Source: an uncultured Alphaproteobacteria bacterium (GTDB taxonomy: Bacteria > Pseudomonadota > Alphaproteobacteria > Rs-D84 > CACZYB01). Taken from it: a stretch of DNA of 64,000 nucleotides. The DNA lies in NCBI GenBank assembly GCA_944392955.1, contig CALXYK010000002.1:1-64000 (forward strand). The letters run 5' to 3'. A program made the position numbers and the translations under genes. This document shows, in pieces, positions 1 to 64,000 of this stretch. How positions within the stretch are numbered: the first letter of the stretch is position 1; each line of letters opens with the position of its first letter. The notes beneath the pieces were generated by a model. That model did not search any database. It was not told the DNA's origin and saw only the letters and a program-made list of their open reading frames with translations.

Positions 1-207
1 AGTGCTATTTATTTCAAACCAGATGAAACCTATGTGTATGTTTTAGATAATACAAAAGCATTAAAAAGAAATGTAGAAATAGGACAAACTATTGATAATA
101 ATTTTGTGATTTTAAATGGATTACAAAAAGATGATATAGTTGTATTGGATACATTATCTGAACTGGATTTAACTAAAAACATTTATCCAAAAGAACAGGA
201 GGAATAA
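1..207 (+). CDS. RND efflux periplasmic adaptor, C-terminal fragment (partial)
   Basis: An open frame runs in from the left edge and stops with TAA at 205-207; only the last 68 residues are visible. It ends in a short acidic tail and is followed one base later by the AcrB-like pump start. The visible residues, including a segment like GLQKDDIVV, fit the membrane-proximal beta domain at the end of HlyD/AcrA-type adaptor proteins. In this family the adaptor bridges the inner-membrane pump and the outer-membrane channel, and the adaptor-pump-channel gene order here supports the call. The ribosome-binding site of the pump (AGGAGGA) lies inside this reading frame, so translation of the two is probably coupled. 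Confidence 0.75.
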   Translation, partial: SAIYFKPDETYVYVLDNTKALKRNVEIGQTIDNNFVILNGLQKDDIVVLDTLSELDLTKNIYPKEQEE

Positions 208-208
208 A

Positions 209-3200
209 ATGAATTTTTCTTCCTTCTTTATAAAACGACCTAGATTTGCAATAGTAATTGCCTTAGTTATGGTTTTGTTTGGTTTAATGTCTATTATTGT
301 TTTACCTGTTTCTGAATATCCACAAATTACACCACCTCAAATTTTAGTGAAGGCAGTTTATCCAGGTGCAAATGCGACTACTATTATGAATACAGTGGCG
401 GTGCCTATTGAAAATGCAGTTAATGGTGTTGATGGAATGCTTTATATGTCATCTACTTCTGATGATAATGGAACTTATCAACTTACTATTACATTTAATA
501 TTGGAACAGATCCTGATATCGCACAGGTAAAGGTAGAAAATATGCTGCAACAAGTTAATTCTATATTACCAGAAGTTGTTATGAAAGAAGGTCTTACCAT
601 CAAAACGCAATCATCTAATATTTTAGGTATGATAGTGCTTAGATCGCCGAATAATACTTATGATAATTTGTATTTAAGTAATTTTGCATATACAAATGTT
701 CAAAATCCTTTGGGTAGGGTTAGCGGGGTTAGTGATGTTAATATTTATGGACCTCAATATAGTATTCGTGTTTGGATGAATCCTTTGAAAATGGCATCGT
801 TGGGGTTAACGGCTCAGGATATTATTTCTGCTATTTCAAATCAAAATATTCAGGCAGGTGTAGGTAGTATTGGAAGTTCGCCTAGTTCAAAAGATACAAA
901 TTTAGTTTTATCTTTGATGGCACAAGGACAATTAAACACAATTCCAGAATTTGAAAATATTATAGTTGCTACTGGTGCAGGTGGTGCAATAGTTCGCTTA
1001 AAAGATGTTGCAAGGGTGGCAATAGGAGCAAACTCCTATAATATAGATGCTGACTTTAATAATTCGCCGGCTGTTGTTATAGGGCTTAGTCAGGCTCCAA
1101 ACACAAATAGTTTGCAAATAATGAAAAATTTAGAACAGGAAATGGAAAACTTAAAACGTTCTTTTCCAAAAGATATGGAATTTGAAGTTGTTTATGATTC
1201 TACGAAATATGTTAGGGCATCTATTCAAAGTATTATTTCTACATTATTTTTGACTTTTGTTTTAGTGGTTTTAGTGGTTTATGTATTTTTACAAAATCCG
1301 TGGTCTACTTTGATACCTACTATTACCATACCGGTTTCATTGATTGCGACCTTTGCTGTCATTTATTTATTGGGATTTAATATAAATATACTTACTTTGT
1401 TTGCGATGATTTTAGCGATAGGTTTGGTGGTTGATGATGCAATTGTTGTTGTTGAGCGAGTTGAATACCTGATGAAATATGAAAATTTGGATTCGGTTGC
1501 GGCTTCGGAAAAGGCAATGGAACAAATAAGCGGTGCGGTTGTTGCTACTACATTAGTTTTGTTATCAATTTTTATCCCTGTTGGCTTAATGGTAGGATTA
1601 ACAGGTGAAATTTATAAACAATTTGCAGTTACTATTGCAACAGCAGTTAGTTTTTCTTCGGTTAATGCATTGACTTTGAGTCCTGCTTTGTGTGCGATTT
1701 TCCTTAAAAAATCAGTAAAAGAAAAACCTAAATTTTTTGTATGGTTTGATAATATTTTGGATTATACCAAAAAGATTTATTTAAAAGTTGTTTCTTTTTT
1801 CTGTGTTAGATTAAAAACTTCGTTTTTATTGATTGTGGGAGTAATTACCTTTATTGTATATTTATTTAGTATTACACCAACTTCATTTATTCCACAGGAA
1901 GATCAGGGGATTATTTTTGCCAATGTTAAATTGCCAGATAATGCAAGTTTAAATCAGACTAAACGACTTTTGTCAGATATGGCAAATAAAGTATTAGCAC
2001 AGAAAGGTGTTGATTACTTTATTTCTATTTCAGGAACCAGTTTGATGGGCGGAGGTGGTGAAAATATTGGTATGGGTGTGATAGGACTTACGGATTGGAG
2101 TAAAAGAATCTCTGCTGACTTATCACAAACTGCAATACAAAATAGCCTTAGAAAGTTATATCAAGGAGATATGTCTGCAACAATAGATTTTTATTCGTTG
2201 CCTTCTATTCCTGGTGTAGGAAATTCAAGTGGTTTAAGTTTCCAACTTAATGCATTTAATCAAAATTTGACTTCGGACGAGTTATATAAAACATTAGAAA
2301 AGTTGTTGCTTGATTTGAATAGATCTAAATATTTTGAGTTTGCATTTTCGGGATTTACTGCGGGAACTCCTCATATATTTTTGGATATAGATAGAACTAA
2401 ATTGGAAAGTTTGAATGTTCCAGTATCAACGTTGTTTAATGTTTTACAGGCTACTTTGGGTTCGGCTTATGTAAACAATATTACTTCGTTAGGACAAATA
2501 AACAAGGTGATTGTGCAGTCAGATTTCCCATATAGAAAGGATTTTGAGGATATAGAAAATACTTATATCAAATCATTAACAAATAAACTTATACAGGTAA
2601 AGGAAGTGGCTAAACTTTCTACTGTATTAGTGCCTAAAATATTTTATAGGTTCAATCAATATTTAAGTGCATCTGTTACTGCATCAACAAAGGAAAATGT
2701 AAGTACAGGTCAGGCAATTAGTGTTGTTGAAAATATGGTTAAAGATTTAGGTAAAGATTATTCTTTGTCATGGACGGGGTTAAGTTTACAGGAAGTTGAA
2801 ACATCAGGACTTATCCTTATTTTAATAGGTTTAGCATTTATATTTGGATATTTATTTTTGGTTGCATTGTATGAAAGTTGGCTTGTCGCATTATCGGTTA
2901 TGTTTTCAAATATATTTGCAATTATGGGAGCATTATTAGGTATGTTATTTATGTCCTTGCCATTATCTATTTATGCTCAGTTAGGAATAGTTCTTTTGAT
3001 AGGATTGGCAAGTAAAAATGCGATTTTGATTGTAGAGTTTACTTTGAATTATAGAAAACAAGGAGAAAGTATTGTAAAGGCTTCTGTTGACGGAGCAGGG
3101 GAAAGATATAGGGCTGTTTTAATGACTGCGTTTACATTTATTTTAGGTGTGATTCCTATGGTATTTGCTTCGGGAGCGGGGGCTGCATCTCAAGTTTCTA

Positions 3201-3349
3201 TGGGGACAAGTGTATTTTTCGGAATGGTATTCGCAACATTTATAGGTATTATTTTTATCCCAGTATTGTTTGCTATGTTTGATACTATTATTGAAAAATT
3301 TTCCCTAATTAAAAAGAAAAATAACTTTAAAAATGAAACTGCAAAGTAG
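209..3349 (+). CDS. RND multidrug efflux pump, AcrB/HAE1 family
   Basis: The 1046-residue product is the usual length for AcrB-type inner-membrane drug/proton antiporters. It opens with FFIKRPRFA followed by TM1, has two large periplasmic loops, and shows the proton-relay residues: Asp409-Asp410 in TM4 (GLVVDDAIVVVERVE) and Lys936 in TM10 (GLASKNAILIVEF). The start ATG sits directly behind AGGAGGA in the end of the adaptor gene. Together with the upstream adaptor and downstream outer-membrane factor it forms a complete tripartite efflux operon. The substrate cannot be read from the sequence. The family assignment is secure; the specific name (acrB, mexB and so on) is not. Confidence 0.95.
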   Translation: MNFSSFFIKRPRFAIVIALVMVLFGLMSIIVLPVSEYPQITPPQILVKAVYPGANATTIMNTVAVPIENAVNGVDGMLYMSSTSDDNGTYQLTITFNIGTDPDIAQVKVENMLQQVNSILPEVVMKEGLTIKTQSSNILGMIVLRSPNNTYDNLYLSNFAYTNVQNPLGRVSGVSDVNIYGPQYSIRVWMNPLKMASLGLTAQDIISAISNQNIQAGVGSIGSSPSSKDTNLVLSLMAQGQLNTIPEFENIIVATGAGGAIVRLKDVARVAIGANSYNIDADFNNSPAVVIGLSQAPNTNSLQIMKNLEQEMENLKRSFPKDMEFEVVYDSTKYVRASIQSIISTLFLTFVLVVLVVYVFLQNPWSTLIPTITIPVSLIATFAVIYLLGFNINILTLFAMILAIGLVVDDAIVVVERVEYLMKYENLDSVAASEKAMEQISGAVVATTLVLLSIFIPVGLMVGLTGEIYKQFAVTIATAVSFSSVNALTLSPALCAIFLKKSVKEKPKFFVWFDNILDYTKKIYLKVVSFFCVRLKTSFLLIVGVITFIVYLFSITPTSFIPQEDQGIIFANVKLPDNASLNQTKRLLSDMANKVLAQKGVDYFISISGTSLMGGGGENIGMGVIGLTDWSKRISADLSQTAIQNSLRKLYQGDMSATIDFYSLPSIPGVGNSSGLSFQLNAFNQNLTSDELYKTLEKLLLDLNRSKYFEFAFSGFTAGTPHIFLDIDRTKLESLNVPVSTLFNVLQATLGSAYVNNITSLGQINKVIVQSDFPYRKDFEDIENTYIKSLTNKLIQVKEVAKLSTVLVPKIFYRFNQYLSASVTASTKENVSTGQAISVVENMVKDLGKDYSLSWTGLSLQEVETSGLILILIGLAFIFGYLFLVALYESWLVALSVMFSNIFAIMGALLGMLFMSLPLSIYAQLGIVLLIGLASKNAILIVEFTLNYRKQGESIVKASVDGAGERYRAVLMTAFTFILGVIPMVFASGAGAASQVSMGTSVFFGMVFATFIGIIFIPVLFAMFDTIIEKFSLIKKKNNFKNETAK

Positions 3350-3358
3350 GGTTGAAAA

Positions 3359-4789
3359 ATGAAAAAAAATCTTATAATTTTTGTGCTTTTATCTGCCTGT
3401 GCTGTTGGTCCGGATTATGTAGAGCCAGACTTTTTTGATGAAGCAGAAATTCAAAATTCAGTAGGTTTAAATAATGTTGAGGAAGTCTCTGAAAAAGATG
3501 TATTTTCGCCTTATGAATTTAATGATGTAGATTTGAATTCTTTGATGGATAAGGTGCAAGAAGATAGTCCATCTATTCAAGTTGCAATCTTAAAACTTAA
3601 ACAGGCCAGAGATGCCTTAAAAATTACTTCTAAAAATTCATTTCCTATGTTTGATGTAAATGATAAGTATAACTTTGTAAATGAAAGTGATAATATGGGA
3701 ATGCTACTTGACTCTGATTATTATCAAGCAGGACTTGATATGTCATGGGAAATAGATATTTTTGGTGGTAATAGAAGGAAAAACGAAGTTTCAAAAGCAA
3801 AGTTTATGTCAATGCTATACAATCTTAAAAATGTAAATGTTTCCTTGGTTTCTGAGGTAGCGATGACTTATATCAATTTCAGAAATGCTCAACAACAACT
3901 TAAAAATGCTATGGAAAATTTACAGATACAAGAAGAAGGGTATAGTATAATATTAGATCAATATAATGTAGATTTAACCGATGAAATTACTTTATCACAA
4001 TCTAAATATTTAGTAGAAACTACTAAAATGCAAATACCGGAATTGGAACATCAAGTTGATAGATATTTAAGTACTTTGTCTGTTTTATTGGGCGAGTTGC
4101 CAGGTAGTTTAAATGAACTTTTACTTGCTGATGATGAAAATAATTTAATTCAAAAACCTTTTGAATATGATTTGAATAAATTGTATAACTTGCCTATTTC
4201 TATTATAAGAAACAGGCCAGATATAAAAATGATAGAGCAAGAACTTATTGCTCAGAATGCTGAAATTGGTGTGGCAATTAGTCAATTATACCCTTCGTTT
4301 TCACTATCTGGATTTTTAGGCTTTGAATCAACTGAATGGCATAATTTATTTGATAAGCATAGTTTTACAAACTCTTTGATTCCAGGTTTTACATTTCCTT
4401 TGTTTAATTGGGGACAACTTAGAAATAATATAAATATACAAAAATATTTAAAAGAAGAAACTTTGGTTAATTATAAATCAAGTATTTTAAAGGCTGTTGC
4501 AGAAGTCAGAGATGCAATTATTGCAATAGAAAAAGAGTATCAGATAAATAAATCTGCAACAAAAGCTTATAATAATATGGCCTTAGTATCCGAACTTAAT
4601 TGGAAAAAATATAGGCTAGGTTTAATTAGTTATAACAATGTGTTAGATTCCGAACAAAGAAGGTTAAGCGCTCAGACTGATATGGTTAACTCTAATGCTA
4701 ATTTATATAAATATTTGATTACTTTTTATAAATCTATTGGTGGACGACCTACAAAAATAGAGCATACAACTGAAAAAGGAGAAAATTAA
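3359..4789 (+). CDS. Outer-membrane efflux lipoprotein, TolC/NodT family
   Basis: This 476-residue protein begins with a short lipoprotein signal ending in LLSAC, so Cys14 should be lipidated, followed by the AVGPDYVEP segment typical of NodT/OprM-type channels. The body has the two-fold repeated coiled-coil layout of the TolC family, with the conserved RNRPDI near residue 286 and PSFSLSGFLG near residue 312. It should form the outer-membrane exit duct for the pump encoded nine bases upstream. A short Glu/Lys/Gly tail ends the protein two bases before the next gene, so the operon is probably adaptor-pump-channel plus the EamA transporter. Confidence 0.93.
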   Translation: MKKNLIIFVLLSACAVGPDYVEPDFFDEAEIQNSVGLNNVEEVSEKDVFSPYEFNDVDLNSLMDKVQEDSPSIQVAILKLKQARDALKITSKNSFPMFDVNDKYNFVNESDNMGMLLDSDYYQAGLDMSWEIDIFGGNRRKNEVSKAKFMSMLYNLKNVNVSLVSEVAMTYINFRNAQQQLKNAMENLQIQEEGYSIILDQYNVDLTDEITLSQSKYLVETTKMQIPELEHQVDRYLSTLSVLLGELPGSLNELLLADDENNLIQKPFEYDLNKLYNLPISIIRNRPDIKMIEQELIAQNAEIGVAISQLYPSFSLSGFLGFESTEWHNLFDKHSFTNSLIPGFTFPLFNWGQLRNNINIQKYLKEETLVNYKSSILKAVAEVRDAIIAIEKEYQINKSATKAYNNMALVSELNWKKYRLGLISYNNVLDSEQRRLSAQTDMVNSNANLYKYLITFYKSIGGRPTKIEHTTEKGEN

Positions 4790-4791
4790 AG

Positions 4792-5700
4792 GTGATTGCC
4801 GGTTATATATATGCTATTTTAGCAGTGTTTTTTTGGAGTTTTAATGTGATAGTAGCAAGATATTTTGCAGGGGTTTTTAGTCCATGGCAAATATCTTTTT
4901 ATAGGTGGTTTTTTGCATCTGTTATTTTAATACCTTTTACATTTAAAGAAATTATAGAAAAAAGAAGTATAATTTTCAAAAACTGGAAAATAATTTTAAG
5001 TTTATCCCTTACAGGTATTGTATTTATGAATACATTTTCCTATATGGCGGGAAAAACTATCTCGGCAGTTGAAATGTCTTTAATTTCTGTTACTGGACCT
5101 ATTTTTATAGTTATTTTATCAAGGATTTTTTTAGGGGTAAAAATAAGACCTCTTCAAGTGTTAGGAATATTGCTTTCTTTTTTAGGTGTGATAGTTATTA
5201 TTATGCACGGGAATATATTAAATCTTGTTAATTTTAAGTTGAAGCCAGGTGATTTTTGGATGTTAATGTTGGCTTTGTCATTTGGTGTTTATAGTGTTAT
5301 AATGACCAAAAGGCCAAAGGAAATTTCACAAATTTGTTTATTGGCAACTACTATTTACTTAGGAACTATTATTATTTTACCATTATTTTTAAATGATACT
5401 ATTACCTGGAATCCATTATGTAAAAAATGGGATTTGTTATCGGTTGGGACATTGGTATATATGGGAATCTTTAACTCAATACTTGCTTATTTATTTTGGA
5501 ATATTGCCTTGTCAAAAATAGGAAGTTTAAAGGCGAGTGTTATATATTATTTAACACCTATTTTTAGTTCAATAGAGGCCTTTTTTATTCTTCATGAAGA
5601 AATCTATAAAAACCAACTTTATGGTGGGCTTTTGGTTTTGTTGGGGATTTTTATAACTAATAAATATTCTGTTGTTAAAAATAGGAATACAGGTAATTAG
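4792..5700 (+). CDS. EamA/DMT-family membrane transporter
   Basis: The protein has 302 residues with about ten hydrophobic helices and the internal duplication of the drug/metabolite transporter superfamily: two EamA halves at roughly 1-140 and 150-292. The start is GTG two bases after the efflux lipoprotein stop, and the purine-rich GAAAAAGGAG just upstream supplies a ribosome-binding site. Members export metabolites, amino acids or drugs, but the substrate cannot be predicted. Close spacing suggests cotranscription with the efflux operon. Its TAG stop overlaps the TAA stop of the convergent gene within the four bases TTAG. Confidence 0.85.
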   Translation: MIAGYIYAILAVFFWSFNVIVARYFAGVFSPWQISFYRWFFASVILIPFTFKEIIEKRSIIFKNWKIILSLSLTGIVFMNTFSYMAGKTISAVEMSLISVTGPIFIVILSRIFLGVKIRPLQVLGILLSFLGVIVIIMHGNILNLVNFKLKPGDFWMLMLALSFGVYSVIMTKRPKEISQICLLATTIYLGTIIILPLFLNDTITWNPLCKKWDLLSVGTLVYMGIFNSILAYLFWNIALSKIGSLKASVIYYLTPIFSSIEAFFILHEEIYKNQLYGGLLVLLGIFITNKYSVVKNRNTGN

Positions 5701-6272
5701 TTATTTTGTTCTTTCCTTATTATATTTTTTACTTCATCTATACATTTTGTTAAATCGTCGTTTATTACTATATAATCAAATATATCCTTATTTTTGATTT
5801 CAATTTCTGCATTTTTTAACCTTGTTTCTATATCGGTTGGATCTGTTTCAGTATTACGGATTTTCATTCGTCGTTTTAACTCTTCCATAGATGGGGGCAT
5901 AATGAAAATACCTACTAATTTATGTCGTTGTGGGTTAAGACTTTGTTTTAGTTTTAAAAATCCCTGGATGTCAACTTGTAAAATTAAATCCCTTTCATTG
6001 AAACGATTTTCATAAATTGATTTTTTTTGGATACCTTTATATTCATTATGAACCAATGCCCATTCAAAAAAGTCATTTTTTGCAATCATATCCTCAAATT
6101 TTGCCTTTGTATAAAAATAGTAATCAATTCCGTCTGTTTCACCATTTCTGATAGGGCGAGATGTGGAGGTTATTATTTTACTTAAATTTAAAGACTTATC
6201 CAACAATAATTGTTTCATTATTGTGTCTTTTCCTGCATTTGTAGGTCCTGCAATGATAAAAATACGTTGCAT
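5697..6272 (-). CDS. gmk: Guanylate kinase
   Basis: This 191-residue protein matches guanylate kinase, which phosphorylates GMP to GDP in the cytoplasm. Visible family features are the N-terminal P-loop GPTNAGKD, the GMP-binding TSRPIRNGETDGIDYYF, the FFEWALVHNEY segment, the LQVDIQG strand, the lid IFIMPPSMEELKRRM, and a C-terminal VINDDL. The P-loop carries Asp where the Walker A consensus has Ser/Thr, a variant known from the related PhnN ribose-bisphosphokinases. The rest of the sequence fits Gmk better than PhnN. The gene converges on the EamA gene and diverges from rpmE. Confidence 0.88.
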   Translation of the reverse strand: MQRIFIIAGPTNAGKDTIMKQLLLDKSLNLSKIITSTSRPIRNGETDGIDYYFYTKAKFEDMIAKNDFFEWALVHNEYKGIQKKSIYENRFNERDLILQVDIQGFLKLKQSLNPQRHKLVGIFIMPPSMEELKRRMKIRNTETDPTDIETRLKNAEIEIKNKDIFDYIVINDDLTKCIDEVKNIIRKEQNN

Positions 6273-6296
6273 TATAAAAAATCCCTTATTTTTTAC

Positions 6297-6324
6297 TTGA
6301 AATAAATATTTTATATTGTATAAT
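6297..6324 (+). promoter_or_regulatory. Sigma70-type promoter for rpmE
   Basis: TTGAAA at 6297-6302 and TATAAT at 6319-6324 are separated by 16 bases and lie 37 bases upstream of the rpmE start. This is a close match to the housekeeping consensus, identified by eye. Confidence 0.7.
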
Positions 6325-6361
6325 ACCTTTCACTAAATGTCAAAAAAAAAGGAATTTTATT

Positions 6362-6589
6362 ATGAAAAAAGGTATTCATCCTAAGTATAATGAGTATGAT
6401 GTAATCCTTACAACTGGTGAAGTTGTAAAGATGCGTTCTACATTAGAAAGAAAAGAACCATTAAAACTTGATGTGGATCCAAATACACATCCTGCTTGGA
6501 CTGGTAAAAGAAGTTTAAATGATATTGGTGGTGGTGCAGCAGATAAATTTAAAAAGAGATTTGCTGGATTTACAACTAAAAAATCATAG
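6362..6589 (+). CDS. rpmE: Large-subunit ribosomal protein bL31
   Basis: The 75-residue protein begins MKKGIHPKYNEYDVILTTGE and contains the bL31 signature DVDPNTHPAWTG. It is a structural protein of the 50S subunit. There are no cysteines, so this is the zinc-independent form, and the length with the GGAADKFKKRF tail matches the long bL31 usual in Alphaproteobacteria. It appears monocistronic: its own promoter lies upstream and a strong hairpin terminator follows directly. Confidence 0.95.
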   Translation: MKKGIHPKYNEYDVILTTGEVVKMRSTLERKEPLKLDVDPNTHPAWTGKRSLNDIGGGAADKFKKRFAGFTTKKS

Positions 6590-6614
6590 GTTAGTTTGTT
6601 TTTTTGTTTAATAA

Positions 6615-6646
6615 AAAACCTCTCTGATGAGAGGTTTTATTTTTTT
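6615..6646 (+). terminator. Intrinsic terminator after rpmE
   Basis: A ten-base-pair stem (AAAACCTCTC / GAGAGGTTTT) with a TGAT loop spans 6615-6638 and is followed by ATTTTTTT. The A-run on the left could also let it work for the convergent minus-strand gene ending at 6664. Confidence 0.85.
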
Positions 6647-6663
6647 CTTATACCTGTTATAGA

Positions 6664-7104
6664 TTACATATTTTTTTCGTTTAAAATTTGATTTATTATT
6701 TTACCCTTATTATTGCTATAAGAAAGAAAGGAATCTTTTATGATTTGTTTATTTGTATCAAAGTATATTATTTGTCCGTTGATACTTTCTAAAATAACTT
6801 TCTGATTTACTTTATTTATTATTTTTATTCCATTGTTATTTTTTTGAATTTCCATATTTGATTTTTGATTGGTAACAAGTTCTCTAAAAACTCTTGTGAA
6901 ATCATCGTCAACATTTGCAATGTTTTTTAGTGAGAAGTCTTTGGTATTAAATATAAAGTAGTTTAGTAATACTTCGTTTATTGGATTTAAAACATATTTA
7001 AATTCTTGGAAAGTTGATTTATAATTTTGTTTAGATATATCTATAATACAAGTTGTAAAGAAAGCATATCCGTTTATTGTATATAATGGTTTTGGTCTTT
7101 TCAT
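6664..7104 (-). CDS. Unknown protein, short member of the local KPLYT family
   Basis: The 146-residue product is not a recognised family, but it resembles the middle of the two tandem proteins at 14655 and 15637. Shared segments include KPLYT at the N terminus, then (E)VLLxYFxFxTKxF, DDxFxRVFxELV, and a later LExxxGQIxYxD. It lacks their C-terminal leucine-rich-repeat-like part. I place the start at the ATG at 7104 because AGAGGATATT lies correctly before it; the longer frame from 7140 begins upstream of that site. No signal peptide or membrane segment is seen. Function is unknown. Confidence 0.7.
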   Translation of the reverse strand: MKRPKPLYTINGYAFFTTCIIDISKQNYKSTFQEFKYVLNPINEVLLNYFIFNTKDFSLKNIANVDDDFTRVFRELVTNQKSNMEIQKNNNGIKIINKVNQKVILESINGQIIYFDTNKQIIKDSFLSYSNNKGKIINQILNEKNM

Positions 7105-7128
7105 AGTAATATCCTCTTTTTTATATAA

Positions 7129-7156
7129 AACATAATCCAAATTTTAATTTTGTCAA
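7129..7156 (-). promoter_or_regulatory. Promoter for the KPLYT-family gene
   Basis: Read on the minus strand, TTGACA (7156-7151) and TATGTT (7134-7129) are 16 bases apart, 24 bases upstream of the chosen start. The TTGACA plus 16-base spacing is like that of the related genes at 14655 and 15637. Confidence 0.65.
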
Positions 7157-7291
7157 TAAAAATATTGTTTGTTAATGTAGCAGGTAGTTTTGTTATAAAT
7201 ACTTAGAGTGCTATTTTATTGAATTTATAAGTTGCTAATCATATTTTATAAGCGAATCTTTTAAAAATTTAAAATACATGAAACTGATAGA

Positions 7292-7366
7292 TGGTGCTAC
7301 TGGTGAGAATCGGACTCACGACCTCACCCTTACCAAGGGTGCGCTCTACCACTGAGCCACAGTAGC
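7292..7366 (-). tRNA. tRNA-Thr (anticodon GGT)
   Basis: The minus strand folds into a complete cloverleaf: acceptor stem GCTACTG / CAGTAGC, D-arm around GGCTCAGTGGTAGAGC, anticodon stem CACCC / GGGTG enclosing TTGGTAA, T-arm GAGTCCGATTCTC, discriminator A and an encoded CCA. The anticodon GGT reads threonine ACC/ACU codons. It is a single tRNA between two minus-strand unknown genes. Confidence 0.95.
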
Positions 7367-7426
7367 ACAAAAAAGACTTCTAAAAGATACTTATAAATTT
7401 ACAAAAAGTCAAGAATATTAAATCTC

Positions 7427-8365
7427 TTATAATTGTTTTGTTAACTCGTTTTTAATCATAGTGTTTATATTTGTATTCCTGTATTGTAAATTTGCCTTTT
7501 CTTTTAGTAATGGCAAAACTGACTTATGTACACATAATGTTGTGTTTGTATTTGATTTTTTAAATTCTATAAGATTTTTAAATTCTGTATTTTCCTTTAA
7601 TTTATCAAGAATTTTCGCAAATTTAACACTGCCACCTACAAAAATAGTGTCTAAATCAATAGATGAAAGCCAATCAGGAGTTTTTACAGATATATTTGCC
7701 GTATATTTTAATGCTTCGGTTTTTTGTAATAAAGGAAGTTTTGAAACATGTATGCAAAGGCTGTTTTGGGCTGTTGCTTGCATAAGTTTTATATATCCTT
7801 TGAACATAGGATGTTTTTGAAGTCTGTTTAAAGTGATTTTAAATGTTTTATATGTTCCAACAAATAAATTTGATAAATCGTTTGGAGAAAGCCATTCTTT
7901 TGTTTTTTTAGGTAGGTTGCGAATATATGATAAATTGCCTTGTTTTTGTAATAATGATAAGGCTGTTTTATGAATACAAAGGGCTTTTTGGGTGCCAACT
8001 TGTAATTGTTTTATTGAACCTTTGAAAAGTTGATGGTTTTGTAATTCTATTAACAGATTCCTAAACTTTCTAGGGGTGCCTATGAATACATTTTTAAGTT
8101 CGTTTGGCGATAACCAATCCTGACTTTTTTGAGGGAGGGTGGTTTTATATTCCAAATTTTCAGTTTGCATTAGTAAAGGTAATTCAGATTTATTTATGCA
8201 TAAGGCTATTCTTTTCCCAGATTTTAATCTTTTAATATTTCCTTTGAATATTGGATTAAATTCGTTTCTTTTTAATATATTTATAAATTTTTGATTTTCA
8301 CCAGTTAAAATTTTTGTTAAGTCTAAGGCTGATAGCCAATTTTCATCTTTTATTAAATTCATCAT
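7427..8365 (-). CDS. Unknown protein of four exact-length 74-residue repeats
   Basis: The 312-residue protein is almost entirely a tandem array starting at Trp10. Each unit follows the pattern WLSxxDL, then FxG, KFxxxL, FKGxIK, LCIHKxxLPLLQ, and LxY. The first three units are each 74 residues with no insertions; the fourth has a divergent, slightly longer end. No signal peptide or membrane helix is present, so it is probably cytoplasmic. The pattern of short amphipathic helices plus a strand could suit a nucleic-acid- or protein-binding module, but I do not recognise it. The start ATG-ATG at 8365 is preceded by AAAGGA. The neighbours, tRNA-Thr and rpmF, give no functional clue. Confidence 0.75.
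   Translation of the reverse strand: MMNLIKDENWLSALDLTKILTGENQKFINILKRNEFNPIFKGNIKRLKSGKRIALCINKSELPLLMQTENLEYKTTLPQKSQDWLSPNELKNVFIGTPRKFRNLLIELQNHQLFKGSIKQLQVGTQKALCIHKTALSLLQKQGNLSYIRNLPKKTKEWLSPNDLSNLFVGTYKTFKITLNRLQKHPMFKGYIKLMQATAQNSLCIHVSKLPLLQKTEALKYTANISVKTPDWLSSIDLDTIFVGGSVKFAKILDKLKENTEFKNLIEFKKSNTNTTLCVHKSVLPLLKEKANLQYRNTNINTMIKNELTKQL
7430..8338 (-). repeat. Four tandem 222-bp coding repeats
   Basis: The units lie at 8338-8117, 8116-7895, 7894-7673 and 7672-7430. The first three keep an exact 222-base period, encoding 74 residues each. The nucleotide sequences are clearly diverged while the protein pattern is kept, so this is an old duplication under selection rather than an unstable satellite. 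Confidence 0.85.
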
Positions 8366-8600
8366 AATCCTTTAATCTTATTAAATGTTGGAATTTGTAA
8401 AATAAATTAAAAACTAAGTCAAGGGTTTTATTTAAAATAATATTTAAAAAAACTTGAATATTTTTATTTTTTTTTATAGTATTTGCAAAAATATTAAAAT
8501 ATATCTTGCAAAATTGTTTAATTTGTTATTAAATATAGGCAATTAACTGATTGTTTTAATTAAAATTTTTAAATTAACTTTAAAGAAAGAGAGTGTTAAA
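8366..8600. other. Divergent intergenic region upstream of rpmF
   Basis: This 235-base stretch is extremely AT-rich and separates the leftward repeat-protein gene from the rightward rpmF. It must hold promoters for both. TTGCAA near 8512 with AT-rich hexamers downstream is a possible rpmF promoter, but no convincing pair stands out. I see no additional gene. Confidence 0.4.
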
Positions 8601-8783
8601 ATGGCTGTTCCAAAAAAGAAAACTTCACAATCAAGAAGAAATATGAGAAGGGCTCATGATGCTTTGAACCCTGTTGCTGTATCTACTTGTAAAGTATGTG
8701 GTGAAGTTGTAAAACCTCATAATGTATGTAAAGCATGTGGTTCCTATAACGGAAAAAAAGTAGTTGCTGATGTAGCAAAATAA
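8601..8783 (+). CDS. rpmF: Large-subunit ribosomal protein bL32
   Basis: The 60-residue product starts [20 protein letters not shown], the conserved bL32 N terminus. It has two CxxC pairs (CKVCG and CKACG) that can bind zinc. AAGAAAGAGAG before the ATG is the ribosome-binding site. Its position immediately upstream of plsX is conserved widely in proteobacteria and links ribosome and membrane-lipid synthesis. Confidence 0.96.
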
Positions 8784-8801
8784 ATTTAGGAGAATTTTAT
8801 T

Positions 8802-9827
8802 TTGGCAAATAAATGGACAATAGCAATTGATGCAATGGGAGGGGATAATGCTCCGTTGTCGGTTATTGCAGGCCTTGATCTTATATATGATTATTTGGTA
8901 AAGAACAATATTGCATTGCTTTTGTTTGGAGATGCAAAGGTGTTGTCTCCGTATTTAGTAAGATATCCTAGATTAAATAATATTTCTACTATTGTACAGG
9001 CTGATGAAGTAGTGCAGGGGGATGATAAGCCTTCTAAAATTATTAGAAAAGGTAGAAATACTTCTATGTGGAAGGCTATTGAGGCAGTTAGAAATAAACA
9101 GGCTGATGCTGTTGTAAGTGGTGGAAATACAGGTTGTTTAATGGGTATTTCTAAGTTGCTTATTTCTATGATAGAAGGAATCAGACGTCCTGCGATAACT
9201 ACTTTGCTTCCTAATACTACGGATTATACCGCTATGTTAGATTTAGGTGCAAATGCAGAATGCGATGAACATAATATTGCTCAGTTTGCAGTTATGGGAA
9301 GTATTTACTCTAAAATCTTATTAGGAAAACAAAAACCAAAGGTTGGAATTTTAAATATTGGATCAGAGGCTGGAAAAGGTCTTGATTATCTTACAAAAGC
9401 AGAAGAAATTTTTGAGGCAAAAAAAGAACATCTTCCTTTTGAATACTTTGGTTTTGTTGAAGGCGATGATATTATGAAAAATAAAGTTGATGTCATTGCT
9501 ACCGATGGATTTAGTGGAAATGTTGCATTGAAATCTATTGAAGGGACTGCGAAATTCATCAGTACAGATCTTAAAAAAGTATTTGTAAAATCTCCGTTGA
9601 CTATGTTCGGATATCTTTTCATGAGAGGTGCTGTTAAAAAATTTAAGAATAAGATGGATCCTAGAAAATATAATGGAGCTGTATTTTTAGGTTTGAATGG
9701 TGTTGTGGTAAAAAGCCATGGTGGAACTGATGCTTTTGGTTTTTCAAATGCAGTGCTTTATGCTTCACGTCTTTTGGTAGATGATTTTACTTCAAAGGTA
9801 GCAGAAGAAATTAAAAAATTAAATTAG
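8802..9827 (+). CDS. plsX: Phosphate acyltransferase PlsX
   Basis: The 341-residue protein has the N-terminal signature AIDAMGGDNAP and the glycine-rich VVSGGNTGCLM. PlsX converts acyl-ACP to acyl-phosphate, the first step of the PlsX/PlsY route to phosphatidic acid, at the inner face of the membrane. The start is TTG at 8802, set by TTAGGAGA seven to fourteen bases upstream; no ATG precedes the conserved motif. It lies between rpmF and fabH in the classic cluster. Confidence 0.96.
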   Translation: MANKWTIAIDAMGGDNAPLSVIAGLDLIYDYLVKNNIALLLFGDAKVLSPYLVRYPRLNNISTIVQADEVVQGDDKPSKIIRKGRNTSMWKAIEAVRNKQADAVVSGGNTGCLMGISKLLISMIEGIRRPAITTLLPNTTDYTAMLDLGANAECDEHNIAQFAVMGSIYSKILLGKQKPKVGILNIGSEAGKGLDYLTKAEEIFEAKKEHLPFEYFGFVEGDDIMKNKVDVIATDGFSGNVALKSIEGTAKFISTDLKKVFVKSPLTMFGYLFMRGAVKKFKNKMDPRKYNGAVFLGLNGVVVKSHGGTDAFGFSNAVLYASRLLVDDFTSKVAEEIKKLN

Positions 9828-9839
9828 GGAATAAAAAAA

Positions 9840-10802
9840 ATGAGCGAAATTTACTCAGAAATAGTTGGAACAGGTTCTTATTTACCAGAAAAAGTTTTGA
9901 CTAATGACGATTTATCAAAGATGGTGGATACTTCTGATGAATGGATTTTTACCAGAACAGGTATTAAGGAAAGGCATATTGCTGCGGATGATGAATGCAC
10001 CTCTGATTTAGCGGTTAAGGCTGTTGAAAAAGCCTTGGAAAATGCAGGATTGAAAGTTGAAGAGGTAGATTTACTTATTGTTGCGACTATTACTCCGGAT
10101 TTGGTATTTCCTTCTACTGCATGTTTGGTTCAAAAAAAATTGGGAATGAAAAATGCGGTTGCCTTTGATATTCAGGCTGCATGCTCTGGTTTTGTTTTTG
10201 GTTTAACAATAGCTGATGGTATGATTAAATCTGGTGTTTATAAAAATGCCGTTATTGTTGGTGCGGAAACTTTGTCCAGAATTATGGATTGGAACGATAG
10301 AACAACATGTGTTTTATTTGGTGATGGTGCTGGTGCTGCGGTACTTCGTGCAACAAATGAAAAGAAAGGTATTTTGTCTTACTCTATAAAATCAGATGGG
10401 GATTATGTTGATATTTTAAAAGCAACAGGTGGTCCTTCTGCTACTCAAACTTCGGGATTTATTTTTATGGAAGGTAAAGAAGTTTTTAAATTAGCGGTTT
10501 CTAGAATGCCTGAAATTTCAAAAGAAGTTGTAGAAAAGGCAGGCTGTTCTATTTCTGATGTGGATTGTTTTATTCCTCATCAAGCAAATATAAGAATTAT
10601 TGATGCTGCGCTTAAAAATTTAGATATTCCAGAAGAAAAGGTTGTAAAATCTATACAATATCATGGAAATATTTCTTCTGCTTGTATACCATTAGCTCTT
10701 GATATTGCTTGTAAAAATGGGCAACTTAAAAAAGGAGATAATGTTCTATTAACTGCTATGGGTGCAGGGTTTACATGGGGATCTGTATTTCTTAAATTTT
10801 AA
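9840..10802 (+). CDS. fabH: 3-oxoacyl-ACP synthase III
   Basis: FabH condenses acetyl-CoA with malonyl-ACP to start type II fatty-acid synthesis. The 320-residue protein shows the full catalytic triad context: Cys115 in AACSGF, His in IPHQANIRI, and Asn in GNISSACIP. The glycine-rich end GAGFTWGSVFLKF is typical. The gene follows plsX by 12 bases and precedes ihfA by 15, so one operon is likely. Confidence 0.97.
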   Translation: MSEIYSEIVGTGSYLPEKVLTNDDLSKMVDTSDEWIFTRTGIKERHIAADDECTSDLAVKAVEKALENAGLKVEEVDLLIVATITPDLVFPSTACLVQKKLGMKNAVAFDIQAACSGFVFGLTIADGMIKSGVYKNAVIVGAETLSRIMDWNDRTTCVLFGDGAGAAVLRATNEKKGILSYSIKSDGDYVDILKATGGPSATQTSGFIFMEGKEVFKLAVSRMPEISKEVVEKAGCSISDVDCFIPHQANIRIIDAALKNLDIPEEKVVKSIQYHGNISSACIPLALDIACKNGQLKKGDNVLLTAMGAGFTWGSVFLKF

Positions 10803-10817
10803 AAATGAGGTTTTAAA

Positions 10818-11105
10818 ATGGAAAAGAAAAATATAAAAAAAATAGATTTAGCAACAGATATTTCAAAAGAAACAGGTTTAAGTTTAGCAGATTCTTCGGA
10901 AATTGTGGATTTGTTTTTTTCAATATTATCTGATGGAATTGCTAAAAATAAAGAAGTTAAAATTATGGGATTGGGAACTTTTTCTGTAAAACATAAAAAC
11001 GAAAGAGTTGGTAGAAATCCTAAAACTGGAAAAGAGGCGGTTATAGAGGCACGAAATGTGATTTCATTTAGGCCTGCTAAAAACTTAAAGGATTCTCTTA
11101 ATTAA
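10818..11105 (+). CDS. ihfA: Integration host factor, alpha subunit
   Basis: This 95-residue HU/IHF-family protein carries the DNA-intercalating arm GRNPKTGKEA, and FRPAKNLKDSLN closes the protein. IHF bends DNA as an alpha/beta heterodimer. I call it alpha rather than HU or beta because of its place between fabH and a MerR gene, which is the standard alphaproteobacterial arrangement. Confidence 0.88.
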   Translation: MEKKNIKKIDLATDISKETGLSLADSSEIVDLFFSILSDGIAKNKEVKIMGLGTFSVKHKNERVGRNPKTGKEAVIEARNVISFRPAKNLKDSLN

Positions 11106-11127
11106 ATTTTAATTTGGGAAATTATCT

Positions 11128-11556
11128 ATGGTAGGGGAGAAGATTTTTTATAGTATTGCAGAGGTTTCTGAACAGACGGATTTGCCTAAGTATGTGATTA
11201 GGTTTTGGGAAACTGAATTTGCAGAAATTTCCCCTGATAGAAGACAGGGTAGAAGATATTATCGCCAATCTGACATAGATATGATTATGAATATAAAGGA
11301 TTTACTTTATAAAAAAGGTTATACTATCAAAGGTGCAAAAAAATATTTGCATGATAAAAAAGGTGGTGCAGGAAAAGTTTTTTCTGATTTCCAGATGGAT
11401 GAAAAAACTAAAACTTTGGAACCAATTCAAGATTCAAAAATATTAAAACGATTCAATTTTTCAGCACCTTCGGATAATTTTGATGATGCTGAAAAGGTTG
11501 ATATTAAATCAGTAATACAAAAACTTGGGGAAATAGAAGATATATTATCGGAATAG
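11128..11556 (+). CDS. MerR-family transcriptional regulator
   Basis: The 142-residue protein has an N-terminal MerR helix-turn-helix at about residues 5-75 (SIAEVSEQTDLPKYVIRFWE, then GRRYYRQSDIDMI), followed by an acidic C-terminal region with no metal-binding cysteines. The RFWE(T)EF and GRRYYR motifs match the ihfA-linked MerR proteins of Alphaproteobacteria. Their target is not established. It is the last gene of the rpmF-plsX-fabH-ihfA cluster. Confidence 0.9.
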   Translation: MVGEKIFYSIAEVSEQTDLPKYVIRFWETEFAEISPDRRQGRRYYRQSDIDMIMNIKDLLYKKGYTIKGAKKYLHDKKGGAGKVFSDFQMDEKTKTLEPIQDSKILKRFNFSAPSDNFDDAEKVDIKSVIQKLGEIEDILSE

Positions 11557-11557
11557 T

Positions 11558-11756
11558 TTAATAAGTTCTATCTTTTCTAAATTTTGCATCTTTGAATTTT
11601 TGGACAGCACTTCTTACTTCTAATTCTTCTTCTAATAACTCAATCATTTCTGGATTTGCATTTTCGGTAATTAAATCTTTTATAATATTTTGTATTTCAC
11701 TAGTGTTAAGTTTTTGAAGATTTAATTTTATTGATTTTTTTTTCTTCTGATGTCAT
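11558..11756 (-). pseudogene. Small unknown protein gene interrupted by an A9 tract
   Basis: On the minus strand an ATG at 11756, preceded by ACAGG at good distance, begins MTSEEKK. It then meets nine consecutive A residues (top-strand T-run 11735-11743). In the starting frame translation stops soon after. With one base removed from the run, an open frame continues to a TAA at 11560-11558, giving about 65 residues in total. The rest is acidic and helical, including EMIELLEEELEVRSAVQ. The stop lies one base from the merR stop. This could be a true frameshift, a sequencing error in a homopolymer, or transcriptional slippage. I do not recognise the family. Confidence 0.6.
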
Positions 11757-11855
11757 AATAAATACCTGTTATTTTCTTACATCTTAGGTATATTTTAATA
11801 TAATTATTTGTTTTGTCAATGTGATATTTTTTTGTTTTTATTTTTATAAAATCTA

Positions 11856-11884
11856 TTGAAAAAAAGGATATTCTTTATTATATA
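11856..11884 (+). promoter_or_regulatory. Probable promoter of groES-groEL
   Basis: TTGAAA (11856-11861) and TATATA (11879-11884) are 17 bases apart and lie about 30 bases before the groES start. I see no CIRCE inverted repeat in this leader, so heat control by HrcA is not indicated by the sequence. Confidence 0.5.
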
Positions 11885-11914
11885 TTATCTGTGATAAATT
11901 TATGGAGGTATATT

Positions 11915-12202
11915 ATGAATTTTAAACCATTATTTAATAATATCCTTGTAGAAAGGATAGAAGAAGAAACTACTACAAAGGGTGGAATAATAATTCCTGA
12001 TACAGCGAAGGAAAAACCTTCCAGAGGAAAGGTGTTAGCTGTTGGGGAAGGAACAACCCTTGAAAATGGAACAATTGTTCCTATGAAGGTAAAAGTTGGA
12101 GATGTTGTTTTATTCTCTAAATGGGGTGGAACTGAAATAAAACTTGATGGACAGGATAGAGTTATTATGAAGGAAACTGATGTCCTTGGAATTATAGAAT
12201 AA
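11915..12202 (+). CDS. groES: Co-chaperonin GroES
   Basis: The 95-residue protein begins MNFKPLFNNILVERIEEE, contains the mobile loop TTTKGGIIIPDTAKEKP, and has the GEGT and KVGDVVLFSKWGGTE segments. It caps the GroEL chamber during protein folding. The frame is open upstream to a GTG at 11891, but the true start is the ATG at 11915: GGAGGTATATT precedes it and the length then equals the family norm. groEL follows after 27 bases. Confidence 0.96.
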   Translation: MNFKPLFNNILVERIEEETTTKGGIIIPDTAKEKPSRGKVLAVGEGTTLENGTIVPMKVKVGDVVLFSKWGGTEIKLDGQDRVIMKETDVLGIIE

Positions 12203-12226
12203 GTTAAATTAAATAAGGAGATATGA

Positions 12227-13882
<1,656 letters not shown>

Positions 13883-13905
13883 TTCCATATCTTTAAGCAA
13901 AATGT

Positions 13906-13937
13906 AAAAAGGTTGTTTTTAGGGCAACCTTTTTTTA
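13906..13937 (+). terminator. Intrinsic terminator after groEL
   Basis: AAAAAGGTTG and CAACCTTTTTT pair around a short T/G loop, followed by a run of T. It sits 24 bases after the groEL stop. Confidence 0.85.
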
Positions 13938-13938
13938 T

Positions 13939-13966
13939 TTGACAATTTAAAATTTATTTGTATAAT
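13939..13966 (+). promoter_or_regulatory. Perfect-consensus sigma70 promoter
   Basis: TTGACA (13939-13944) and TATAAT (13961-13966) match the consensus exactly with a 16-base spacer. The -35 box begins inside the T-rich tail of the groEL terminator. It drives the short unknown gene at 13996. Confidence 0.8.
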
Positions 13967-13995
13967 TTAAACTTATAATTTAGGATTTATGAAAA

Positions 13996-14274
13996 ATGCA
14001 ATATAATGGTTTTGATGAAAATTCGGATACACTTATAAAAGGTGAGTTGGACTTGCATGTTTATACAAGTAAAACAACTACTATTGAAGATGAAATTTTA
14101 TATAATATATTATTGGATAATTATGACGGAAGTTATAAAATACTTATAACATTTAATCATTTGATTTTTACAAATGATTATAATCAAACAATGAAAAATT
14201 TAAACTCTAAATCCAAACCTAGAAATTTGTTAATTGATAATTTATTATATGATGATCAAAATAGTTATGAATAA
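13996..14274 (+). CDS. Unknown 92-residue acidic protein
   Basis: The product is acidic and Asn/Tyr-rich, with no signal peptide, membrane helix or recognised motif. A central segment (YDGSYKILITFNHLIF) suggests beta structure. An upstream ATG at 13988 is out of frame and stops at once; the start at 13996 has AGGA eleven to fourteen bases before it. A consensus promoter precedes the gene, which argues that it is real and expressed. Function is unknown. Confidence 0.6.
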   Translation: MQYNGFDENSDTLIKGELDLHVYTSKTTTIEDEILYNILLDNYDGSYKILITFNHLIFTNDYNQTMKNLNSKSKPRNLLIDNLLYDDQNSYE

Positions 14275-14591
14275 ATCTAAATATAATTATTTCCCATAGT
14301 AAGAACTTTTGCTATTTATATATATCTTAGTATACATAATATATATTATGCGACAAATATATATAATAAATATAATTGGGATTAAATAAAAAAAATCTTT
14401 TTAAATACCTCTAATCTATTTACTTATATGATATTATAAACTTAAATTATTTTATTTAATTTATATAGATAACTATTTGTTATTAAAAGATTTTATGAAA
14501 TCCACCATTTACTATTTTATTGTTAAAGTTATTCTTTGATAAATAAGGATGTTATATATCTTCCCTACCTTATTAAATGTAAATAACTAGC
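14275..14591. other. AT-rich non-coding stretch
   Basis: More than 300 bases are dominated by alternating TA-rich runs such as TATATATAATAAATATAA around 14350-14380. I find no gene, tRNA or convincing terminator. The end of this stretch merges into the duplicated promoter region beginning near 14590. Confidence 0.5.
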
Positions 14592-14619
14592 TTGACAAAT
14601 GCTTTTTATCGTATATTAT
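14592..14619 (+). promoter_or_regulatory. Promoter of first duplicated LRR-like gene
   Basis: TTGACA at 14592-14597 and TATTAT at 14614-14619 are 16 bases apart; the overlapping ATTATT would give 17. The promoter and the following leader are nearly identical to those of the second copy at 15574. Confidence 0.65.
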
Positions 14620-14654
14620 TAAATTTAATTTTAACTTGAAACAAAGGAAATATT

Positions 14655-15494
14655 ATGCAAAAAGTTAAACCCCTTTATACTTTAGAAACTCCTCTTCGTA
14701 TGTATCAAAATGCTGGTATAATAACATATATATACAAAGACTTTCTTACAAAAACAACTTATGGTGATATTCATAAAAGAATGTATGGTGGTATTTATAA
14801 GTTTAATCCAGATGAAGTTTTATTGGATTATTTTGTGTTTGATACTAAGAAATTTACTTTGGAAAATCCATCTGAAATAAAAGATGATTTTGAAAGAGTG
14901 TTTAAAGAACTTGTTATAAATAGAAAAGATAAAGTAAAGGTTGAAAAAAATGGTTATAGTGTAAAAATAACAGATAAAGAAACTGGAAAAACTATACTTG
15001 AAACAAAAAATGGTCAAATAAAATATTTAGATGTTATGGATACAAAAAAGTTAAACGATTATTTTCTTGTAGAAGATAAAGGTCTTGAAAAATTTATTGG
15101 TAATAAACTTGAAATCATAGGTTATGAGGTTTTAATAAATAATATCGCTATTAAAGATTTAATATTACCAAATGTAAGAAGAATTGAGCATGTATTTTTA
15201 AGAGACAATAAGAATTTAAAATCTATTGATTTGCCAAATGTGGAAATAATTGATTTACTCATATTGGGTCAAAATAAATCACTACAATATATAAATTTAC
15301 CTAATCTCAGAGCCTCTTGGAATAACCCAAGCAAATTTGCGAATAATATTATAAATAATAAAAACCTAAGATATTTAAATCTATCTCCTAGCTTGATTAA
15401 AGAGATTCATAAATGCTTCGATTCTTTAGAAAAAGTTCCTGAAGAGTCTTCTAGTTATCCTGCATACTATATGAAAAATTCAAGACAGAGATAG
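14655..15494 (+). CDS. LRR-like protein of the KPLYT family, copy 1
   Basis: The 279-residue protein starts MQKVKPLYTLETP and has three parts. The N-terminal 45 residues or so are unlike those of the neighbour. A conserved block runs from about 50 to 155 and is almost identical to the neighbour (FNPDEVLLDYF, then FERVFKELVINRKDKV, then NGQIKYLD). The C-terminal part has short repeats ending in IxLPNxxxI, such as LKSIDLPNVEIID and LQYINLPNL, resembling BspA-type leucine-rich repeats. No signal peptide is evident. AAAGGAAATATT before the ATG sets the start. LRR proteins usually bind other proteins; the specific role is unknown. Confidence 0.75.
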   Translation: MQKVKPLYTLETPLRMYQNAGIITYIYKDFLTKTTYGDIHKRMYGGIYKFNPDEVLLDYFVFDTKKFTLENPSEIKDDFERVFKELVINRKDKVKVEKNGYSVKITDKETGKTILETKNGQIKYLDVMDTKKLNDYFLVEDKGLEKFIGNKLEIIGYEVLINNIAIKDLILPNVRRIEHVFLRDNKNLKSIDLPNVEIIDLLILGQNKSLQYINLPNLRASWNNPSKFANNIINNKNLRYLNLSPSLIKEIHKCFDSLEKVPEESSSYPAYYMKNSRQR

Positions 15495-15512
15495 TTTTAT
15501 GATTTTATAAAG

Positions 15513-15541
15513 AAATCCCCTTTGATTAGGGGATTTTTTAT
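15513..15541 (+). terminator. Terminator of copy 1
   Basis: A nine-base-pair stem AAATCCCCT / AGGGGATTT with loop TTGATT is followed by TTTTATTTT. The same sequence occurs after copy 2. Confidence 0.88.
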
Positions 15542-15573
15542 TTTCCCTATCTAATGTAAATATAAGTAATTAC

Positions 15574-15601
15574 TTGACAAATGCTTTTTATCGTATATTG
15601 T
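15574..15601 (+). promoter_or_regulatory. Promoter of second duplicated LRR-like gene
   Basis: TTGACA at 15574-15579 with TATTGT at 15596-15601 (spacer 16), within a leader that matches copy 1 at almost every base down to the ATG. Confidence 0.6.
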
Positions 15602-15636
15602 TAGATTTAATTTTAACTTGAAACAAAGGAAATATT

Positions 15637-16452
15637 ATGAGAAAAAATATAGATAAACACCCTCCTCTTTATATAAATTTCGATTATTACTTTTACAAAG
15701 ATTGTTTTTATCTATCAGAAGGTTTTGCATCACAAAATTTTAGTAGTAAATATAAATTTAATCCAGATGAAGTTTTATTGGATTATTTTATATTTGATAT
15801 TAAAAAATTTACTTTGGAAAATCCATCTGAAATAAAAGATGATTTTGAAAGAGTGTTTAAAGAACTTGTTATAAATAGAAAAGATAAAGTAAATGTTGAA
15901 AAAAATGGTTATAGTATAAAAATAACAGATAAAAAAACTGAAAAAACTATACTTGAATCAAAAGATGGGCAAATAAAATATTTAGATCTTATGAATATTA
16001 AAGAATTAGAAGATGATTTTCTTGTAGAAGATAAAGGTCTTAAATATTTTATTGGTAATAAACTTGAATATATAGGAAGCTATTGTTTGAATTACAATAC
16101 TGAGATTACAAGTATTAGCTTCCCTAATTTAGAACGACTTCATTGGAAATTTTTAGAAGACAATACTAAGTTAAAATCTATTGATTTACCTAAGTTAACA
16201 TTTCTTCCTTCGTATAGTTTTATAGGTGCTAATTCATTACAATATATAAATTTACCTAGCCTAAAAAATATACAAGATGATGAATTTATTGAGAAAAATA
16301 TTGTAAATAATAAAAAATTAAAATATTTGAATCTTCCACTTCCTGGATTGGCTAGTGATGTTTTAAGTCAAGTAATCGCTTCTGGGCAATTACCTCTTCC
16401 AAAATGGACTAATAATATTATAAATGATATGGTAAATTTTAAACAAAAATAG
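15637..16452 (+). CDS. LRR-like protein of the KPLYT family, copy 2
   Basis: The 271-residue protein is a tandem paralogue of the gene at 14655. Residues of about 45-150 are nearly identical (FNPDEVLLDYFIFD, IKDDFERVFKELVINRK, GQIKYLD). The N-terminal head (HPPLYINFDYYFYKDCF) and the C-terminal LRR-like part (ISFPNLERL, LKSIDLPKLTFLP, LQYINLPSLKNI) differ strongly. The last 30 residues are unlike copy 1. AAAGGAAATATT sets the start. The protein is probably cytoplasmic, since no signal peptide is seen. Function is unknown. Confidence 0.75.
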   Translation: MRKNIDKHPPLYINFDYYFYKDCFYLSEGFASQNFSSKYKFNPDEVLLDYFIFDIKKFTLENPSEIKDDFERVFKELVINRKDKVNVEKNGYSIKITDKKTEKTILESKDGQIKYLDLMNIKELEDDFLVEDKGLKYFIGNKLEYIGSYCLNYNTEITSISFPNLERLHWKFLEDNTKLKSIDLPKLTFLPSYSFIGANSLQYINLPSLKNIQDDEFIEKNIVNNKKLKYLNLPLPGLASDVLSQVIASGQLPLPKWTNNIINDMVNFKQK

Positions 16453-16470
16453 TTTTATGATTTTATAAAG

Positions 16471-16500
16471 AAATCCCCTTTGATTAGGGGATTTTTTATT
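16471..16500 (+). terminator. Terminator of copy 2
   Basis: This is the same AAATCCCCT / AGGGGATTT hairpin as after copy 1. Its T-tail runs into the stop codon of the convergent guaC gene (16496), so it lies at the 3' end of both genes. Confidence 0.88.
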
Positions 16501-17533
16501 TGGCGAATATTTCATTTAATTGATGATTAACCTTGTAAAATGTTGCACATTTAGGAATATCCTTTAATCGTCTGGCACTTATGTAGGTCATAGCACTTCG
16601 GATTCCGCCATAGATTTCCTCTATTGTATTTTCTACTGGTCCGGTATATAGAATTTCAACCACCCTTCCCTCTGATGCCCTATATTTATTCATTTTACCC
16701 CAATGTTTTTCCTGTGCATAACAGGAACTCATACCATAAAAAAGTTTATATTCTTTGTCGTCTTTCTTTATAACCTCGCCTTCGGCTTCTAAACTTCCGG
16801 CAAGCATTCCTCCTAACATAACAAAGTCGGCACCTCCGGCATAAGATTTTACTATATCACCTGGACAGGTGCAACCTCCGTCCGCACAAATCATTCCATT
16901 CATTCCATGTGCGGAATCAGCACATTCTATCACCGCAGAAAGTTGTGGGCGACCTATTCCTGTAATCTTCCTTGTTATACAGGCACTGCCGGGGCCTATA
17001 CCTACTTTGACTAAATCGGCTCCGTTTAAGATGAGTTCCTGTGTCATATCGCCGGTTACAACATTACCTGCCATTATAAGGATATTTTCTTTATATTTAT
17101 CCCTTAATTTTTTTACGAATTTTGCAAGGTTAGGAATATAGCCGTTAGCTATGTCTACACAAACTTTATCTATCAATCCTGTATCCAAAATTTTACAGGT
17201 TTTTTCGTATTCTTCCTCTTTAATACCTGTGGATATAAATATTAAGTCATTATTTTCATTATTTTTTAGGAAGTTAACTATTTCTTCATAAGTATAATGT
17301 TTTTGTAGGCAAGTAATTCCGTTTAATTTGCTGATAGTTTTTGCCATATTAAAGGTGCCAGTTGTTGCCATATTTGCAACGGTAATACCTGTTGATTGTA
17401 TTTGTTTATTGTAATATTTAAACTTATAAGTTCTTAGGATATCTGCTTCTTTTCGTGAATTTAAGGTAGTTCTTTTTGGTTGAATTAAAACATCACTATA
17501 ATCTAATTGTATTGAATCTATTATTGTTGTCAT
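16496..17533 (-). CDS. guaC: GMP reductase
   Basis: The 345-residue protein matches the NADPH-dependent GMP reductase, which deaminates GMP to IMP in purine salvage. It begins with the DYSDVLIQPKRTTLNSR segment, has the catalytic Cys in GPGSACITRKITG, and then ADGGCTCPGD and FVMLGGMLAGS of the IMPDH/GMPR TIM barrel. There is no CBS domain, and the length equals E. coli GuaC, which separates it from IMP dehydrogenase (guaB). It is transcribed after ssb and eno on the minus strand but sits behind a terminator, so it is probably separate. Confidence 0.93.
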   Translation of the reverse strand: MTTIIDSIQLDYSDVLIQPKRTTLNSRKEADILRTYKFKYYNKQIQSTGITVANMATTGTFNMAKTISKLNGITCLQKHYTYEEIVNFLKNNENNDLIFISTGIKEEEYEKTCKILDTGLIDKVCVDIANGYIPNLAKFVKKLRDKYKENILIMAGNVVTGDMTQELILNGADLVKVGIGPGSACITRKITGIGRPQLSAVIECADSAHGMNGMICADGGCTCPGDIVKSYAGGADFVMLGGMLAGSLEAEGEVIKKDDKEYKLFYGMSSCYAQEKHWGKMNKYRASEGRVVEILYTGPVENTIEEIYGGIRSAMTYISARRLKDIPKCATFYKVNHQLNEIFAK

Positions 17534-17630
17534 ATTTTAGTTCCTTTCGTTTCTGTTCCTGGTTTAATTTTAGCAAAAAGGTATTTGAAAAATCAAGAAA
17601 ATATACTTAGAAAGAAATAAAAAAACTCCT

Positions 17631-17657
17631 GAAATTCAGGAGTTTTTCATAAGTTTT
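17631..17657 (-). terminator. Terminator after ssb
   Basis: AAAAACTCCTGA and TCAGGAGTTTTT form a long perfect stem with a three-base loop. Read on the minus strand it ends in T-residues right at the ssb stop (17657-17659). Confidence 0.82.
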
Positions 17658-18106
17658 TAAAATGGAATTTCATCATCTATATCAGCGGTTGATGTATTAT
17701 CCCAACCAGAATCAGGTGAAGGCATGCTGTCATCTTCGGTTGGTTCAACATCGCCTGATGTTTTATCTAACATTATCATATATGCATTAAAGCCGGACAA
17801 TACAACTTCGGTTGAATATTTATCTTGTCCTGAAGCATCTTGCCATTTACGAGTTCTTAGTTGACCTTCTATGTAAACTTTTGAACCTTTCTTTAAATAT
17901 TTTTCTGCAACTTCGGCTAAACCAGGAGAAAATATAACTATACGATGCCATTCTGTTCTATCTTTTCTTTCGCCGTTTTTATCTTTCCAAGTTTCTGATG
18001 TTGCAACATTGAATGTTACAATTTTATTTCCATCTTGTGAATGTCTTACTTCTGGATCCCTTCCTAAATTTCCGACTAATATCACTTTGTTTATTGAGCC
18101 TGCCAT
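17657..18106 (-). CDS. ssb: Single-stranded DNA-binding protein
   Basis: The 149-residue protein has the OB fold at residues 5-110 ([17 protein letters not shown], then FNVATSE, then TEWHRIVIF, then [13 protein letters not shown]). A short acidic linker leads to the conserved C-terminal tip DDEIPF, which recruits replication and repair partners. It acts as a tetramer at forks. The gene follows eno by 60 bases, and a large hairpin lies just before its ribosome-binding site. Confidence 0.97.
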
Positions 18107-18122
18107 TTTATTTTCTCCTATT

Positions 18123-18160
18123 TATAACTCCATACCAGAAAAATCTAGTATGGAGTTATA
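18123..18160. promoter_or_regulatory. 13-bp hairpin between eno and ssb
   Basis: TATAACTCCATAC (18123-18135) and GTATGGAGTTATA (18148-18160) are perfect complements around a 12-base loop. In the minus-strand mRNA the stem ends next to the AGGAG of ssb. The T-run lies on the plus-strand side, so in the eno-ssb direction it is not a standard terminator. It may stabilise the mRNA, adjust ssb translation or stop antisense transcripts. Confidence 0.6.
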
Positions 18161-18166
18161 GTTTTT

Positions 18167-19504
<1,338 letters not shown>

Positions 19505-19542
19505 TTATTTTGCAAGAGTCTTTATTTTACAAATTATTATAA

Positions 19543-19575
19543 AAAAAATAGCCTTTTGAAAAAAGACTATTTTAA
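19543..19575 (-). terminator. Probable terminator after the lipoprotein gene
   Basis: AAAATAG and CTATTTT pair, with an inner CTTTT / AAAAG helix and one mismatch. On the minus strand the stem is followed by a long T-run (A-run on the plus strand). It separates the lipoprotein gene from eno. Confidence 0.6.
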
Positions 19576-19591
19576 ATTACTTTTTTATAAA

Positions 19592-20254
19592 TTAAAACCT
19601 TGGAGGTCTACCTACGCCATTAGAATTTGATGTATAGTTTATATTAGATGCATCACCTAAACCTAAGGAACCTGCCATAGCCTTTTTTGCATCAGAAGAC
19701 ACAAACAAGTTAGAATCTTTAACAGAAATTGTATTCAAACCATCGTTTGTATTGTTCATACTATTGTTGTTTTGGTAAGTATTTACATTCTGTCTTACTA
19801 CATTTACAGGAGCATTATTTGTAGGTTTTATCCTTTGTTGATTTTTAGGTGCAGGCGACATAGTCAATACAATCAATGTTCCTTGGAAATTAGAAGGTGT
19901 TAATTGTATCAATGCAACCCTAGAATCCCTGCTGTATGTTAAAACGGAGTTAGGTCCTCTTACCGATGTAATTTCTGACCAACCAAATTTTGGCATTTCA
20001 CTCATATAAAAATCAAAGACACCGCCAACACTATATGGTGCTGTAAAGGTTATTTTACCAACCCAATCATTTTCCCTTCCAAAAATGGCGGTTTTATCCA
20101 AATTCATAGATGCATTTTCTGGTATTGGAATATCCGAAAATTGTGAAAATGTGTATGGCAAATCACCAGAAGTATTACTTACACTTTGAGTATCCATAGT
20201 ACATGCTGATAAAATCATGGCTAAAATAACAAATATATTTTTGAATTTATTCAT
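19592..20254 (-). CDS. Hypothetical lipoprotein
   Basis: The 220-residue protein has a lipoprotein signal with lipobox ILSAC and predicted lipidated Cys18. The middle (about 35-135) looks like a small alpha/beta domain: FSDIPIPENA, VGGVFDFYMSEMPKFGW, then VLTMSPAPK. This resembles the short lipoproteins that respond to phase IPxPxxx motifs in other proteobacteria, but I cannot name the family. The last 80 residues are Asn/Ser-rich and look disordered. The gene is followed by its own terminator and preceded by tadA, 31 bases upstream. Confidence 0.75.
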   Translation of the reverse strand: MNKFKNIFVILAMILSACTMDTQSVSNTSGDLPYTFSQFSDIPIPENASMNLDKTAIFGRENDWVGKITFTAPYSVGGVFDFYMSEMPKFGWSEITSVRGPNSVLTYSRDSRVALIQLTPSNFQGTLIVLTMSPAPKNQQRIKPTNNAPVNVVRQNVNTYQNNNSMNNTNDGLNTISVKDSNLFVSSDAKKAMAGSLGLGDASNINYTSNSNGVGRPPRF

Positions 20255-20285
20255 ATTTCTCTCCTTTTCTTTTAACTGAATGAAA

Positions 20286-20798
20286 TTATAATACTTTATC
20301 TTTCTTTTTCAAGTCTTTTTTAGTTATTCTTAATTCTTTGAAAAAATTTTTTAATAATTCAGATGTTTCAATTTCTAAAAAACCTGAAAAAACATTAGGT
20401 TTATATAAATTTTTTGCATTTTTATATAGTTGAATAGAATTTATAATCGCCCCGCCCTTTTCATCCATGCTTGAAAAATATATATTTTGTATTTTTGCCA
20501 AAGATATGGCGGTTGCACACATTGGGCATGGCTCTAATGTAATGAAAATAGAACAATTATTTAAATATTTTTGATTTAGTTTTTTACAAGCTTTTGTAAT
20601 AGCCAATATTTCTGCATGATAAAGTGGATTTTTTGCCATTTCCACTTTATTATAAGATTTTGAAATTATATTTCCTGTATCTGAAACTATTACTGCACCA
20701 ACAGGAACTTCTGCTTTGTTATAGGCTTTTTTTGCCTCCTGTATTGCTATTTTCATATATTTGTTTATATTTTTATGAATTAAGTCTTTATTTTCCAA
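20286..20798 (-). CDS. tadA: tRNA-specific adenosine deaminase
   Basis: The 170-residue enzyme has the cytidine/deoxycytidylate deaminase zinc motif: HAE in NPLYHAEILAI (zinc His and catalytic Glu) and PCPMC in LEPCPMCATAI. TadA makes inosine at wobble position 34 of tRNA-Arg. The N-terminal AKKAYNKAEVPVGAVIV and the length fit TadA rather than guanine deaminase. The gene diverges from secA. Confidence 0.92.
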   Translation of the reverse strand: MENKDLIHKNINKYMKIAIQEAKKAYNKAEVPVGAVIVSDTGNIISKSYNKVEMAKNPLYHAEILAITKACKKLNQKYLNNCSIFITLEPCPMCATAISLAKIQNIYFSSMDEKGGAIINSIQLYKNAKNLYKPNVFSGFLEIETSELLKNFFKELRITKKDLKKKDKVL

Positions 20799-20953
20799 TT
20801 TTTTATCCTTATATTACTTTTATTACTTTATGTAATGACTTATATTCTAATATATAGTTTATTTTTTTAAAGTATTTTATTATTATCTTGACCTTAGGTA
20901 TTTTTATATAATAAACTGCTTTAAATAAAATATAAAAAAGGAAAGGATAATAA

Positions 20954-23599
20954 ATGATTGGATATATCACAAAGAAGATTTTCGGAACAGAAAATGATAG
21001 AATTCTTAAAAAATACAAATTAAAGGTAAAAGAAATCAATGCAAAAGAACCTGAACTAGAAAAACTTTCAGATGAAGATTTGAAGGCAAGAACTACTTGG
21101 TTGAAAGGTCGCCTTTCCAATGGGGAAAGTTTAGATGATATTTTAGTTGATGCTTTTGCAACTGCAAGAGAAGCAGCAAAACGTATCTTAGGTCAAAGAC
21201 ATTATGATGTCCAACTTATAGGTGGTATGATTCTTCATGATGGCAAGATTACAGAAATGAAAACTGGTGAAGGTAAAACTTTGGTTGCAACCTTACCTGT
21301 TTACCTTAATGCCTTGACTGGTAAGGGAGTTCATGTAATTACGGTTAATGACTATCTTGCAAAACGAGATGCTGAGTGGATGGGAAACTTATACCGCTTT
21401 TTGGGACTTAGTGTTGGATGTATTTTAAATGAATATGATGATGATCAAAGAAGAGAAGCTTATGCCTGTGATATAACTTATGGTACAAACCACGAATTCG
21501 GGTTTGATTACCTTCGTGATAATATGAAATTTAGATTGGGAACTTTGGTTCAAAGACCTTTTAACTATGCTATTGTTGATGAGGTGGATTCCATTTTAAT
21601 TGATGAGGCAAGAACTCCGTTAATTATTTCTGGACCAAGTGATGGAACTTCGGATGCATATAAGCAAGTTAACTCTATTATTCCTCTATTAAAAGAAGAA
21701 CATTACAAAGTTGATGAAAAAGATAGAAATGCAACACTTACCGAATCAGGAATGGAATTTGTTGAAAATATATTGTTTGAAAAAGGTATAACAAAAATTA
21801 AAAACCTTTATGATATTTCAAATGCTATTATAGTTCATCATTTGGATAAATGTTTAACTGCTCATAAATTATATAAAAAAGATGTAGATTATTTGGTTAA
21901 AGATGATCAAGTTTATATAATAGATGAATTTACCGGACGTATTATGGAAGGTCGTCGTTATTCAGATGGACTTCATCAAGCATTAGAAGCAAAAGAAAAT
22001 GTTAATGTTCAAAACGAATCTCAGACTTTGGCAAGTATTACATATCAAAACTATTTCCGACTTTACCCAAAACTTGCTGGTATGACTGGAACTGCATTAA
22101 CAGAAGCACAAGAATTTGATGAAATTTATAAACTTAGATGCGTAGAGGTTCCTACAAATTTACCTATTCGTCGTATTGATTATAATGATGAAATTTATTT
22201 AACAGAAGAAGAAAAATACGAAGCAATAGTTAAACTTATTAAGGAATGTCATGCAAAAAAACAGCCTGTTTTAATAGGAACTGTTTCAATAGAAAAATCC
22301 GAAAAACTTAATAAATTCTTAATAAAAGAAGGAATCAGAGCACAAGTTCTTAATGCAAAATATCACGAATCAGAGGCATATATCATTGCTCAGGCTGGTG
22401 TGCCAGGTGCTATTACTATTGCTACAAATATGGCAGGTAGAGGTACCGATATACAACTTGGTGGTAATTTGGAAATGCGTATCAAACAAGAAACTTCGGG
22501 TATTGAAGATGTTGAATTATTGAAGAAAAAAATAGATGAAATAAAGGCCGATATAAAAGAGAAAAAAGAAATTGCCTTAAATGCAGGAGGTCTGTATGTC
22601 ATAGGAACAGAACGTCATGAATCAAGACGTATTGACAATCAGTTAAGAGGAAGAACTGGTCGTCAAGGTGATCCGGGGGCTTCTAAATTCTTTCTTTCTA
22701 TGGAAGATGATTTGATGCGAATTTTTGGTGGTGAAAAGATGAAGGCAATGCTTTCCAGATTAGGACTTAAACATGGAGAGGCTATAGTTCACCCTTGGGT
22801 TTCCAGAGCATTGGAAAAAGCACAAACGAAAGTAGAATCTCATAACTTCACTATTAGAAAAAATCTTCTTAAATATGATGATGTGATGAACGAACAAAGA
22901 AAAATTATTTATACTCAACGACATGAAATTATGGGGTTAGATGATATTCATGATTATGTTCAAGAAATGAGACTTGATGTTATAGAGGATATGGTAGATC
23001 GTGCTATCCCAGAAAAATCAATTATGGATAATTGGAATTTGAACGGGTTAGAGATTGATTGTCTTGAAACATTAGGTGTAAAATTAGATTTGAAAAAATT
23101 TATTGAAGAACATCCTAATACAGAGCCTCAGGATATATTCAATCTTGTAAAAGAAGCAAGTGATGCAAGAATGGATTTTCAAGAAAAAAAATATTCATTT
23201 GATTTTATGAGGTATGTGGAAAAAAGTATATTCCTTCAAACTTTGGATCAGGTATGGAAAGAAAATCTTTTATCCTTAGATTTCTTAAAACAAGGTATTG
23301 GACTTAGGGCTTATGGTCAAAAAGATCCGTTAAATGAATATAAAAGAGAAGCTTTTATTACATTTGAAGACAATATGCTTAGAATAAAATATAAAACTAT
23401 TCAACTTATTGCGAAAACTGATTTTTCTCAGGAAGGTGTAGCAGAGTTCAATGACGAAGAAGATAGTTCTAATGTAGTTGAAAATCAACCTGCTGAAAAA
23501 TTAACAGAAAATAAAGTTAATACAAATATTGGTAGAAATGATCCTTGTCCTTGTGGTAGTGGATTAAAATATAAACATTGTTGCGGGAAGTTAAAGTAA
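20954..23599 (+). CDS. secA: Preprotein translocase ATPase SecA
   Basis: The 881-residue motor drives post-translational export through SecYEG. Visible motifs are Walker [15 protein letters not shown], Walker [18 protein letters not shown], the helicase motifs GTVSIEKSE and [14 protein letters not shown], and [10 protein letters not shown]. The C-terminal zinc site [14 protein letters not shown], which binds SecB or ribosomes, is intact. GGAAAGGA precedes the ATG. A weak TTGACC near 20890 may belong to its promoter. It must export the many signal-peptide proteins of this window. Confidence 0.98.
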
Positions 23600-23629
23600 T
23601 TTTATTACTTTTGTATGTAAAGGTGTATT

Positions 23630-26600
23630 ATGGGATATGCGCATTTTGTGCATCTTAGAAATCATACGGCATATTCTTTGGCAGAAGGTGCTTTGAAGGT
23701 ATCTAATATTATTTCTTTGTGTCAAAAATATAATATGCCGGCTGTTGCTATTACTGATACCAATAATATTTTTGGTGGTGCTGAATTTTCTGAATATCTT
23801 GCCAAAGATGGTATTCAACCAATTTTAGGTACTCAAATCAGTGTTGATTTTGATTTGCCCTCTTCTGCCTTTTTAAAAGATAAATATGCTGAACTAGTCC
23901 TTTTGGTGCAAAATGATGTTGGTTATCATAATCTTTTAAAACTACTTTCTTATGCTTATTTAAAAAAAGAAGCAATAGACCCTCCTCATATAACTTTTGA
24001 TATGTTAAAGGAAAAATCCGAAGGTCTAATCGCTTTATCAGGAGGAATAAAAGGCGTTATAGGAAAGGCTTTGTTGGCTAATAATAAACAATTGGCCGAA
24101 GAAAAATGTTTGGAATTAAAAAACTTATTTAAAGATAGGTTTTATATAGAAATTCAGCGACATAACATTCCTGATGAAATTCAAACAGAAGATGATTTTT
24201 TAAACCTTGCATACAAACATAATATACCATTAGTTGCAACAAACGAGTGTTATTTTTCTACAAGAGATATGTATCAAGCACATGATGTGTTGCTTTGTAT
24301 AACCGAAGGTAAATATATTGATGAACAAGATAGAAGGCATGAAACCGAAGAACATTATTTTAAATCTCCGGATGAAATGATAGAACTTTTTTCCGATTTA
24401 CCGGAAGCAATAAATAATACCTTGGAAATTGCTAAACGTTGTGCATATAAGTTTAAAAATACGAATCCTTTACTCCCTCATATAGCAAAGGGGGCTGATG
24501 AACCAACATTATTACGAGAATTATCATATAAAGGATTGGTTGAGCGACTTGATAAGGCTGGGATTATTGATGAAGCAGAAAGAAAACCTTACTTTGATAG
24601 ATTGGAATATGAACTTGATACCATAATTAGTATGAAATTCCCTGGTTATTTTCTTATTGTGGCCGACTTTATAGGATGGGCAAAAGAACATGGTATTCCA
24701 GTTGGTCCTGGTCGTGGTAGTGGTGCAGGATCTATTGTGGCATGGGCTATGAAAATAACTAATTTGAATCCATTGAGATTTGGATTGTTGTTTGAAAGAT
24801 TTTTAAACCCTGAACGTGTTAATATGCCTGATTTTGATATAGATTTTTGTCAGGATAGACGTGGTGAAGTTATTCATTATATTCAAAATAAATATGGTTT
24901 TGATAGTGTTGGGCAGATTATAACCTTTGGTAAATTACAAACTAAAAATGTTATAAAAGATGTTGGTAGAGTGCTTAGAATTCCTTATACCAAATGTGAT
25001 GAACTTTGTAAAATGATACCTAATAAACTTTACGAAGAAGTTGTTAATGAAAACGGGGAAAAAGATAGTAAAGATGTCGCAATAACCGTTCCTAATTGTT
25101 TTAATTACATACCAGAATTTAAAAATGCTGTTGAAAATGACGATATGTTAAAGGGACTTATTAGCATTGCTATGAAACTTGAAGGTTTATATAGAAATGT
25201 TGGTACTCATGCTGCGGGTGTTGTTATTGGAGATAGACCTATTGATGAGTTAGTTGCATTGTATAAAGATGATAAATCTGATATGCCTGTTACTCAATAC
25301 AATATGAAATTCATAGAAAAAACTGGTCTTATAAAATATGATTTTTTAGGTTTGAAAACTTTGACTGTTATCAAAAAAACATGTGATATGATACTTAAAA
25401 ACAAAGGTGTTTCCATTGATATAGATAATATACCTATGGATGATAAGAAAACCTATGATATGATTATGACCGCAAACACACCTGGAATATTCCAGTTGGA
25501 ATCAAAAGGTATGCAAAGTGTTATTTTAAGTATGAAACCTGATAAAATTGAGGATTTAGTCGCTTTGGTTGCCTTATATAGACCTGGACCTATGGATAAT
25601 ATACCTCTTTATTGCAGAAGAAAATTTGGTGAAAAAGTAGAATATTTACATCCTAAAATGGAACCAATACTAAAAGAAACCTATGGTATTATGGTTTATC
25701 AGGAACAAGTGATGGAAATGGGTAAGCAACTTGCTGGATATTCATTAGGTGGGGCTGATTTACTTCGTAGGGCTATGGGTAAAAAAATCAAGGAAATGAT
25801 GGTGGAACAAAGAAAAATTTTCACCAAAGGTTGTCTGGAACATAGTAATATTGATGAAAAGACTTCTACCGCTATATTTGATGCGATGGAGCAATTCGCT
25901 AATTATGGATTTAATAAATCTCATGCTGTTTGTTATGCGTGGATTTGTTATCAAACTGCGTATTTAAAGGCTCATTATCCACAAGAATTTATGGCTACTT
26001 CTATGACTTATGATATGAATGATGTTGATAAGTTAGCCTTTTTTGTGGATAATATAAAGAAAATGGGGATAAAAATCCTTAGACCTGATATAAACAAATC
26101 ATTTGATTATTTTTCTGTGGAAGGTAATGATATAAGATACTCTATGGCTGCTGTTAAGGGGGTTGGTGTGGGTGTAGTGCAATCCATTGTAAAGGAAAGA
26201 GAGGCCAATGGAGAATTTAAAAATATAACTGATTTTATTTATCGTGTAGACCCTAAAAACTTTAATAAAAGAATGCTTGAAAACCTTATAAAAGCAGGAA
26301 CATTTGACTCATTGGAACCTAACAGAAATAAGTTATTTGAAAATATAAATTACATACTATCACAAATAGCAAGTGTTAATAAAGACAAGGAAACAAAACA
26401 AACAAGTCTATTTTCCTTAGATGAAATAGAAGTTAAAAAAGATGATTTTAGATTATCCGAGGCAATAGATTGGAAACCTTTGGAACGATTGAATTTTGAA
26501 AAAGAGGTAATAGGTTTCTTTGTATCGGCTCATCCTTTGGATATGTATGAAAATACCTTACGATTATCAGGGGTAAAATCGTCAGTTGATTTACAAAATA

Positions 26601-27133
26601 TAAAAGAAAACTGCAAATTTCAAGTCGCTGGAATTGTGGATAATGTAGTAGAAAAAGTTTCCAAAAATAATAGAAATTATTTAATGGTAAAAATTACTGA
26701 TAAATCTGGAACTATTAACTTGTTATGTTTTGATAAAGAACAAAAAAAATATACTTATAAAAAAAATAATGAAAATCCCTCCCCTCAAACTTTGTCTGAA
26801 ATGCAGTCCGTTTTTGAAAGTGGTTCCCCAGTTTTGGTTAGTGTAGATGCAAAATATTCAGATGAAAAATTTTCGTTATTTGTAAATCATACAGAAATTT
26901 TAACTTTGAATACAAGTTTGGGAAGTGATATGTATATACAGGTGAATAATGTTGATTCAGTTAGGGCTTTGAAAAAAAATATAGCCTCTTTACCACCTGG
27001 ATACACTTCTATTCACCTTTTAATCGTAGAAAATGGAAAAAAAGTATCTGTTGTATTACCTGAAAAAAAAGGAATTACAGGAGAAAGATTGGAAGCATTT
27101 AAAGTTATTCCTGATATAGTATTTCATTTTTAA
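23630..27133 (+). CDS. dnaE: DNA polymerase III alpha subunit
   Basis: The 1167-residue catalytic subunit of the replicative polymerase starts with the PHP domain (FVHLRNHTAYSLAEGALK). It continues with the C-family palm carrying GPGRGSGAGS and the catalytic Asp pair in MPDFDIDFCQDRRGEV, and later ALYRPGPMDNIP. A helix-hairpin-helix region (MAAVKGVGVGVVQSIV) and an OB-fold near 1010-1100 follow. Length and motif order match DnaE1, not the shorter error-prone DnaE2/ImuC. It follows secA by 30 bases. Confidence 0.97.
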   Translation: MGYAHFVHLRNHTAYSLAEGALKVSNIISLCQKYNMPAVAITDTNNIFGGAEFSEYLAKDGIQPILGTQISVDFDLPSSAFLKDKYAELVLLVQNDVGYHNLLKLLSYAYLKKEAIDPPHITFDMLKEKSEGLIALSGGIKGVIGKALLANNKQLAEEKCLELKNLFKDRFYIEIQRHNIPDEIQTEDDFLNLAYKHNIPLVATNECYFSTRDMYQAHDVLLCITEGKYIDEQDRRHETEEHYFKSPDEMIELFSDLPEAINNTLEIAKRCAYKFKNTNPLLPHIAKGADEPTLLRELSYKGLVERLDKAGIIDEAERKPYFDRLEYELDTIISMKFPGYFLIVADFIGWAKEHGIPVGPGRGSGAGSIVAWAMKITNLNPLRFGLLFERFLNPERVNMPDFDIDFCQDRRGEVIHYIQNKYGFDSVGQIITFGKLQTKNVIKDVGRVLRIPYTKCDELCKMIPNKLYEEVVNENGEKDSKDVAITVPNCFNYIPEFKNAVENDDMLKGLISIAMKLEGLYRNVGTHAAGVVIGDRPIDELVALYKDDKSDMPVTQYNMKFIEKTGLIKYDFLGLKTLTVIKKTCDMILKNKGVSIDIDNIPMDDKKTYDMIMTANTPGIFQLESKGMQSVILSMKPDKIEDLVALVALYRPGPMDNIPLYCRRKFGEKVEYLHPKMEPILKETYGIMVYQEQVMEMGKQLAGYSLGGADLLRRAMGKKIKEMMVEQRKIFTKGCLEHSNIDEKTSTAIFDAMEQFANYGFNKSHAVCYAWICYQTAYLKAHYPQEFMATSMTYDMNDVDKLAFFVDNIKKMGIKILRPDINKSFDYFSVEGNDIRYSMAAVKGVGVGVVQSIVKEREANGEFKNITDFIYRVDPKNFNKRMLENLIKAGTFDSLEPNRNKLFENINYILSQIASVNKDKETKQTSLFSLDEIEVKKDDFRLSEAIDWKPLERLNFEKEVIGFFVSAHPLDMYENTLRLSGVKSSVDLQNIKENCKFQVAGIVDNVVEKVSKNNRNYLMVKITDKSGTINLLCFDKEQKKYTYKKNNENPSPQTLSEMQSVFESGSPVLVSVDAKYSDEKFSLFVNHTEILTLNTSLGSDMYIQVNNVDSVRALKKNIASLPPGYTSIHLLIVENGKKVSVVLPEKKGITGERLEAFKVIPDIVFHF

Positions 27134-27208
27134 TTTTTATATTTACATATTGTTATTTTTAGTGTATACTTAGGCGAGTAGGTATAAGGATTAAGCAGGA
27201 GAGCCTAA

Positions 27209-28525
27209 ATGAAATTTAAAAATATATCATTTTTGATGCTTTTATCATCTGTGATAGTTGTAATGTCGGATGCAGTGTTGTCTCAAACTAGACGTGTTTC
27301 TTCGTCATCAAGGAGAACTAGTTCAAAAACATCGGCAGCAAGATCCGGTTCTTCAAGGACTTCAAGCGGCGCAACTTCCTCTGCTGCAAGATCTGCATCT
27401 TCAAGGGCTTCATCATCGGCGGCAAGATCAGGTTCCTCAAGAACTTCAAGTGGTGCAACCTCTTCTGCTGCTAGATCTGGTTCTTCAAGGACCTCGTCGT
27501 CTGCTGCAAGGTCTGCGTCATCTAGAACCTCTTCATCTGCGGCAAGATCTGCGTCATCAAGGAGTTCTAGTGCAACAAAAACATCAGCAGCAAGATCTGC
27601 TTCGTCAAGAAGTTCAAGTGGGACAACAACCTCTGCGGCAAGATCTGCATCATCAAGAAGTTCTTCGAATGTTAGATCTGCTGCAGCATTAAGAGGAACT
27701 CCATCTTCAAATATTAGAAGTGCTTCTGCTAATACAAATACAACGACAACTTCTTCATCTACACCTGGAACTTTATGTCCTATCAATACTTTGATAAGAA
27801 AAACTTATGATGAAGAAGGTAATATTATTTATTTTAAATCAAAAACTGTGCAATGTGCTCAGCCTGAAAACACAAGGGAAGAAGGTTGGGATGTAAGTTC
27901 TCCTGAAAAAGAAAAAGAATTTGTGATTAAAAAATCATGGATTGCTGATAACGAAGGAGCTTCGTTTGTTTGTAGCAATGGTTATTTGACATCTGGAACA
28001 AGTGGTAATTATTCCTGTGTTTCCTATGATCAAATATGTCCTTTGAATGAAAATATTCAAAAGTCCGGAACAAGTTATATAAACCCTTATACAGGAGATA
28101 CATGTTCTGTTCCGTCATTGGCAGAAATAACGAATGTTGGAACTAATTTATATACATTTAATTGTCCAGATAATTACTATACCGATTCAAGTAATTATGT
28201 ACAATGTAATAAATGTCCTGATGGAACTTATTCTATCAAAGGCTCAAATAAAAATGCAGCAAGTTGTATTGTAGGAACTGCACCTACTGCGACAACTATT
28301 TCTGACGAGGACTTTAATTTGATATTGGAAAATAATCCATATCTATTATCAACGGTAAATCCAGAAGGTTGTCCAGATGGAACCTTTGCCGAAGAGATTA
28401 GTGAAACAAACTATCTTGAATTATTAAAAAGATATGCTGAGATGTCACAATCATATGTAGTATCCGTGACTCCAACAACAAGAACTAGTTCTGATGAAAC
28501 AACAAATACAGAAACGACAAATTAA
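27209..28525 (+). CDS. Secreted Ser/Arg/Ala-repeat protein with Cys-rich C terminus
   Basis: The 438-residue protein has a signal peptide (hydrophobic core FLMLLSSVIVVMS, likely cut after residue 25). Residues of about 28-165 are a basic low-complexity region built from eight copies of AARSxSSRxSS. The C-terminal half is Cys-rich, with CPDNYYTDSSNYVQCNKCPDGTYS resembling growth-factor-like or EGF-like repeats, and it ends in a Thr-rich tail. AGGAGAG and an upstream TATACT box support the start. The signal peptide and Arg/Ser linker resemble the four proteins at 49648-55400, so a common surface or periplasmic role is possible. I do not recognise the family. Confidence 0.75.
   Translation: MKFKNISFLMLLSSVIVVMSDAVLSQTRRVSSSSRRTSSKTSAARSGSSRTSSGATSSAARSASSRASSSAARSGSSRTSSGATSSAARSGSSRTSSSAARSASSRTSSSAARSASSRSSSATKTSAARSASSRSSSGTTTSAARSASSRSSSNVRSAAALRGTPSSNIRSASANTNTTTTSSSTPGTLCPINTLIRKTYDEEGNIIYFKSKTVQCAQPENTREEGWDVSSPEKEKEFVIKKSWIADNEGASFVCSNGYLTSGTSGNYSCVSYDQICPLNENIQKSGTSYINPYTGDTCSVPSLAEITNVGTNLYTFNCPDNYYTDSSNYVQCNKCPDGTYSIKGSNKNAASCIVGTAPTATTISDEDFNLILENNPYLLSTVNPEGCPDGTFAEEISETNYLELLKRYAEMSQSYVVSVTPTTRTSSDETTNTETTN
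27335..27667 (+). repeat. Eight coding repeats AARSxSSRxSS
   Basis: Copies begin at residues 43, 59, 71, 87, 99, 111, 127 and 143 of the protein, spaced 12 or 16 codons. The DNA is itself repetitive (recurring GCAAGATCTG-like segments), so the copy number may vary by slippage. The high content of simple codons also opens long meaningless frames on the other strands. Confidence 0.85.
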
Positions 28526-28540
28526 AAGTTAGATAAGATA

Positions 28541-28572
28541 AAGAAAGAGGTTTTTAAACCTCTTTCTTTTTA
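28541..28572. terminator. Bidirectional terminator, repeat protein / rppH
   Basis: AAGAAAGAGGTTT and AAACCTCTTTCTT form a 13-base-pair stem with a two-base loop, flanked by T-rich sequence on one side and A-rich on the other. It overlaps the last codons of the convergent rppH. Confidence 0.8.
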
Positions 28573-29105
28573 ATTAAATATTTATTTTTCATTATATCTT
28601 TTAATATGGGTTGCATTTCTTTGATTAGGTTTTCGTAAACTTCCCGTTTGAATGGAACAATATCTTTAACTATATCTAAATTCAAATCTATCCATTTATA
28701 TTCCAACAATTCATCATTGGGTAATTTTATCTCACTTTCGTTTCCAGTAAATTCAATTAAAAACCATTTTTGTATTTGTCCATGAACATTTTTATAATAA
28801 TCATGAGACTTTTTTTCAGAAAATTTTAATTCCGCAGGAAATTTATATGCCCTCCAAATATTATCTTCGTAAACTATTTTTACATTTGTTATTCCTGTTT
28901 CTTCCTTTAATTCCCTTAATACAGCAGTTTCCGGACTTTCTCCAATGTCAATCCCACCTTGTGGAAATTGCCATTTATATTCAATTTTATTTTGATTACG
29001 TTTTGCGATAAAGACTTTGCCATTATTATTATACAACAATATTCCGACATTTTTTCGGTAATTACAACCATCAATATTTATATAATCTGAATTATTTTCT
29101 TCCAT
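28554..29105 (-). CDS. rppH: RNA pyrophosphohydrolase
   Basis: The 183-residue Nudix protein starts its domain with YRKNVGILLYNNNGKVFIAKR and has the complete Nudix box GGIDIGESPETAVLRELKEE with the following TGI. The WQFPQGG entry and the WFLIEF strand are typical of RppH, which removes pyrophosphate from the 5' end of mRNA and starts decay. It could also act on dinucleoside polyphosphates, the older annotation of this family. The gene is convergent with the Ser/Arg-repeat gene. Confidence 0.9.
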   Translation of the reverse strand: MEENNSDYINIDGCNYRKNVGILLYNNNGKVFIAKRNQNKIEYKWQFPQGGIDIGESPETAVLRELKEETGITNVKIVYEDNIWRAYKFPAELKFSEKKSHDYYKNVHGQIQKWFLIEFTGNESEIKLPNDELLEYKWIDLNLDIVKDIVPFKREVYENLIKEMQPILKDIMKNKYLIKKKEV

Positions 29106-29367
29106 TTTATTCCCCCTTTTTTATCGTTATAAGTTCTAATATAAACCTATAAAAATAAATATCAATTAAAAATAAAAAATCACTTTAAAGGTAATCAACC
29201 TTCCAAAGTGTTAAACTTAAAACTTATTCTCAATGTATGTTTGTATAATATCACGATTCGCAACTTTTTGCAAGAGGTTTTATAAAAAAAATAAAGAAAA
29301 TATCCTTGTTTTTTTATTAAATATAATATAAAAATAACTTTGTATGTGATAATAGGAGTTTTAAAAA

Positions 29368-30066
29368 ATGGAAGCATCAACTTTTTCTTTGTTCGGATTA
29401 TTTACCCAATCTGATTTAATGACTAGATTTACTTCTATAATGTTGGTATTGGCATCTATTTATGCTTGGGCTATTATTATAGAAAAAACTTTTACCTTAA
29501 AAAAAATAAAAGCTCAAAGCTTGGCTTTTGAAAAAAAATTTTGGAGTGGTGGGTCATTAGAAGAATTATTTAATTCCTTACGATCAAAGGCTATTGATCC
29601 TATGGCTATTGTCTTTATCGCAGCAATGAAGGAATGGAAAAAATCTTCCTCATTATTAAGAAGTAAAAATAATGCTTCAAAAACTGCAAATCTTCATCAA
29701 AGAATTGAAAGGGTTATGAATATCACAATAGAAAGGGAGATGGCAAAACTGGAACAAAGAATAGATTTCTTATCTATGGTTGGAAGTATTGCTCCGTTAG
29801 TTGGGTTGTTTGGAACTATTTGGGGAATTATGAGTAGCTTTTCGGCTATTGGTGCATCAAGTAGCACTACATTAGGTGTTATTGCTCCGGGAATTGCAAC
29901 TGCTTTGTCCACTACGGCATTAGGACTTATTGTCGCAATACCTGCGGTTATTGGATATAATAAAATTACCGCAGATCTAACAAATTACGATATGAAATTA
30001 GAGGCTTTTGCCGGCGAATTTACCGCAATTATATCTCGTCAAATAGATGAAAATATAAATAATTAA
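29368..30066 (+). CDS. tolQ: TolQ, proton channel of the Tol-Pal system
   Basis: This 232-residue MotA/TolQ/ExbB-family protein has a first helix near residues 18-40 and two more in the conserved C-terminal half (FLSMVGSIAPLVGLFGTIWGIM and ALSTTALGLIVAIPAVIGYN). With TolR it uses the proton motive force to pull the outer membrane inward during division. I choose TolQ rather than ExbB because tolR and a TolA-like gene follow. AATAGGAG precedes the ATG. Confidence 0.92.
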   Translation: MEASTFSLFGLFTQSDLMTRFTSIMLVLASIYAWAIIIEKTFTLKKIKAQSLAFEKKFWSGGSLEELFNSLRSKAIDPMAIVFIAAMKEWKKSSSLLRSKNNASKTANLHQRIERVMNITIEREMAKLEQRIDFLSMVGSIAPLVGLFGTIWGIMSSFSAIGASSSTTLGVIAPGIATALSTTALGLIVAIPAVIGYNKITADLTNYDMKLEAFAGEFTAIISRQIDENINN

Positions 30067-30075
30067 GGTGTTTTT

Positions 30076-30492
30076 ATGATTGTAAGAAAATATAGAAAAC
30101 ATGGACATTTAAAACCTGAAATCAATCTGACTTCTATGATTGATGTTATGAGTATTTTAATGTCTGTTTTTATGGTAACGGCACCTATGTTGACTACGGG
30201 AATGAGTATTGATTTACCAAAAGGTGGAAAAACTGCTATTGAAGGGGCTGAAAAAGCTGTAGATATTTCTATTGATAAAAATGGGAATATTTATATTGGA
30301 AAGGAAAAAGTTTTACTGAAAAACTTAAAAAATAAACTTCTATTCATGTTAAAACAAAATCCAAAACTTAGTATTGTTATAAGTGGGGATACAAAGGCTC
30401 AGTATGGTAAAATTATTGAAGTAATGGGAGATTTAAAAAGTGCGGGATTTAAAAAAGTTGGACTTAAAACTCAACCCCCACTAAAAAAATAA
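30076..30492 (+). CDS. tolR: TolR, Tol-Pal energising protein
   Basis: The 138-residue protein has one N-terminal helix (INLTSMIDVMSILMSVFMVTAP) with the essential Asp in MIDVM, followed by a periplasmic domain containing IDLPKGG and VVISGD. TolR works with TolQ as stator. The gene is nine bases after tolQ and six before the TolA-like gene. Confidence 0.92.
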   Translation: MIVRKYRKHGHLKPEINLTSMIDVMSILMSVFMVTAPMLTTGMSIDLPKGGKTAIEGAEKAVDISIDKNGNIYIGKEKVLLKNLKNKLLFMLKQNPKLSIVISGDTKAQYGKIIEVMGDLKSAGFKKVGLKTQPPLKK

Positions 30493-30498
30493 ATTGAT

Positions 30499-31473
30499 AT
30501 GAAAAAATTAGATATACAAATAAATTTCATTGATATATTGGGGATAAATAAAATACCTCCCTTCTTAAAAGATGGACTTATTATATCTTTTATACTTCAT
30601 ATATTTTTTCTAATACTTATTATGGTTAGCCCTTATATCCGTATTCATTCCTTTATACCTCAGGTAAAATATGATGAGCCTATCATAGTAAATTTAGATG
30701 ATTTGGTTGTGGGAAATGAAACAATACTTCCTCCTGTTGTTAGTAAAAAGGCTGAAAATAATACTGAAAAAGAGAAATTCTTTACATCGGAGGTAAAAAA
30801 AGAGGAATTACCCCCACCTGCCCCTGAAACTGAAAAAACATTACAGAAAGAGGTTTCTGATAAAAAAAAGGATAATGCTGGCGATTTTATAGATGATACC
30901 AAACAAAAGACAGAAGAAAAACTGACTGATAAGAAGAAAAAACAACAAGATTTACTATCTGAGCGAATGGGTGGACTTAATGACTTATTGGCTTCGGTTG
31001 ATGGTTTAAAAAGAAATGAAAAAAATGTAAAGGAAAAACAAAAAGAAGATTTAGAAAAGGTAAATACTACTCAGATAAAAAAAGGTATAGAGGCAGAAAG
31101 TGTAGATTTAGGTGAAAATGGTTATGTTTCAAAATCAACCTCGTCTGATTTTATAAAAAAGCAGATGGCTATTTCCTATATTGATGCTATACGAATTAAG
31201 TTGCGTTCCTGTTGGAATTTGGATCCAGGGGCAAAAGATGTTAAGAATATGAAAATTGTGATAAGGACTTCTATATCACCTGATGGTAATGTAAACTCTA
31301 TTGAAATACTTAATAAGGACGAATATGCGACTTCGCCTTGGTTTAAGGCGGTTGCTGATAGTGCAAAACGTGCACTTATTGTTTGCAGTCCTTATAATTT
31401 ACCTATTGAATTTTACAAAGATTGGAAGGATATTGTATTTACATTTTATCCTGATAAAAAATCGGTTCAATGA
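30499..31473 (+). CDS. tolA: TolA-like protein with TonB-type C terminus
   Basis: The 324-residue protein has one membrane anchor (ISFILHIFFLILIMVSPYIRI, about 32-52). A Pro/Glu/Lys-rich, probably extended and coiled stretch runs to about residue 210, and a C-terminal domain of about 95 residues (YIDAIRIKLRSCWNLDPGAKD, then VIRTSISPDGNVNSIEI) matches the TolA/TonB C-terminal fold. It should link TolQ-TolR to the outer membrane. The ribosome-binding site is weak, as expected for a coupled downstream gene. tolB and pal are not found next to it. Confidence 0.85.
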   Translation: MKKLDIQINFIDILGINKIPPFLKDGLIISFILHIFFLILIMVSPYIRIHSFIPQVKYDEPIIVNLDDLVVGNETILPPVVSKKAENNTEKEKFFTSEVKKEELPPPAPETEKTLQKEVSDKKKDNAGDFIDDTKQKTEEKLTDKKKKQQDLLSERMGGLNDLLASVDGLKRNEKNVKEKQKEDLEKVNTTQIKKGIEAESVDLGENGYVSKSTSSDFIKKQMAISYIDAIRIKLRSCWNLDPGAKDVKNMKIVIRTSISPDGNVNSIEILNKDEYATSPWFKAVADSAKRALIVCSPYNLPIEFYKDWKDIVFTFYPDKKSVQ

Positions 31474-31492
31474 TTAGATAAGGAGAACGACT

Positions 31493-32812
31493 TTGAAAAA
31501 AATTGTGTTAAAGAAAAATCCTCAGAAAAAAAATCTATTTGAACTTTTGAATAGTGTTTTCCATAGGATATTTAAAGAAAGGGTTTTTATATCAAATAAT
31601 AATGGGAAATTTATTTATTATAGATTTTCACCAGTTTTACAATCAATTATTTTTGCTTTGTTTGTTTTCTTTGTGTATTGGACCTTGTTAACTACACAAA
31701 ATTATTTATTAAATGCCGATATGTTAAATGAAAAAGATGCAAAAATAGAAGATGCGAGAAATAAATTTAATAAGGTAGTTGCAGATATTCAGGCTTATAA
31801 AGATACTATTGCATCTATAAATAAAAAACTAGAAACTACTCATAACAACATTGTAAATTTACTAGAAAAAGATGAAAAAATATCAAAACTTCAAAAAGAT
31901 AATTTAATTAAAAACAGAATCTTATTATCAACAGAATTAAACTATGTTAATAATTCCCTTGAAAAATTAGCAGATGGAATAACTTGGGCAAATGTTGATG
32001 TAAAAGATACTTTGTATAAAACTACAAAAAATGAATTAGAAAAAAATGTGGTTTTAAATGAAAATGTTTATTTGAAAAAGAAAAATAATGCACTGGAAAA
32101 AACTTTGTTGGATATGAAACAATTACAGGACAACTTATTAGATAAAATAACTATACTTGCCGAAGATAACATAAAAGATATTGAAAATACTTTGGAAAAA
32201 ATTGATATAGTCTTGTCGCAGGTTCAACTAAAAAATAGAAAAAACTTAGTTAAAAAGGTTGAAAAAGAAACAGGCGAAGGATTAGGTGGAAGATATATAC
32301 CTCTTTCCGATATAGATATCAGTGATGAAGAACTTAATCAAAAATTTAAAAATGCAAATTTGAAGGTAAATCTTTGGGAAGGTTTATCAAAAGCAAAAAT
32401 GATGCTTCCGTTGGGGGCTCCTGTAAAAAAAATCCGTATAACCTCACCTTTTGGTGTTAGATCAGATCCTTTCTTAAAAACTCCGGCTATGCATACAGGT
32501 ATTGATTTCGGTGGAAAATTAGGCACTCCTTTATATGCTACGGCTCCTGGAAAGGTTATACAGGCTGGAAAACGTGGTGATTATGGTTTAGCTGTTGAAG
32601 TGGATCACGGATTGGGATTTTCTACTTTGTATGCTCATTTAAGTAAGGTGACTGTTGAGAAAGGTGATATAATAGAAGAAGGAACAAAGGTAGGATTGGC
32701 AGGTTCTACAGGTAGAAGTACCGGTGTCCATCTTCATTATGAATTAAGACATAATTCTAGGGCTTTGAACCCTTATGCATTTGTAAAAGTTGAAAATAAA
32801 GAAAAAAAATAG
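31493..32812 (+). CDS. Membrane-anchored LytM/M23 endopeptidase
   Basis: The 439-residue protein has an N-terminal membrane helix (IIFALFVFFVYWTLL, about 50-70) and a coiled-coil stalk to about residue 265. The C-terminal M23 domain keeps its zinc ligands: the His and Asp of HTGIDFGG and the HLHYE motif. M23 enzymes cut peptidoglycan cross-links. The start is TTG at 31493, set by AAGGAGAA. The bactofilin gene follows at once; such bactofilin/M23 pairs shape the cell wall in other bacteria (for example LmdC with BacA, or Csd1 with CcmA). Confidence 0.9.
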   Translation: MKKIVLKKNPQKKNLFELLNSVFHRIFKERVFISNNNGKFIYYRFSPVLQSIIFALFVFFVYWTLLTTQNYLLNADMLNEKDAKIEDARNKFNKVVADIQAYKDTIASINKKLETTHNNIVNLLEKDEKISKLQKDNLIKNRILLSTELNYVNNSLEKLADGITWANVDVKDTLYKTTKNELEKNVVLNENVYLKKKNNALEKTLLDMKQLQDNLLDKITILAEDNIKDIENTLEKIDIVLSQVQLKNRKNLVKKVEKETGEGLGGRYIPLSDIDISDEELNQKFKNANLKVNLWEGLSKAKMMLPLGAPVKKIRITSPFGVRSDPFLKTPAMHTGIDFGGKLGTPLYATAPGKVIQAGKRGDYGLAVEVDHGLGFSTLYAHLSKVTVEKGDIIEEGTKVGLAGSTGRSTGVHLHYELRHNSRALNPYAFVKVENKEKK

Positions 32813-32821
32813 GAGGTTTAA

Positions 32822-33160
32822 ATGTTTGGTTTTTCAAAAAAAATTTCACCATCAAGTTTGGTAAGTAATTCTATGACTATTACAGGAACGGTTAAATCCG
32901 AATCTGAACTTTATGTAGATGGTGTTATTAACGGAGATATAGATTGTAAAGTTCTTATTGTAGGAATAAATGGAAAAATAAAAACATCACTTATCAAAGT
33001 TGAAAAAATAGTCGTATATGGTTTGGTTGAAGGTAATATTGATGCTGTTTCGGTATATCTTGGACCTTCTGCTAGAATAAATGGTAATGTAATCCATAAG
33101 GATATTTCTATTGAAAATGGTGCATTTATAAGTGGCGAGGTAAAACAAAAAAGAATTTAA
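32822..33160 (+). CDS. Bactofilin
   Basis: The 112-residue protein is a bactofilin (DUF583): SLVSNSMTITGTVKSESELY begins the beta-helix and short glycine-containing turns repeat through VDGVINGDID, VYGLVEGNID and ARINGNVI. Bactofilins form unipolar filaments on the inner membrane and position wall enzymes. AGGAGG sits before the ATG, and the gene is ten bases downstream of the M23 peptidase gene. Confidence 0.92.
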   Translation: MFGFSKKISPSSLVSNSMTITGTVKSESELYVDGVINGDIDCKVLIVGINGKIKTSLIKVEKIVVYGLVEGNIDAVSVYLGPSARINGNVIHKDISIENGAFISGEVKQKRI

Positions 33161-33181
33161 TTTTTTTACTAAGGAGGAAGT

Positions 33182-33658
33182 ATGAAAAAATTCAATATTA
33201 TAATAGGATCTGATCATGCGGGGGTAGATCTTAAAAATTTTTTAAAAACTTATCTTGAACAGGAAAATTATAATGTTTTGGATATTGGCACCAATTCAAC
33301 AGAAAGTTGTGATTATCCAGATATTGCTAATAGTTTAGCTTTGCATATTAAAAATACTCCTAGTTCTATTGGAATACTTATTTGTGGAACTGGTATAGGG
33401 ATGTCTATTGCCGTTAATAGATATTCTTTTATAAGAGGTGCTTTAGTATATAGTCCAGAAAGTGCAAAACTAGCAAGACAACATAATGATGCAAATGTTA
33501 TAATTTTGGCGGCAAGAATGTTTGAAAATAAAGAAAATTTAGATTTTTTAAATGCTTTTTTAACTGCTGATTTTTCAAAGGAAGAAAGGCATAAAAAAAG
33601 GATAAACAAACTTGGTTATGTTTATCCTGATTCAAAAGAAAATATTGGTAAGTGTTAA
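33182..33658 (+). CDS. rpiB: Ribose-5-phosphate isomerase B
   Basis: The 158-residue RpiB/LacA-family enzyme interconverts ribose 5-phosphate and ribulose 5-phosphate. It shows the N-terminal IGSDHAGVDLK, the catalytic Cys in ICGTGIGMSIAVNR, and the ARQHNDANV segment with the ring-opening His. AAGGAGGAAG precedes the ATG. In Alphaproteobacteria rpiB often precedes glyA, and it does here too. Confidence 0.93.
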   Translation: MKKFNIIIGSDHAGVDLKNFLKTYLEQENYNVLDIGTNSTESCDYPDIANSLALHIKNTPSSIGILICGTGIGMSIAVNRYSFIRGALVYSPESAKLARQHNDANVIILAARMFENKENLDFLNAFLTADFSKEERHKKRINKLGYVYPDSKENIGKC

Positions 33659-33660
33659 AA

Positions 33661-33855
33661 CTATCTTTCCTTACTATTCATATTAAAAATATGTAATCTT
33701 TTACCATTTACCCTAAATTCTAGTAAATAAGAAAAATCTGTATTATATATTGTTCGTACGAATTCAATATTTGAATGTGGATTTCTCTCCTTTAATCTCA
33801 TAAAAGAATTCATTATAGGAGTTCTGTTTTTATCAAAATTTCTATCTATTTTCAT
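33661..33855 (-). CDS. Small unknown basic protein
   Basis: The 64-residue product is basic, with segments MNSFMRLKERNPHSNI and YLLEFRVNGKRLHIFNM and no signal peptide. AGAGGT lies seven bases before the ATG. Its stop is two bases from the rpiB stop, so the gene fits exactly into the gap. I recognise no family; the tight fit and good ribosome-binding site suggest it is real. Confidence 0.5.
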   Translation of the reverse strand: MKIDRNFDKNRTPIMNSFMRLKERNPHSNIEFVRTIYNTDFSYLLEFRVNGKRLHIFNMNSKER

Positions 33856-34014
33856 ATTTACCTCTTTTTTTGTATTAGACTTCTTTAGTCTATATCACAA
33901 TTATATAAAAAGCAAACAATAAATATTTATATTTTATATTGAAAAAAATCCTTTTGCATTATAGGATTGTATTGTTTCATTTGTGAAGGTTAAACAGGGA
34001 AATGGAGGTTTGAA

Positions 34015-35277
34015 ATGGTAAATTTTTTCAAAGATAATCTTAAAACAACAGATCCAACTATTTACAATATCATACAGTCAGAACTGGATAGACAGCAAAA
34101 TTGTATCGAACTTATTGCATCAGAAAATATCGTTTCAAAATCCGTTTTAGAAGCGATGGGATCCATTTTAACAAATAAATATGCCGAAGGTTATAGTGGG
34201 AAACGTTATTATCAAGGATGTAAATTTATTGATGAAATAGAAACTACCTGTATAGAAAGGGCAAAAAAAATTTTTGAATGTGATTTTGTAAATGTTCAAC
34301 CTCATAGTGGGGCTCAGGCAAATACTGCTGTATTTTTTGCTTTGCTTAATGCAGGAGATACTATTATGGGAATGAGTTTGGATGCAGGTGGACATTTAAC
34401 ACACGGGGCAAAACCTACTATCAGTGGAAAGTGGTTTAAATCCGTTCAATATGGCGTTAAAGAAGATGGTTATATAGATTATGATAATGTTGAAAAACTT
34501 GCATTAGAATCTAAACCTAAACTTATTGTTGCGGGTGGATCCGCCTACCCTCGCCTTGTAGATTTTAAAAAGTTCCGTGAAATTGCTGATAAGGTTGGAG
34601 CATATCTTATGGTGGATATGGCTCATTTCGCAGGACTGGTTGCTGGTAAAGTGATTCCTAGTCCTATTGGAATTGCCGATGTTGTTACTACAACTACTCA
34701 TAAAACCTTACGAGGTCCAAGAGGCGGTATGATTCTTACCAATAATGAAGATATTGCAAAAAAAATTGATAAGGCTGTTTTCCCAGGAATCCAAGGTGGA
34801 CCTTTGGAACATATAATTGCTGGAAAAGCAGTTGCCTTTGGCGAAATATTAAGACCAGAATGGAAAGAATATGCGAATCAAATACTTAAAAATGCAAAAG
34901 TTTTAGGGGAAACTTTGGTTAAAAATGGCTTTGATTTAGTAAGTGGAGGAACAGATACCCATCTTATCCTTGTAGATTTAAGAAGTAAAAACATAACGGG
35001 GAAAGAAGCAGATTTAGCCTTGGAAAATGCAGGAATTACATGTAATAAAAATGGTATTCCAAATGATCCGAATCCACCTTCTATAACTTCTGGTATCCGT
35101 CTTGGTGTACCTGCTATTACTACAAGAGGGTTTAAAGAAGACGATGTAATAGAGGTTGCAAATTTGATAACTGAAGTAGTTGATGATTTTGTAAAAAACA
35201 AAGATTATGAATCTGAAACAATTAAAGCAGTTAGAGAAAAAGTGAAGATTTTGTGTGCGAAACACCCTATATACTAA
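34015..35277 (+). CDS. glyA: Serine hydroxymethyltransferase
   Basis: The 420-residue PLP enzyme converts serine and tetrahydrofolate to glycine and methylene-THF. It has [10 protein letters not shown], the [14 protein letters not shown] loop, and the PLP lysine in [25 protein letters not shown]-type residues near the end ([13 protein letters not shown]) are conserved. TGGAGG precedes the ATG. It probably forms its own transcription unit after rpiB. Confidence 0.97.
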
Positions 35278-35296
35278 CTTTTTAAGAGTTTATAAA

Positions 35297-35345
35297 AAAA
35301 CTCCCTATAAGATGGATTAAGCATATTAACGGGAGTTTTGTTTTT
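35297..35345 (+). terminator. Terminator after glyA
   Basis: AAAACTCCC (35297-35305) and GGGAGTTTT (35331-35339) pair across a 25-base loop and are followed by GTTTTTC. It overlaps the 3' end of the convergent unknown gene. Confidence 0.6.
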
Positions 35346-35739
35346 CAAAAAGAAGTTCGTTAAGTTTTTCTTTTGGTAAAGTTTTCTTTTTTACCTGCTC
35401 TTTTTCCGTATCCCTTTCGTGTGTCTTTTGTATTTCAATTTCTAAAAGGCTTAAAAGGGAGAAAAGTTGAGTTTTTATATTTTGTAGTTTGTTGTATTTT
35501 AATTTTGCATCTTCCTTTGACGCAGGTTTTTCGCGAAGAATTTTATCTCCCTGTTGTAATAACTGTTTTATACTATTTATTAGAAGTTGTATTTTTGATT
35601 TTTTATAATTTTGTTTGTTTTGTTTAAACTCTTCTTCTTTATATATACTTTCCATTTCAAAAATAAATGTTTCCACTTCTTTGAATAAAATTGAAAATAA
35701 CTCTTGATTTTTGATTGTATTGTTTAAGACGACTTTCAT
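35326..35739 (-). CDS. Unknown coiled-coil protein
   Basis: The 137-residue product is rich in Lys, Glu, Gln and Leu and should be almost wholly helical, probably a coiled coil (for example FSILFKEVETFIFEMESIYK and LLINSIKQLLQQGDKIL). No membrane helix or signal is present. An ATG at 35751 is in frame, but TGGAGGTTATT lies inside that extension, so I place the start at 35739. Function is unknown; length and helicity resemble small flagellar or secretion chaperones, but this is only a shape resemblance. Confidence 0.6.
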   Translation of the reverse strand: MKVVLNNTIKNQELFSILFKEVETFIFEMESIYKEEEFKQNKQNYKKSKIQLLINSIKQLLQQGDKILREKPASKEDAKLKYNKLQNIKTQLFSLLSLLEIEIQKTHERDTEKEQVKKKTLPKEKLNELLFEKQNSR

Positions 35740-35859
35740 AATAACCTCCATATCTAGCTGTTATTACTATTATAATGTAATATTTTTCTTTTAACTTGTC
35801 AACATATTTTATGTTGGCAAAAATTTTCAACCTTAAATTCAAATAATGAATTATTTCCC

Positions 35860-35888
35860 TTGTATCTTTTTATAAAATATAATATAAT
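35860..35888 (+). promoter_or_regulatory. Promoter for the secreted pair at 36027-37295
   Basis: TTGTAT (35860-35865) and TATAAT (35883-35888) are 17 bases apart, leaving an AT-rich leader of about 130 bases before the first gene. Confidence 0.55.
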
Positions 35889-36026
35889 GAGATATTATAT
35901 ATGATGTTATATGCGTTTTAAGGTTTAAATGGGAATGTTTATATAAATATCTTCTAATTGCACTTTTTGTGTTTTTTATATTTCACCCCATATTTTATAA
36001 ATCCTTAATTTTGAAAGGGGAGTTTT

Positions 36027-36290
36027 ATGAAATTAAAAAGAATAGTCTATATTTTGTATTTTACATTTTTTTCTGTAAAATGTTTTTCTCAACCTGTACC
36101 TGTTAACTCATCAAAATTTAATAAATGTATGGAACAAAAAATTTTAAATATAAAAACAAAAATATATAAAATATGTAATGTAAAAGATTACGAAAATATC
36201 ACTGAAAAGGAATTGAATTGCATACAAAAACAAGCTTCTCCGTTTCAAAGTTTACTCAACAATTACATAAAAGAATGCAAAAATAATTAA
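36027..36290 (+). CDS. Small secreted Cys-containing protein
   Basis: The 87-residue product has a signal peptide (hydrophobic IVYILYFTFFSVKCFS, cut near residue 21). The mature part of about 66 residues has four cysteines, in KCMEQ, KICNV, NCIQK and ECKNN, that could form two disulfides. AAAGGGGAG precedes the ATG. It is nine bases upstream of the glycine-rich gene and is probably cotranscribed with it. No family is recognised. Confidence 0.65.
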   Translation: MKLKRIVYILYFTFFSVKCFSQPVPVNSSKFNKCMEQKILNIKTKIYKICNVKDYENITEKELNCIQKQASPFQSLLNNYIKECKNN

Positions 36291-36299
36291 GGAGTTGTT

Positions 36300-37295
36300 A
36301 TGAATAAATTTACTTTTTCTATTATGGGGTTATGTGCACTTAGTATAAATGCAAAGGCAAAAGATGTAAATTATTCTCAATTACAAAATATATTAGGTAA
36401 ATATTGTATTCCTTCCTCAGTGCAATGTGCTGATAATACAAGTTTCCCTGTTTATAACCCTAATGCTTCAACAGAAAATAAGTGTGAATGTGGAGAAGGT
36501 AAATATTACTATTATGATGCTACTGGAAAGAAAGAATGTAGAACCTGCCCTGTTGGAACTTGTTCTAATACAAAAACTGGAATTTTTACATGTAATTCTT
36601 GTTTGAAGGCTGGGGTTAAAAGTTGTGATGTAAAAACCTGTGATGCAACATCATGCGAGTCTGGTTATTTATTAGCAGATGGAAAATGTTTAGCTCCGTT
36701 TTCTTTTAAAGCGACAACCCCTGGAAAAAATTCAGTTTATTTACCAAATACTGGAAAATATAGAATTACTGTTGCAGGGGCTGGTGGAGGAAATGGCGGA
36801 AATGTTTCTTGCTGTGAAACTTGTGTATATTGCGTAACAATTATAAAATCTTTTGAAACTGATAGAAAATGCAATATAGGAGGATCTTCCGGAGGAAAAG
36901 GGGGAAAAGGTGAAATAAAGACAATAACAACCTATTTAGAATCTGGATATTATAATTATAATGTTGGGGCAAAGGGAAATAATGGTTCTAACTATAATAC
37001 AGGATATTATAGTTGTTCTTGGGGATTTATTGGAGGTGGTTGGCAGTGCAAAAATGGTTCAAATGCAGGAAATGGAACCACTGGTGAAAATTCATATTTT
37101 TATAAAGAATCATTCCTTAATGCAAGAGGTGGTGGTGCTGGAACTGGTGGAAATTGTCATGGAAAAGGCTGGAAAGGTGCAGGATATTATTGGGATGGAT
37201 TACCTAAAAATGGATCAGATGGAACCTCATATAGTGATAATGGTCAAAGTTATGGAAGTAATGGATATGTTAAAATTGAGTTTATTGGATTGTAG
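36300..37295 (+). CDS. Secreted Cys- and Gly-rich protein
   Basis: The 331-residue protein has a signal peptide (MNKFTFSIMGLCALSINAKA). A Cys-rich region at about 35-135 (CECGEGKYYYYD, CRTCPVGTC, CDVKTCDATSCESGY) resembles growth-factor-receptor-like repeats. A C-terminal glycine-rich domain runs from about residue 150 (YRITVAGAGGGNGG, GGSSGGKGGKGE, GGGAGTGG) to the end. That last type often folds as a trimeric or repetitive surface domain. It shares CxxC-rich style with the C-terminal half of the protein at 27209. It is likely at the cell surface; its partner is unknown. AAGGAG precedes the ATG. Confidence 0.7.
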   Translation: MNKFTFSIMGLCALSINAKAKDVNYSQLQNILGKYCIPSSVQCADNTSFPVYNPNASTENKCECGEGKYYYYDATGKKECRTCPVGTCSNTKTGIFTCNSCLKAGVKSCDVKTCDATSCESGYLLADGKCLAPFSFKATTPGKNSVYLPNTGKYRITVAGAGGGNGGNVSCCETCVYCVTIIKSFETDRKCNIGGSSGGKGGKGEIKTITTYLESGYYNYNVGAKGNNGSNYNTGYYSCSWGFIGGGWQCKNGSNAGNGTTGENSYFYKESFLNARGGGAGTGGNCHGKGWKGAGYYWDGLPKNGSDGTSYSDNGQSYGSNGYVKIEFIGL

Positions 37296-37317
37296 TTTAA
37301 TAATAAATAGGATAGTA

Positions 37318-37345
37318 AAAAAACCTCCGATTTCGGAGGTTTTTT
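37318..37345. terminator. Bidirectional terminator, Gly-rich gene / rpsT
   Basis: AAAAAACCTCCGA and TCGGAGGTTTTTT form a perfect 13-base-pair stem with a two-base loop, with A-runs on one side and T-runs on the other. It lies between convergent stops at 37295 and 37363. Confidence 0.88.
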
Positions 37346-37362
37346 ACTAGTTAAAAGAATTT

Positions 37363-37632
37363 TTATTTTTGTTCTTTTGAAACTTTTTTTGCGAATTTTG
37401 ACATAGTCCTTGCCATTTTCCTTTTTGAAATAAGGCCTTTTTTAACACCTTTTGCAAGTTCACTATTTGCCTTTGAAAGTGCTGGCTTTACTTCTGCTAC
37501 ATCTTTTTTTGCAATTATCATTTCAGAAACTTTCTTCACAAAAGTACGAATTTTTGACATACGACTTTTATTAGAAATTCTCTTTTTTTCATTTCTTAAA
37601 ATTCTTTTTTTTGAAGATTTATGATTAGCCAT
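37363..37632 (-). CDS. rpsT: Small-subunit ribosomal protein bS20
   Basis: The 89-residue, very basic helical protein begins MANHKSSKKRILRNEKKRIS, the bS20 signature, and continues with SRMSKIRTFVKKV. It binds 16S rRNA in the body of the 30S subunit. AAAGGA precedes the ATG. It ends a minus-strand ribosomal cluster with rpsI and rplM upstream. Confidence 0.96.
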   Translation of the reverse strand: MANHKSSKKRILRNEKKRISNKSRMSKIRTFVKKVSEMIIAKKDVAEVKPALSKANSELAKGVKKGLISKRKMARTMSKFAKKVSKEQK

Positions 37633-37662
37633 TTTTTTATCCTTTCTAAAATTGACTTTATA

Positions 37663-38295
37663 CTATCGTTTAGAGAATTGGAAAGAACGACGTGCCTTTT
37701 TATGGCCATAATGTTTTCTTTCAACAACCCTTGAATCTCTGGTTAGGAAGCCTGCTTTTTTAATAACAGGTCTTAAATCAGGTTCAAAAAGAGCAAGAGC
37801 CTTACTTATACCATGTTTTAGTGCACCAGCCTGACCTGAAAGTCCACCACCTGTTATTGTAGCAATAACATCATAAGAACCTTCTCTTTCTGTGATTCCA
37901 AAAGGTTGTTTTATAATCATTTGTAGTATTGGACGACGGAAATATGATTCATAATCCTTACCATTTACTACGATATTACCTTTACCCAATTTTATCCAAA
38001 CACGAGCGATAGAAGTTTTTCTTTTTCCTGTTGCATATACACGTCCTTGTGCATCTTTTACTTCTTTTTCCTTTTTAGGTGCAGGAGTTTCCGCTTTTGC
38101 TGTGTTAACTTTTAAACCAGCATCTGCAAGTGTTGCTGTTGCAGTTTCTGGTTTTGTTGCCTTTGTAGAACGTGGTTTTTTAACAGTTTCTACCTTCACT
38201 TCGGTTTTTGTAGATTTTTTTGCTGTTGTTTTTTTAGCAGGTGCCTTTTTAGCAACTTCTTTTTCTTCTACTTTTTTTTCTACTTTTTCAACCAT
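37663..38295 (-). CDS. rpsI: Small-subunit ribosomal protein uS9 with long N-terminal extension
   Basis: The uS9 core occupies residues of about 81-210: [15 protein letters not shown], then the middle [14 protein letters not shown], and the C-terminal [10 protein letters not shown] that reaches the P-site tRNA. The first 80 residues are an extension rich in Lys, Ala, Thr and Glu ([15 protein letters not shown]) that looks disordered. Bacterial uS9 is usually about 130 residues and alphaproteobacterial forms about 155, so this is long. The start codon overlaps the rplM stop (TAATG). Confidence 0.95.
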
Positions 38296-38768
38296 TATGC
38301 ACCTCTTTTCTTGTTTTTAGGATTCATTTTTGTGATATCAAGAACTTCTGGTTTTTGTGCAGCATGAGGATGTTCACTTCCTGCATAAACATGTAATTTT
38401 TTCATTTGTTTGCGACCCAAAGAATTTCTTGAAATCATTCTTTCAACAGATTTAATAATAAGTCTTTCTGGATGATTACCACCTATAATAGCACTCCAAA
38501 GTCTTTCTTTTATTCCACCAATGTGTGCAGTATGCCAGAAAAATTTATTTTTATTTAATTTATCGCCAGTAATACCAACCTTACTTGCATTTATTACTAT
38601 TATATGATCACCACAATCCATGTGAGGTGTATACATAGGTTTATGTTTACCACGTAAATATGTTGCAATAATAGCAGAAAGACGGCCAAGAACTATGTCT
38701 GTCGCATCAATAACATACCATTTTGCATCAATTTCTGATGGTTTTGCAGAATATGTTTTTTGAACCAT
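38295..38768 (-). CDS. rplM: Large-subunit ribosomal protein uL13
   Basis: The 157-residue protein has the uL13 core [19 protein letters not shown], then [20 protein letters not shown] and the closing [14 protein letters not shown] place the start at the ATG at 38768 because AAAAGGT lies before it and [14 protein letters not shown] is the usual alphaproteobacterial N terminus; the longer open frame adds 14 implausible residues. rplM and rpsI overlap by one base as a translationally coupled pair. Confidence 0.95.
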
Positions 38769-38884
38769 TTTTTTACCTTTTTGTTTTGTTAAACTTGCTA
38801 TATGATACATTATATTTTATAAATGTCAAGGAAATAAAGAGTTTTTCTTAACTTTTTAAGTGTGGTATTATAATACCACCATTT

Positions 38885-40444
38885 TTAAACTAAACTTTCT
38901 GGTATTATTTTTAGTATTTTATTAAAAAGCCTACCCCAAAATGTTGTATTAGGAGCTGTTTTTTCAATAATTTTGTTATTTGTTTGCTCATCATAACCAA
39001 CCCAAATGGTTTTATTGCCTTCTAATTCAACTTTCCAAGATTTTTTCATTTCACCTTTTATCATATTTACTAATTGCTTTGCAAAATTTTCGTTTTCGAA
39101 CACTGCAACTATCTCACTATTTAATAATGCAGATCTTGGGTCCAAATTAAAACTTCCTATCCATGATATTTTTTCATCAAACACCATAGTTTTTGAGTGT
39201 AAAGAAGCAAATGAAGATATTTGCTTGCCTTTTAACTTTAATCCAGTATTCATAAACTCATAAATGTTTGCCCCTGCTTTTAATAAATCCTTTCTGTATC
39301 TTTCCCATGCTGCATAAACTGCCGGAGCATCTGTTGAAGATAAAGAATTTGTTATGATAGTTAAATCTATTCCTTTGTTTAATTCCTTTACCAATTCGTT
39401 TGTTCCTAATTCTCCAGGAACAAAATATGCCGAAGAAATGTAAATATTGTTTTTTGTATTATTCCATAAAACCTTTAATGCTTTTAATATAGGACTTATA
39501 GTATTTAATTTTTCATTTTTAGAAGCATCTATTTTTTGCGGAGAATCCGAAATTATTGCACCCTTTCCCCATTCAAATTTAGTTCTTTTTTCTTTAAATT
39601 CCGTTATAATATAGTTCATTATTTTATTATAGAAATTAAAACCTTCTATAATTTTTTTATCTTTTAAGTTCTCTATTTCCTGTTTTGCCTTATCTATATC
39701 TTTTCTGTCTGGAAATAAGTATGCAGGTATTGCAAGATGATAATTCCAATATTTATAAAAACTTTCCTGAGCTTCTCTTGCTATTTTACCTATGAAAACA
39801 ACATCTGTATCTGAAAAATTTGTATTTTTATCAGAATCGAAATAATTATTTGCAAGATTTCGTCCCCCTATTATAACGGAAACCCCATCTACAACAAACA
39901 TTTTGTTGTGCATCCTGGAATTAAGTCTGTTAAAATCAAATAAAAACTGAGGATAACGAACAATATGTTCTCTATATTTAAATGTATTAAACACCTTAAC
40001 TTCTATATTTTTATGAAAATCCAATAGTAATATATCAGACAAATCAGAATCCATACCATTATCATCTACTAAGATTTTGACCTTAACCCCTCGGTTAGCG
40101 GCCTGTACCAACTCATGCAATAATACTTTTGATGTAGGATCATTATTATATATATATGTCTGAACCTCTATTGTTTTTGTAGCCAATCGAGCAAATGCTG
40201 CCCTTGCTAAAAAGGCCTCTATTCCATTATTTATTAAAGAAGCTCCACTTAATTCGGGATTTTTTAAAAATTCTTCTTTGTAAAGTTTCCCTATTGTTGT
40301 ATTATATTCCAATTTTGGAATTTTTGCAGGCTGTATATCATATCTGTCTTTTAAAGAATTATCATTTACAGAAGTAGGCACCGTAGAACATGATGTCAAG
40401 GCAAGACAAATAAGTGTCATTAAATAATTTTTAAAATTATTCAT
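38885..40444 (-). CDS. Phospholipase-D-family lipoprotein, cardiolipin-synthase C-like
   Basis: The 519-residue protein has a lipoprotein signal with lipobox ALTSC (Cys19) and two HKD motifs: MHNKMFVVD followed by IIGGRNLANNYF, and LHSKTMVFDE followed by WIGSFNLDPRS. Both HxK(x4)D motifs are intact, so it should be catalytic. Its layout matches ClsC/YmdC, which makes cardiolipin from phosphatidylglycerol and phosphatidylethanolamine in E. coli. Lipidation puts it in the periplasm. It is the last gene after prfA on the minus strand. Confidence 0.88.
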   Translation of the reverse strand: MNNFKNYLMTLICLALTSCSTVPTSVNDNSLKDRYDIQPAKIPKLEYNTTIGKLYKEEFLKNPELSGASLINNGIEAFLARAAFARLATKTIEVQTYIYNNDPTSKVLLHELVQAANRGVKVKILVDDNGMDSDLSDILLLDFHKNIEVKVFNTFKYREHIVRYPQFLFDFNRLNSRMHNKMFVVDGVSVIIGGRNLANNYFDSDKNTNFSDTDVVFIGKIAREAQESFYKYWNYHLAIPAYLFPDRKDIDKAKQEIENLKDKKIIEGFNFYNKIMNYIITEFKEKRTKFEWGKGAIISDSPQKIDASKNEKLNTISPILKALKVLWNNTKNNIYISSAYFVPGELGTNELVKELNKGIDLTIITNSLSSTDAPAVYAAWERYRKDLLKAGANIYEFMNTGLKLKGKQISSFASLHSKTMVFDEKISWIGSFNLDPRSALLNSEIVAVFENENFAKQLVNMIKGEMKKSWKVELEGNKTIWVGYDEQTNNKIIEKTAPNTTFWGRLFNKILKIIPESLV

Positions 40445-40457
40445 ATAATTTTTTATA

Positions 40458-41516
40458 TTACACCTCTGATAATTTTTGTATCTGATCCTCTGTTATAAGT
40501 TTATCTATTATTTCATCTAAGGCTTCACCCTTCATAACATAGTCCAATTTATATAATGTAAGGTTGACCCTGTGGTCTGTAACTCGGTTTTGTGGATAGT
40601 TATAAGTTCGTATTTTATCACTTCTATCACCACTACCAACTTGAGATTTTCTCAATCCTGCTCGTTCAGCATCCTGTTTTTCCCTTTGGGCTTCATATAA
40701 TTTAGAACGAAGCATTTTCATAGCACGTTCTTTGTTTTTAAATTGTGATCTTTCGTCCTGACATTGAACAACGGTATTTGTTGGGATATGAGTAATTCGT
40801 ATTGCAGAGTCAGTCTTATTAACATGTTGACCACCCGCTCCACTTGCTCTATATGTATCTATTCTTAAATCTTTATCTAGGATTTCTATATCAACTTCTT
40901 CGGCTTCTGGCATAACTGCAACCGTTGCAGCAGATGTGTGAACACGACCTTGAGATTCAGTTTCTGGAATACGTTGAACTCTGTGTGCCCCAGATTCAAA
41001 TTTCAAACGACCAAAAACACCATGCCCCGTAATGTTAGAGATTATTTCTTTGAAACCGCCCGCTTCGTTTTCATGATAACTGATTATCTCTAACTTCCAA
41101 CCTTTTAATTCTGTATAATATTTATACATATTAAATAAATCACCTGCAAAAATAGCTGCTTCGTCACCGCCTGTTCCTGCTCTGATTTCCAATATTGCAT
41201 TTTTATCATCAGCTTCGTCTTTTGGAAGAAGAGCTATTTTTATTTTTTGCTCTATATTAGGAAGTTTTTCCTTACAATCATAATATTCTGTTTCTGCAAT
41301 TTCTTTTAATGAAGAATCCTTCATCATTTCTTCGGCTTGAAGCATGTTATCTTTTGTTTTAAGATAGTCATCTATTAACACAACAACTTCCTTTAAATCA
41401 GAATATTCTTTTGATAATTTTGCCATCTCTTTTGCATCATCAAAAGTTCCCATTAATTGTTGTTCTAACTCTTTATATTTATCTTTTAATTGTAATAATT
41501 TTTCTTCAAAAATCAT
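40458..41516 (-). CDS. prfA: Peptide chain release factor 1
   Basis: The 352-residue factor ends translation at UAA and UAG. It has the catalytic GGQ in [18 protein letters not shown] and the codon-reading P-x-T in [17 protein letters not shown], which marks RF1 rather than RF2 (SPF). Length and the final domain are normal. The start lies four bases after the hisS stop. No prmC methyltransferase gene is adjacent, although it often is. Confidence 0.97.
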
Positions 41517-41520
41517 AATA

Positions 41521-42900
41521 TTAACCTTTTGTATTAAAGTCTTTGTTTAATATTTCAATAACCTTATTTATACTATCTGTTATTTGTTTTCCAGTATCCA
41601 TATTTTTAAGTGAAATTGTATTATTTGCAAGCTCGTCTGAACCTATTATTATCACATATTTTGCATTTATTTTATTTGCATAATCCATCAATTTTTTAAA
41701 CTTTTTCTTTTCATAAATAATAGATATTTTACAAGGAGTAGATGATGAAACTTTATCCTTTATGTTTAATGAATAATTATACACACTTTCATCTTGAGGT
41801 AAAATTAAAACATCAATCATATTACTATTTAAATTTGCAATAGTTATTTTTCCATCTTCTATAAGTGGAACAAACAATCTGGAAAGCCCAATAGAACCAC
41901 CTACACCACATATTTTTTTATCTGTATAATTATCACACAGGTGTTCATAACGACCACCACTGGATATAGAGCCAAACTCTTTAAAATCATCCAAAAATGT
42001 TTCAAAAACCGTACCTGTGTAATAATCCAAACCTCTGACTATGGATAAATCAGCCACAAATACTTCGGAATTCTTTGTAATGGTAGATAAAGAAGAGATT
42101 ATGGTTTCTAACTCCTTAACACCTTCTTTTATTAACTCGTTAGAATTTATGAAAGAAAAGTCCGAATAGTATTTTTCAGGAATTGATATTCCAAAATTTG
42201 GAATAAATTTTATTTCAAACATTCTTTTTATTAAATTTTCAATCTTATCATCATTTATAATATTTGACAATTCTGAATAAAAAGAAGCCTCGTCCATCTT
42301 ATTTTTTTTATCAATTATATTTATAATCGCATATTTTTTCTCATCTTTGATATTAAATTCTTTTAAAAAGCCTTCCCATATTTTTCTGTTGGAAATTTTT
42401 ATTTTAAACTTTCCAAGATTAAATAACGATGAAATCATTGAAATTACAGAATATAATGTAGAAATAATATCAACATCATACATAATAGATAAATTTTCTT
42501 CGGAAACTATATCTATATCAGCCTGATAAAATTCCCTATATCTTCCCTTTTGCGCTCTTTCCCCTCTAAATACTTTCCCTATTTGATAACGTTTGAAAGG
42601 CAAAGACAAATCATTGTAATGTTCTGTAACATACCTTGCAAATGGAACGGTTAAATCAAAACGAAGAGATAAATCATTATCTCCTTTTTTAAACCTATAA
42701 ACCTGTTTTTCGGTATCACCACCCGCCTTTGCAAAAAGAACTTCTGACTTTTCTATAACGGGGGTATCAATAGATAAGTACCCAGCTTTTTTATATAAAT
42801 TTTCTATCTTGTTTTTTACCTCATTAAAGACAAATTGTTGCTCAGGTAAAAGTTCAACAAAGCCAGATAAAACTTTTGTATTTACTTTGTTTTTTAACAT
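41521..42900 (-). CDS. hisS: Histidyl-tRNA synthetase
   Basis: The 459-residue class II synthetase shows motif 2 ([20 protein letters not shown]), the histidine-specific [12 protein letters not shown], the GGRYEHL loop and motif 3 ([11 protein letters not shown]), then the anticodon-binding domain with [15 protein letters not shown]. The long insertion between motif 2 and the histidine-specific motif (about residues 180-270) is typical. It sits between rodZ and prfA, with spacings of 12 and 4 bases, in one operon. Confidence 0.96.
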
Positions 42901-42912
42901 AAAAATAAACCC

Positions 42913-44106
42913 TTATTCTATAACTCTATTTCTTATATATGCAGTTCCATTTTTAAGTTTTTCAACAGACATCTCTATATTATGTCGGGAAACTTCCCTA
43001 GTTGAAAGAGGAGCAATAACTTCACCATCAACTATGATATCAACACCTTGAGCATTTCCTATTGTTAAAAAATAATCATCACCATTTGGAATATAATATA
43101 TATCACCAGGTTTCAAAATTGCCTCAAAAACACTTTCCCCTGTTCCGACATCTCCTAAATCACTATCATATTTATACAAACCATCTTTCTTTAACTTTAT
43201 CCATACATCCTTCGTCGCCCTTAACTGAATCTGAGAATCTTCTTTATTCATAAGCCCATATTCATTACCAGACACTATGTTTGTATCAGTTTCATTTTCC
43301 GAACCTTCGTAATCAGAAGAATTAAAGGTAGTCAATGAATTAACATCAGATTGAGGGAGTTGCAATTCAACATTATCAACCTTTGTTTCAAAATACTCAG
43401 GGGTTGTATTTAATTGTGTTACAGAAGTAGTTGTTTCTTTAGAGCTTTCTGTATTAACACCTTCATTATTTGTTATATTTGTGTCATTTGAAGAAATAGT
43501 AGTAATTTCAAAAGGTTTTACGCCATTATCCGAAGTATTTAATGCCGCTGGAGCATTTTTATTATCAGAAATATTTGTGTTTTGTATGGAAATTTCCATG
43601 TTGGGCTGGACTTCGCTTATTTGCTGTCCTTCTTTTCCCATTATTTCAGAAGATTGTTTTTCCGAAGAATTTAGGAAAATAACAAATACTATGGCAATTA
43701 ACACAACAACTCCACCTATAATTATATGGTTGCTGTTTATTATGGGATCTTGAATTAAGGAATTTTCATCTTCGGTTAAAGGATTTTCAGATGATGAAAA
43801 TGCACCAGTTTCCTGTTTGTATTGCACAATTATATCGTTTGAATTCAAATTTAAAAACGAAGCATAAGATTTTATAAAACCTATTACATAAGCACTTCCT
43901 GGTAAATTATTGAAATTATTTTCTTCTAATGCCTTTAAATATTGAGGTTTTATGCGTAAATAATCAGAAATTTCTTCTATACTTTTGTTTAGTTCAACTC
44001 GTTTATTTTGAAGGATTTCTCCTATTGTTTCCTTTTTAGGGGGAAGAACTATATTTTGTTTTTCCTCTTGAAGTTTTGTTTGTAATTCTTTCTCGTTGTA
44101 ACTCAT
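42913..44106 (-). CDS. rodZ: RodZ-like cytoskeletal protein
   Basis: The 397-residue protein has a cytoplasmic helix-turn-helix domain at about 25-100 (IGEILQNKRVELNKSIEEIS, then YLRIKPQYLKALEENNF), a membrane helix near 128-148 (IIIGGVVVLIAIVFVIFL), an Asn/Thr/Ser-rich periplasmic linker, and a C-terminal DUF4115 domain (RATKDVWIKLKKDGLYKYD, ILKPGDIYYIP). RodZ anchors MreB filaments and keeps rod shape. It precedes hisS and follows dusB. Confidence 0.92.
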   Translation of the reverse strand: MSYNEKELQTKLQEEKQNIVLPPKKETIGEILQNKRVELNKSIEEISDYLRIKPQYLKALEENNFNNLPGSAYVIGFIKSYASFLNLNSNDIIVQYKQETGAFSSSENPLTEDENSLIQDPIINSNHIIIGGVVVLIAIVFVIFLNSSEKQSSEIMGKEGQQISEVQPNMEISIQNTNISDNKNAPAALNTSDNGVKPFEITTISSNDTNITNNEGVNTESSKETTTSVTQLNTTPEYFETKVDNVELQLPQSDVNSLTTFNSSDYEGSENETDTNIVSGNEYGLMNKEDSQIQLRATKDVWIKLKKDGLYKYDSDLGDVGTGESVFEAILKPGDIYYIPNGDDYFLTIGNAQGVDIIVDGEVIAPLSTREVSRHNIEMSVEKLKNGTAYIRNRVIE

Positions 44107-44200
44107 TTAAACCCCCATTACTTCGTTAATATTTGTCTTATTTTAAGAGGTTACAACGATTTTTTCTAGGAATCAATATTTTTATAATGTTTTTTTCACT

Positions 44201-45202
44201 TTATTTGAAAAATTTCTCTATATATTCATAGATTTCATCTAAACTTTTTGATGTATTTATAAAATTTCTAAATTCTGCCGAATTTTTTATTCCTTTTGAA
44301 TACCATGAGATATGTTTTCTAGCATTTAACATTCCTGCTTTTTCACCATAATATTCAATCATTGATGCAAGATGTTGTTTTAAAATAGATTTTCTATCTT
44401 CTATTGAAGGAGATGGTAATATTTTTCCTGTTTTCAAGTAATATATTATGTGATATAACAACCACGGAGCACCATAAATCCCCCGACCAATCATAATACC
44501 ATCCACACCTGTTTCATTTATAAAATTTTTAGCAAATTCCGGAGTTGTAATATCACCATTACCTATGACAGGAATTTTCACACTTTGTTTTACCTTAGCA
44601 ATAATATCTAAATCAACAGAACCCGAATAGAATTGACTTCTTGTCCTTCCGTGAACCGCGATAAATGATGCACCCGCACCTTCTATCATTTTGGCGAATT
44701 CCGGAGCGTTTTTATGTTCACAATCCCAACCAGATCGTATTTTCACACTGACAGGAATTTTTACAGAAGCGACAACTTTTGATATTATTTTTTCGGCCAG
44801 TTTAGGATTTTTCATCAAATCAGCACCACAGCCATTTTTTATTATTTTATTTACTGGACATCCCATATTTATATCTATTATATCGGCGCCTAATGCCTCG
44901 TTTATTTGAGCACTTTTCCCCATAATATCAGAATCGTTACCAAAAATTTGGACAGATATTAATGTGTTTGAACTATATCTTTCATATAACCTTTTTATTT
45001 TTTCGTTTCCTTTTTTCTTATCCAAAAGAAAAACCTGTGATGCAGATGGAACCATTTCTGAAACGGTTAATGAGGTAGAATATTCAGACCCACCGAAAGA
45101 GGATACTAAATTCCTAAATGGCAAATCAGTAATTCCAGCCTGTGGAGCCAATATAACTGGATTTTTTATAACCAAATTTTTTATTTTTAATGGTTTTAAC
45201 AA
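44201..45202 (-). CDS. dusB: tRNA-dihydrouridine synthase (DusB type)
   Basis: The 333-residue flavoenzyme reduces uridines in the tRNA D-loop. It opens with ILAPQAGITDLPFRNL, has the catalytic Cys in NGCGADLM, Lys in VKIRSGWD, the FMN-phosphate site VIGNGDI, and IGRGIYGAPW. The N-terminal LAPMAG-type motif is written LAPQAG. Adjacent rodZ is a common neighbour of housekeeping genes but gives no functional hint. It diverges from the FtsB-like gene. Confidence 0.93.
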   Translation of the reverse strand: MLKPLKIKNLVIKNPVILAPQAGITDLPFRNLVSSFGGSEYSTSLTVSEMVPSASQVFLLDKKKGNEKIKRLYERYSSNTLISVQIFGNDSDIMGKSAQINEALGADIIDINMGCPVNKIIKNGCGADLMKNPKLAEKIISKVVASVKIPVSVKIRSGWDCEHKNAPEFAKMIEGAGASFIAVHGRTRSQFYSGSVDLDIIAKVKQSVKIPVIGNGDITTPEFAKNFINETGVDGIMIGRGIYGAPWLLYHIIYYLKTGKILPSPSIEDRKSILKQHLASMIEYYGEKAGMLNARKHISWYSKGIKNSAEFRNFINTSKSLDEIYEYIEKFFK

Positions 45203-45212
45203 AATTAACCTC

Positions 45213-45241
45213 TTGTCCCTTTTTAAATTTTATGTTATGAT
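45213..45241 (+). promoter_or_regulatory. Promoter for the FtsB-like gene
   Basis: TTGTCC (45213-45218) and TATGAT (45236-45241) are 17 bases apart, 30 bases before the start. It lies in the short divergent gap upstream of dusB. Confidence 0.5.
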
Positions 45242-45271
45242 AAACTAAGTGTAATAAAAAATAAATAAAAA

Positions 45272-45568
45272 ATGAATACAGATAACATACTTTTTAAATT
45301 ATTAAAGTTTATTATTTTGGGAATTGGGTTGTTAAGTTTCCTTAATATTTTAACAAGTAAATATAGTATTTTCAATTATTTTCATCAAAAAAATAAAATT
45401 TCTACTTTAACTATTTTATTAAAAGAAAAAGAGTTTGAAAAACAAAAATTACTTAACGAAGTAGAAATATTAAGAAACGACTCTGTTATCAATATAGATA
45501 TCTTAGAAAAAGAAACTATAAAAAAATTAAATAAAATACCTACTGATTACAAAATAATCATAGAATAA
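45272..45568 (+). CDS. Septum-formation initiator (FtsB/DivIC)-like protein
   Basis: The 98-residue product has one N-terminal membrane helix (LLKFIILGIGLLSFLNIL) and a coiled coil (LLKEKEFEKQKLLNEVEIL), followed by a short C-terminal domain. This fits the FtsB/DivIC layout, a bitopic member of the divisome. Alphaproteobacterial ftsB normally follows eno; here it stands alone opposite the 874-residue gene. The assignment rests on shape and size more than on motifs. Confidence 0.65.
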   Translation: MNTDNILFKLLKFIILGIGLLSFLNILTSKYSIFNYFHQKNKISTLTILLKEKEFEKQKLLNEVEILRNDSVINIDILEKETIKKLNKIPTDYKIIIE

Positions 45569-45574
45569 TATTTA

Positions 45575-48199
45575 TTACAAAACTTCTTCTTGATCAGAAT
45601 AGTTATCAGAATATTCTATATCTTCATCATCATAATATTCTGTATCATCGTAGTATTCTTCGTTATCATAATATTCGTCGTTATCAGGCATTGATGCGAT
45701 TTCTTCTTCATCATCTATAACAATAGAAATTACATCTTCGGATGGTTCTACAAACTCTTCTTCTTCAATACCTGCATCTATTTCTTCTACTTCTATAATA
45801 TCTTCTGGATAATAAACTATTTCGTTTGCTTCTTCCAAATTATCATTAATTAATTCATCAGAAGAATATGTTAAAATTTCAGGACTTTCTTCGTATTCAT
45901 CTGTCAAATCTCTGGTTATTGTAGTGGTTTCTTCGGACACTATATCTATATCGCCTTGGTTATTTGAAATTTCCTGTTGATATACTATTTCAGTAGTCGC
46001 AGTCAAAGGAACAAGAGAGGCCTCTATTTCCATATTATCCACAAGCTCATTTTCTACCTCGTCCTTTTCTATTATAGCCAATAAAACTGCGGATGGACCA
46101 CCTGCATTTTGAACTGCATTATAAACCTTTGATAAAAGAATCAACTTTGTTAAAGGACGTCCTAAAATCTGTAATTCCTCTTCTATTGGAGTATACAAAT
46201 CAACAGCAGTGCTGTTTGCATATTCATAAGTCATAACAAACTCATTAACTATATATTCAAAGAAATCAAAGTAAGCATTTGTATATAACCTTAACAAATA
46301 TTCGTCGTTTGCGTATTTTTCGTAGTCTATATCTGGTTTTAATGTATAATCTGTTTCATAATATGCTTCATAAGTTGCATTTCTAAAATCGTTCCAATAA
46401 CGATTCATTTTTTCAATTTCTTTGATTTTACTAATATCATCAAGTGTAAAAAATTCATTCTTAACTTCTTCTAATAATGTCAGATATTTAGAATCTTTCA
46501 ATACTGTATTTATATATTCTTCTCTAGACTCGTCTAATAAAGAAGTATCTTCAAAAGATTCATCTTCTATATAATCTTCTTCATAAACTTCTTCTGTATA
46601 ATCTTCTTCTGGTTCTACCTCATCATAATATTCAAGTATTTCAGATTCTTCTTCCACATAAGATTCCTCTGGGGTTTCGGAAATTACAACAGGTTCTTCT
46701 TTTTTAGTTTCAACAACAACTTCTTTTTCAATCTTTTTTTCTGTTGTCTTTTTGGAAATTGGTTTTACTGGTGCAGGAGCAGGTTTTTTATATTCTGTTT
46801 TTGGCTCCGGCACAATAACTGGCTGTTCCTCTATTACTATATTTTCTTCTACAATAGGTTCATCTACCACAACAGGTTCTTCTACAACAGGTGTCACTTC
46901 TTCGGAAGGTTGCTCATCTACAATATTTTCAGGAGAAACATAAGGTTGTGGAGTTTCTTGGTAATTTTGTTCTATATAATTGGTATTATAGACATCTTCA
47001 TTAACAGGATATTCTGTACTTTCACCACTACTTAAAAGAAAAAATAAACCAAAGACAACAACAAGAGATGCAATGACAGAACCGACATACAACCAAATCT
47101 TTTTATACTTGTCATCAAGTAACTCTGTTTTTTGAGCGAATCTTATATCACTGCTTTTTACTTCTTGATTTTCAGTATCATCAACAAATGGAGGTTTAAA
47201 CTCCGCAGAATTCTTTACATTCTTGTTTTCTGTCTCTTTTACCATAGTAGTCTCCTTTTCTTGTAGAATAGTGTCAACACCTTCTCCTGTTTCGTTTGTA
47301 GCATTTATATTTTCAGTTGTCAAATTTTCTATTTTCCCATTTGTAATATTTTGAATATCCTCGTTTTTTTCAAGTATATAATTATTAGATATAACCGAAT
47401 CTACTTCGTTTTCAGAAGAAAGAATCTCTTTATTATCTTTAATATCAGTATAATTCTCCCCTCTTTCCTCTAATCTTCGTTTTATTTCTTGAATTTGAAC
47501 TCTTTTTAAAGATAAATCCTCAAATGCAGATTCTGAACGTTTTTTTGCCCTTTTTATCCGACGTTCAGTTCGTTTTAATTTCTCGGTATTATCATACATT
47601 TTTTTTACAAGTTCAGATTTTAAAGTCTCATCAACTTTATCTGGATTTTTTTCTTCTAATTCCTTTTGTTTTTTTAATCTTTTTGAAATATTTAGAATTT
47701 TCTTCTTTAAATTTTCAAGTGTAACTGATGCTTTTTGTATTGTTTGTGTGGATTTATTATATTGTAAGAGGTTTTCCGCCTCCCTTTCGTATGCATTTTC
47801 TAATGATAAAATTTCCCTGTTTTGCATAATTAAATCAAGAGTTTCTTGATTTTGAAGAGATGAAAAAGATGCATACAAGTCTAGTTTTGCATAACTTATA
47901 TCTAATTTTTTGTATTTAGTGTTTTCCTTTGGTCTGATGTTAATAGGATTTATGCCAAATTTGTTTTTTAATATAGAATCCCATTTAGTATTAGGTTTTT
48001 TATTTCCAATATCTTCCTTTAATGGTTCAATGATAAGTAAATTATTCGGAGAAACTATATCACATGTGTTATCCAACACAAATGCAATTTCTTCGTTTTT
48101 GAAAAAAACAACAAAAGAAACAATATCTGATGTAAAGTGAAACTCCCTTACATCACTATAACTTTTGTTTATAACCCAAAAACTTTTAACTCCCTCCAT
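45575..48199 (-). CDS. Large single-pass acidic protein of unknown function
   Basis: The 874-residue protein has a cytoplasmic N-terminal domain (1-130, FWVINKSYSDVREFHF), a strongly charged coiled coil at about 135-250 (LKRTERRIKRAKKRSESAFE), one membrane helix at about 368-391 (WLYVGSVIASLVVVFGLFFL), a Pro/Glu/Val-rich spacer (PVIVPEPKTEYKKPAPAPVK) and an acidic domain with a Tyr/Asp/Glu tail (YYDDTEYYDDEDIEYSD). The layout suggests an inner-membrane protein reaching into the periplasm, perhaps to the wall. No enzyme motif is seen. It follows gcrA by 27 bases and is probably cotranscribed with it. Confidence 0.75.
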   Translation of the reverse strand: MEGVKSFWVINKSYSDVREFHFTSDIVSFVVFFKNEEIAFVLDNTCDIVSPNNLLIIEPLKEDIGNKKPNTKWDSILKNKFGINPINIRPKENTKYKKLDISYAKLDLYASFSSLQNQETLDLIMQNREILSLENAYEREAENLLQYNKSTQTIQKASVTLENLKKKILNISKRLKKQKELEEKNPDKVDETLKSELVKKMYDNTEKLKRTERRIKRAKKRSESAFEDLSLKRVQIQEIKRRLEERGENYTDIKDNKEILSSENEVDSVISNNYILEKNEDIQNITNGKIENLTTENINATNETGEGVDTILQEKETTMVKETENKNVKNSAEFKPPFVDDTENQEVKSSDIRFAQKTELLDDKYKKIWLYVGSVIASLVVVFGLFFLLSSGESTEYPVNEDVYNTNYIEQNYQETPQPYVSPENIVDEQPSEEVTPVVEEPVVVDEPIVEENIVIEEQPVIVPEPKTEYKKPAPAPVKPISKKTTEKKIEKEVVVETKKEEPVVISETPEESYVEEESEILEYYDEVEPEEDYTEEVYEEDYIEDESFEDTSLLDESREEYINTVLKDSKYLTLLEEVKNEFFTLDDISKIKEIEKMNRYWNDFRNATYEAYYETDYTLKPDIDYEKYANDEYLLRLYTNAYFDFFEYIVNEFVMTYEYANSTAVDLYTPIEEELQILGRPLTKLILLSKVYNAVQNAGGPSAVLLAIIEKDEVENELVDNMEIEASLVPLTATTEIVYQQEISNNQGDIDIVSEETTTITRDLTDEYEESPEILTYSSDELINDNLEEANEIVYYPEDIIEVEEIDAGIEEEEFVEPSEDVISIVIDDEEEIASMPDNDEYYDNEEYYDDTEYYDDEDIEYSDNYSDQEEVL

Positions 48200-48226
48200 A
48201 AAACTCCTATTCCTTTTCTACGCTGT

Positions 48227-48781
48227 TCAGTTTGTATTTTCAGTAGTGTCCTGTTCTTGCTCTTTTTCCTCCGAAGAAGTGGAAGTAGTATATGCAAGAG
48301 CACAATGTTCCAAACAATATGGTTTATTTTTAAAAACCTTTTTTCCACAAAAACGAAAATCATCAGAATTTGGATCATCTATTGGCCAACAGCAACGATC
48401 CGAACTTAGTTCATAAATTGAAACACCAACATCTTCATTTTTCTTACTTTTTGATGTGGTAGTTGTTGTTTTAAGCGATTCGTTTTTTATTATAATTTCT
48501 TTTTCTTTTATCTCCTTTTTTGAAACAGAATTTTTATTTTTGATAGGGGCCTTATCTAATAATTCAATTTTAGAAGCAGATGTTTTTTTCACGACTTCTT
48601 TCTTAGATTTAACAGAAGTAGTTTTGATAGGTGAATTTCTGTTAGAAAGGCCTAATCTATGCACTTTTCCAACAATTGCATTTTTAGAAAAACCAAGTTT
48701 TTTTCCTATTTCAGCAGTAGGCACCCCCTTATCCCAAAGAACTTTTAATTTTTCTATTTTTTTATCTGTCCATGCACTCAT
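48227..48781 (-). CDS. gcrA: GcrA cell-cycle regulator
   Basis: The 184-residue protein has the GcrA N terminus (MSAWTDKKIEKLKVLWDKGV, then FSKNAIVGKVHRLGL, a helix-turn-helix) and the C-terminal Cys/His segment CCWPIDDP, FRFCGK, YCLEHCALAY. GcrA binds sigma70 and activates genes through CcrM-methylated GANTC sites; it is restricted to Alphaproteobacteria, so this is strong taxonomic evidence. The middle (60-130) is Lys/Ser-rich and variable. It lies upstream of the 874-residue gene. Confidence 0.95.
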   Translation of the reverse strand: MSAWTDKKIEKLKVLWDKGVPTAEIGKKLGFSKNAIVGKVHRLGLSNRNSPIKTTSVKSKKEVVKKTSASKIELLDKAPIKNKNSVSKKEIKEKEIIIKNESLKTTTTTSKSKKNEDVGVSIYELSSDRCCWPIDDPNSDDFRFCGKKVFKNKPYCLEHCALAYTTSTSSEEKEQEQDTTENTN

Positions 48782-48852
48782 TTTAAAAAACCCTTTTATT
48801 TTTATTAAAACTGTTTTAATCTTATTTCATAAAATTAAAAAAGGAAACAAAA

Positions 48853-49605
48853 ATGTTTACTATTATTGATAAAATTTTACCCCTTGCAATCTTTTTTTCA
48901 ACAGGTTTTTTTATTCCTGTTTTAAGTAGATTTTTGATGAAATTTTACCCTTGCTCTATGCATAGTTATTTTGGAGATATGTTAAAGTTTTACATTAATA
49001 AAAAACAAATTAAATTAAAACATACACATAAACAATATAACTATTTGAAAAAACAATATTTATATACTAAATTATTATGGGGGACTTTATATCTTATTTT
49101 ATTTACTTTAATAGGATATTTGGTTAAAAATTACGTGAGTGAAAGTTATCCTTTAATTTTACTTTATATTTTCTTGTTTTTTATAGGTTTTGCTGCAAAT
49201 ATAGATTCAAGATGTAGACTTATTCCCGATATAATTACCTTTCCTTTGATGATGGTAGCCTTTTTAATATCTGCATATTGTCAAAACAACAAAATATTTA
49301 GCCAGATTTACATTTCAGATTTAACTAGTATTTACAGCGCAATAAGCGCTTATATTTTATGTTTTATATTAGCATTATTATATTATTTCAAAAACCCTTA
49401 CTCTTTTGGTGGAGGAGATGTAAAGTTGATTTCTGCAGTTTCTGCTTTTGTAGGTTTTTTTGATTTACCTTGGATATTTTTATTTATGTTTGCAGCAGGA
49501 ATTTTTTACGTTTTTATTAAAAAAGAAAAATTTTTACCTTTGGCACCAATGATATTTATTTCTTTTATTGTATGGTTATTATTAAAAATTTTATATTATA
49601 TATAA
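48853..49605 (+). CDS. Prepilin peptidase, A24 family
   Basis: The 250-residue membrane protein has about seven helices and the two catalytic Asp sites of A24 aspartic peptidases: ANIDSRCRLIPDIITFP and FGGGDVKLIS. It cleaves the leader of type IV pilin-like proteins. The N-terminal methyltransferase part is short and lacks the usual paired CxxC motifs. GGAAAC precedes the ATG. No pilin is encoded in the window, and the four following genes carry ordinary signal-peptidase-I leaders, so its substrates are elsewhere. Confidence 0.88.
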   Translation: MFTIIDKILPLAIFFSTGFFIPVLSRFLMKFYPCSMHSYFGDMLKFYINKKQIKLKHTHKQYNYLKKQYLYTKLLWGTLYLILFTLIGYLVKNYVSESYPLILLYIFLFFIGFAANIDSRCRLIPDIITFPLMMVAFLISAYCQNNKIFSQIYISDLTSIYSAISAYILCFILALLYYFKNPYSFGGGDVKLISAVSAFVGFFDLPWIFLFMFAAGIFYVFIKKEKFLPLAPMIFISFIVWLLLKILYYI

Positions 49606-49647
49606 AAAACTCTTTTATTTTTCATTTTTCTAGTATACTCTATTAGC

Positions 49648-50826
49648 ATGAGGAATAAATGGAGAGGTTTATTGAGAAAGGTTTTATCTTATCTTATTGT
49701 TTTTAATTTGGTATTTATGCCTTCTTTGTCCTTTGCCCAAAGAAGGAGTGCGACATCAAAAAAATCAACTGCAAATATAAGAAAAAACAACACTTCTACA
49801 ACCACAAAATCTTCTACTGAAACAGAAGGTGCTAGTTTATCATGTTCTGAAAAATATAATTTGTGTATGGATAATATTTGTGTTAATTCTCAAGGAAATA
49901 GATATTATTGCTCTACTGCAATAGACTCTTTTGAAACTGTTGAAAAAGATGGGGAAAAAATCCGTATAGGAAACGATTTATATACTTTGGCAAAGGGGCT
50001 TTGTGCTGATACATTAAGAAGTTGTGAACTAAAAGAAAGAAATCATATAGAAACAGCATACAAAGCACAAATACAAGAAGATTTACTTACAAAAAATTAT
50101 TTAGATGCTATGAATGTAGAATCGGACGAAACTCAAACTGCATTATTACAGGAATATATTGCCTGTATGCAACCTCTGTGCGGAAATGCTTTTTCTGATT
50201 GCTTTACCATAAAAAATGTTGAAAGAAGAGCATCTAACTGCGAAAATGTGCTTGCAAAATCTTCTAAACCTTTATCTGTTAAGAAGGCTTTTTATAATGA
50301 ATTACAAAAACAAAGAAGTGCATTTTGCTCTAATACAGGTGGATATATCGATTACGACACAAAAGTTTGCAAGGTAAAAATTTCATATGGCTCGTTAGAA
50401 GTACTTAAAGACAAAGATGGAAATATGTATTTTTCAGGAGAAATGGAAAAGGAAGTTTCCTCGAAATATTTTAATATAGGAGAAATGGTAGAATGCTCGC
50501 AAGAATATTTTCAAGTTATAAATGAAGAAACACCTTCATTAGCAAGTGCCATTGCCGATTTTGCATTAGGAGCAGTTAGACAAGTTGCAGGTGTAGCGTT
50601 AGTTGTTGCAGGTGCCCTTGTTAGTGTTGGAACTTTGGGAATTGCTGGAGCAGAAGGAATACCAATGATTTCAAATGGAAGTGCTTTACTATTAAAGGGA
50701 ACAGCAAATCAAATAAATGGTATGATAAAAGTAAATTCAACTTCTAAAATCCCAAGTGCTTGCTTTATAGATGGAAGATATATTACAAGCATGGGGAATT
50801 ATTTTAGAGTTGATTATATACTTTAA
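49648..50826 (+). CDS. Secreted Cys-rich protein, tandem family member 1
   Basis: The 392-residue protein has a signal peptide cut after SLSFA (residue 30), a basic Ser/Thr linker (31-65, RRSATSKKSTANIRKN), then a Cys-rich domain opening CSEKYNLCMDNIC, with later YIACMQPLC, CKVKISYG and VECSQEYF. An Ala/Gly/Val-rich helical stretch (about 295-335, VAGVALVVAGALVSVG) could insert in or associate with membranes, and a closing ACFIDGRYI follows. No ribosome-binding site precedes the ATG; a TATACT box ends eight bases before it. It is 42 bases after the prepilin peptidase gene. The family is not recognised. Confidence 0.78.
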   Translation: MRNKWRGLLRKVLSYLIVFNLVFMPSLSFAQRRSATSKKSTANIRKNNTSTTTKSSTETEGASLSCSEKYNLCMDNICVNSQGNRYYCSTAIDSFETVEKDGEKIRIGNDLYTLAKGLCADTLRSCELKERNHIETAYKAQIQEDLLTKNYLDAMNVESDETQTALLQEYIACMQPLCGNAFSDCFTIKNVERRASNCENVLAKSSKPLSVKKAFYNELQKQRSAFCSNTGGYIDYDTKVCKVKISYGSLEVLKDKDGNMYFSGEMEKEVSSKYFNIGEMVECSQEYFQVINEETPSLASAIADFALGAVRQVAGVALVVAGALVSVGTLGIAGAEGIPMISNGSALLLKGTANQINGMIKVNSTSKIPSACFIDGRYITSMGNYFRVDYIL

Positions 50827-50854
50827 CATTTTTAAATAAAGGGATTAAATTTTA

Positions 50855-52147
50855 ATGCATAATATATTGAAAACACGAAATAAATTCTTGCTAAAAAAAT
50901 CTATTTTTTTAGTGGTTGTTTTGTGTTTTTCTTTTTCTGTAAATGCTCAGAATTCAAGAAGAAGTGCACAATCTTCGTCACGAAAGAATCAAAAAACATC
51001 TGGACAAGTTAGAAGGACTACACCCTCTTCTTCTAATACATCAGTTGAAAAAAACTCAAATACCAAATCTGTTTCCGATATAGATGTTTCTCAGGTGAAT
51101 AAATATAATTGCGAAACCTTATATAATAAATGTATGAATCAATTTTGTTTTTCAAAAACAAATGGCAGATGTAGTTGCAATACAACAACAAACTTTAACA
51201 ATGCAAATAAAAATTGCGAATATATAATACAAGCTTGTTCTTCGCAAGCAAATGATATTGTTGAAAAGTATATGAGAAATGCAAAATCTGATTGTTCATC
51301 TTATACAATGGCAAGCATGTCTTCGGAACAAACATCTTTGTTTTCGGTTCTTTCTAATGTTATTGAATGTTTGCGTCCTAAATGCAAAGCAAATAGAAAT
51401 GATGAATTTGCAGGATGTTTTGATGAAGATAATTTTGAGGCAAAATTAGAAATGTGTAAAAGTGAGTTTGAAAATGTTTCTGATTTAGACACTTTAAAAT
51501 CTATGTTAAATGAATCTATGTTAACCTATAAGCAAAAATATTGTGATAGCATTTTAGGAACGATGAAATCTGATGGGGAATGTTATCTTACTATTGGAAT
51601 TGGACCTTCGTATAAATCAATTAAGAAAACAAAAGAGTTCAAAATCGGTGATGATGTTGTTTGTTCGGAAAATGCCTTTGGTACAGATTTGGGGGAATCA
51701 AAACATCAAAAACTAAGATATTACAAAGAATTTGCCTTGTTAGGGATGAATCTTATTCAATCTGGACTTGATATTGCTGCCAAATATCAAGACGGAAAAA
51801 GAGATACTGCTGATAAAAGTTCTTTGGAAGTAATTGATGTAAAAGATAATAATAATGAAAGAGTTGGGCATCAATTAAGCGTATATGAAGGTTCAGGAAC
51901 ACTTAAATCTTCTTACTCTTTGGCTGATGCTGGTGGTGATGCTGTTGCATCTTTGCTTTCGGATCCTGAAAATACCGCTATGGTTATTATGGGGGCAATT
52001 GAATTGTCAAATGCGGATTATTCCTATTCCGGAGCATGTTATGTTATAAAAGGAGATCAGGTTCAAAAATTATTTGATGCTGATGACAATTACTATTATA
52101 AATTAAGATGGACTGAAAATTGGAATAAAAATATGTATGCAAATTAA
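50855..52147 (+). CDS. Secreted Cys-rich protein, tandem family member 2
   Basis: The 430-residue product has a signal peptide cut after SFSVNA (residue 31), a basic Ser/Arg/Gln linker to about 80, and the Cys-rich domain: CETLYNKCMNQFC, GRCSCN, CEYIIQAC, VIECLRPKC, YCDSIL, CYLTIGIGP, VVCSENAF. A weaker Ala/Gly/Leu-rich stretch follows at 290-385, and the last segment has GACYVIKGDQV. The order of motifs equals member 1. The start is 28 bases after member 1 stops, with AAAGGGATT upstream. Function is unknown; location is periplasmic or beyond. Confidence 0.78.
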   Translation: MHNILKTRNKFLLKKSIFLVVVLCFSFSVNAQNSRRSAQSSSRKNQKTSGQVRRTTPSSSNTSVEKNSNTKSVSDIDVSQVNKYNCETLYNKCMNQFCFSKTNGRCSCNTTTNFNNANKNCEYIIQACSSQANDIVEKYMRNAKSDCSSYTMASMSSEQTSLFSVLSNVIECLRPKCKANRNDEFAGCFDEDNFEAKLEMCKSEFENVSDLDTLKSMLNESMLTYKQKYCDSILGTMKSDGECYLTIGIGPSYKSIKKTKEFKIGDDVVCSENAFGTDLGESKHQKLRYYKEFALLGMNLIQSGLDIAAKYQDGKRDTADKSSLEVIDVKDNNNERVGHQLSVYEGSGTLKSSYSLADAGGDAVASLLSDPENTAMVIMGAIELSNADYSYSGACYVIKGDQVQKLFDADDNYYYKLRWTENWNKNMYAN

Positions 52148-52159
52148 CATAAGGATTGT

Positions 52160-53980
52160 ATGATGCTGAAGTTTTTTGTTTGTGTTATATGCTTAGTTTA
52201 TTCAACAGACTTGTTTGCTGCGAAAAGTTCTGTTAGAAGCGCATCTTCTAAAACAGAGAGAAAAACTTCTCAAAAATCTTCTTCTAAGACAAGTTCAAGA
52301 TCCTCCTCTAACACCAAAAGTCAAAGATCTTCCACTGCTAATGTTAGAACGACGACAAAGGTATCTGAAACAAATGAAGAGGATGATATGGTTTGGGATA
52401 ATGCTACCTGTGATGCCGAATACATGAGGTGTATGAATAAAGTCTGTTCAAGTGATGATATGGGAAAATGTATTTGTTATGAAGATAATACCACAAATAA
52501 TTTAACTCCATCATTTTTAGATATTGACGGAATGAAGGTGAAAAAGGGATTTGAAGCCTTAGATTATGCAAAAAACCAGTGCACATATATACTTGATAAA
52601 TGTAAAGATTCAAGAAGAAGTGTTACCGAAAAATATAAAAGTTTAGTGCAAAGAGATTGTTTATTGATTACACAAGAAAAAGCCCTTAAATCAAAAGGAT
52701 TAGCCGGAGATATAGAAGAACTTAAAAAATGTATGAAAGATCCTTGTACCTTAAAAACAGCCTTTGGTGAGGAGGATTTCTCTGCTCCGGAATATAGTTT
52801 GTGTTTCAGTGATAATGTCGCTAAATTTAGTATGGATGCATATTGCTCAAGTATAATATCAAAGTCATCTTCTCCTTTATCATTAAAACAATTATTCCTT
52901 GATGAAATGGCATTAAGGAGAGAAGAATCCTGTATTGCTATGAAAGGAACTTTGAGCAATGATAGAAAATCATGCTATGTTACTATAAAATATGGATTGA
53001 ACAAAAATGATATTAAGAAATCAAAATCTGTGCCCGTTGGAAGTTTTGTTGAGTGCTCTGCCGATGCATTTGATGCTAAAAAGAATCTGACACCTGCGGC
53101 AAGAAGGGAAAGAGCAAACAAAATTTTGTCCTCTACTGCAACCGCACTAAATTCCGCCGGAGCGGTTTTGGAAGTTATGGGAAATGCTGATCCTATTGGA
53201 AAAATAATCAGTTCTGGTATTGATTTAACAGAAACAGGTGTGGATTTGGGTTTTGATATTGCCGCTTATGCAAGAGGAGAACTTGATCTTTCTACATTCT
53301 CAGATGTGTTAATGGGTGATATATTAAGCGTTGTATCAAGTGCGGCTTCGTTTACTGGCACTTTTGGAAATATGACTGCAAATGCAGTTTTAGAGGCGGT
53401 TTCCGATGGAACAGATATTGCAGTTCAAGGAGTAAGTGTTGCAAAAGATACTTATAATTACATAAAATCTGATAAAGATTCTGCGGACACTACAACTTTC
53501 TTTACTAACCTAGCACTAAAAGGAGCTTCTATTGTAAGTTCCTCTATGGATTTGAATGATTCAATTTCCAATATTAAGACTGCAAAAACGACTCAGGCTA
53601 TACAAGATTCTATCACAAATGACGCACTTAAAGGAGCTGCTCCGTCTAATGCATTACAGGTTTCATCGGTAGATTCAAATACCATTGTTATCAAACCTTC
53701 CGAAGCCGCATCAAAAGCGCAAAAAACAGCCAGAAGTTTAGAAATGGCATCTAAGGCAACTGGAGTATTATCTAGTGTAATAGATACATCAATGACTTTT
53801 GCCGCAGATAATCTTCAAATAGAAGAAGAAAATTTAGCAATAACAAAACATGCCGAGGTTGACAGAGAATCGGGGACTGGAGTAATAAACGAAACAAAGA
53901 CAGAGAAAGGAAACTGCTTCTTAAACAATGAATGGTTTGCTACGGAAAACGAAGTGATTATGTTATTGTGGAAAAATTAA
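52160..53980 (+). CDS. Secreted Cys-rich protein, tandem family member 3
   Basis: The longest member, 606 residues, has a short signal peptide (cut after DLFA, residue 20), a Ser/Lys/Thr/Arg linker to about 75, and the Cys-rich domain: CDAEYMRCMNKVC, GKCICYED, CTYILDKC, LKKCMKDPC, YCSSII, CYVTIKYG, VECSADAF. A long Ala/Gly/Ser-rich helical region of about 240 residues (310-550) follows, with alternating weakly hydrophobic stretches, and GNCFLNNEWF closes it. The helical region recalls colicin- or tape-like helices in composition only. The start is 12 bases after member 2. Confidence 0.78.
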   Translation: MMLKFFVCVICLVYSTDLFAAKSSVRSASSKTERKTSQKSSSKTSSRSSSNTKSQRSSTANVRTTTKVSETNEEDDMVWDNATCDAEYMRCMNKVCSSDDMGKCICYEDNTTNNLTPSFLDIDGMKVKKGFEALDYAKNQCTYILDKCKDSRRSVTEKYKSLVQRDCLLITQEKALKSKGLAGDIEELKKCMKDPCTLKTAFGEEDFSAPEYSLCFSDNVAKFSMDAYCSSIISKSSSPLSLKQLFLDEMALRREESCIAMKGTLSNDRKSCYVTIKYGLNKNDIKKSKSVPVGSFVECSADAFDAKKNLTPAARRERANKILSSTATALNSAGAVLEVMGNADPIGKIISSGIDLTETGVDLGFDIAAYARGELDLSTFSDVLMGDILSVVSSAASFTGTFGNMTANAVLEAVSDGTDIAVQGVSVAKDTYNYIKSDKDSADTTTFFTNLALKGASIVSSSMDLNDSISNIKTAKTTQAIQDSITNDALKGAAPSNALQVSSVDSNTIVIKPSEAASKAQKTARSLEMASKATGVLSSVIDTSMTFAADNLQIEEENLAITKHAEVDRESGTGVINETKTEKGNCFLNNEWFATENEVIMLLWKN

Positions 53981-54044
53981 AAAAAATACTTTCGTTTATC
54001 TGAAAATTATGTTATTATTCATATTATAAACAGGAGAGTTATAA

Positions 54045-55400
54045 TTGAAGATAGATAAATCTAATATTTTTTTATATGTATTCTGCACATTTTTATTAGC
54101 CGGTGGAAAGATTGTATTTGCCGCTAGGTCGTCTTCTACCACAAATTCAACAGAAAGGGCTTCTTCTAGGAAGGTAACAAAGACAACAAAAACTTCAAGG
54201 ACTACAAAATCTTCTGTTTCAAGAGATACAAGAAATACTAGATCCTCTATTTCACAAGAAAATATAATAGAAGTTGACGATGCACAAACAAATGACGTTC
54301 AACAAGAAATTCAACCTGTTGTTTCAACTGATACCTCTTCTAATGTCCCTGTTTCTAATACGGCGGCGACTACTATGTCTAATACAGCAACAGCTCCAAC
54401 TCAAAATCAAGTAGTAGAGACTATAAATGTTGTTGAACCTGCGATTACTAATAATGTATCAACAGAACAAGAAAATGAAATTCCTGATATGTCTAAAGAT
54501 GAAGATTGGGAAGATTTTCGCCTTTGCATGCAACAATCTTGTTCTGGTGGTGATGATCAACCAAACAATGTTCAATGTTATAAAAGCCTTAATTTTGATA
54601 ATGTTTTTGCTAATTGTAAATTGCTGGTTGATTCTTCTAAACAAGAAGATTTTAGAGAATATTTTACAGGTCCTTTCTTATTACAAGAACAAAAAGAATT
54701 TTGTGAAGGCGATTATTGGTCTGGAAAATTTGATGAAAAAACAAAAAAATGTAATCTTTCGGTAAAATACAACAGACCTGCATATAGTGGAAAAGTATAT
54801 AAGTGTGGCGCTGTTTCCTCAACTAAAACATGGTCATTGGACGGGAAAACATATACTTGTTTAGGTGAAAATTTTGGAGCTTCGGCATGTTATCAGGATA
54901 GTCCTAATGTCGCAGCTGCTCAAATGCAACAGATAACAGGAGCAATTACCTTAGCAACCGGAGCTATTGCTGCGACTGCGTCTGTTGTTTCTACTTTAAA
55001 AGATGTAAAAACAGCAACTTTAAATGTAAAAAATGGTGATGAATATACTAATATAAATATAACAAAAGATCAAATAGGTGATTATGTTCAAAAAAATGAT
55101 GACGGATCTTTAAAAACTGATAACTTTGGTAATTATCTTGTAACAGAGGATGCAGAAAAGATGGGAATTACATCTGGAATGTTAAGTTCTGCTAATGCTA
55201 AATTAAGTGGGACATCAAAGGCATTAGATGCAACACAAGCGGCAGTTACTTCTGGACTTCCTACTATGACAGAAGGTGCTGCTCAAATAATTTCCGGATC
55301 TATTGCCAAAAAGGAAAAAGGGGACAGATTATATGGAACATGTGTTTTACCTAATGGACAGGTAATCCCTGAAAATTCCAATATAACACTTTCGTGGTAG
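54045..55400 (+). CDS. Secreted Cys-rich protein, tandem family member 4
   Basis: The 451-residue product has a signal peptide cut after KIVFA (residue 26), a Thr/Ser/Arg linker and a further Thr/Asn/Val-rich stretch to about 140, then a reduced Cys-rich domain: FRLCMQQSC, VQCYKSL, FCEGDYW, CNLSVKYN, VYKCGAVS. An Ala-rich helical region (290-430) and GTCVLPNGQ end the protein. It keeps the order of motifs of members 1-3 but lacks some cysteines. The start is TTG, set by CAGGAGAG. A 64-base gap before it may hold a promoter. It converges on rnpA. Confidence 0.75.
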   Translation: MKIDKSNIFLYVFCTFLLAGGKIVFAARSSSTTNSTERASSRKVTKTTKTSRTTKSSVSRDTRNTRSSISQENIIEVDDAQTNDVQQEIQPVVSTDTSSNVPVSNTAATTMSNTATAPTQNQVVETINVVEPAITNNVSTEQENEIPDMSKDEDWEDFRLCMQQSCSGGDDQPNNVQCYKSLNFDNVFANCKLLVDSSKQEDFREYFTGPFLLQEQKEFCEGDYWSGKFDEKTKKCNLSVKYNRPAYSGKVYKCGAVSSTKTWSLDGKTYTCLGENFGASACYQDSPNVAAAQMQQITGAITLATGAIAATASVVSTLKDVKTATLNVKNGDEYTNINITKDQIGDYVQKNDDGSLKTDNFGNYLVTEDAEKMGITSGMLSSANAKLSGTSKALDATQAAVTSGLPTMTEGAAQIISGSIAKKEKGDRLYGTCVLPNGQVIPENSNITLSW

Positions 55401-55402
55401 AT

Positions 55403-55882
55403 TTAATTCTTTTTTTGATTTTTTATTTGATGTTCTATGAATTTAAAAGTTCTATGAAGTTCGTTTCTTAATTCATCAAATGGAGTGTCTAAAATAGAAC
55501 TGCGGGCTGTAAAAACAAAATCATACCCCCTAATTTTATAATTTCTTATATTTTCATTTATTATTGCCCTTAATCTTCTTTTTACAAGATTTCGTTTATT
55601 TGCTTTTTTTGAAACGGATTTTACAGCAACGGTAAAACCTATATGTATATTATTATCATCAAACCTAGTAGTTGCCCAATGAGTAATCAAAGAATAGGTA
55701 ATAAAACGATTAGGATTATCTGTTGGAATTTGTTCTCCTTTGTGTAATAATCCACTTTTAATAAGGCGTTTTTTCCCTATTTTCATTATAGCAAAAGGAT
55801 TAATCCTAAAAAAATCTAATTTACGATTTTTTAGCATTTTGATCTTTGTTTTACTATTTTTAAACCTTAAAAAATTAACCAT
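55403..55882 (-). CDS. rnpA: Ribonuclease P protein component
   Basis: RnpA aids the RNase P RNA in trimming tRNA 5' ends. The conserved core is IGFTVAVKSVSKKANKRNLVKRRLRAII, here quoted in part: VSKKANKRNLVKRRLRAI is the RNR motif region, followed by YDFVFTARSSI. The family is usually about 120-130 residues. I take the ATG at 55882 (159 residues), but no ribosome-binding site marks any start; the ATG at 55786 would give 127 residues and fits the family better. It lies downstream of rpmH in the usual order. Confidence 0.88.
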   Translation of the reverse strand: MVNFLRFKNSKTKIKMLKNRKLDFFRINPFAIMKIGKKRLIKSGLLHKGEQIPTDNPNRFITYSLITHWATTRFDDNNIHIGFTVAVKSVSKKANKRNLVKRRLRAIINENIRNYKIRGYDFVFTARSSILDTPFDELRNELHRTFKFIEHQIKNQKKN

Positions 55883-55916
55883 GTTTATATGATACAATTA
55901 AGTATATTTTTTACAA

Positions 55917-55943
55917 TAAAAAAAAGGCTATAACAGCCCTTTT
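55917..55943 (-). terminator. Terminator between rpmH and rnpA
   Basis: On the minus strand AAAAGGGCT, loop GTTAT, and AGCCTTTT pair with one bulge and are followed by a long T-run. It sits after the rpmH stop and may reduce read-through into rnpA. Confidence 0.7.
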
Positions 55944-55965
55944 CTTAATAATAAATATTTATTTA

Positions 55966-56112
55966 TTAAAATTCCACCTGAACACAAAGACGTTTTCTTC
56001 CCTTTGCACGTCTTGCATTTAAAACTTTACGGCCGTTTAATGTAGACATTCTTGCACGGAAACCATGTCTTCTTGATCTTACTATTTTTGATGGTTGAAA
56101 TGTTCTTTTCAT
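55966..56112 (-). CDS. rpmH: Large-subunit ribosomal protein bL34
   Basis: This 48-residue, very basic protein reads [20 protein letters not shown] at its start, the unmistakable bL34 signature, and ends [11 protein letters not shown]. It is a structural protein of the 50S subunit. It is too short for many ORF filters. AAAGGT precedes the ATG. rnpA follows downstream, as in most bacteria; dnaA is not in the window. Confidence 0.96.
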
Positions 56113-56206
56113 AATATTCACCTTTTAATATTTAAAATAATGTTCGGATTATATATGTATTTAAACCAAAAGTCAATACAAAAATATATATATTATATTT
56201 ATAATG

Positions 56207-56505
56207 GAAGTTTTCTGTTGATAGGAAACTTCCAAACCCCACTTTAAGAAATCTTAATTCTTAAAGAATCAAAGTTGCAATATTTGCTTAATTAAGCAGC
56301 CATTGCGAAAGAACGATTATCATTTGCGTTCATTTTTTTTGACCCGATTGAAAGTCGGAATCATCACTTGATACACCTTAACCCTTTATTGTATCCGTCG
56401 ATGCTATTTTACCCCCTTATATTTTTATGGTGGAGGTATGGGGTACCGCCCCCCAGTCCGAAATACCTATTCTAATTAAGATTTAGTATCATAGCCAAAC
56501 GGCAT
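56207..56505 (-). ncRNA. ssrA: Circularly permuted two-piece tmRNA
   Basis: tmRNA rescues stalled ribosomes and adds a degradation tag. On the minus strand the acceptor piece comes first, about 56505 to 56428, ending TACCTCC-A-CCA. An 11-base spacer (56427-56417) follows, and then the coding piece, which starts at 56416 with GGGGGTA and the conserved ATCGACGG. GGGGGTA and TACCTCC pair over seven bases with one G-U. The tag frame at 56327-56292 encodes ANDNRSFAMAA then TAA. A hairpin at 56207-56232 may mark the 3' end. The permuted form is known in Alphaproteobacteria. The outer ends are approximate. Confidence 0.92.
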
Positions 56506-56556
56506 TTATATTTTAGAATCTTTTTGATTTTTTTTCAAGCCTATTTAATTTTAAAT

Positions 56557-56584
56557 TTGAAAATCCTTAAAAATATGCTATAAT
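56557..56584 (+). promoter_or_regulatory. Promoter for the CorA-like gene
   Basis: TTGAAA (56557-56562) and TATAAT (56579-56584) are 16 bases apart, with TGC just before the -10 (extended -10). It is 22 bases upstream of the start. Confidence 0.7.
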
Positions 56585-56605
56585 TTTTCAAAATAGGAGG
56601 GAAAA

Positions 56606-57421
56606 ATGTTTGTCAAAAATATAAATGTTAAATCTGATAATATAGATGAAATTGTTTCCGAACACAATATTGACAAAGATTTACTTCTTGATGTACAAGA
56701 TACCAGTGAAATTTCCCGTTTCCTTGAAAAAAGAAATTATACCGAGATAATTATAAAATACCCTTATAAGAAAAATATTGAAACCTTAGGTGTTCATTTA
56801 CAAAAAGATGGCATTGTATTTCTTCATACAGAAGAATTTCCTTTTGAGATAAATAAAGACTTAAAAAGTTCTACCTTAATACTTGTAGATATTATTTATA
56901 AAATCTCTGAAAATTATTTTAAAATACTTAAAAATATAGATAAAAAAATAAAAAAAATAAAGTCTTCTTCTAGATTATCTGTAAAAAATGTTGATATGTT
57001 AAATCTTTTTGAAATACAAAATGATTTAGATGATTATGTTATAAGTTTAAAAGGTAACTTGCTTGTTTTAGGCAAAATAGTTTTAACAATGCCTTCAAAT
57101 GAATTAGTAAATGATGCAAAAATTGAAGTAGAACAGGCTTTGGAAACTGCTATATCTTACTCTAAAACTGTATCTAATTTAAAAAGTACCTTGGAAATTA
57201 TTACAAACAACCTTACAAATAAAAGAATGGAATCTTTGACTATTGTTAATGTTTCAGCCTTAATTATCACAAGTATTTCTGGACTTTATGGAATGAATGT
57301 AAATTTACCTTTTTCCAATCTTCATAATGTATTTTATTATATAATCTTGGTAAGTATTATTTTATCTTTTACCTTTGGATTTTCATTAAAGAAAAAATTT
57401 AGTGAAAAGACAAAGAAATAA
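56606..57421 (+). CDS. CorA-family divalent-cation transporter
   Basis: The 271-residue protein has a cytoplasmic N-terminal domain, a long helix (about 125-205) and two C-terminal membrane helices. The signature GMN occurs in GLYGMNVNLPF at the end of TM1, and the second helix is YYIILVSIILSFTFGFSL with a basic tail. CorA proteins import Mg2+ or sometimes Co2+/Ni2+/Zn2+. It is shorter than the classic CorA of about 316 residues. ATAGGAGGG precedes the ATG. Confidence 0.9.
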   Translation: MFVKNINVKSDNIDEIVSEHNIDKDLLLDVQDTSEISRFLEKRNYTEIIIKYPYKKNIETLGVHLQKDGIVFLHTEEFPFEINKDLKSSTLILVDIIYKISENYFKILKNIDKKIKKIKSSSRLSVKNVDMLNLFEIQNDLDDYVISLKGNLLVLGKIVLTMPSNELVNDAKIEVEQALETAISYSKTVSNLKSTLEIITNNLTNKRMESLTIVNVSALIITSISGLYGMNVNLPFSNLHNVFYYIILVSIILSFTFGFSLKKKFSEKTKK

Positions 57422-57466
57422 ATTAAAGTTAGAAATGTTTTTATATATTCAATGATAAAAAATAAA

Positions 57467-57492
57467 AAAATAGCCCTTAGTAGGGCTATTTT
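57467..57492. terminator. Bidirectional terminator, corA / rRNA operon
   Basis: AAAATAGCCCT and AGGGCTATTTT form an 11-base-pair stem with loop TAGT. On the minus strand it is followed by a run of T, so it should end the rRNA operon as well as corA. Confidence 0.82.
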
Positions 57493-57533
57493 GAAGATTT
57501 AAAATATGTTGTGCAAAATAATGTGCTTTGAAA

Positions 57534-57651
57534 ATCCGGCAATAACCTACTCTCCCGTGCCTTAAGACAAAGTACCATCGGCTCGGAAGGGTTTCACTGT
57601 CTAGTTCGGGATGGAATAGAGTGTATCACCTTCCAATATCGTCACCGGATT
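57534..57651 (-). rRNA. rrf: 5S ribosomal RNA
   Basis: On the minus strand the ends ATCCGGTGAC and TTGCCGGAT pair as helix I, and the inner segments GGTGATACACTCTATTCCATC-like and CCGAACTAGACAGTGAAAC match the conserved 5S core (the CCGAAC motif and the GAGAGTAGG segment). Length is about 118. It is the last gene of the rRNA operon. Ends are approximate by a few bases. Confidence 0.92.
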
Positions 57652-57707
57652 GTCAAAGAACAGTATTTTATCTAGTCAATAATTATGAAAAGTATTATTT
57701 AAAGTAA

Positions 57708-57732
57708 TGATCTAATTATCAAAACATATAAC
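57708..57732 (-). other. 23S processing stem, 3' arm
   Basis: This 25-base segment is complementary to 60482-60506, with one mismatch. The two arms bracket the 23S gene and should form the RNase III processing helix of the precursor. Confidence 0.75.
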
Positions 57733-57736
57733 ATAT

Positions 57737-60481
<2,745 letters not shown>

Positions 60482-60487
<6 letters not shown>

Positions 60488-60506
60488 TGTTTTGAAAATT
60501 AGATCA
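60482..60506 (-). other. 23S processing stem, 5' arm
   Basis: Pairs with 57708-57732 over 25 bases with one mismatch; see the 3' arm entry. It touches the predicted 5' end of 23S. Confidence 0.75.
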
Positions 60507-60727
60507 AAACATATGTTCTCTACTTTGAGAATACTTTCATAATTTAATTACAAAAATATTTGCTAGACTAGATGATTATCAATATTTACTAGAATGTTAA
60601 TTACTTAACCATAATTTTATTAAATTTCGGCGTATAATAAAATTATATAACTAATAAATTTAATTAATAATCTAAACACAACATATTCACAATTTAAAAC
60701 ATCAAAAGCAATCACCCTTATTTTTTT
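60507..60727 (-). other. rRNA operon spacer between tRNA-Ala and 23S
   Basis: This AT-rich internal spacer of about 220 bases carries no gene that I can see. It is transcribed as part of the rRNA precursor. Confidence 0.6.
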
Positions 60728-60803
60728 TGGTGGAGGAGATGGGGATCGAACCCACGACCTCTTGAATGCAAATCAAGCGCTCTCCCAGCTGAGCTACACC
60801 CCC
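60728..60803 (-). tRNA. tRNA-Ala (anticodon TGC)
   Basis: The minus strand gives acceptor GGGGGTG / CTCCTCC, D-arm AGCTCAGCTGGGAGAGC, anticodon stem CTTGA / TCAAG around TTTGCAT, T-arm GTGGGTTCGATCCCCAT, discriminator A and encoded CCA. The G3-U70 pair, the main alanine identity element, is present. Position 6-67 is a U-U mismatch. It lies in the 16S-23S spacer. Confidence 0.95.
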
Positions 60804-60828
60804 AAAATTAGTCAAAAACCAATCTTAA

Positions 60829-60905
60829 TGGTGGGCTTGGATAGACTCGAACTATCGACCCCCGCCTTATCAGAGCGGTGCTCTAACCAACTGAGCTACA
60901 AACCC
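60829..60905 (-). tRNA. tRNA-Ile (anticodon GAT)
   Basis: The minus strand gives acceptor GGGTTTG / CAAGCCC, D-arm AGCTCAGTTGGTTAGAGC, anticodon stem CCGCT / GGCGG around CTGATAA, T-arm GATAGTTCGAGTCTATC, and encoded CCA. GAT reads AUC/AUU. Together with tRNA-Ala it forms the standard spacer pair of alphaproteobacterial rRNA operons. Confidence 0.96.
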
Positions 60906-60990
60906 AAACTGATATAAAATCAAAAATCTAAGTTTGTATTTCCAGTGAAACCAGAATTTTTACAACTCTGATTCAGATTTTTATTCTTTA

Positions 60991-61011
60991 TAAGGGATGT
61001 ATAGACGGCAG
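60991..61011 (-). other. 16S processing stem, 3' arm
   Basis: TAAGGGATGTATAGACGGCA plus one G is complementary to 62690-62710 over 21 bases, with one position that becomes a G-U pair in RNA. The two arms bracket the 16S gene, the known layout of the RNase III precursor helix. Confidence 0.85.
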
Positions 61012-61050
61012 ATAACCATTATTTCTTAATCAAAAGAAGCGTTATCTTTG

Positions 61051-62550
<1,500 letters not shown>

Positions 62551-62923
62551 TAAAAAAAATTCTAAGTCTTAATCCTGCACTTATGTATATATTAACTTAA
62601 AGAAAAAGTAAGGGTTTTAAAAACCATATTACCTTTTACTTTATCTGTCATTTAAAATGTGCAGTGTCAGACAACTTTTGATAGCTATACTGCCGTCTAC
62701 ACATCCCTTAGATTGCTTATTCACTATGTAAAAAATCAAAACGCACTCAAAAAAACATTGTATTTTGAAAAACAGGTAGCAATTCTAATACAATTTTTTT
62801 TATTTGCAAGAAAAAAATTTTATTTTTTTCATTTTTTTATTTTGGAGAGGTTGGAGAGATTAGAAATAATAAAATATTGATTTACTTTTTCGTTTCCATC
62901 CCTGCAACGTTCAAGTGTAAATG
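62551..62923 (-). other. rRNA operon leader
   Basis: This leader of roughly 370 bases runs between the promoter and 16S. It contains the 5' arm of the 16S processing stem, A/T-rich tracts and no protein gene. An open frame at 62659-62880 on the plus strand has no ribosome-binding site and lies within the leader. Confidence 0.65.
62690..62710 (-). other. 16S processing stem, 5' arm
   Basis: Pairs with 60991-61011 over 21 bases; see the 3' arm entry. Confidence 0.85.
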
Positions 62924-62952
62924 AATATAATCTTTATTTTTTTAATAGTCAA
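62924..62952 (-). promoter_or_regulatory. rRNA operon promoter
   Basis: Read on the minus strand, TTGACT (62952-62947) and TATATT (62929-62924) are 17 bases apart. It is the best promoter match upstream of 16S. The A-rich spacer and upstream A/T tract would favour strong activity. Confidence 0.7.
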
Positions 62953-63071
62953 GGGGAAAAACAAAAAAATTTATATATTTTTTCTTTTTTTATTTAAAAA
63001 TTTTTATACTTTATAAAAAATACTTTATTTTTATCAGTAAAATTAAGGAATTATCCCATATTTTACTTGTT

Positions 63072-64000
63072 TTACTTGTTTAAATATTTTTTTAAATATT
63101 TCCCAGTATACGACTTTGGTGATTTTGAAATTTCCTCAGGCGTGCCGTATGCAATTATTTCACCACCCGCATCACCACCTTCGGGTCCCAAATCATATAT
63201 ATAATCTGCGGTTTTTATAACTTCGAGATTATGTTCTATAACTATAACTGTATTTCCCTGCTCTACGAGTCGTTGGAGAATCGTTAATAATTGTTTTACA
63301 TCATGGAAATGCAAACCTGTTGTTGGCTCATCCAAGATATATAATGTTTTGCCGGTAGATCTGCGAGAAAGCTCTTTTGATAATTTGACCCTTTGGGCTT
63401 CACCACCAGAAAGGGTTATTGCAGATTGTCCCAATTTTATATACCCAAGCCCTACCTGTGATAATAATAATAGTTTTTCCCTTATATTAGGGACATTTTC
63501 AAAAAAGACTACTGCCTCATCAACACTCATATCAAGGACATCAGCGATATTTTTACCTTTATATTCTACCTCTAAGGTTTCCCTGTTATACCTTTTTCCA
63601 TGACATTCATCACATTCAACATAAACATCTGCTAAAAAATTCATAGGGACTCGTTTTACTCCATCACCCCAACAAGCCTCACAACGACCACCTTTTACAT
63701 TAAAAGAGAATCGACCTGGTTTGTAACCTCGTTGTTTTGAAAGTGGTAGTTTGGAATACCAATCTCTTATTAAATCAAAGACACCAACATATGTTGCAGG
63801 ATTAGAACGAGGAGTTCTTCCTATCGGTGATTGATTGATATCAATTACCTTATCTATATTCTCTATCCCCTTTACATCCTTATATTTTCCAGCCCGAATC
63901 GTAGAACCATTTAATTTTTGCATACACAATGGATAAAGTGTATCCAATATCAAAGATGATTTTCCACTACCTGAAACACCTGTAATGCAAGTAAAAGTTC
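63072..64000 (-). CDS. uvrA: Excinuclease ABC subunit A, C-terminal part (partial)
   Basis: The frame is open to the right edge, so only the last 308 residues or so are visible. The second ATPase domain begins with Walker [11 protein letters not shown], close to the edge. The zinc site [11 protein letters not shown] then [10 protein letters not shown] is intact, followed by [15 protein letters not shown] and Walker [13 protein letters not shown], and finally the His switch VIVIEHN. UvrA recognises bulky DNA lesions with UvrB in nucleotide-excision repair. The end is normal. The gene lies upstream of the rRNA operon promoter and is read in the same direction. Confidence 0.97.

Follow-up and report, generated by a model that had tools for sequence, protein, structure and literature searches.

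The described systems closest to the locus reported here are type IVb pili of the R64 thin pilus and TCP kind, whose R64 variant is marked by PF06864 (PMC3984277), and the proteins TcpF and CofJ, which are soluble, Sec-exported, encoded with a type IVb pilus gene and flexible at their mature N terminus. In V. cholerae one operon encodes both TcpF and the pilus, and type IVb pilus substrates carry an aromatic residue among the first residues of the mature protein, the T4bP-SS (PMC9565799).

The genome that contains our locus (915 kb, 96% complete) encodes machinery like that of R64 and TCP. A single operon on contig C10 holds all the components by which we recognise the R64 type (PF06864 PilO, TcpQ/PilL, secretin, T2SSE ATPase and T2SSF): TcpQ (PF10671, E 8e-17), a secretin (PF00263), PilO (PF06864, E 1e-16), a PilP-like gene, the T2SSE ATPase (E 1.5e-67) and PilR, the one T2SSF gene of the genome. 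Because it includes PF06864, we assigned the operon to the R64 variant, and judged by this gene content the pilus is of the R64/TCP-like type IVb. An A24 peptidase is present as well. The arrangement differs from R64 and TCP in that the pilus genes are spread across four or more loci and the peptidase gene lies apart from the assembly genes, at the head of an array encoding secreted Cys-rich proteins of which no homologue has been described in R64 or TCP operons.

A peptidase gene and four Cys-rich paralogues

The window, the whole stretch of 64,000 nucleotides that was analysed (contig C2), holds this array at 48853-55400 on the + strand: one A24 prepilin peptidase gene and then four genes for Sec-type secreted Cys-rich proteins, here called Cys1–Cys4. 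An initial annotation of the DNA had placed five genes 12 to 64 bases apart on one strand; the open reading frames lie exactly where it put them, and the measured gaps are 42, 28, 12 and 64 bases. The array is flanked by a divergent gcrA on one side and a convergent gene on the other, and promoter and terminator scans gave results no better than shuffles.

48227..48781, − strand: gcrA cell-cycle regulator, divergent, outside the array; PF07750, E 1.3e-34
48853..49605, + strand: A24 prepilin peptidase (PilU/TcpJ-like), 250 aa; PF01478, E 8e-13
49648..50826, + strand: Cys1, 392 aa, 14 Cys; leader, linker, Cys domain, Ala/Gly/Val stretch, C-terminal Cys segment
49834..50526, + strand: Cys domain of Cys1, profile 3-219; E 2.6e-72 (sequence itself in the profile)
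50722..50823, + strand: C-terminal Cys segment of Cys1 (ACFIDGRY...)
50855..52147, + strand: Cys2, 430 aa, 17 Cys; parts ordered as in Cys1
51098..51694, + strand: Cys domain of Cys2; E 1.8e-60
52001..52117, + strand: C-terminal Cys segment of Cys2
52160..53980, + strand: Cys3, 606 aa, 18 Cys
52397..53083, + strand: Cys domain of Cys3; E 6.0e-74
53879..53977, + strand: C-terminal Cys segment of Cys3 (GNCFLNNEWFATENEVIMLLWKN)
54045..55400, + strand: Cys4, 451 aa, 11 Cys; TTG start behind AGGAG
54480..54884, + strand: half Cys domain of Cys4, matching profile 95-217 at E 1.5e-11; Cys4 absent from the seed
55403..55897, − strand: convergent gene closing the array; putatively ribonuclease P protein-like, by reading

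The peptidase scores 49.2 bits against PF01478 (curated cut-off 26.5). Its motifs, read directly as DSRCRLIPD (D118) and GGGD (D189), provide the two Asp, the second in GxGD, that define A24 enzymes; we take D118 and D189 to be catalytic from established knowledge of the family. A profile search of the genome found this as its sole A24 enzyme. It must serve the type IVb pilus, if it serves any pilus, which by itself does not involve Cys1–Cys4. Our preferred reading, held tentatively, is that the four proteins are disulfide-rich and assist the R64/TCP-like type IVb pilus as accessory factors in the envelope or at the surface.

Cys1, Cys2 and Cys3 share a domain of 220 residues with 14–16 near-invariant Cys: Cys is invariant or near-invariant at 14 alignment columns, Cys2 and Cys3 have two more, and the C-terminal Cys segment comes in addition. 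BLASTP showed these three to be mutually paralogous (E 7e-5 to 1e-17) and did not detect Cys4. A profile built from 22 such domains, never including Cys4, detected it at E 1.5e-11 over the second half of the domain only. In leave-group-out scoring, Cys1 reached 126 bits, Cys2 110 and Cys3 138, where none of 1,000 shuffles of each exceeded 12.4 bits; Cys4, outside the profile, reached 37 bits, with its 1,000 shuffles staying at or below 10.3. Homology among Cys1–Cys4 exceeds chance, and with scores this far above the shuffles the four genes form one paralogous family, as had been proposed. The initial annotation also held that the fourth member had lost cysteines; Cys4 is indeed short of Cys, but what is absent is the entire first half of the domain (profile 95-217 being matched), not scattered cysteines. 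Besides all four proteins, the profile recovered a fifth paralogue of 664 aa, also with a half-domain, on another contig of the same genome (L085:11395-13389). A half-domain fifth paralogue lies away from the array in this genome (G000) and in its relatives G001 and G003.

Searches of Pfam, NCBIfam, PHROGs and the PDB, the last by sequence and by fold, gave only below-cut-off matches to Cys1–Cys4; Foldseek runs of the Cys1 and Cys4 models against the PDB had best E values above 1. The Pfam scan likewise contained no TraN or other Cys-rich transfer protein family, for Cys1–Cys4 at E up to 1 or for the 22 domains at 0.1, and we found no description of the family in open-access literature. On these sequence comparisons, which agree with the initial view that no described family has this layout, Cys1–Cys4 are a new protein family confined to one order, with a predicted fold that is apparently new and absent from the PDB. 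A mobile origin was considered and set aside, as a tblastn search with Cys3 found nothing in phage and plasmid records.

Leaders, tethers and predicted structure

The leaders look like substrates of signal peptidase I, as the initial annotation had it, with AxA-type sites ahead of hydrophilic linkers; cleavage sites were assigned with a simple rule rather than with SignalP. In Cys1, cleavage is predicted near the SFA–QRR junction and a basic S/T/K/R linker follows. The tether behind the cleavage site is strongly basic in most members, Ser/Thr-rich and almost without aromatics: with sites set by that rule, 20 of 24 scored linkers have no F, W or Y at all, and 1 of 24 has one within its first ten residues. 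Cys1–Cys4 have no type III prepilin leader, in which [GA]xxxxE precedes a hydrophobic segment, and no N_methyl match in the Pfam scan. The SPI-like leaders and the missing N_methyl match speak against their being type IV pilins.

A second way of tying the proteins to a pilus would make them soluble colonisation factors like TcpF and CofJ, Sec-exported proteins that the type IVb pilus moves across the outer membrane and that dock on a minor pilin through a flexible N terminus. The Sec leaders, the long flexible N-terminal tether and the type IVb machinery of the genome are what this would predict; however, linkers nearly free of F, W and Y do not provide the aromatic residue expected near the mature N terminus, and because this signal is missing we rejected membership of the TcpF/CofJ class, although the proteins may still depend on the pilus for export. 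Cys1–Cys4 differ from TcpF and CofJ further in being four paralogues and in having no detectable sequence or fold similarity to them or to any PDB chain, all of which makes this alternative improbable.

AlphaFold2 modelled Cys1 with confidence over most of the domain: residues 62-290, mostly at pLDDT 80-93, form helices and then a long beta hairpin, and the C-terminal segment forms strands at pLDDT of about 80, whereas pLDDT drops below 50 in the tether (residues 24-61) and in the Ala/Gly insert (residues 292-366). The Cys4 model has helices, hairpin and C-terminal strands in the same order at lower confidence; in sequence this protein consists of a long S/T-rich linker, the half Cys domain, an Ala/Gly region and C-terminal Cys. 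The insert, helical and rich in Ala, Gly and Ser, is longest in Cys3, where it is placed between the domain and the C-terminal segment. As we picture it, each protein holds out a disulfide-rich domain, part helical and part beta, on a flexible, basic, S/T-rich tether, and the helical insert, which is Ala/Gly-rich and partly hydrophobic, probably loops out of the beta part. After Sec export and cleavage by signal peptidase I, the proteins would be oxidised in the periplasm; DsbA is encoded in this genome and in 56 of 59 relatives.

The hydrophobicity of the insert bears on whether the proteins could be membrane-inserting or contact-dependent effectors whose Ala/Gly/Val stretch enters a target membrane. 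Such a stretch lies at residues 315-334 of Cys1 (residues 316-334 average 2.16 on the Kyte-Doolittle scale) and residues 297-315 of Cys4 average 1.69, but Cys2 and Cys3, at 1.02 and 1.28, have nothing comparable. The array also offers no candidate immunity gene, and its orthologues are inherited vertically, which is not typical of effector sets, so that we regard an effector role as very unlikely.

Distribution and gene order in relatives

Relatives located in a scan of named genomes are uncultured MAGs, one of them from water deer rectum. In the comparisons that follow, families (f1–f6) and genera (g1–g14) carry anonymous labels. A profile search of 385 genomes across the class found matches in the window's own order only; there, 56 of 59 genomes have a hit at E 1e-4, with full-length domains only in f1 and f2. 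Orthologues of Cys1–Cys4 stand in the same order in the genus-mates G001, G002, G003 and G005, and in G004 up to the contig end. In G008 (f1, g4) a Cys1-like gene, a half-domain gene and a Cys3-like gene come after the peptidase; G010 encodes the peptidase and Cys1, and G016 (f2, g10) the peptidase and two family members. In G011 (f2, g5) the peptidase is followed by four family members, the last a half-domain like Cys4, by an 856-aa Cys protein and by a prepilin gene. A peptidase followed by a family member recurs in nine genomes of four genera (g1 and g4 in f1, g5 and g10 in f2). The five-gene order is thereby conserved in g1 and partly in g4, and the order peptidase-Cys1-Cys2-Cys3(-Cys4) is common to the two families, which implies that the duplications are old. 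They predate the genus and probably the split of the two families, consistent with the diversification by duplication that the initial annotation envisaged; Cys1–Cys4 would thus have arisen by old tandem duplication in one order of small-genome Alphaproteobacteria. A tree separates Cys1, Cys2 and Cys3 and places the first member of G011 beside Cys1 (80/84), although its long branches make the placement of the G011 and G008 rows unsure. We do not count the absence of peptidase and Cys genes from G006, G007 and G009 as true loss, since gcrA is missing too and the locus is probably unassembled.

Elsewhere in the order the peptidase has other neighbours. In f3, f4 and f6 no family member lies directly beside it, and in f5 it is followed by secreted proteins without detectable homology to Cys1–Cys4. 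The f5 loci (L115:7439-11185, L124:7407-11323 and L050:3690-8513) hold secreted genes of about 300, 440 and 590 aa, some with glycine-zipper-like stretches; as candidates for diverged Cys1–Cys4 these genes (303, 440 and 590 aa) were rejected, with hhalign probabilities of at most 2.5% at this sensitivity. The same family does encode several diverged, repeat-bearing relatives of the Cys domain per genome, scattered and mostly away from the peptidase. These secreted Cys-rich proteins (720-930 aa, likewise undescribed) resemble Cys1–Cys4 in their leaders, the CxxxYxxCMxxxC motif and a helical Cys domain, and differ in being longer, in having the domain split by insertions and repeated, and in lying outside the peptidase array. 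Three f5 subfamilies aligned to the Cys domain with hhalign probabilities of 97.6, 96.9 and 96.9 (E 3.7e-12 to 1.4e-10). Together with the matches across the order, these alignments place Cys1–Cys4, as far as sequence can tell, in an order-wide undescribed superfamily.

Because f3, f4, f5 and f6 separate the peptidase from family members and most f5 members are scattered, it is almost as likely as our preferred reading that the array is an independent surface or periplasmic scaffold or adhesin set, with no role in the pilus and sharing a transcript with the peptidase by an accident of old gene order. A superfamily far larger than the array, a fifth paralogue encoded elsewhere, and neighbours such as gcrA that are also conserved without a pilus link would all fit an independent array; against it speak the peptidase–Cys adjacency, which two families preserve, and the two separate cases of a neighbouring prepilin gene in relatives.

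Further features of the window lie on either side of the array, on the − strand. The gene adjoining gcrA (45575-48199) encodes an 874-aa acidic single-span protein that is kept beside gcrA across f1, f2, f4 and f5 and matches no Pfam or NCBIfam family above cut-off. After the array, 56203-62551 holds a tmRNA gene, whose region matches alphaproteobacterial and permuted tmRNA models alike, and an rRNA operon (16S, two tRNAs, 23S, 5S); the long open reading frames called there are antisense to rRNA.

Prepilin neighbours and a possible pilus link

Prepilin-like leaders were read in five genes of the window's genome, located via profiles and the relatives' proteins; TIGR02532 had no match in this genome at 0.01. 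Three adjoining genes of 456-469 aa lie on contig C11 (L103:7223-11413), and two small prepilin-like genes on C4 and C16. In two relatives, prepilin genes adjoin family members: the Cys cluster of G011 runs on to one (L038:3876-4379), and in G001 another precedes the fifth paralogue by about 180 bases, on the same strand. These two adjacencies, together with DsbA, lead us to favour exported, disulfide-locked accessory proteins of the pilus. The tight array headed by the genome's only A24 enzyme and the peptidase–Cys linkage in both f1 and f2 point the same way. Against the accessory role stand the differing peptidase neighbours in f3–f6, the window genome's own fifth paralogue, which has no adjoining prepilin gene, and the lack of a prepilin leader or aromatic secretion signal in Cys1–Cys4. 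Co-occurrence does not discriminate, since almost every genome of the order has both the family and pilus machinery (T2SSF occurs in 58 of 59 relatives). The initial annotation had called the link to the peptidase only positional, which is true of the window alone; beyond it, the recurrence in nine genomes, the single A24 enzyme, the type IVb pilus encoded elsewhere and the prepilin neighbours in two relatives make it stronger than that, and a link to the pilus suggestive.

As pilus accessories, Cys1–Cys4 might, for example, offer the pilus or its large minor pilins a platform on the cell surface or an adhesive partner; they may form an assembly, as the initial annotation supposed. A bolder version builds the outer part of a type IVb pilus system (platform, anchor or adhesive complex) from an order-specific superfamily with a new fold, a previously undescribed kind of partner; it seems to us doubtful. 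Should the pilus link prove true, it would bring a new class of pilus partner, with a fold that the PDB lacks. The bacteria that carry these genes are uncultured small-genome Alphaproteobacteria, abundant in metagenomes and partly from the gut. That they retain complete pilus machinery and a large, undescribed set of Cys-rich secreted proteins at genome sizes of about 1 Mb suggests importance for their lifestyle.

Other Cys-rich proteins were noted near pilin or family genes. L069:64-1599 of G011 encodes a 511-aa protein with a prepilin leader (GRSMIEMLGVLAI), 26 Cys and a repeat like ACxGGxDxVCxxF; its Cys repeats do not match the domain, so it is not a prepilin fused to it, and it may be a Cys-repeat pilin. 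L133:0-902 of G001, about 4 kb from the fifth paralogue, encodes a 12-Cys secreted protein without a match to the Cys profile; its linker is basic (Ser/Thr/Arg), and it has a motif like CNIDIDYCFSRYC. In the window's genome, some 3.4 kb away from the three large prepilin-like genes, L103:1658-3835 (contig C11) encodes a secreted protein of 725 aa and 22 Cys, which has an orthologue at L105:13256-15433; it too lacks a match to the Cys domain, and its linker is similarly basic (Ser/Thr/Lys).
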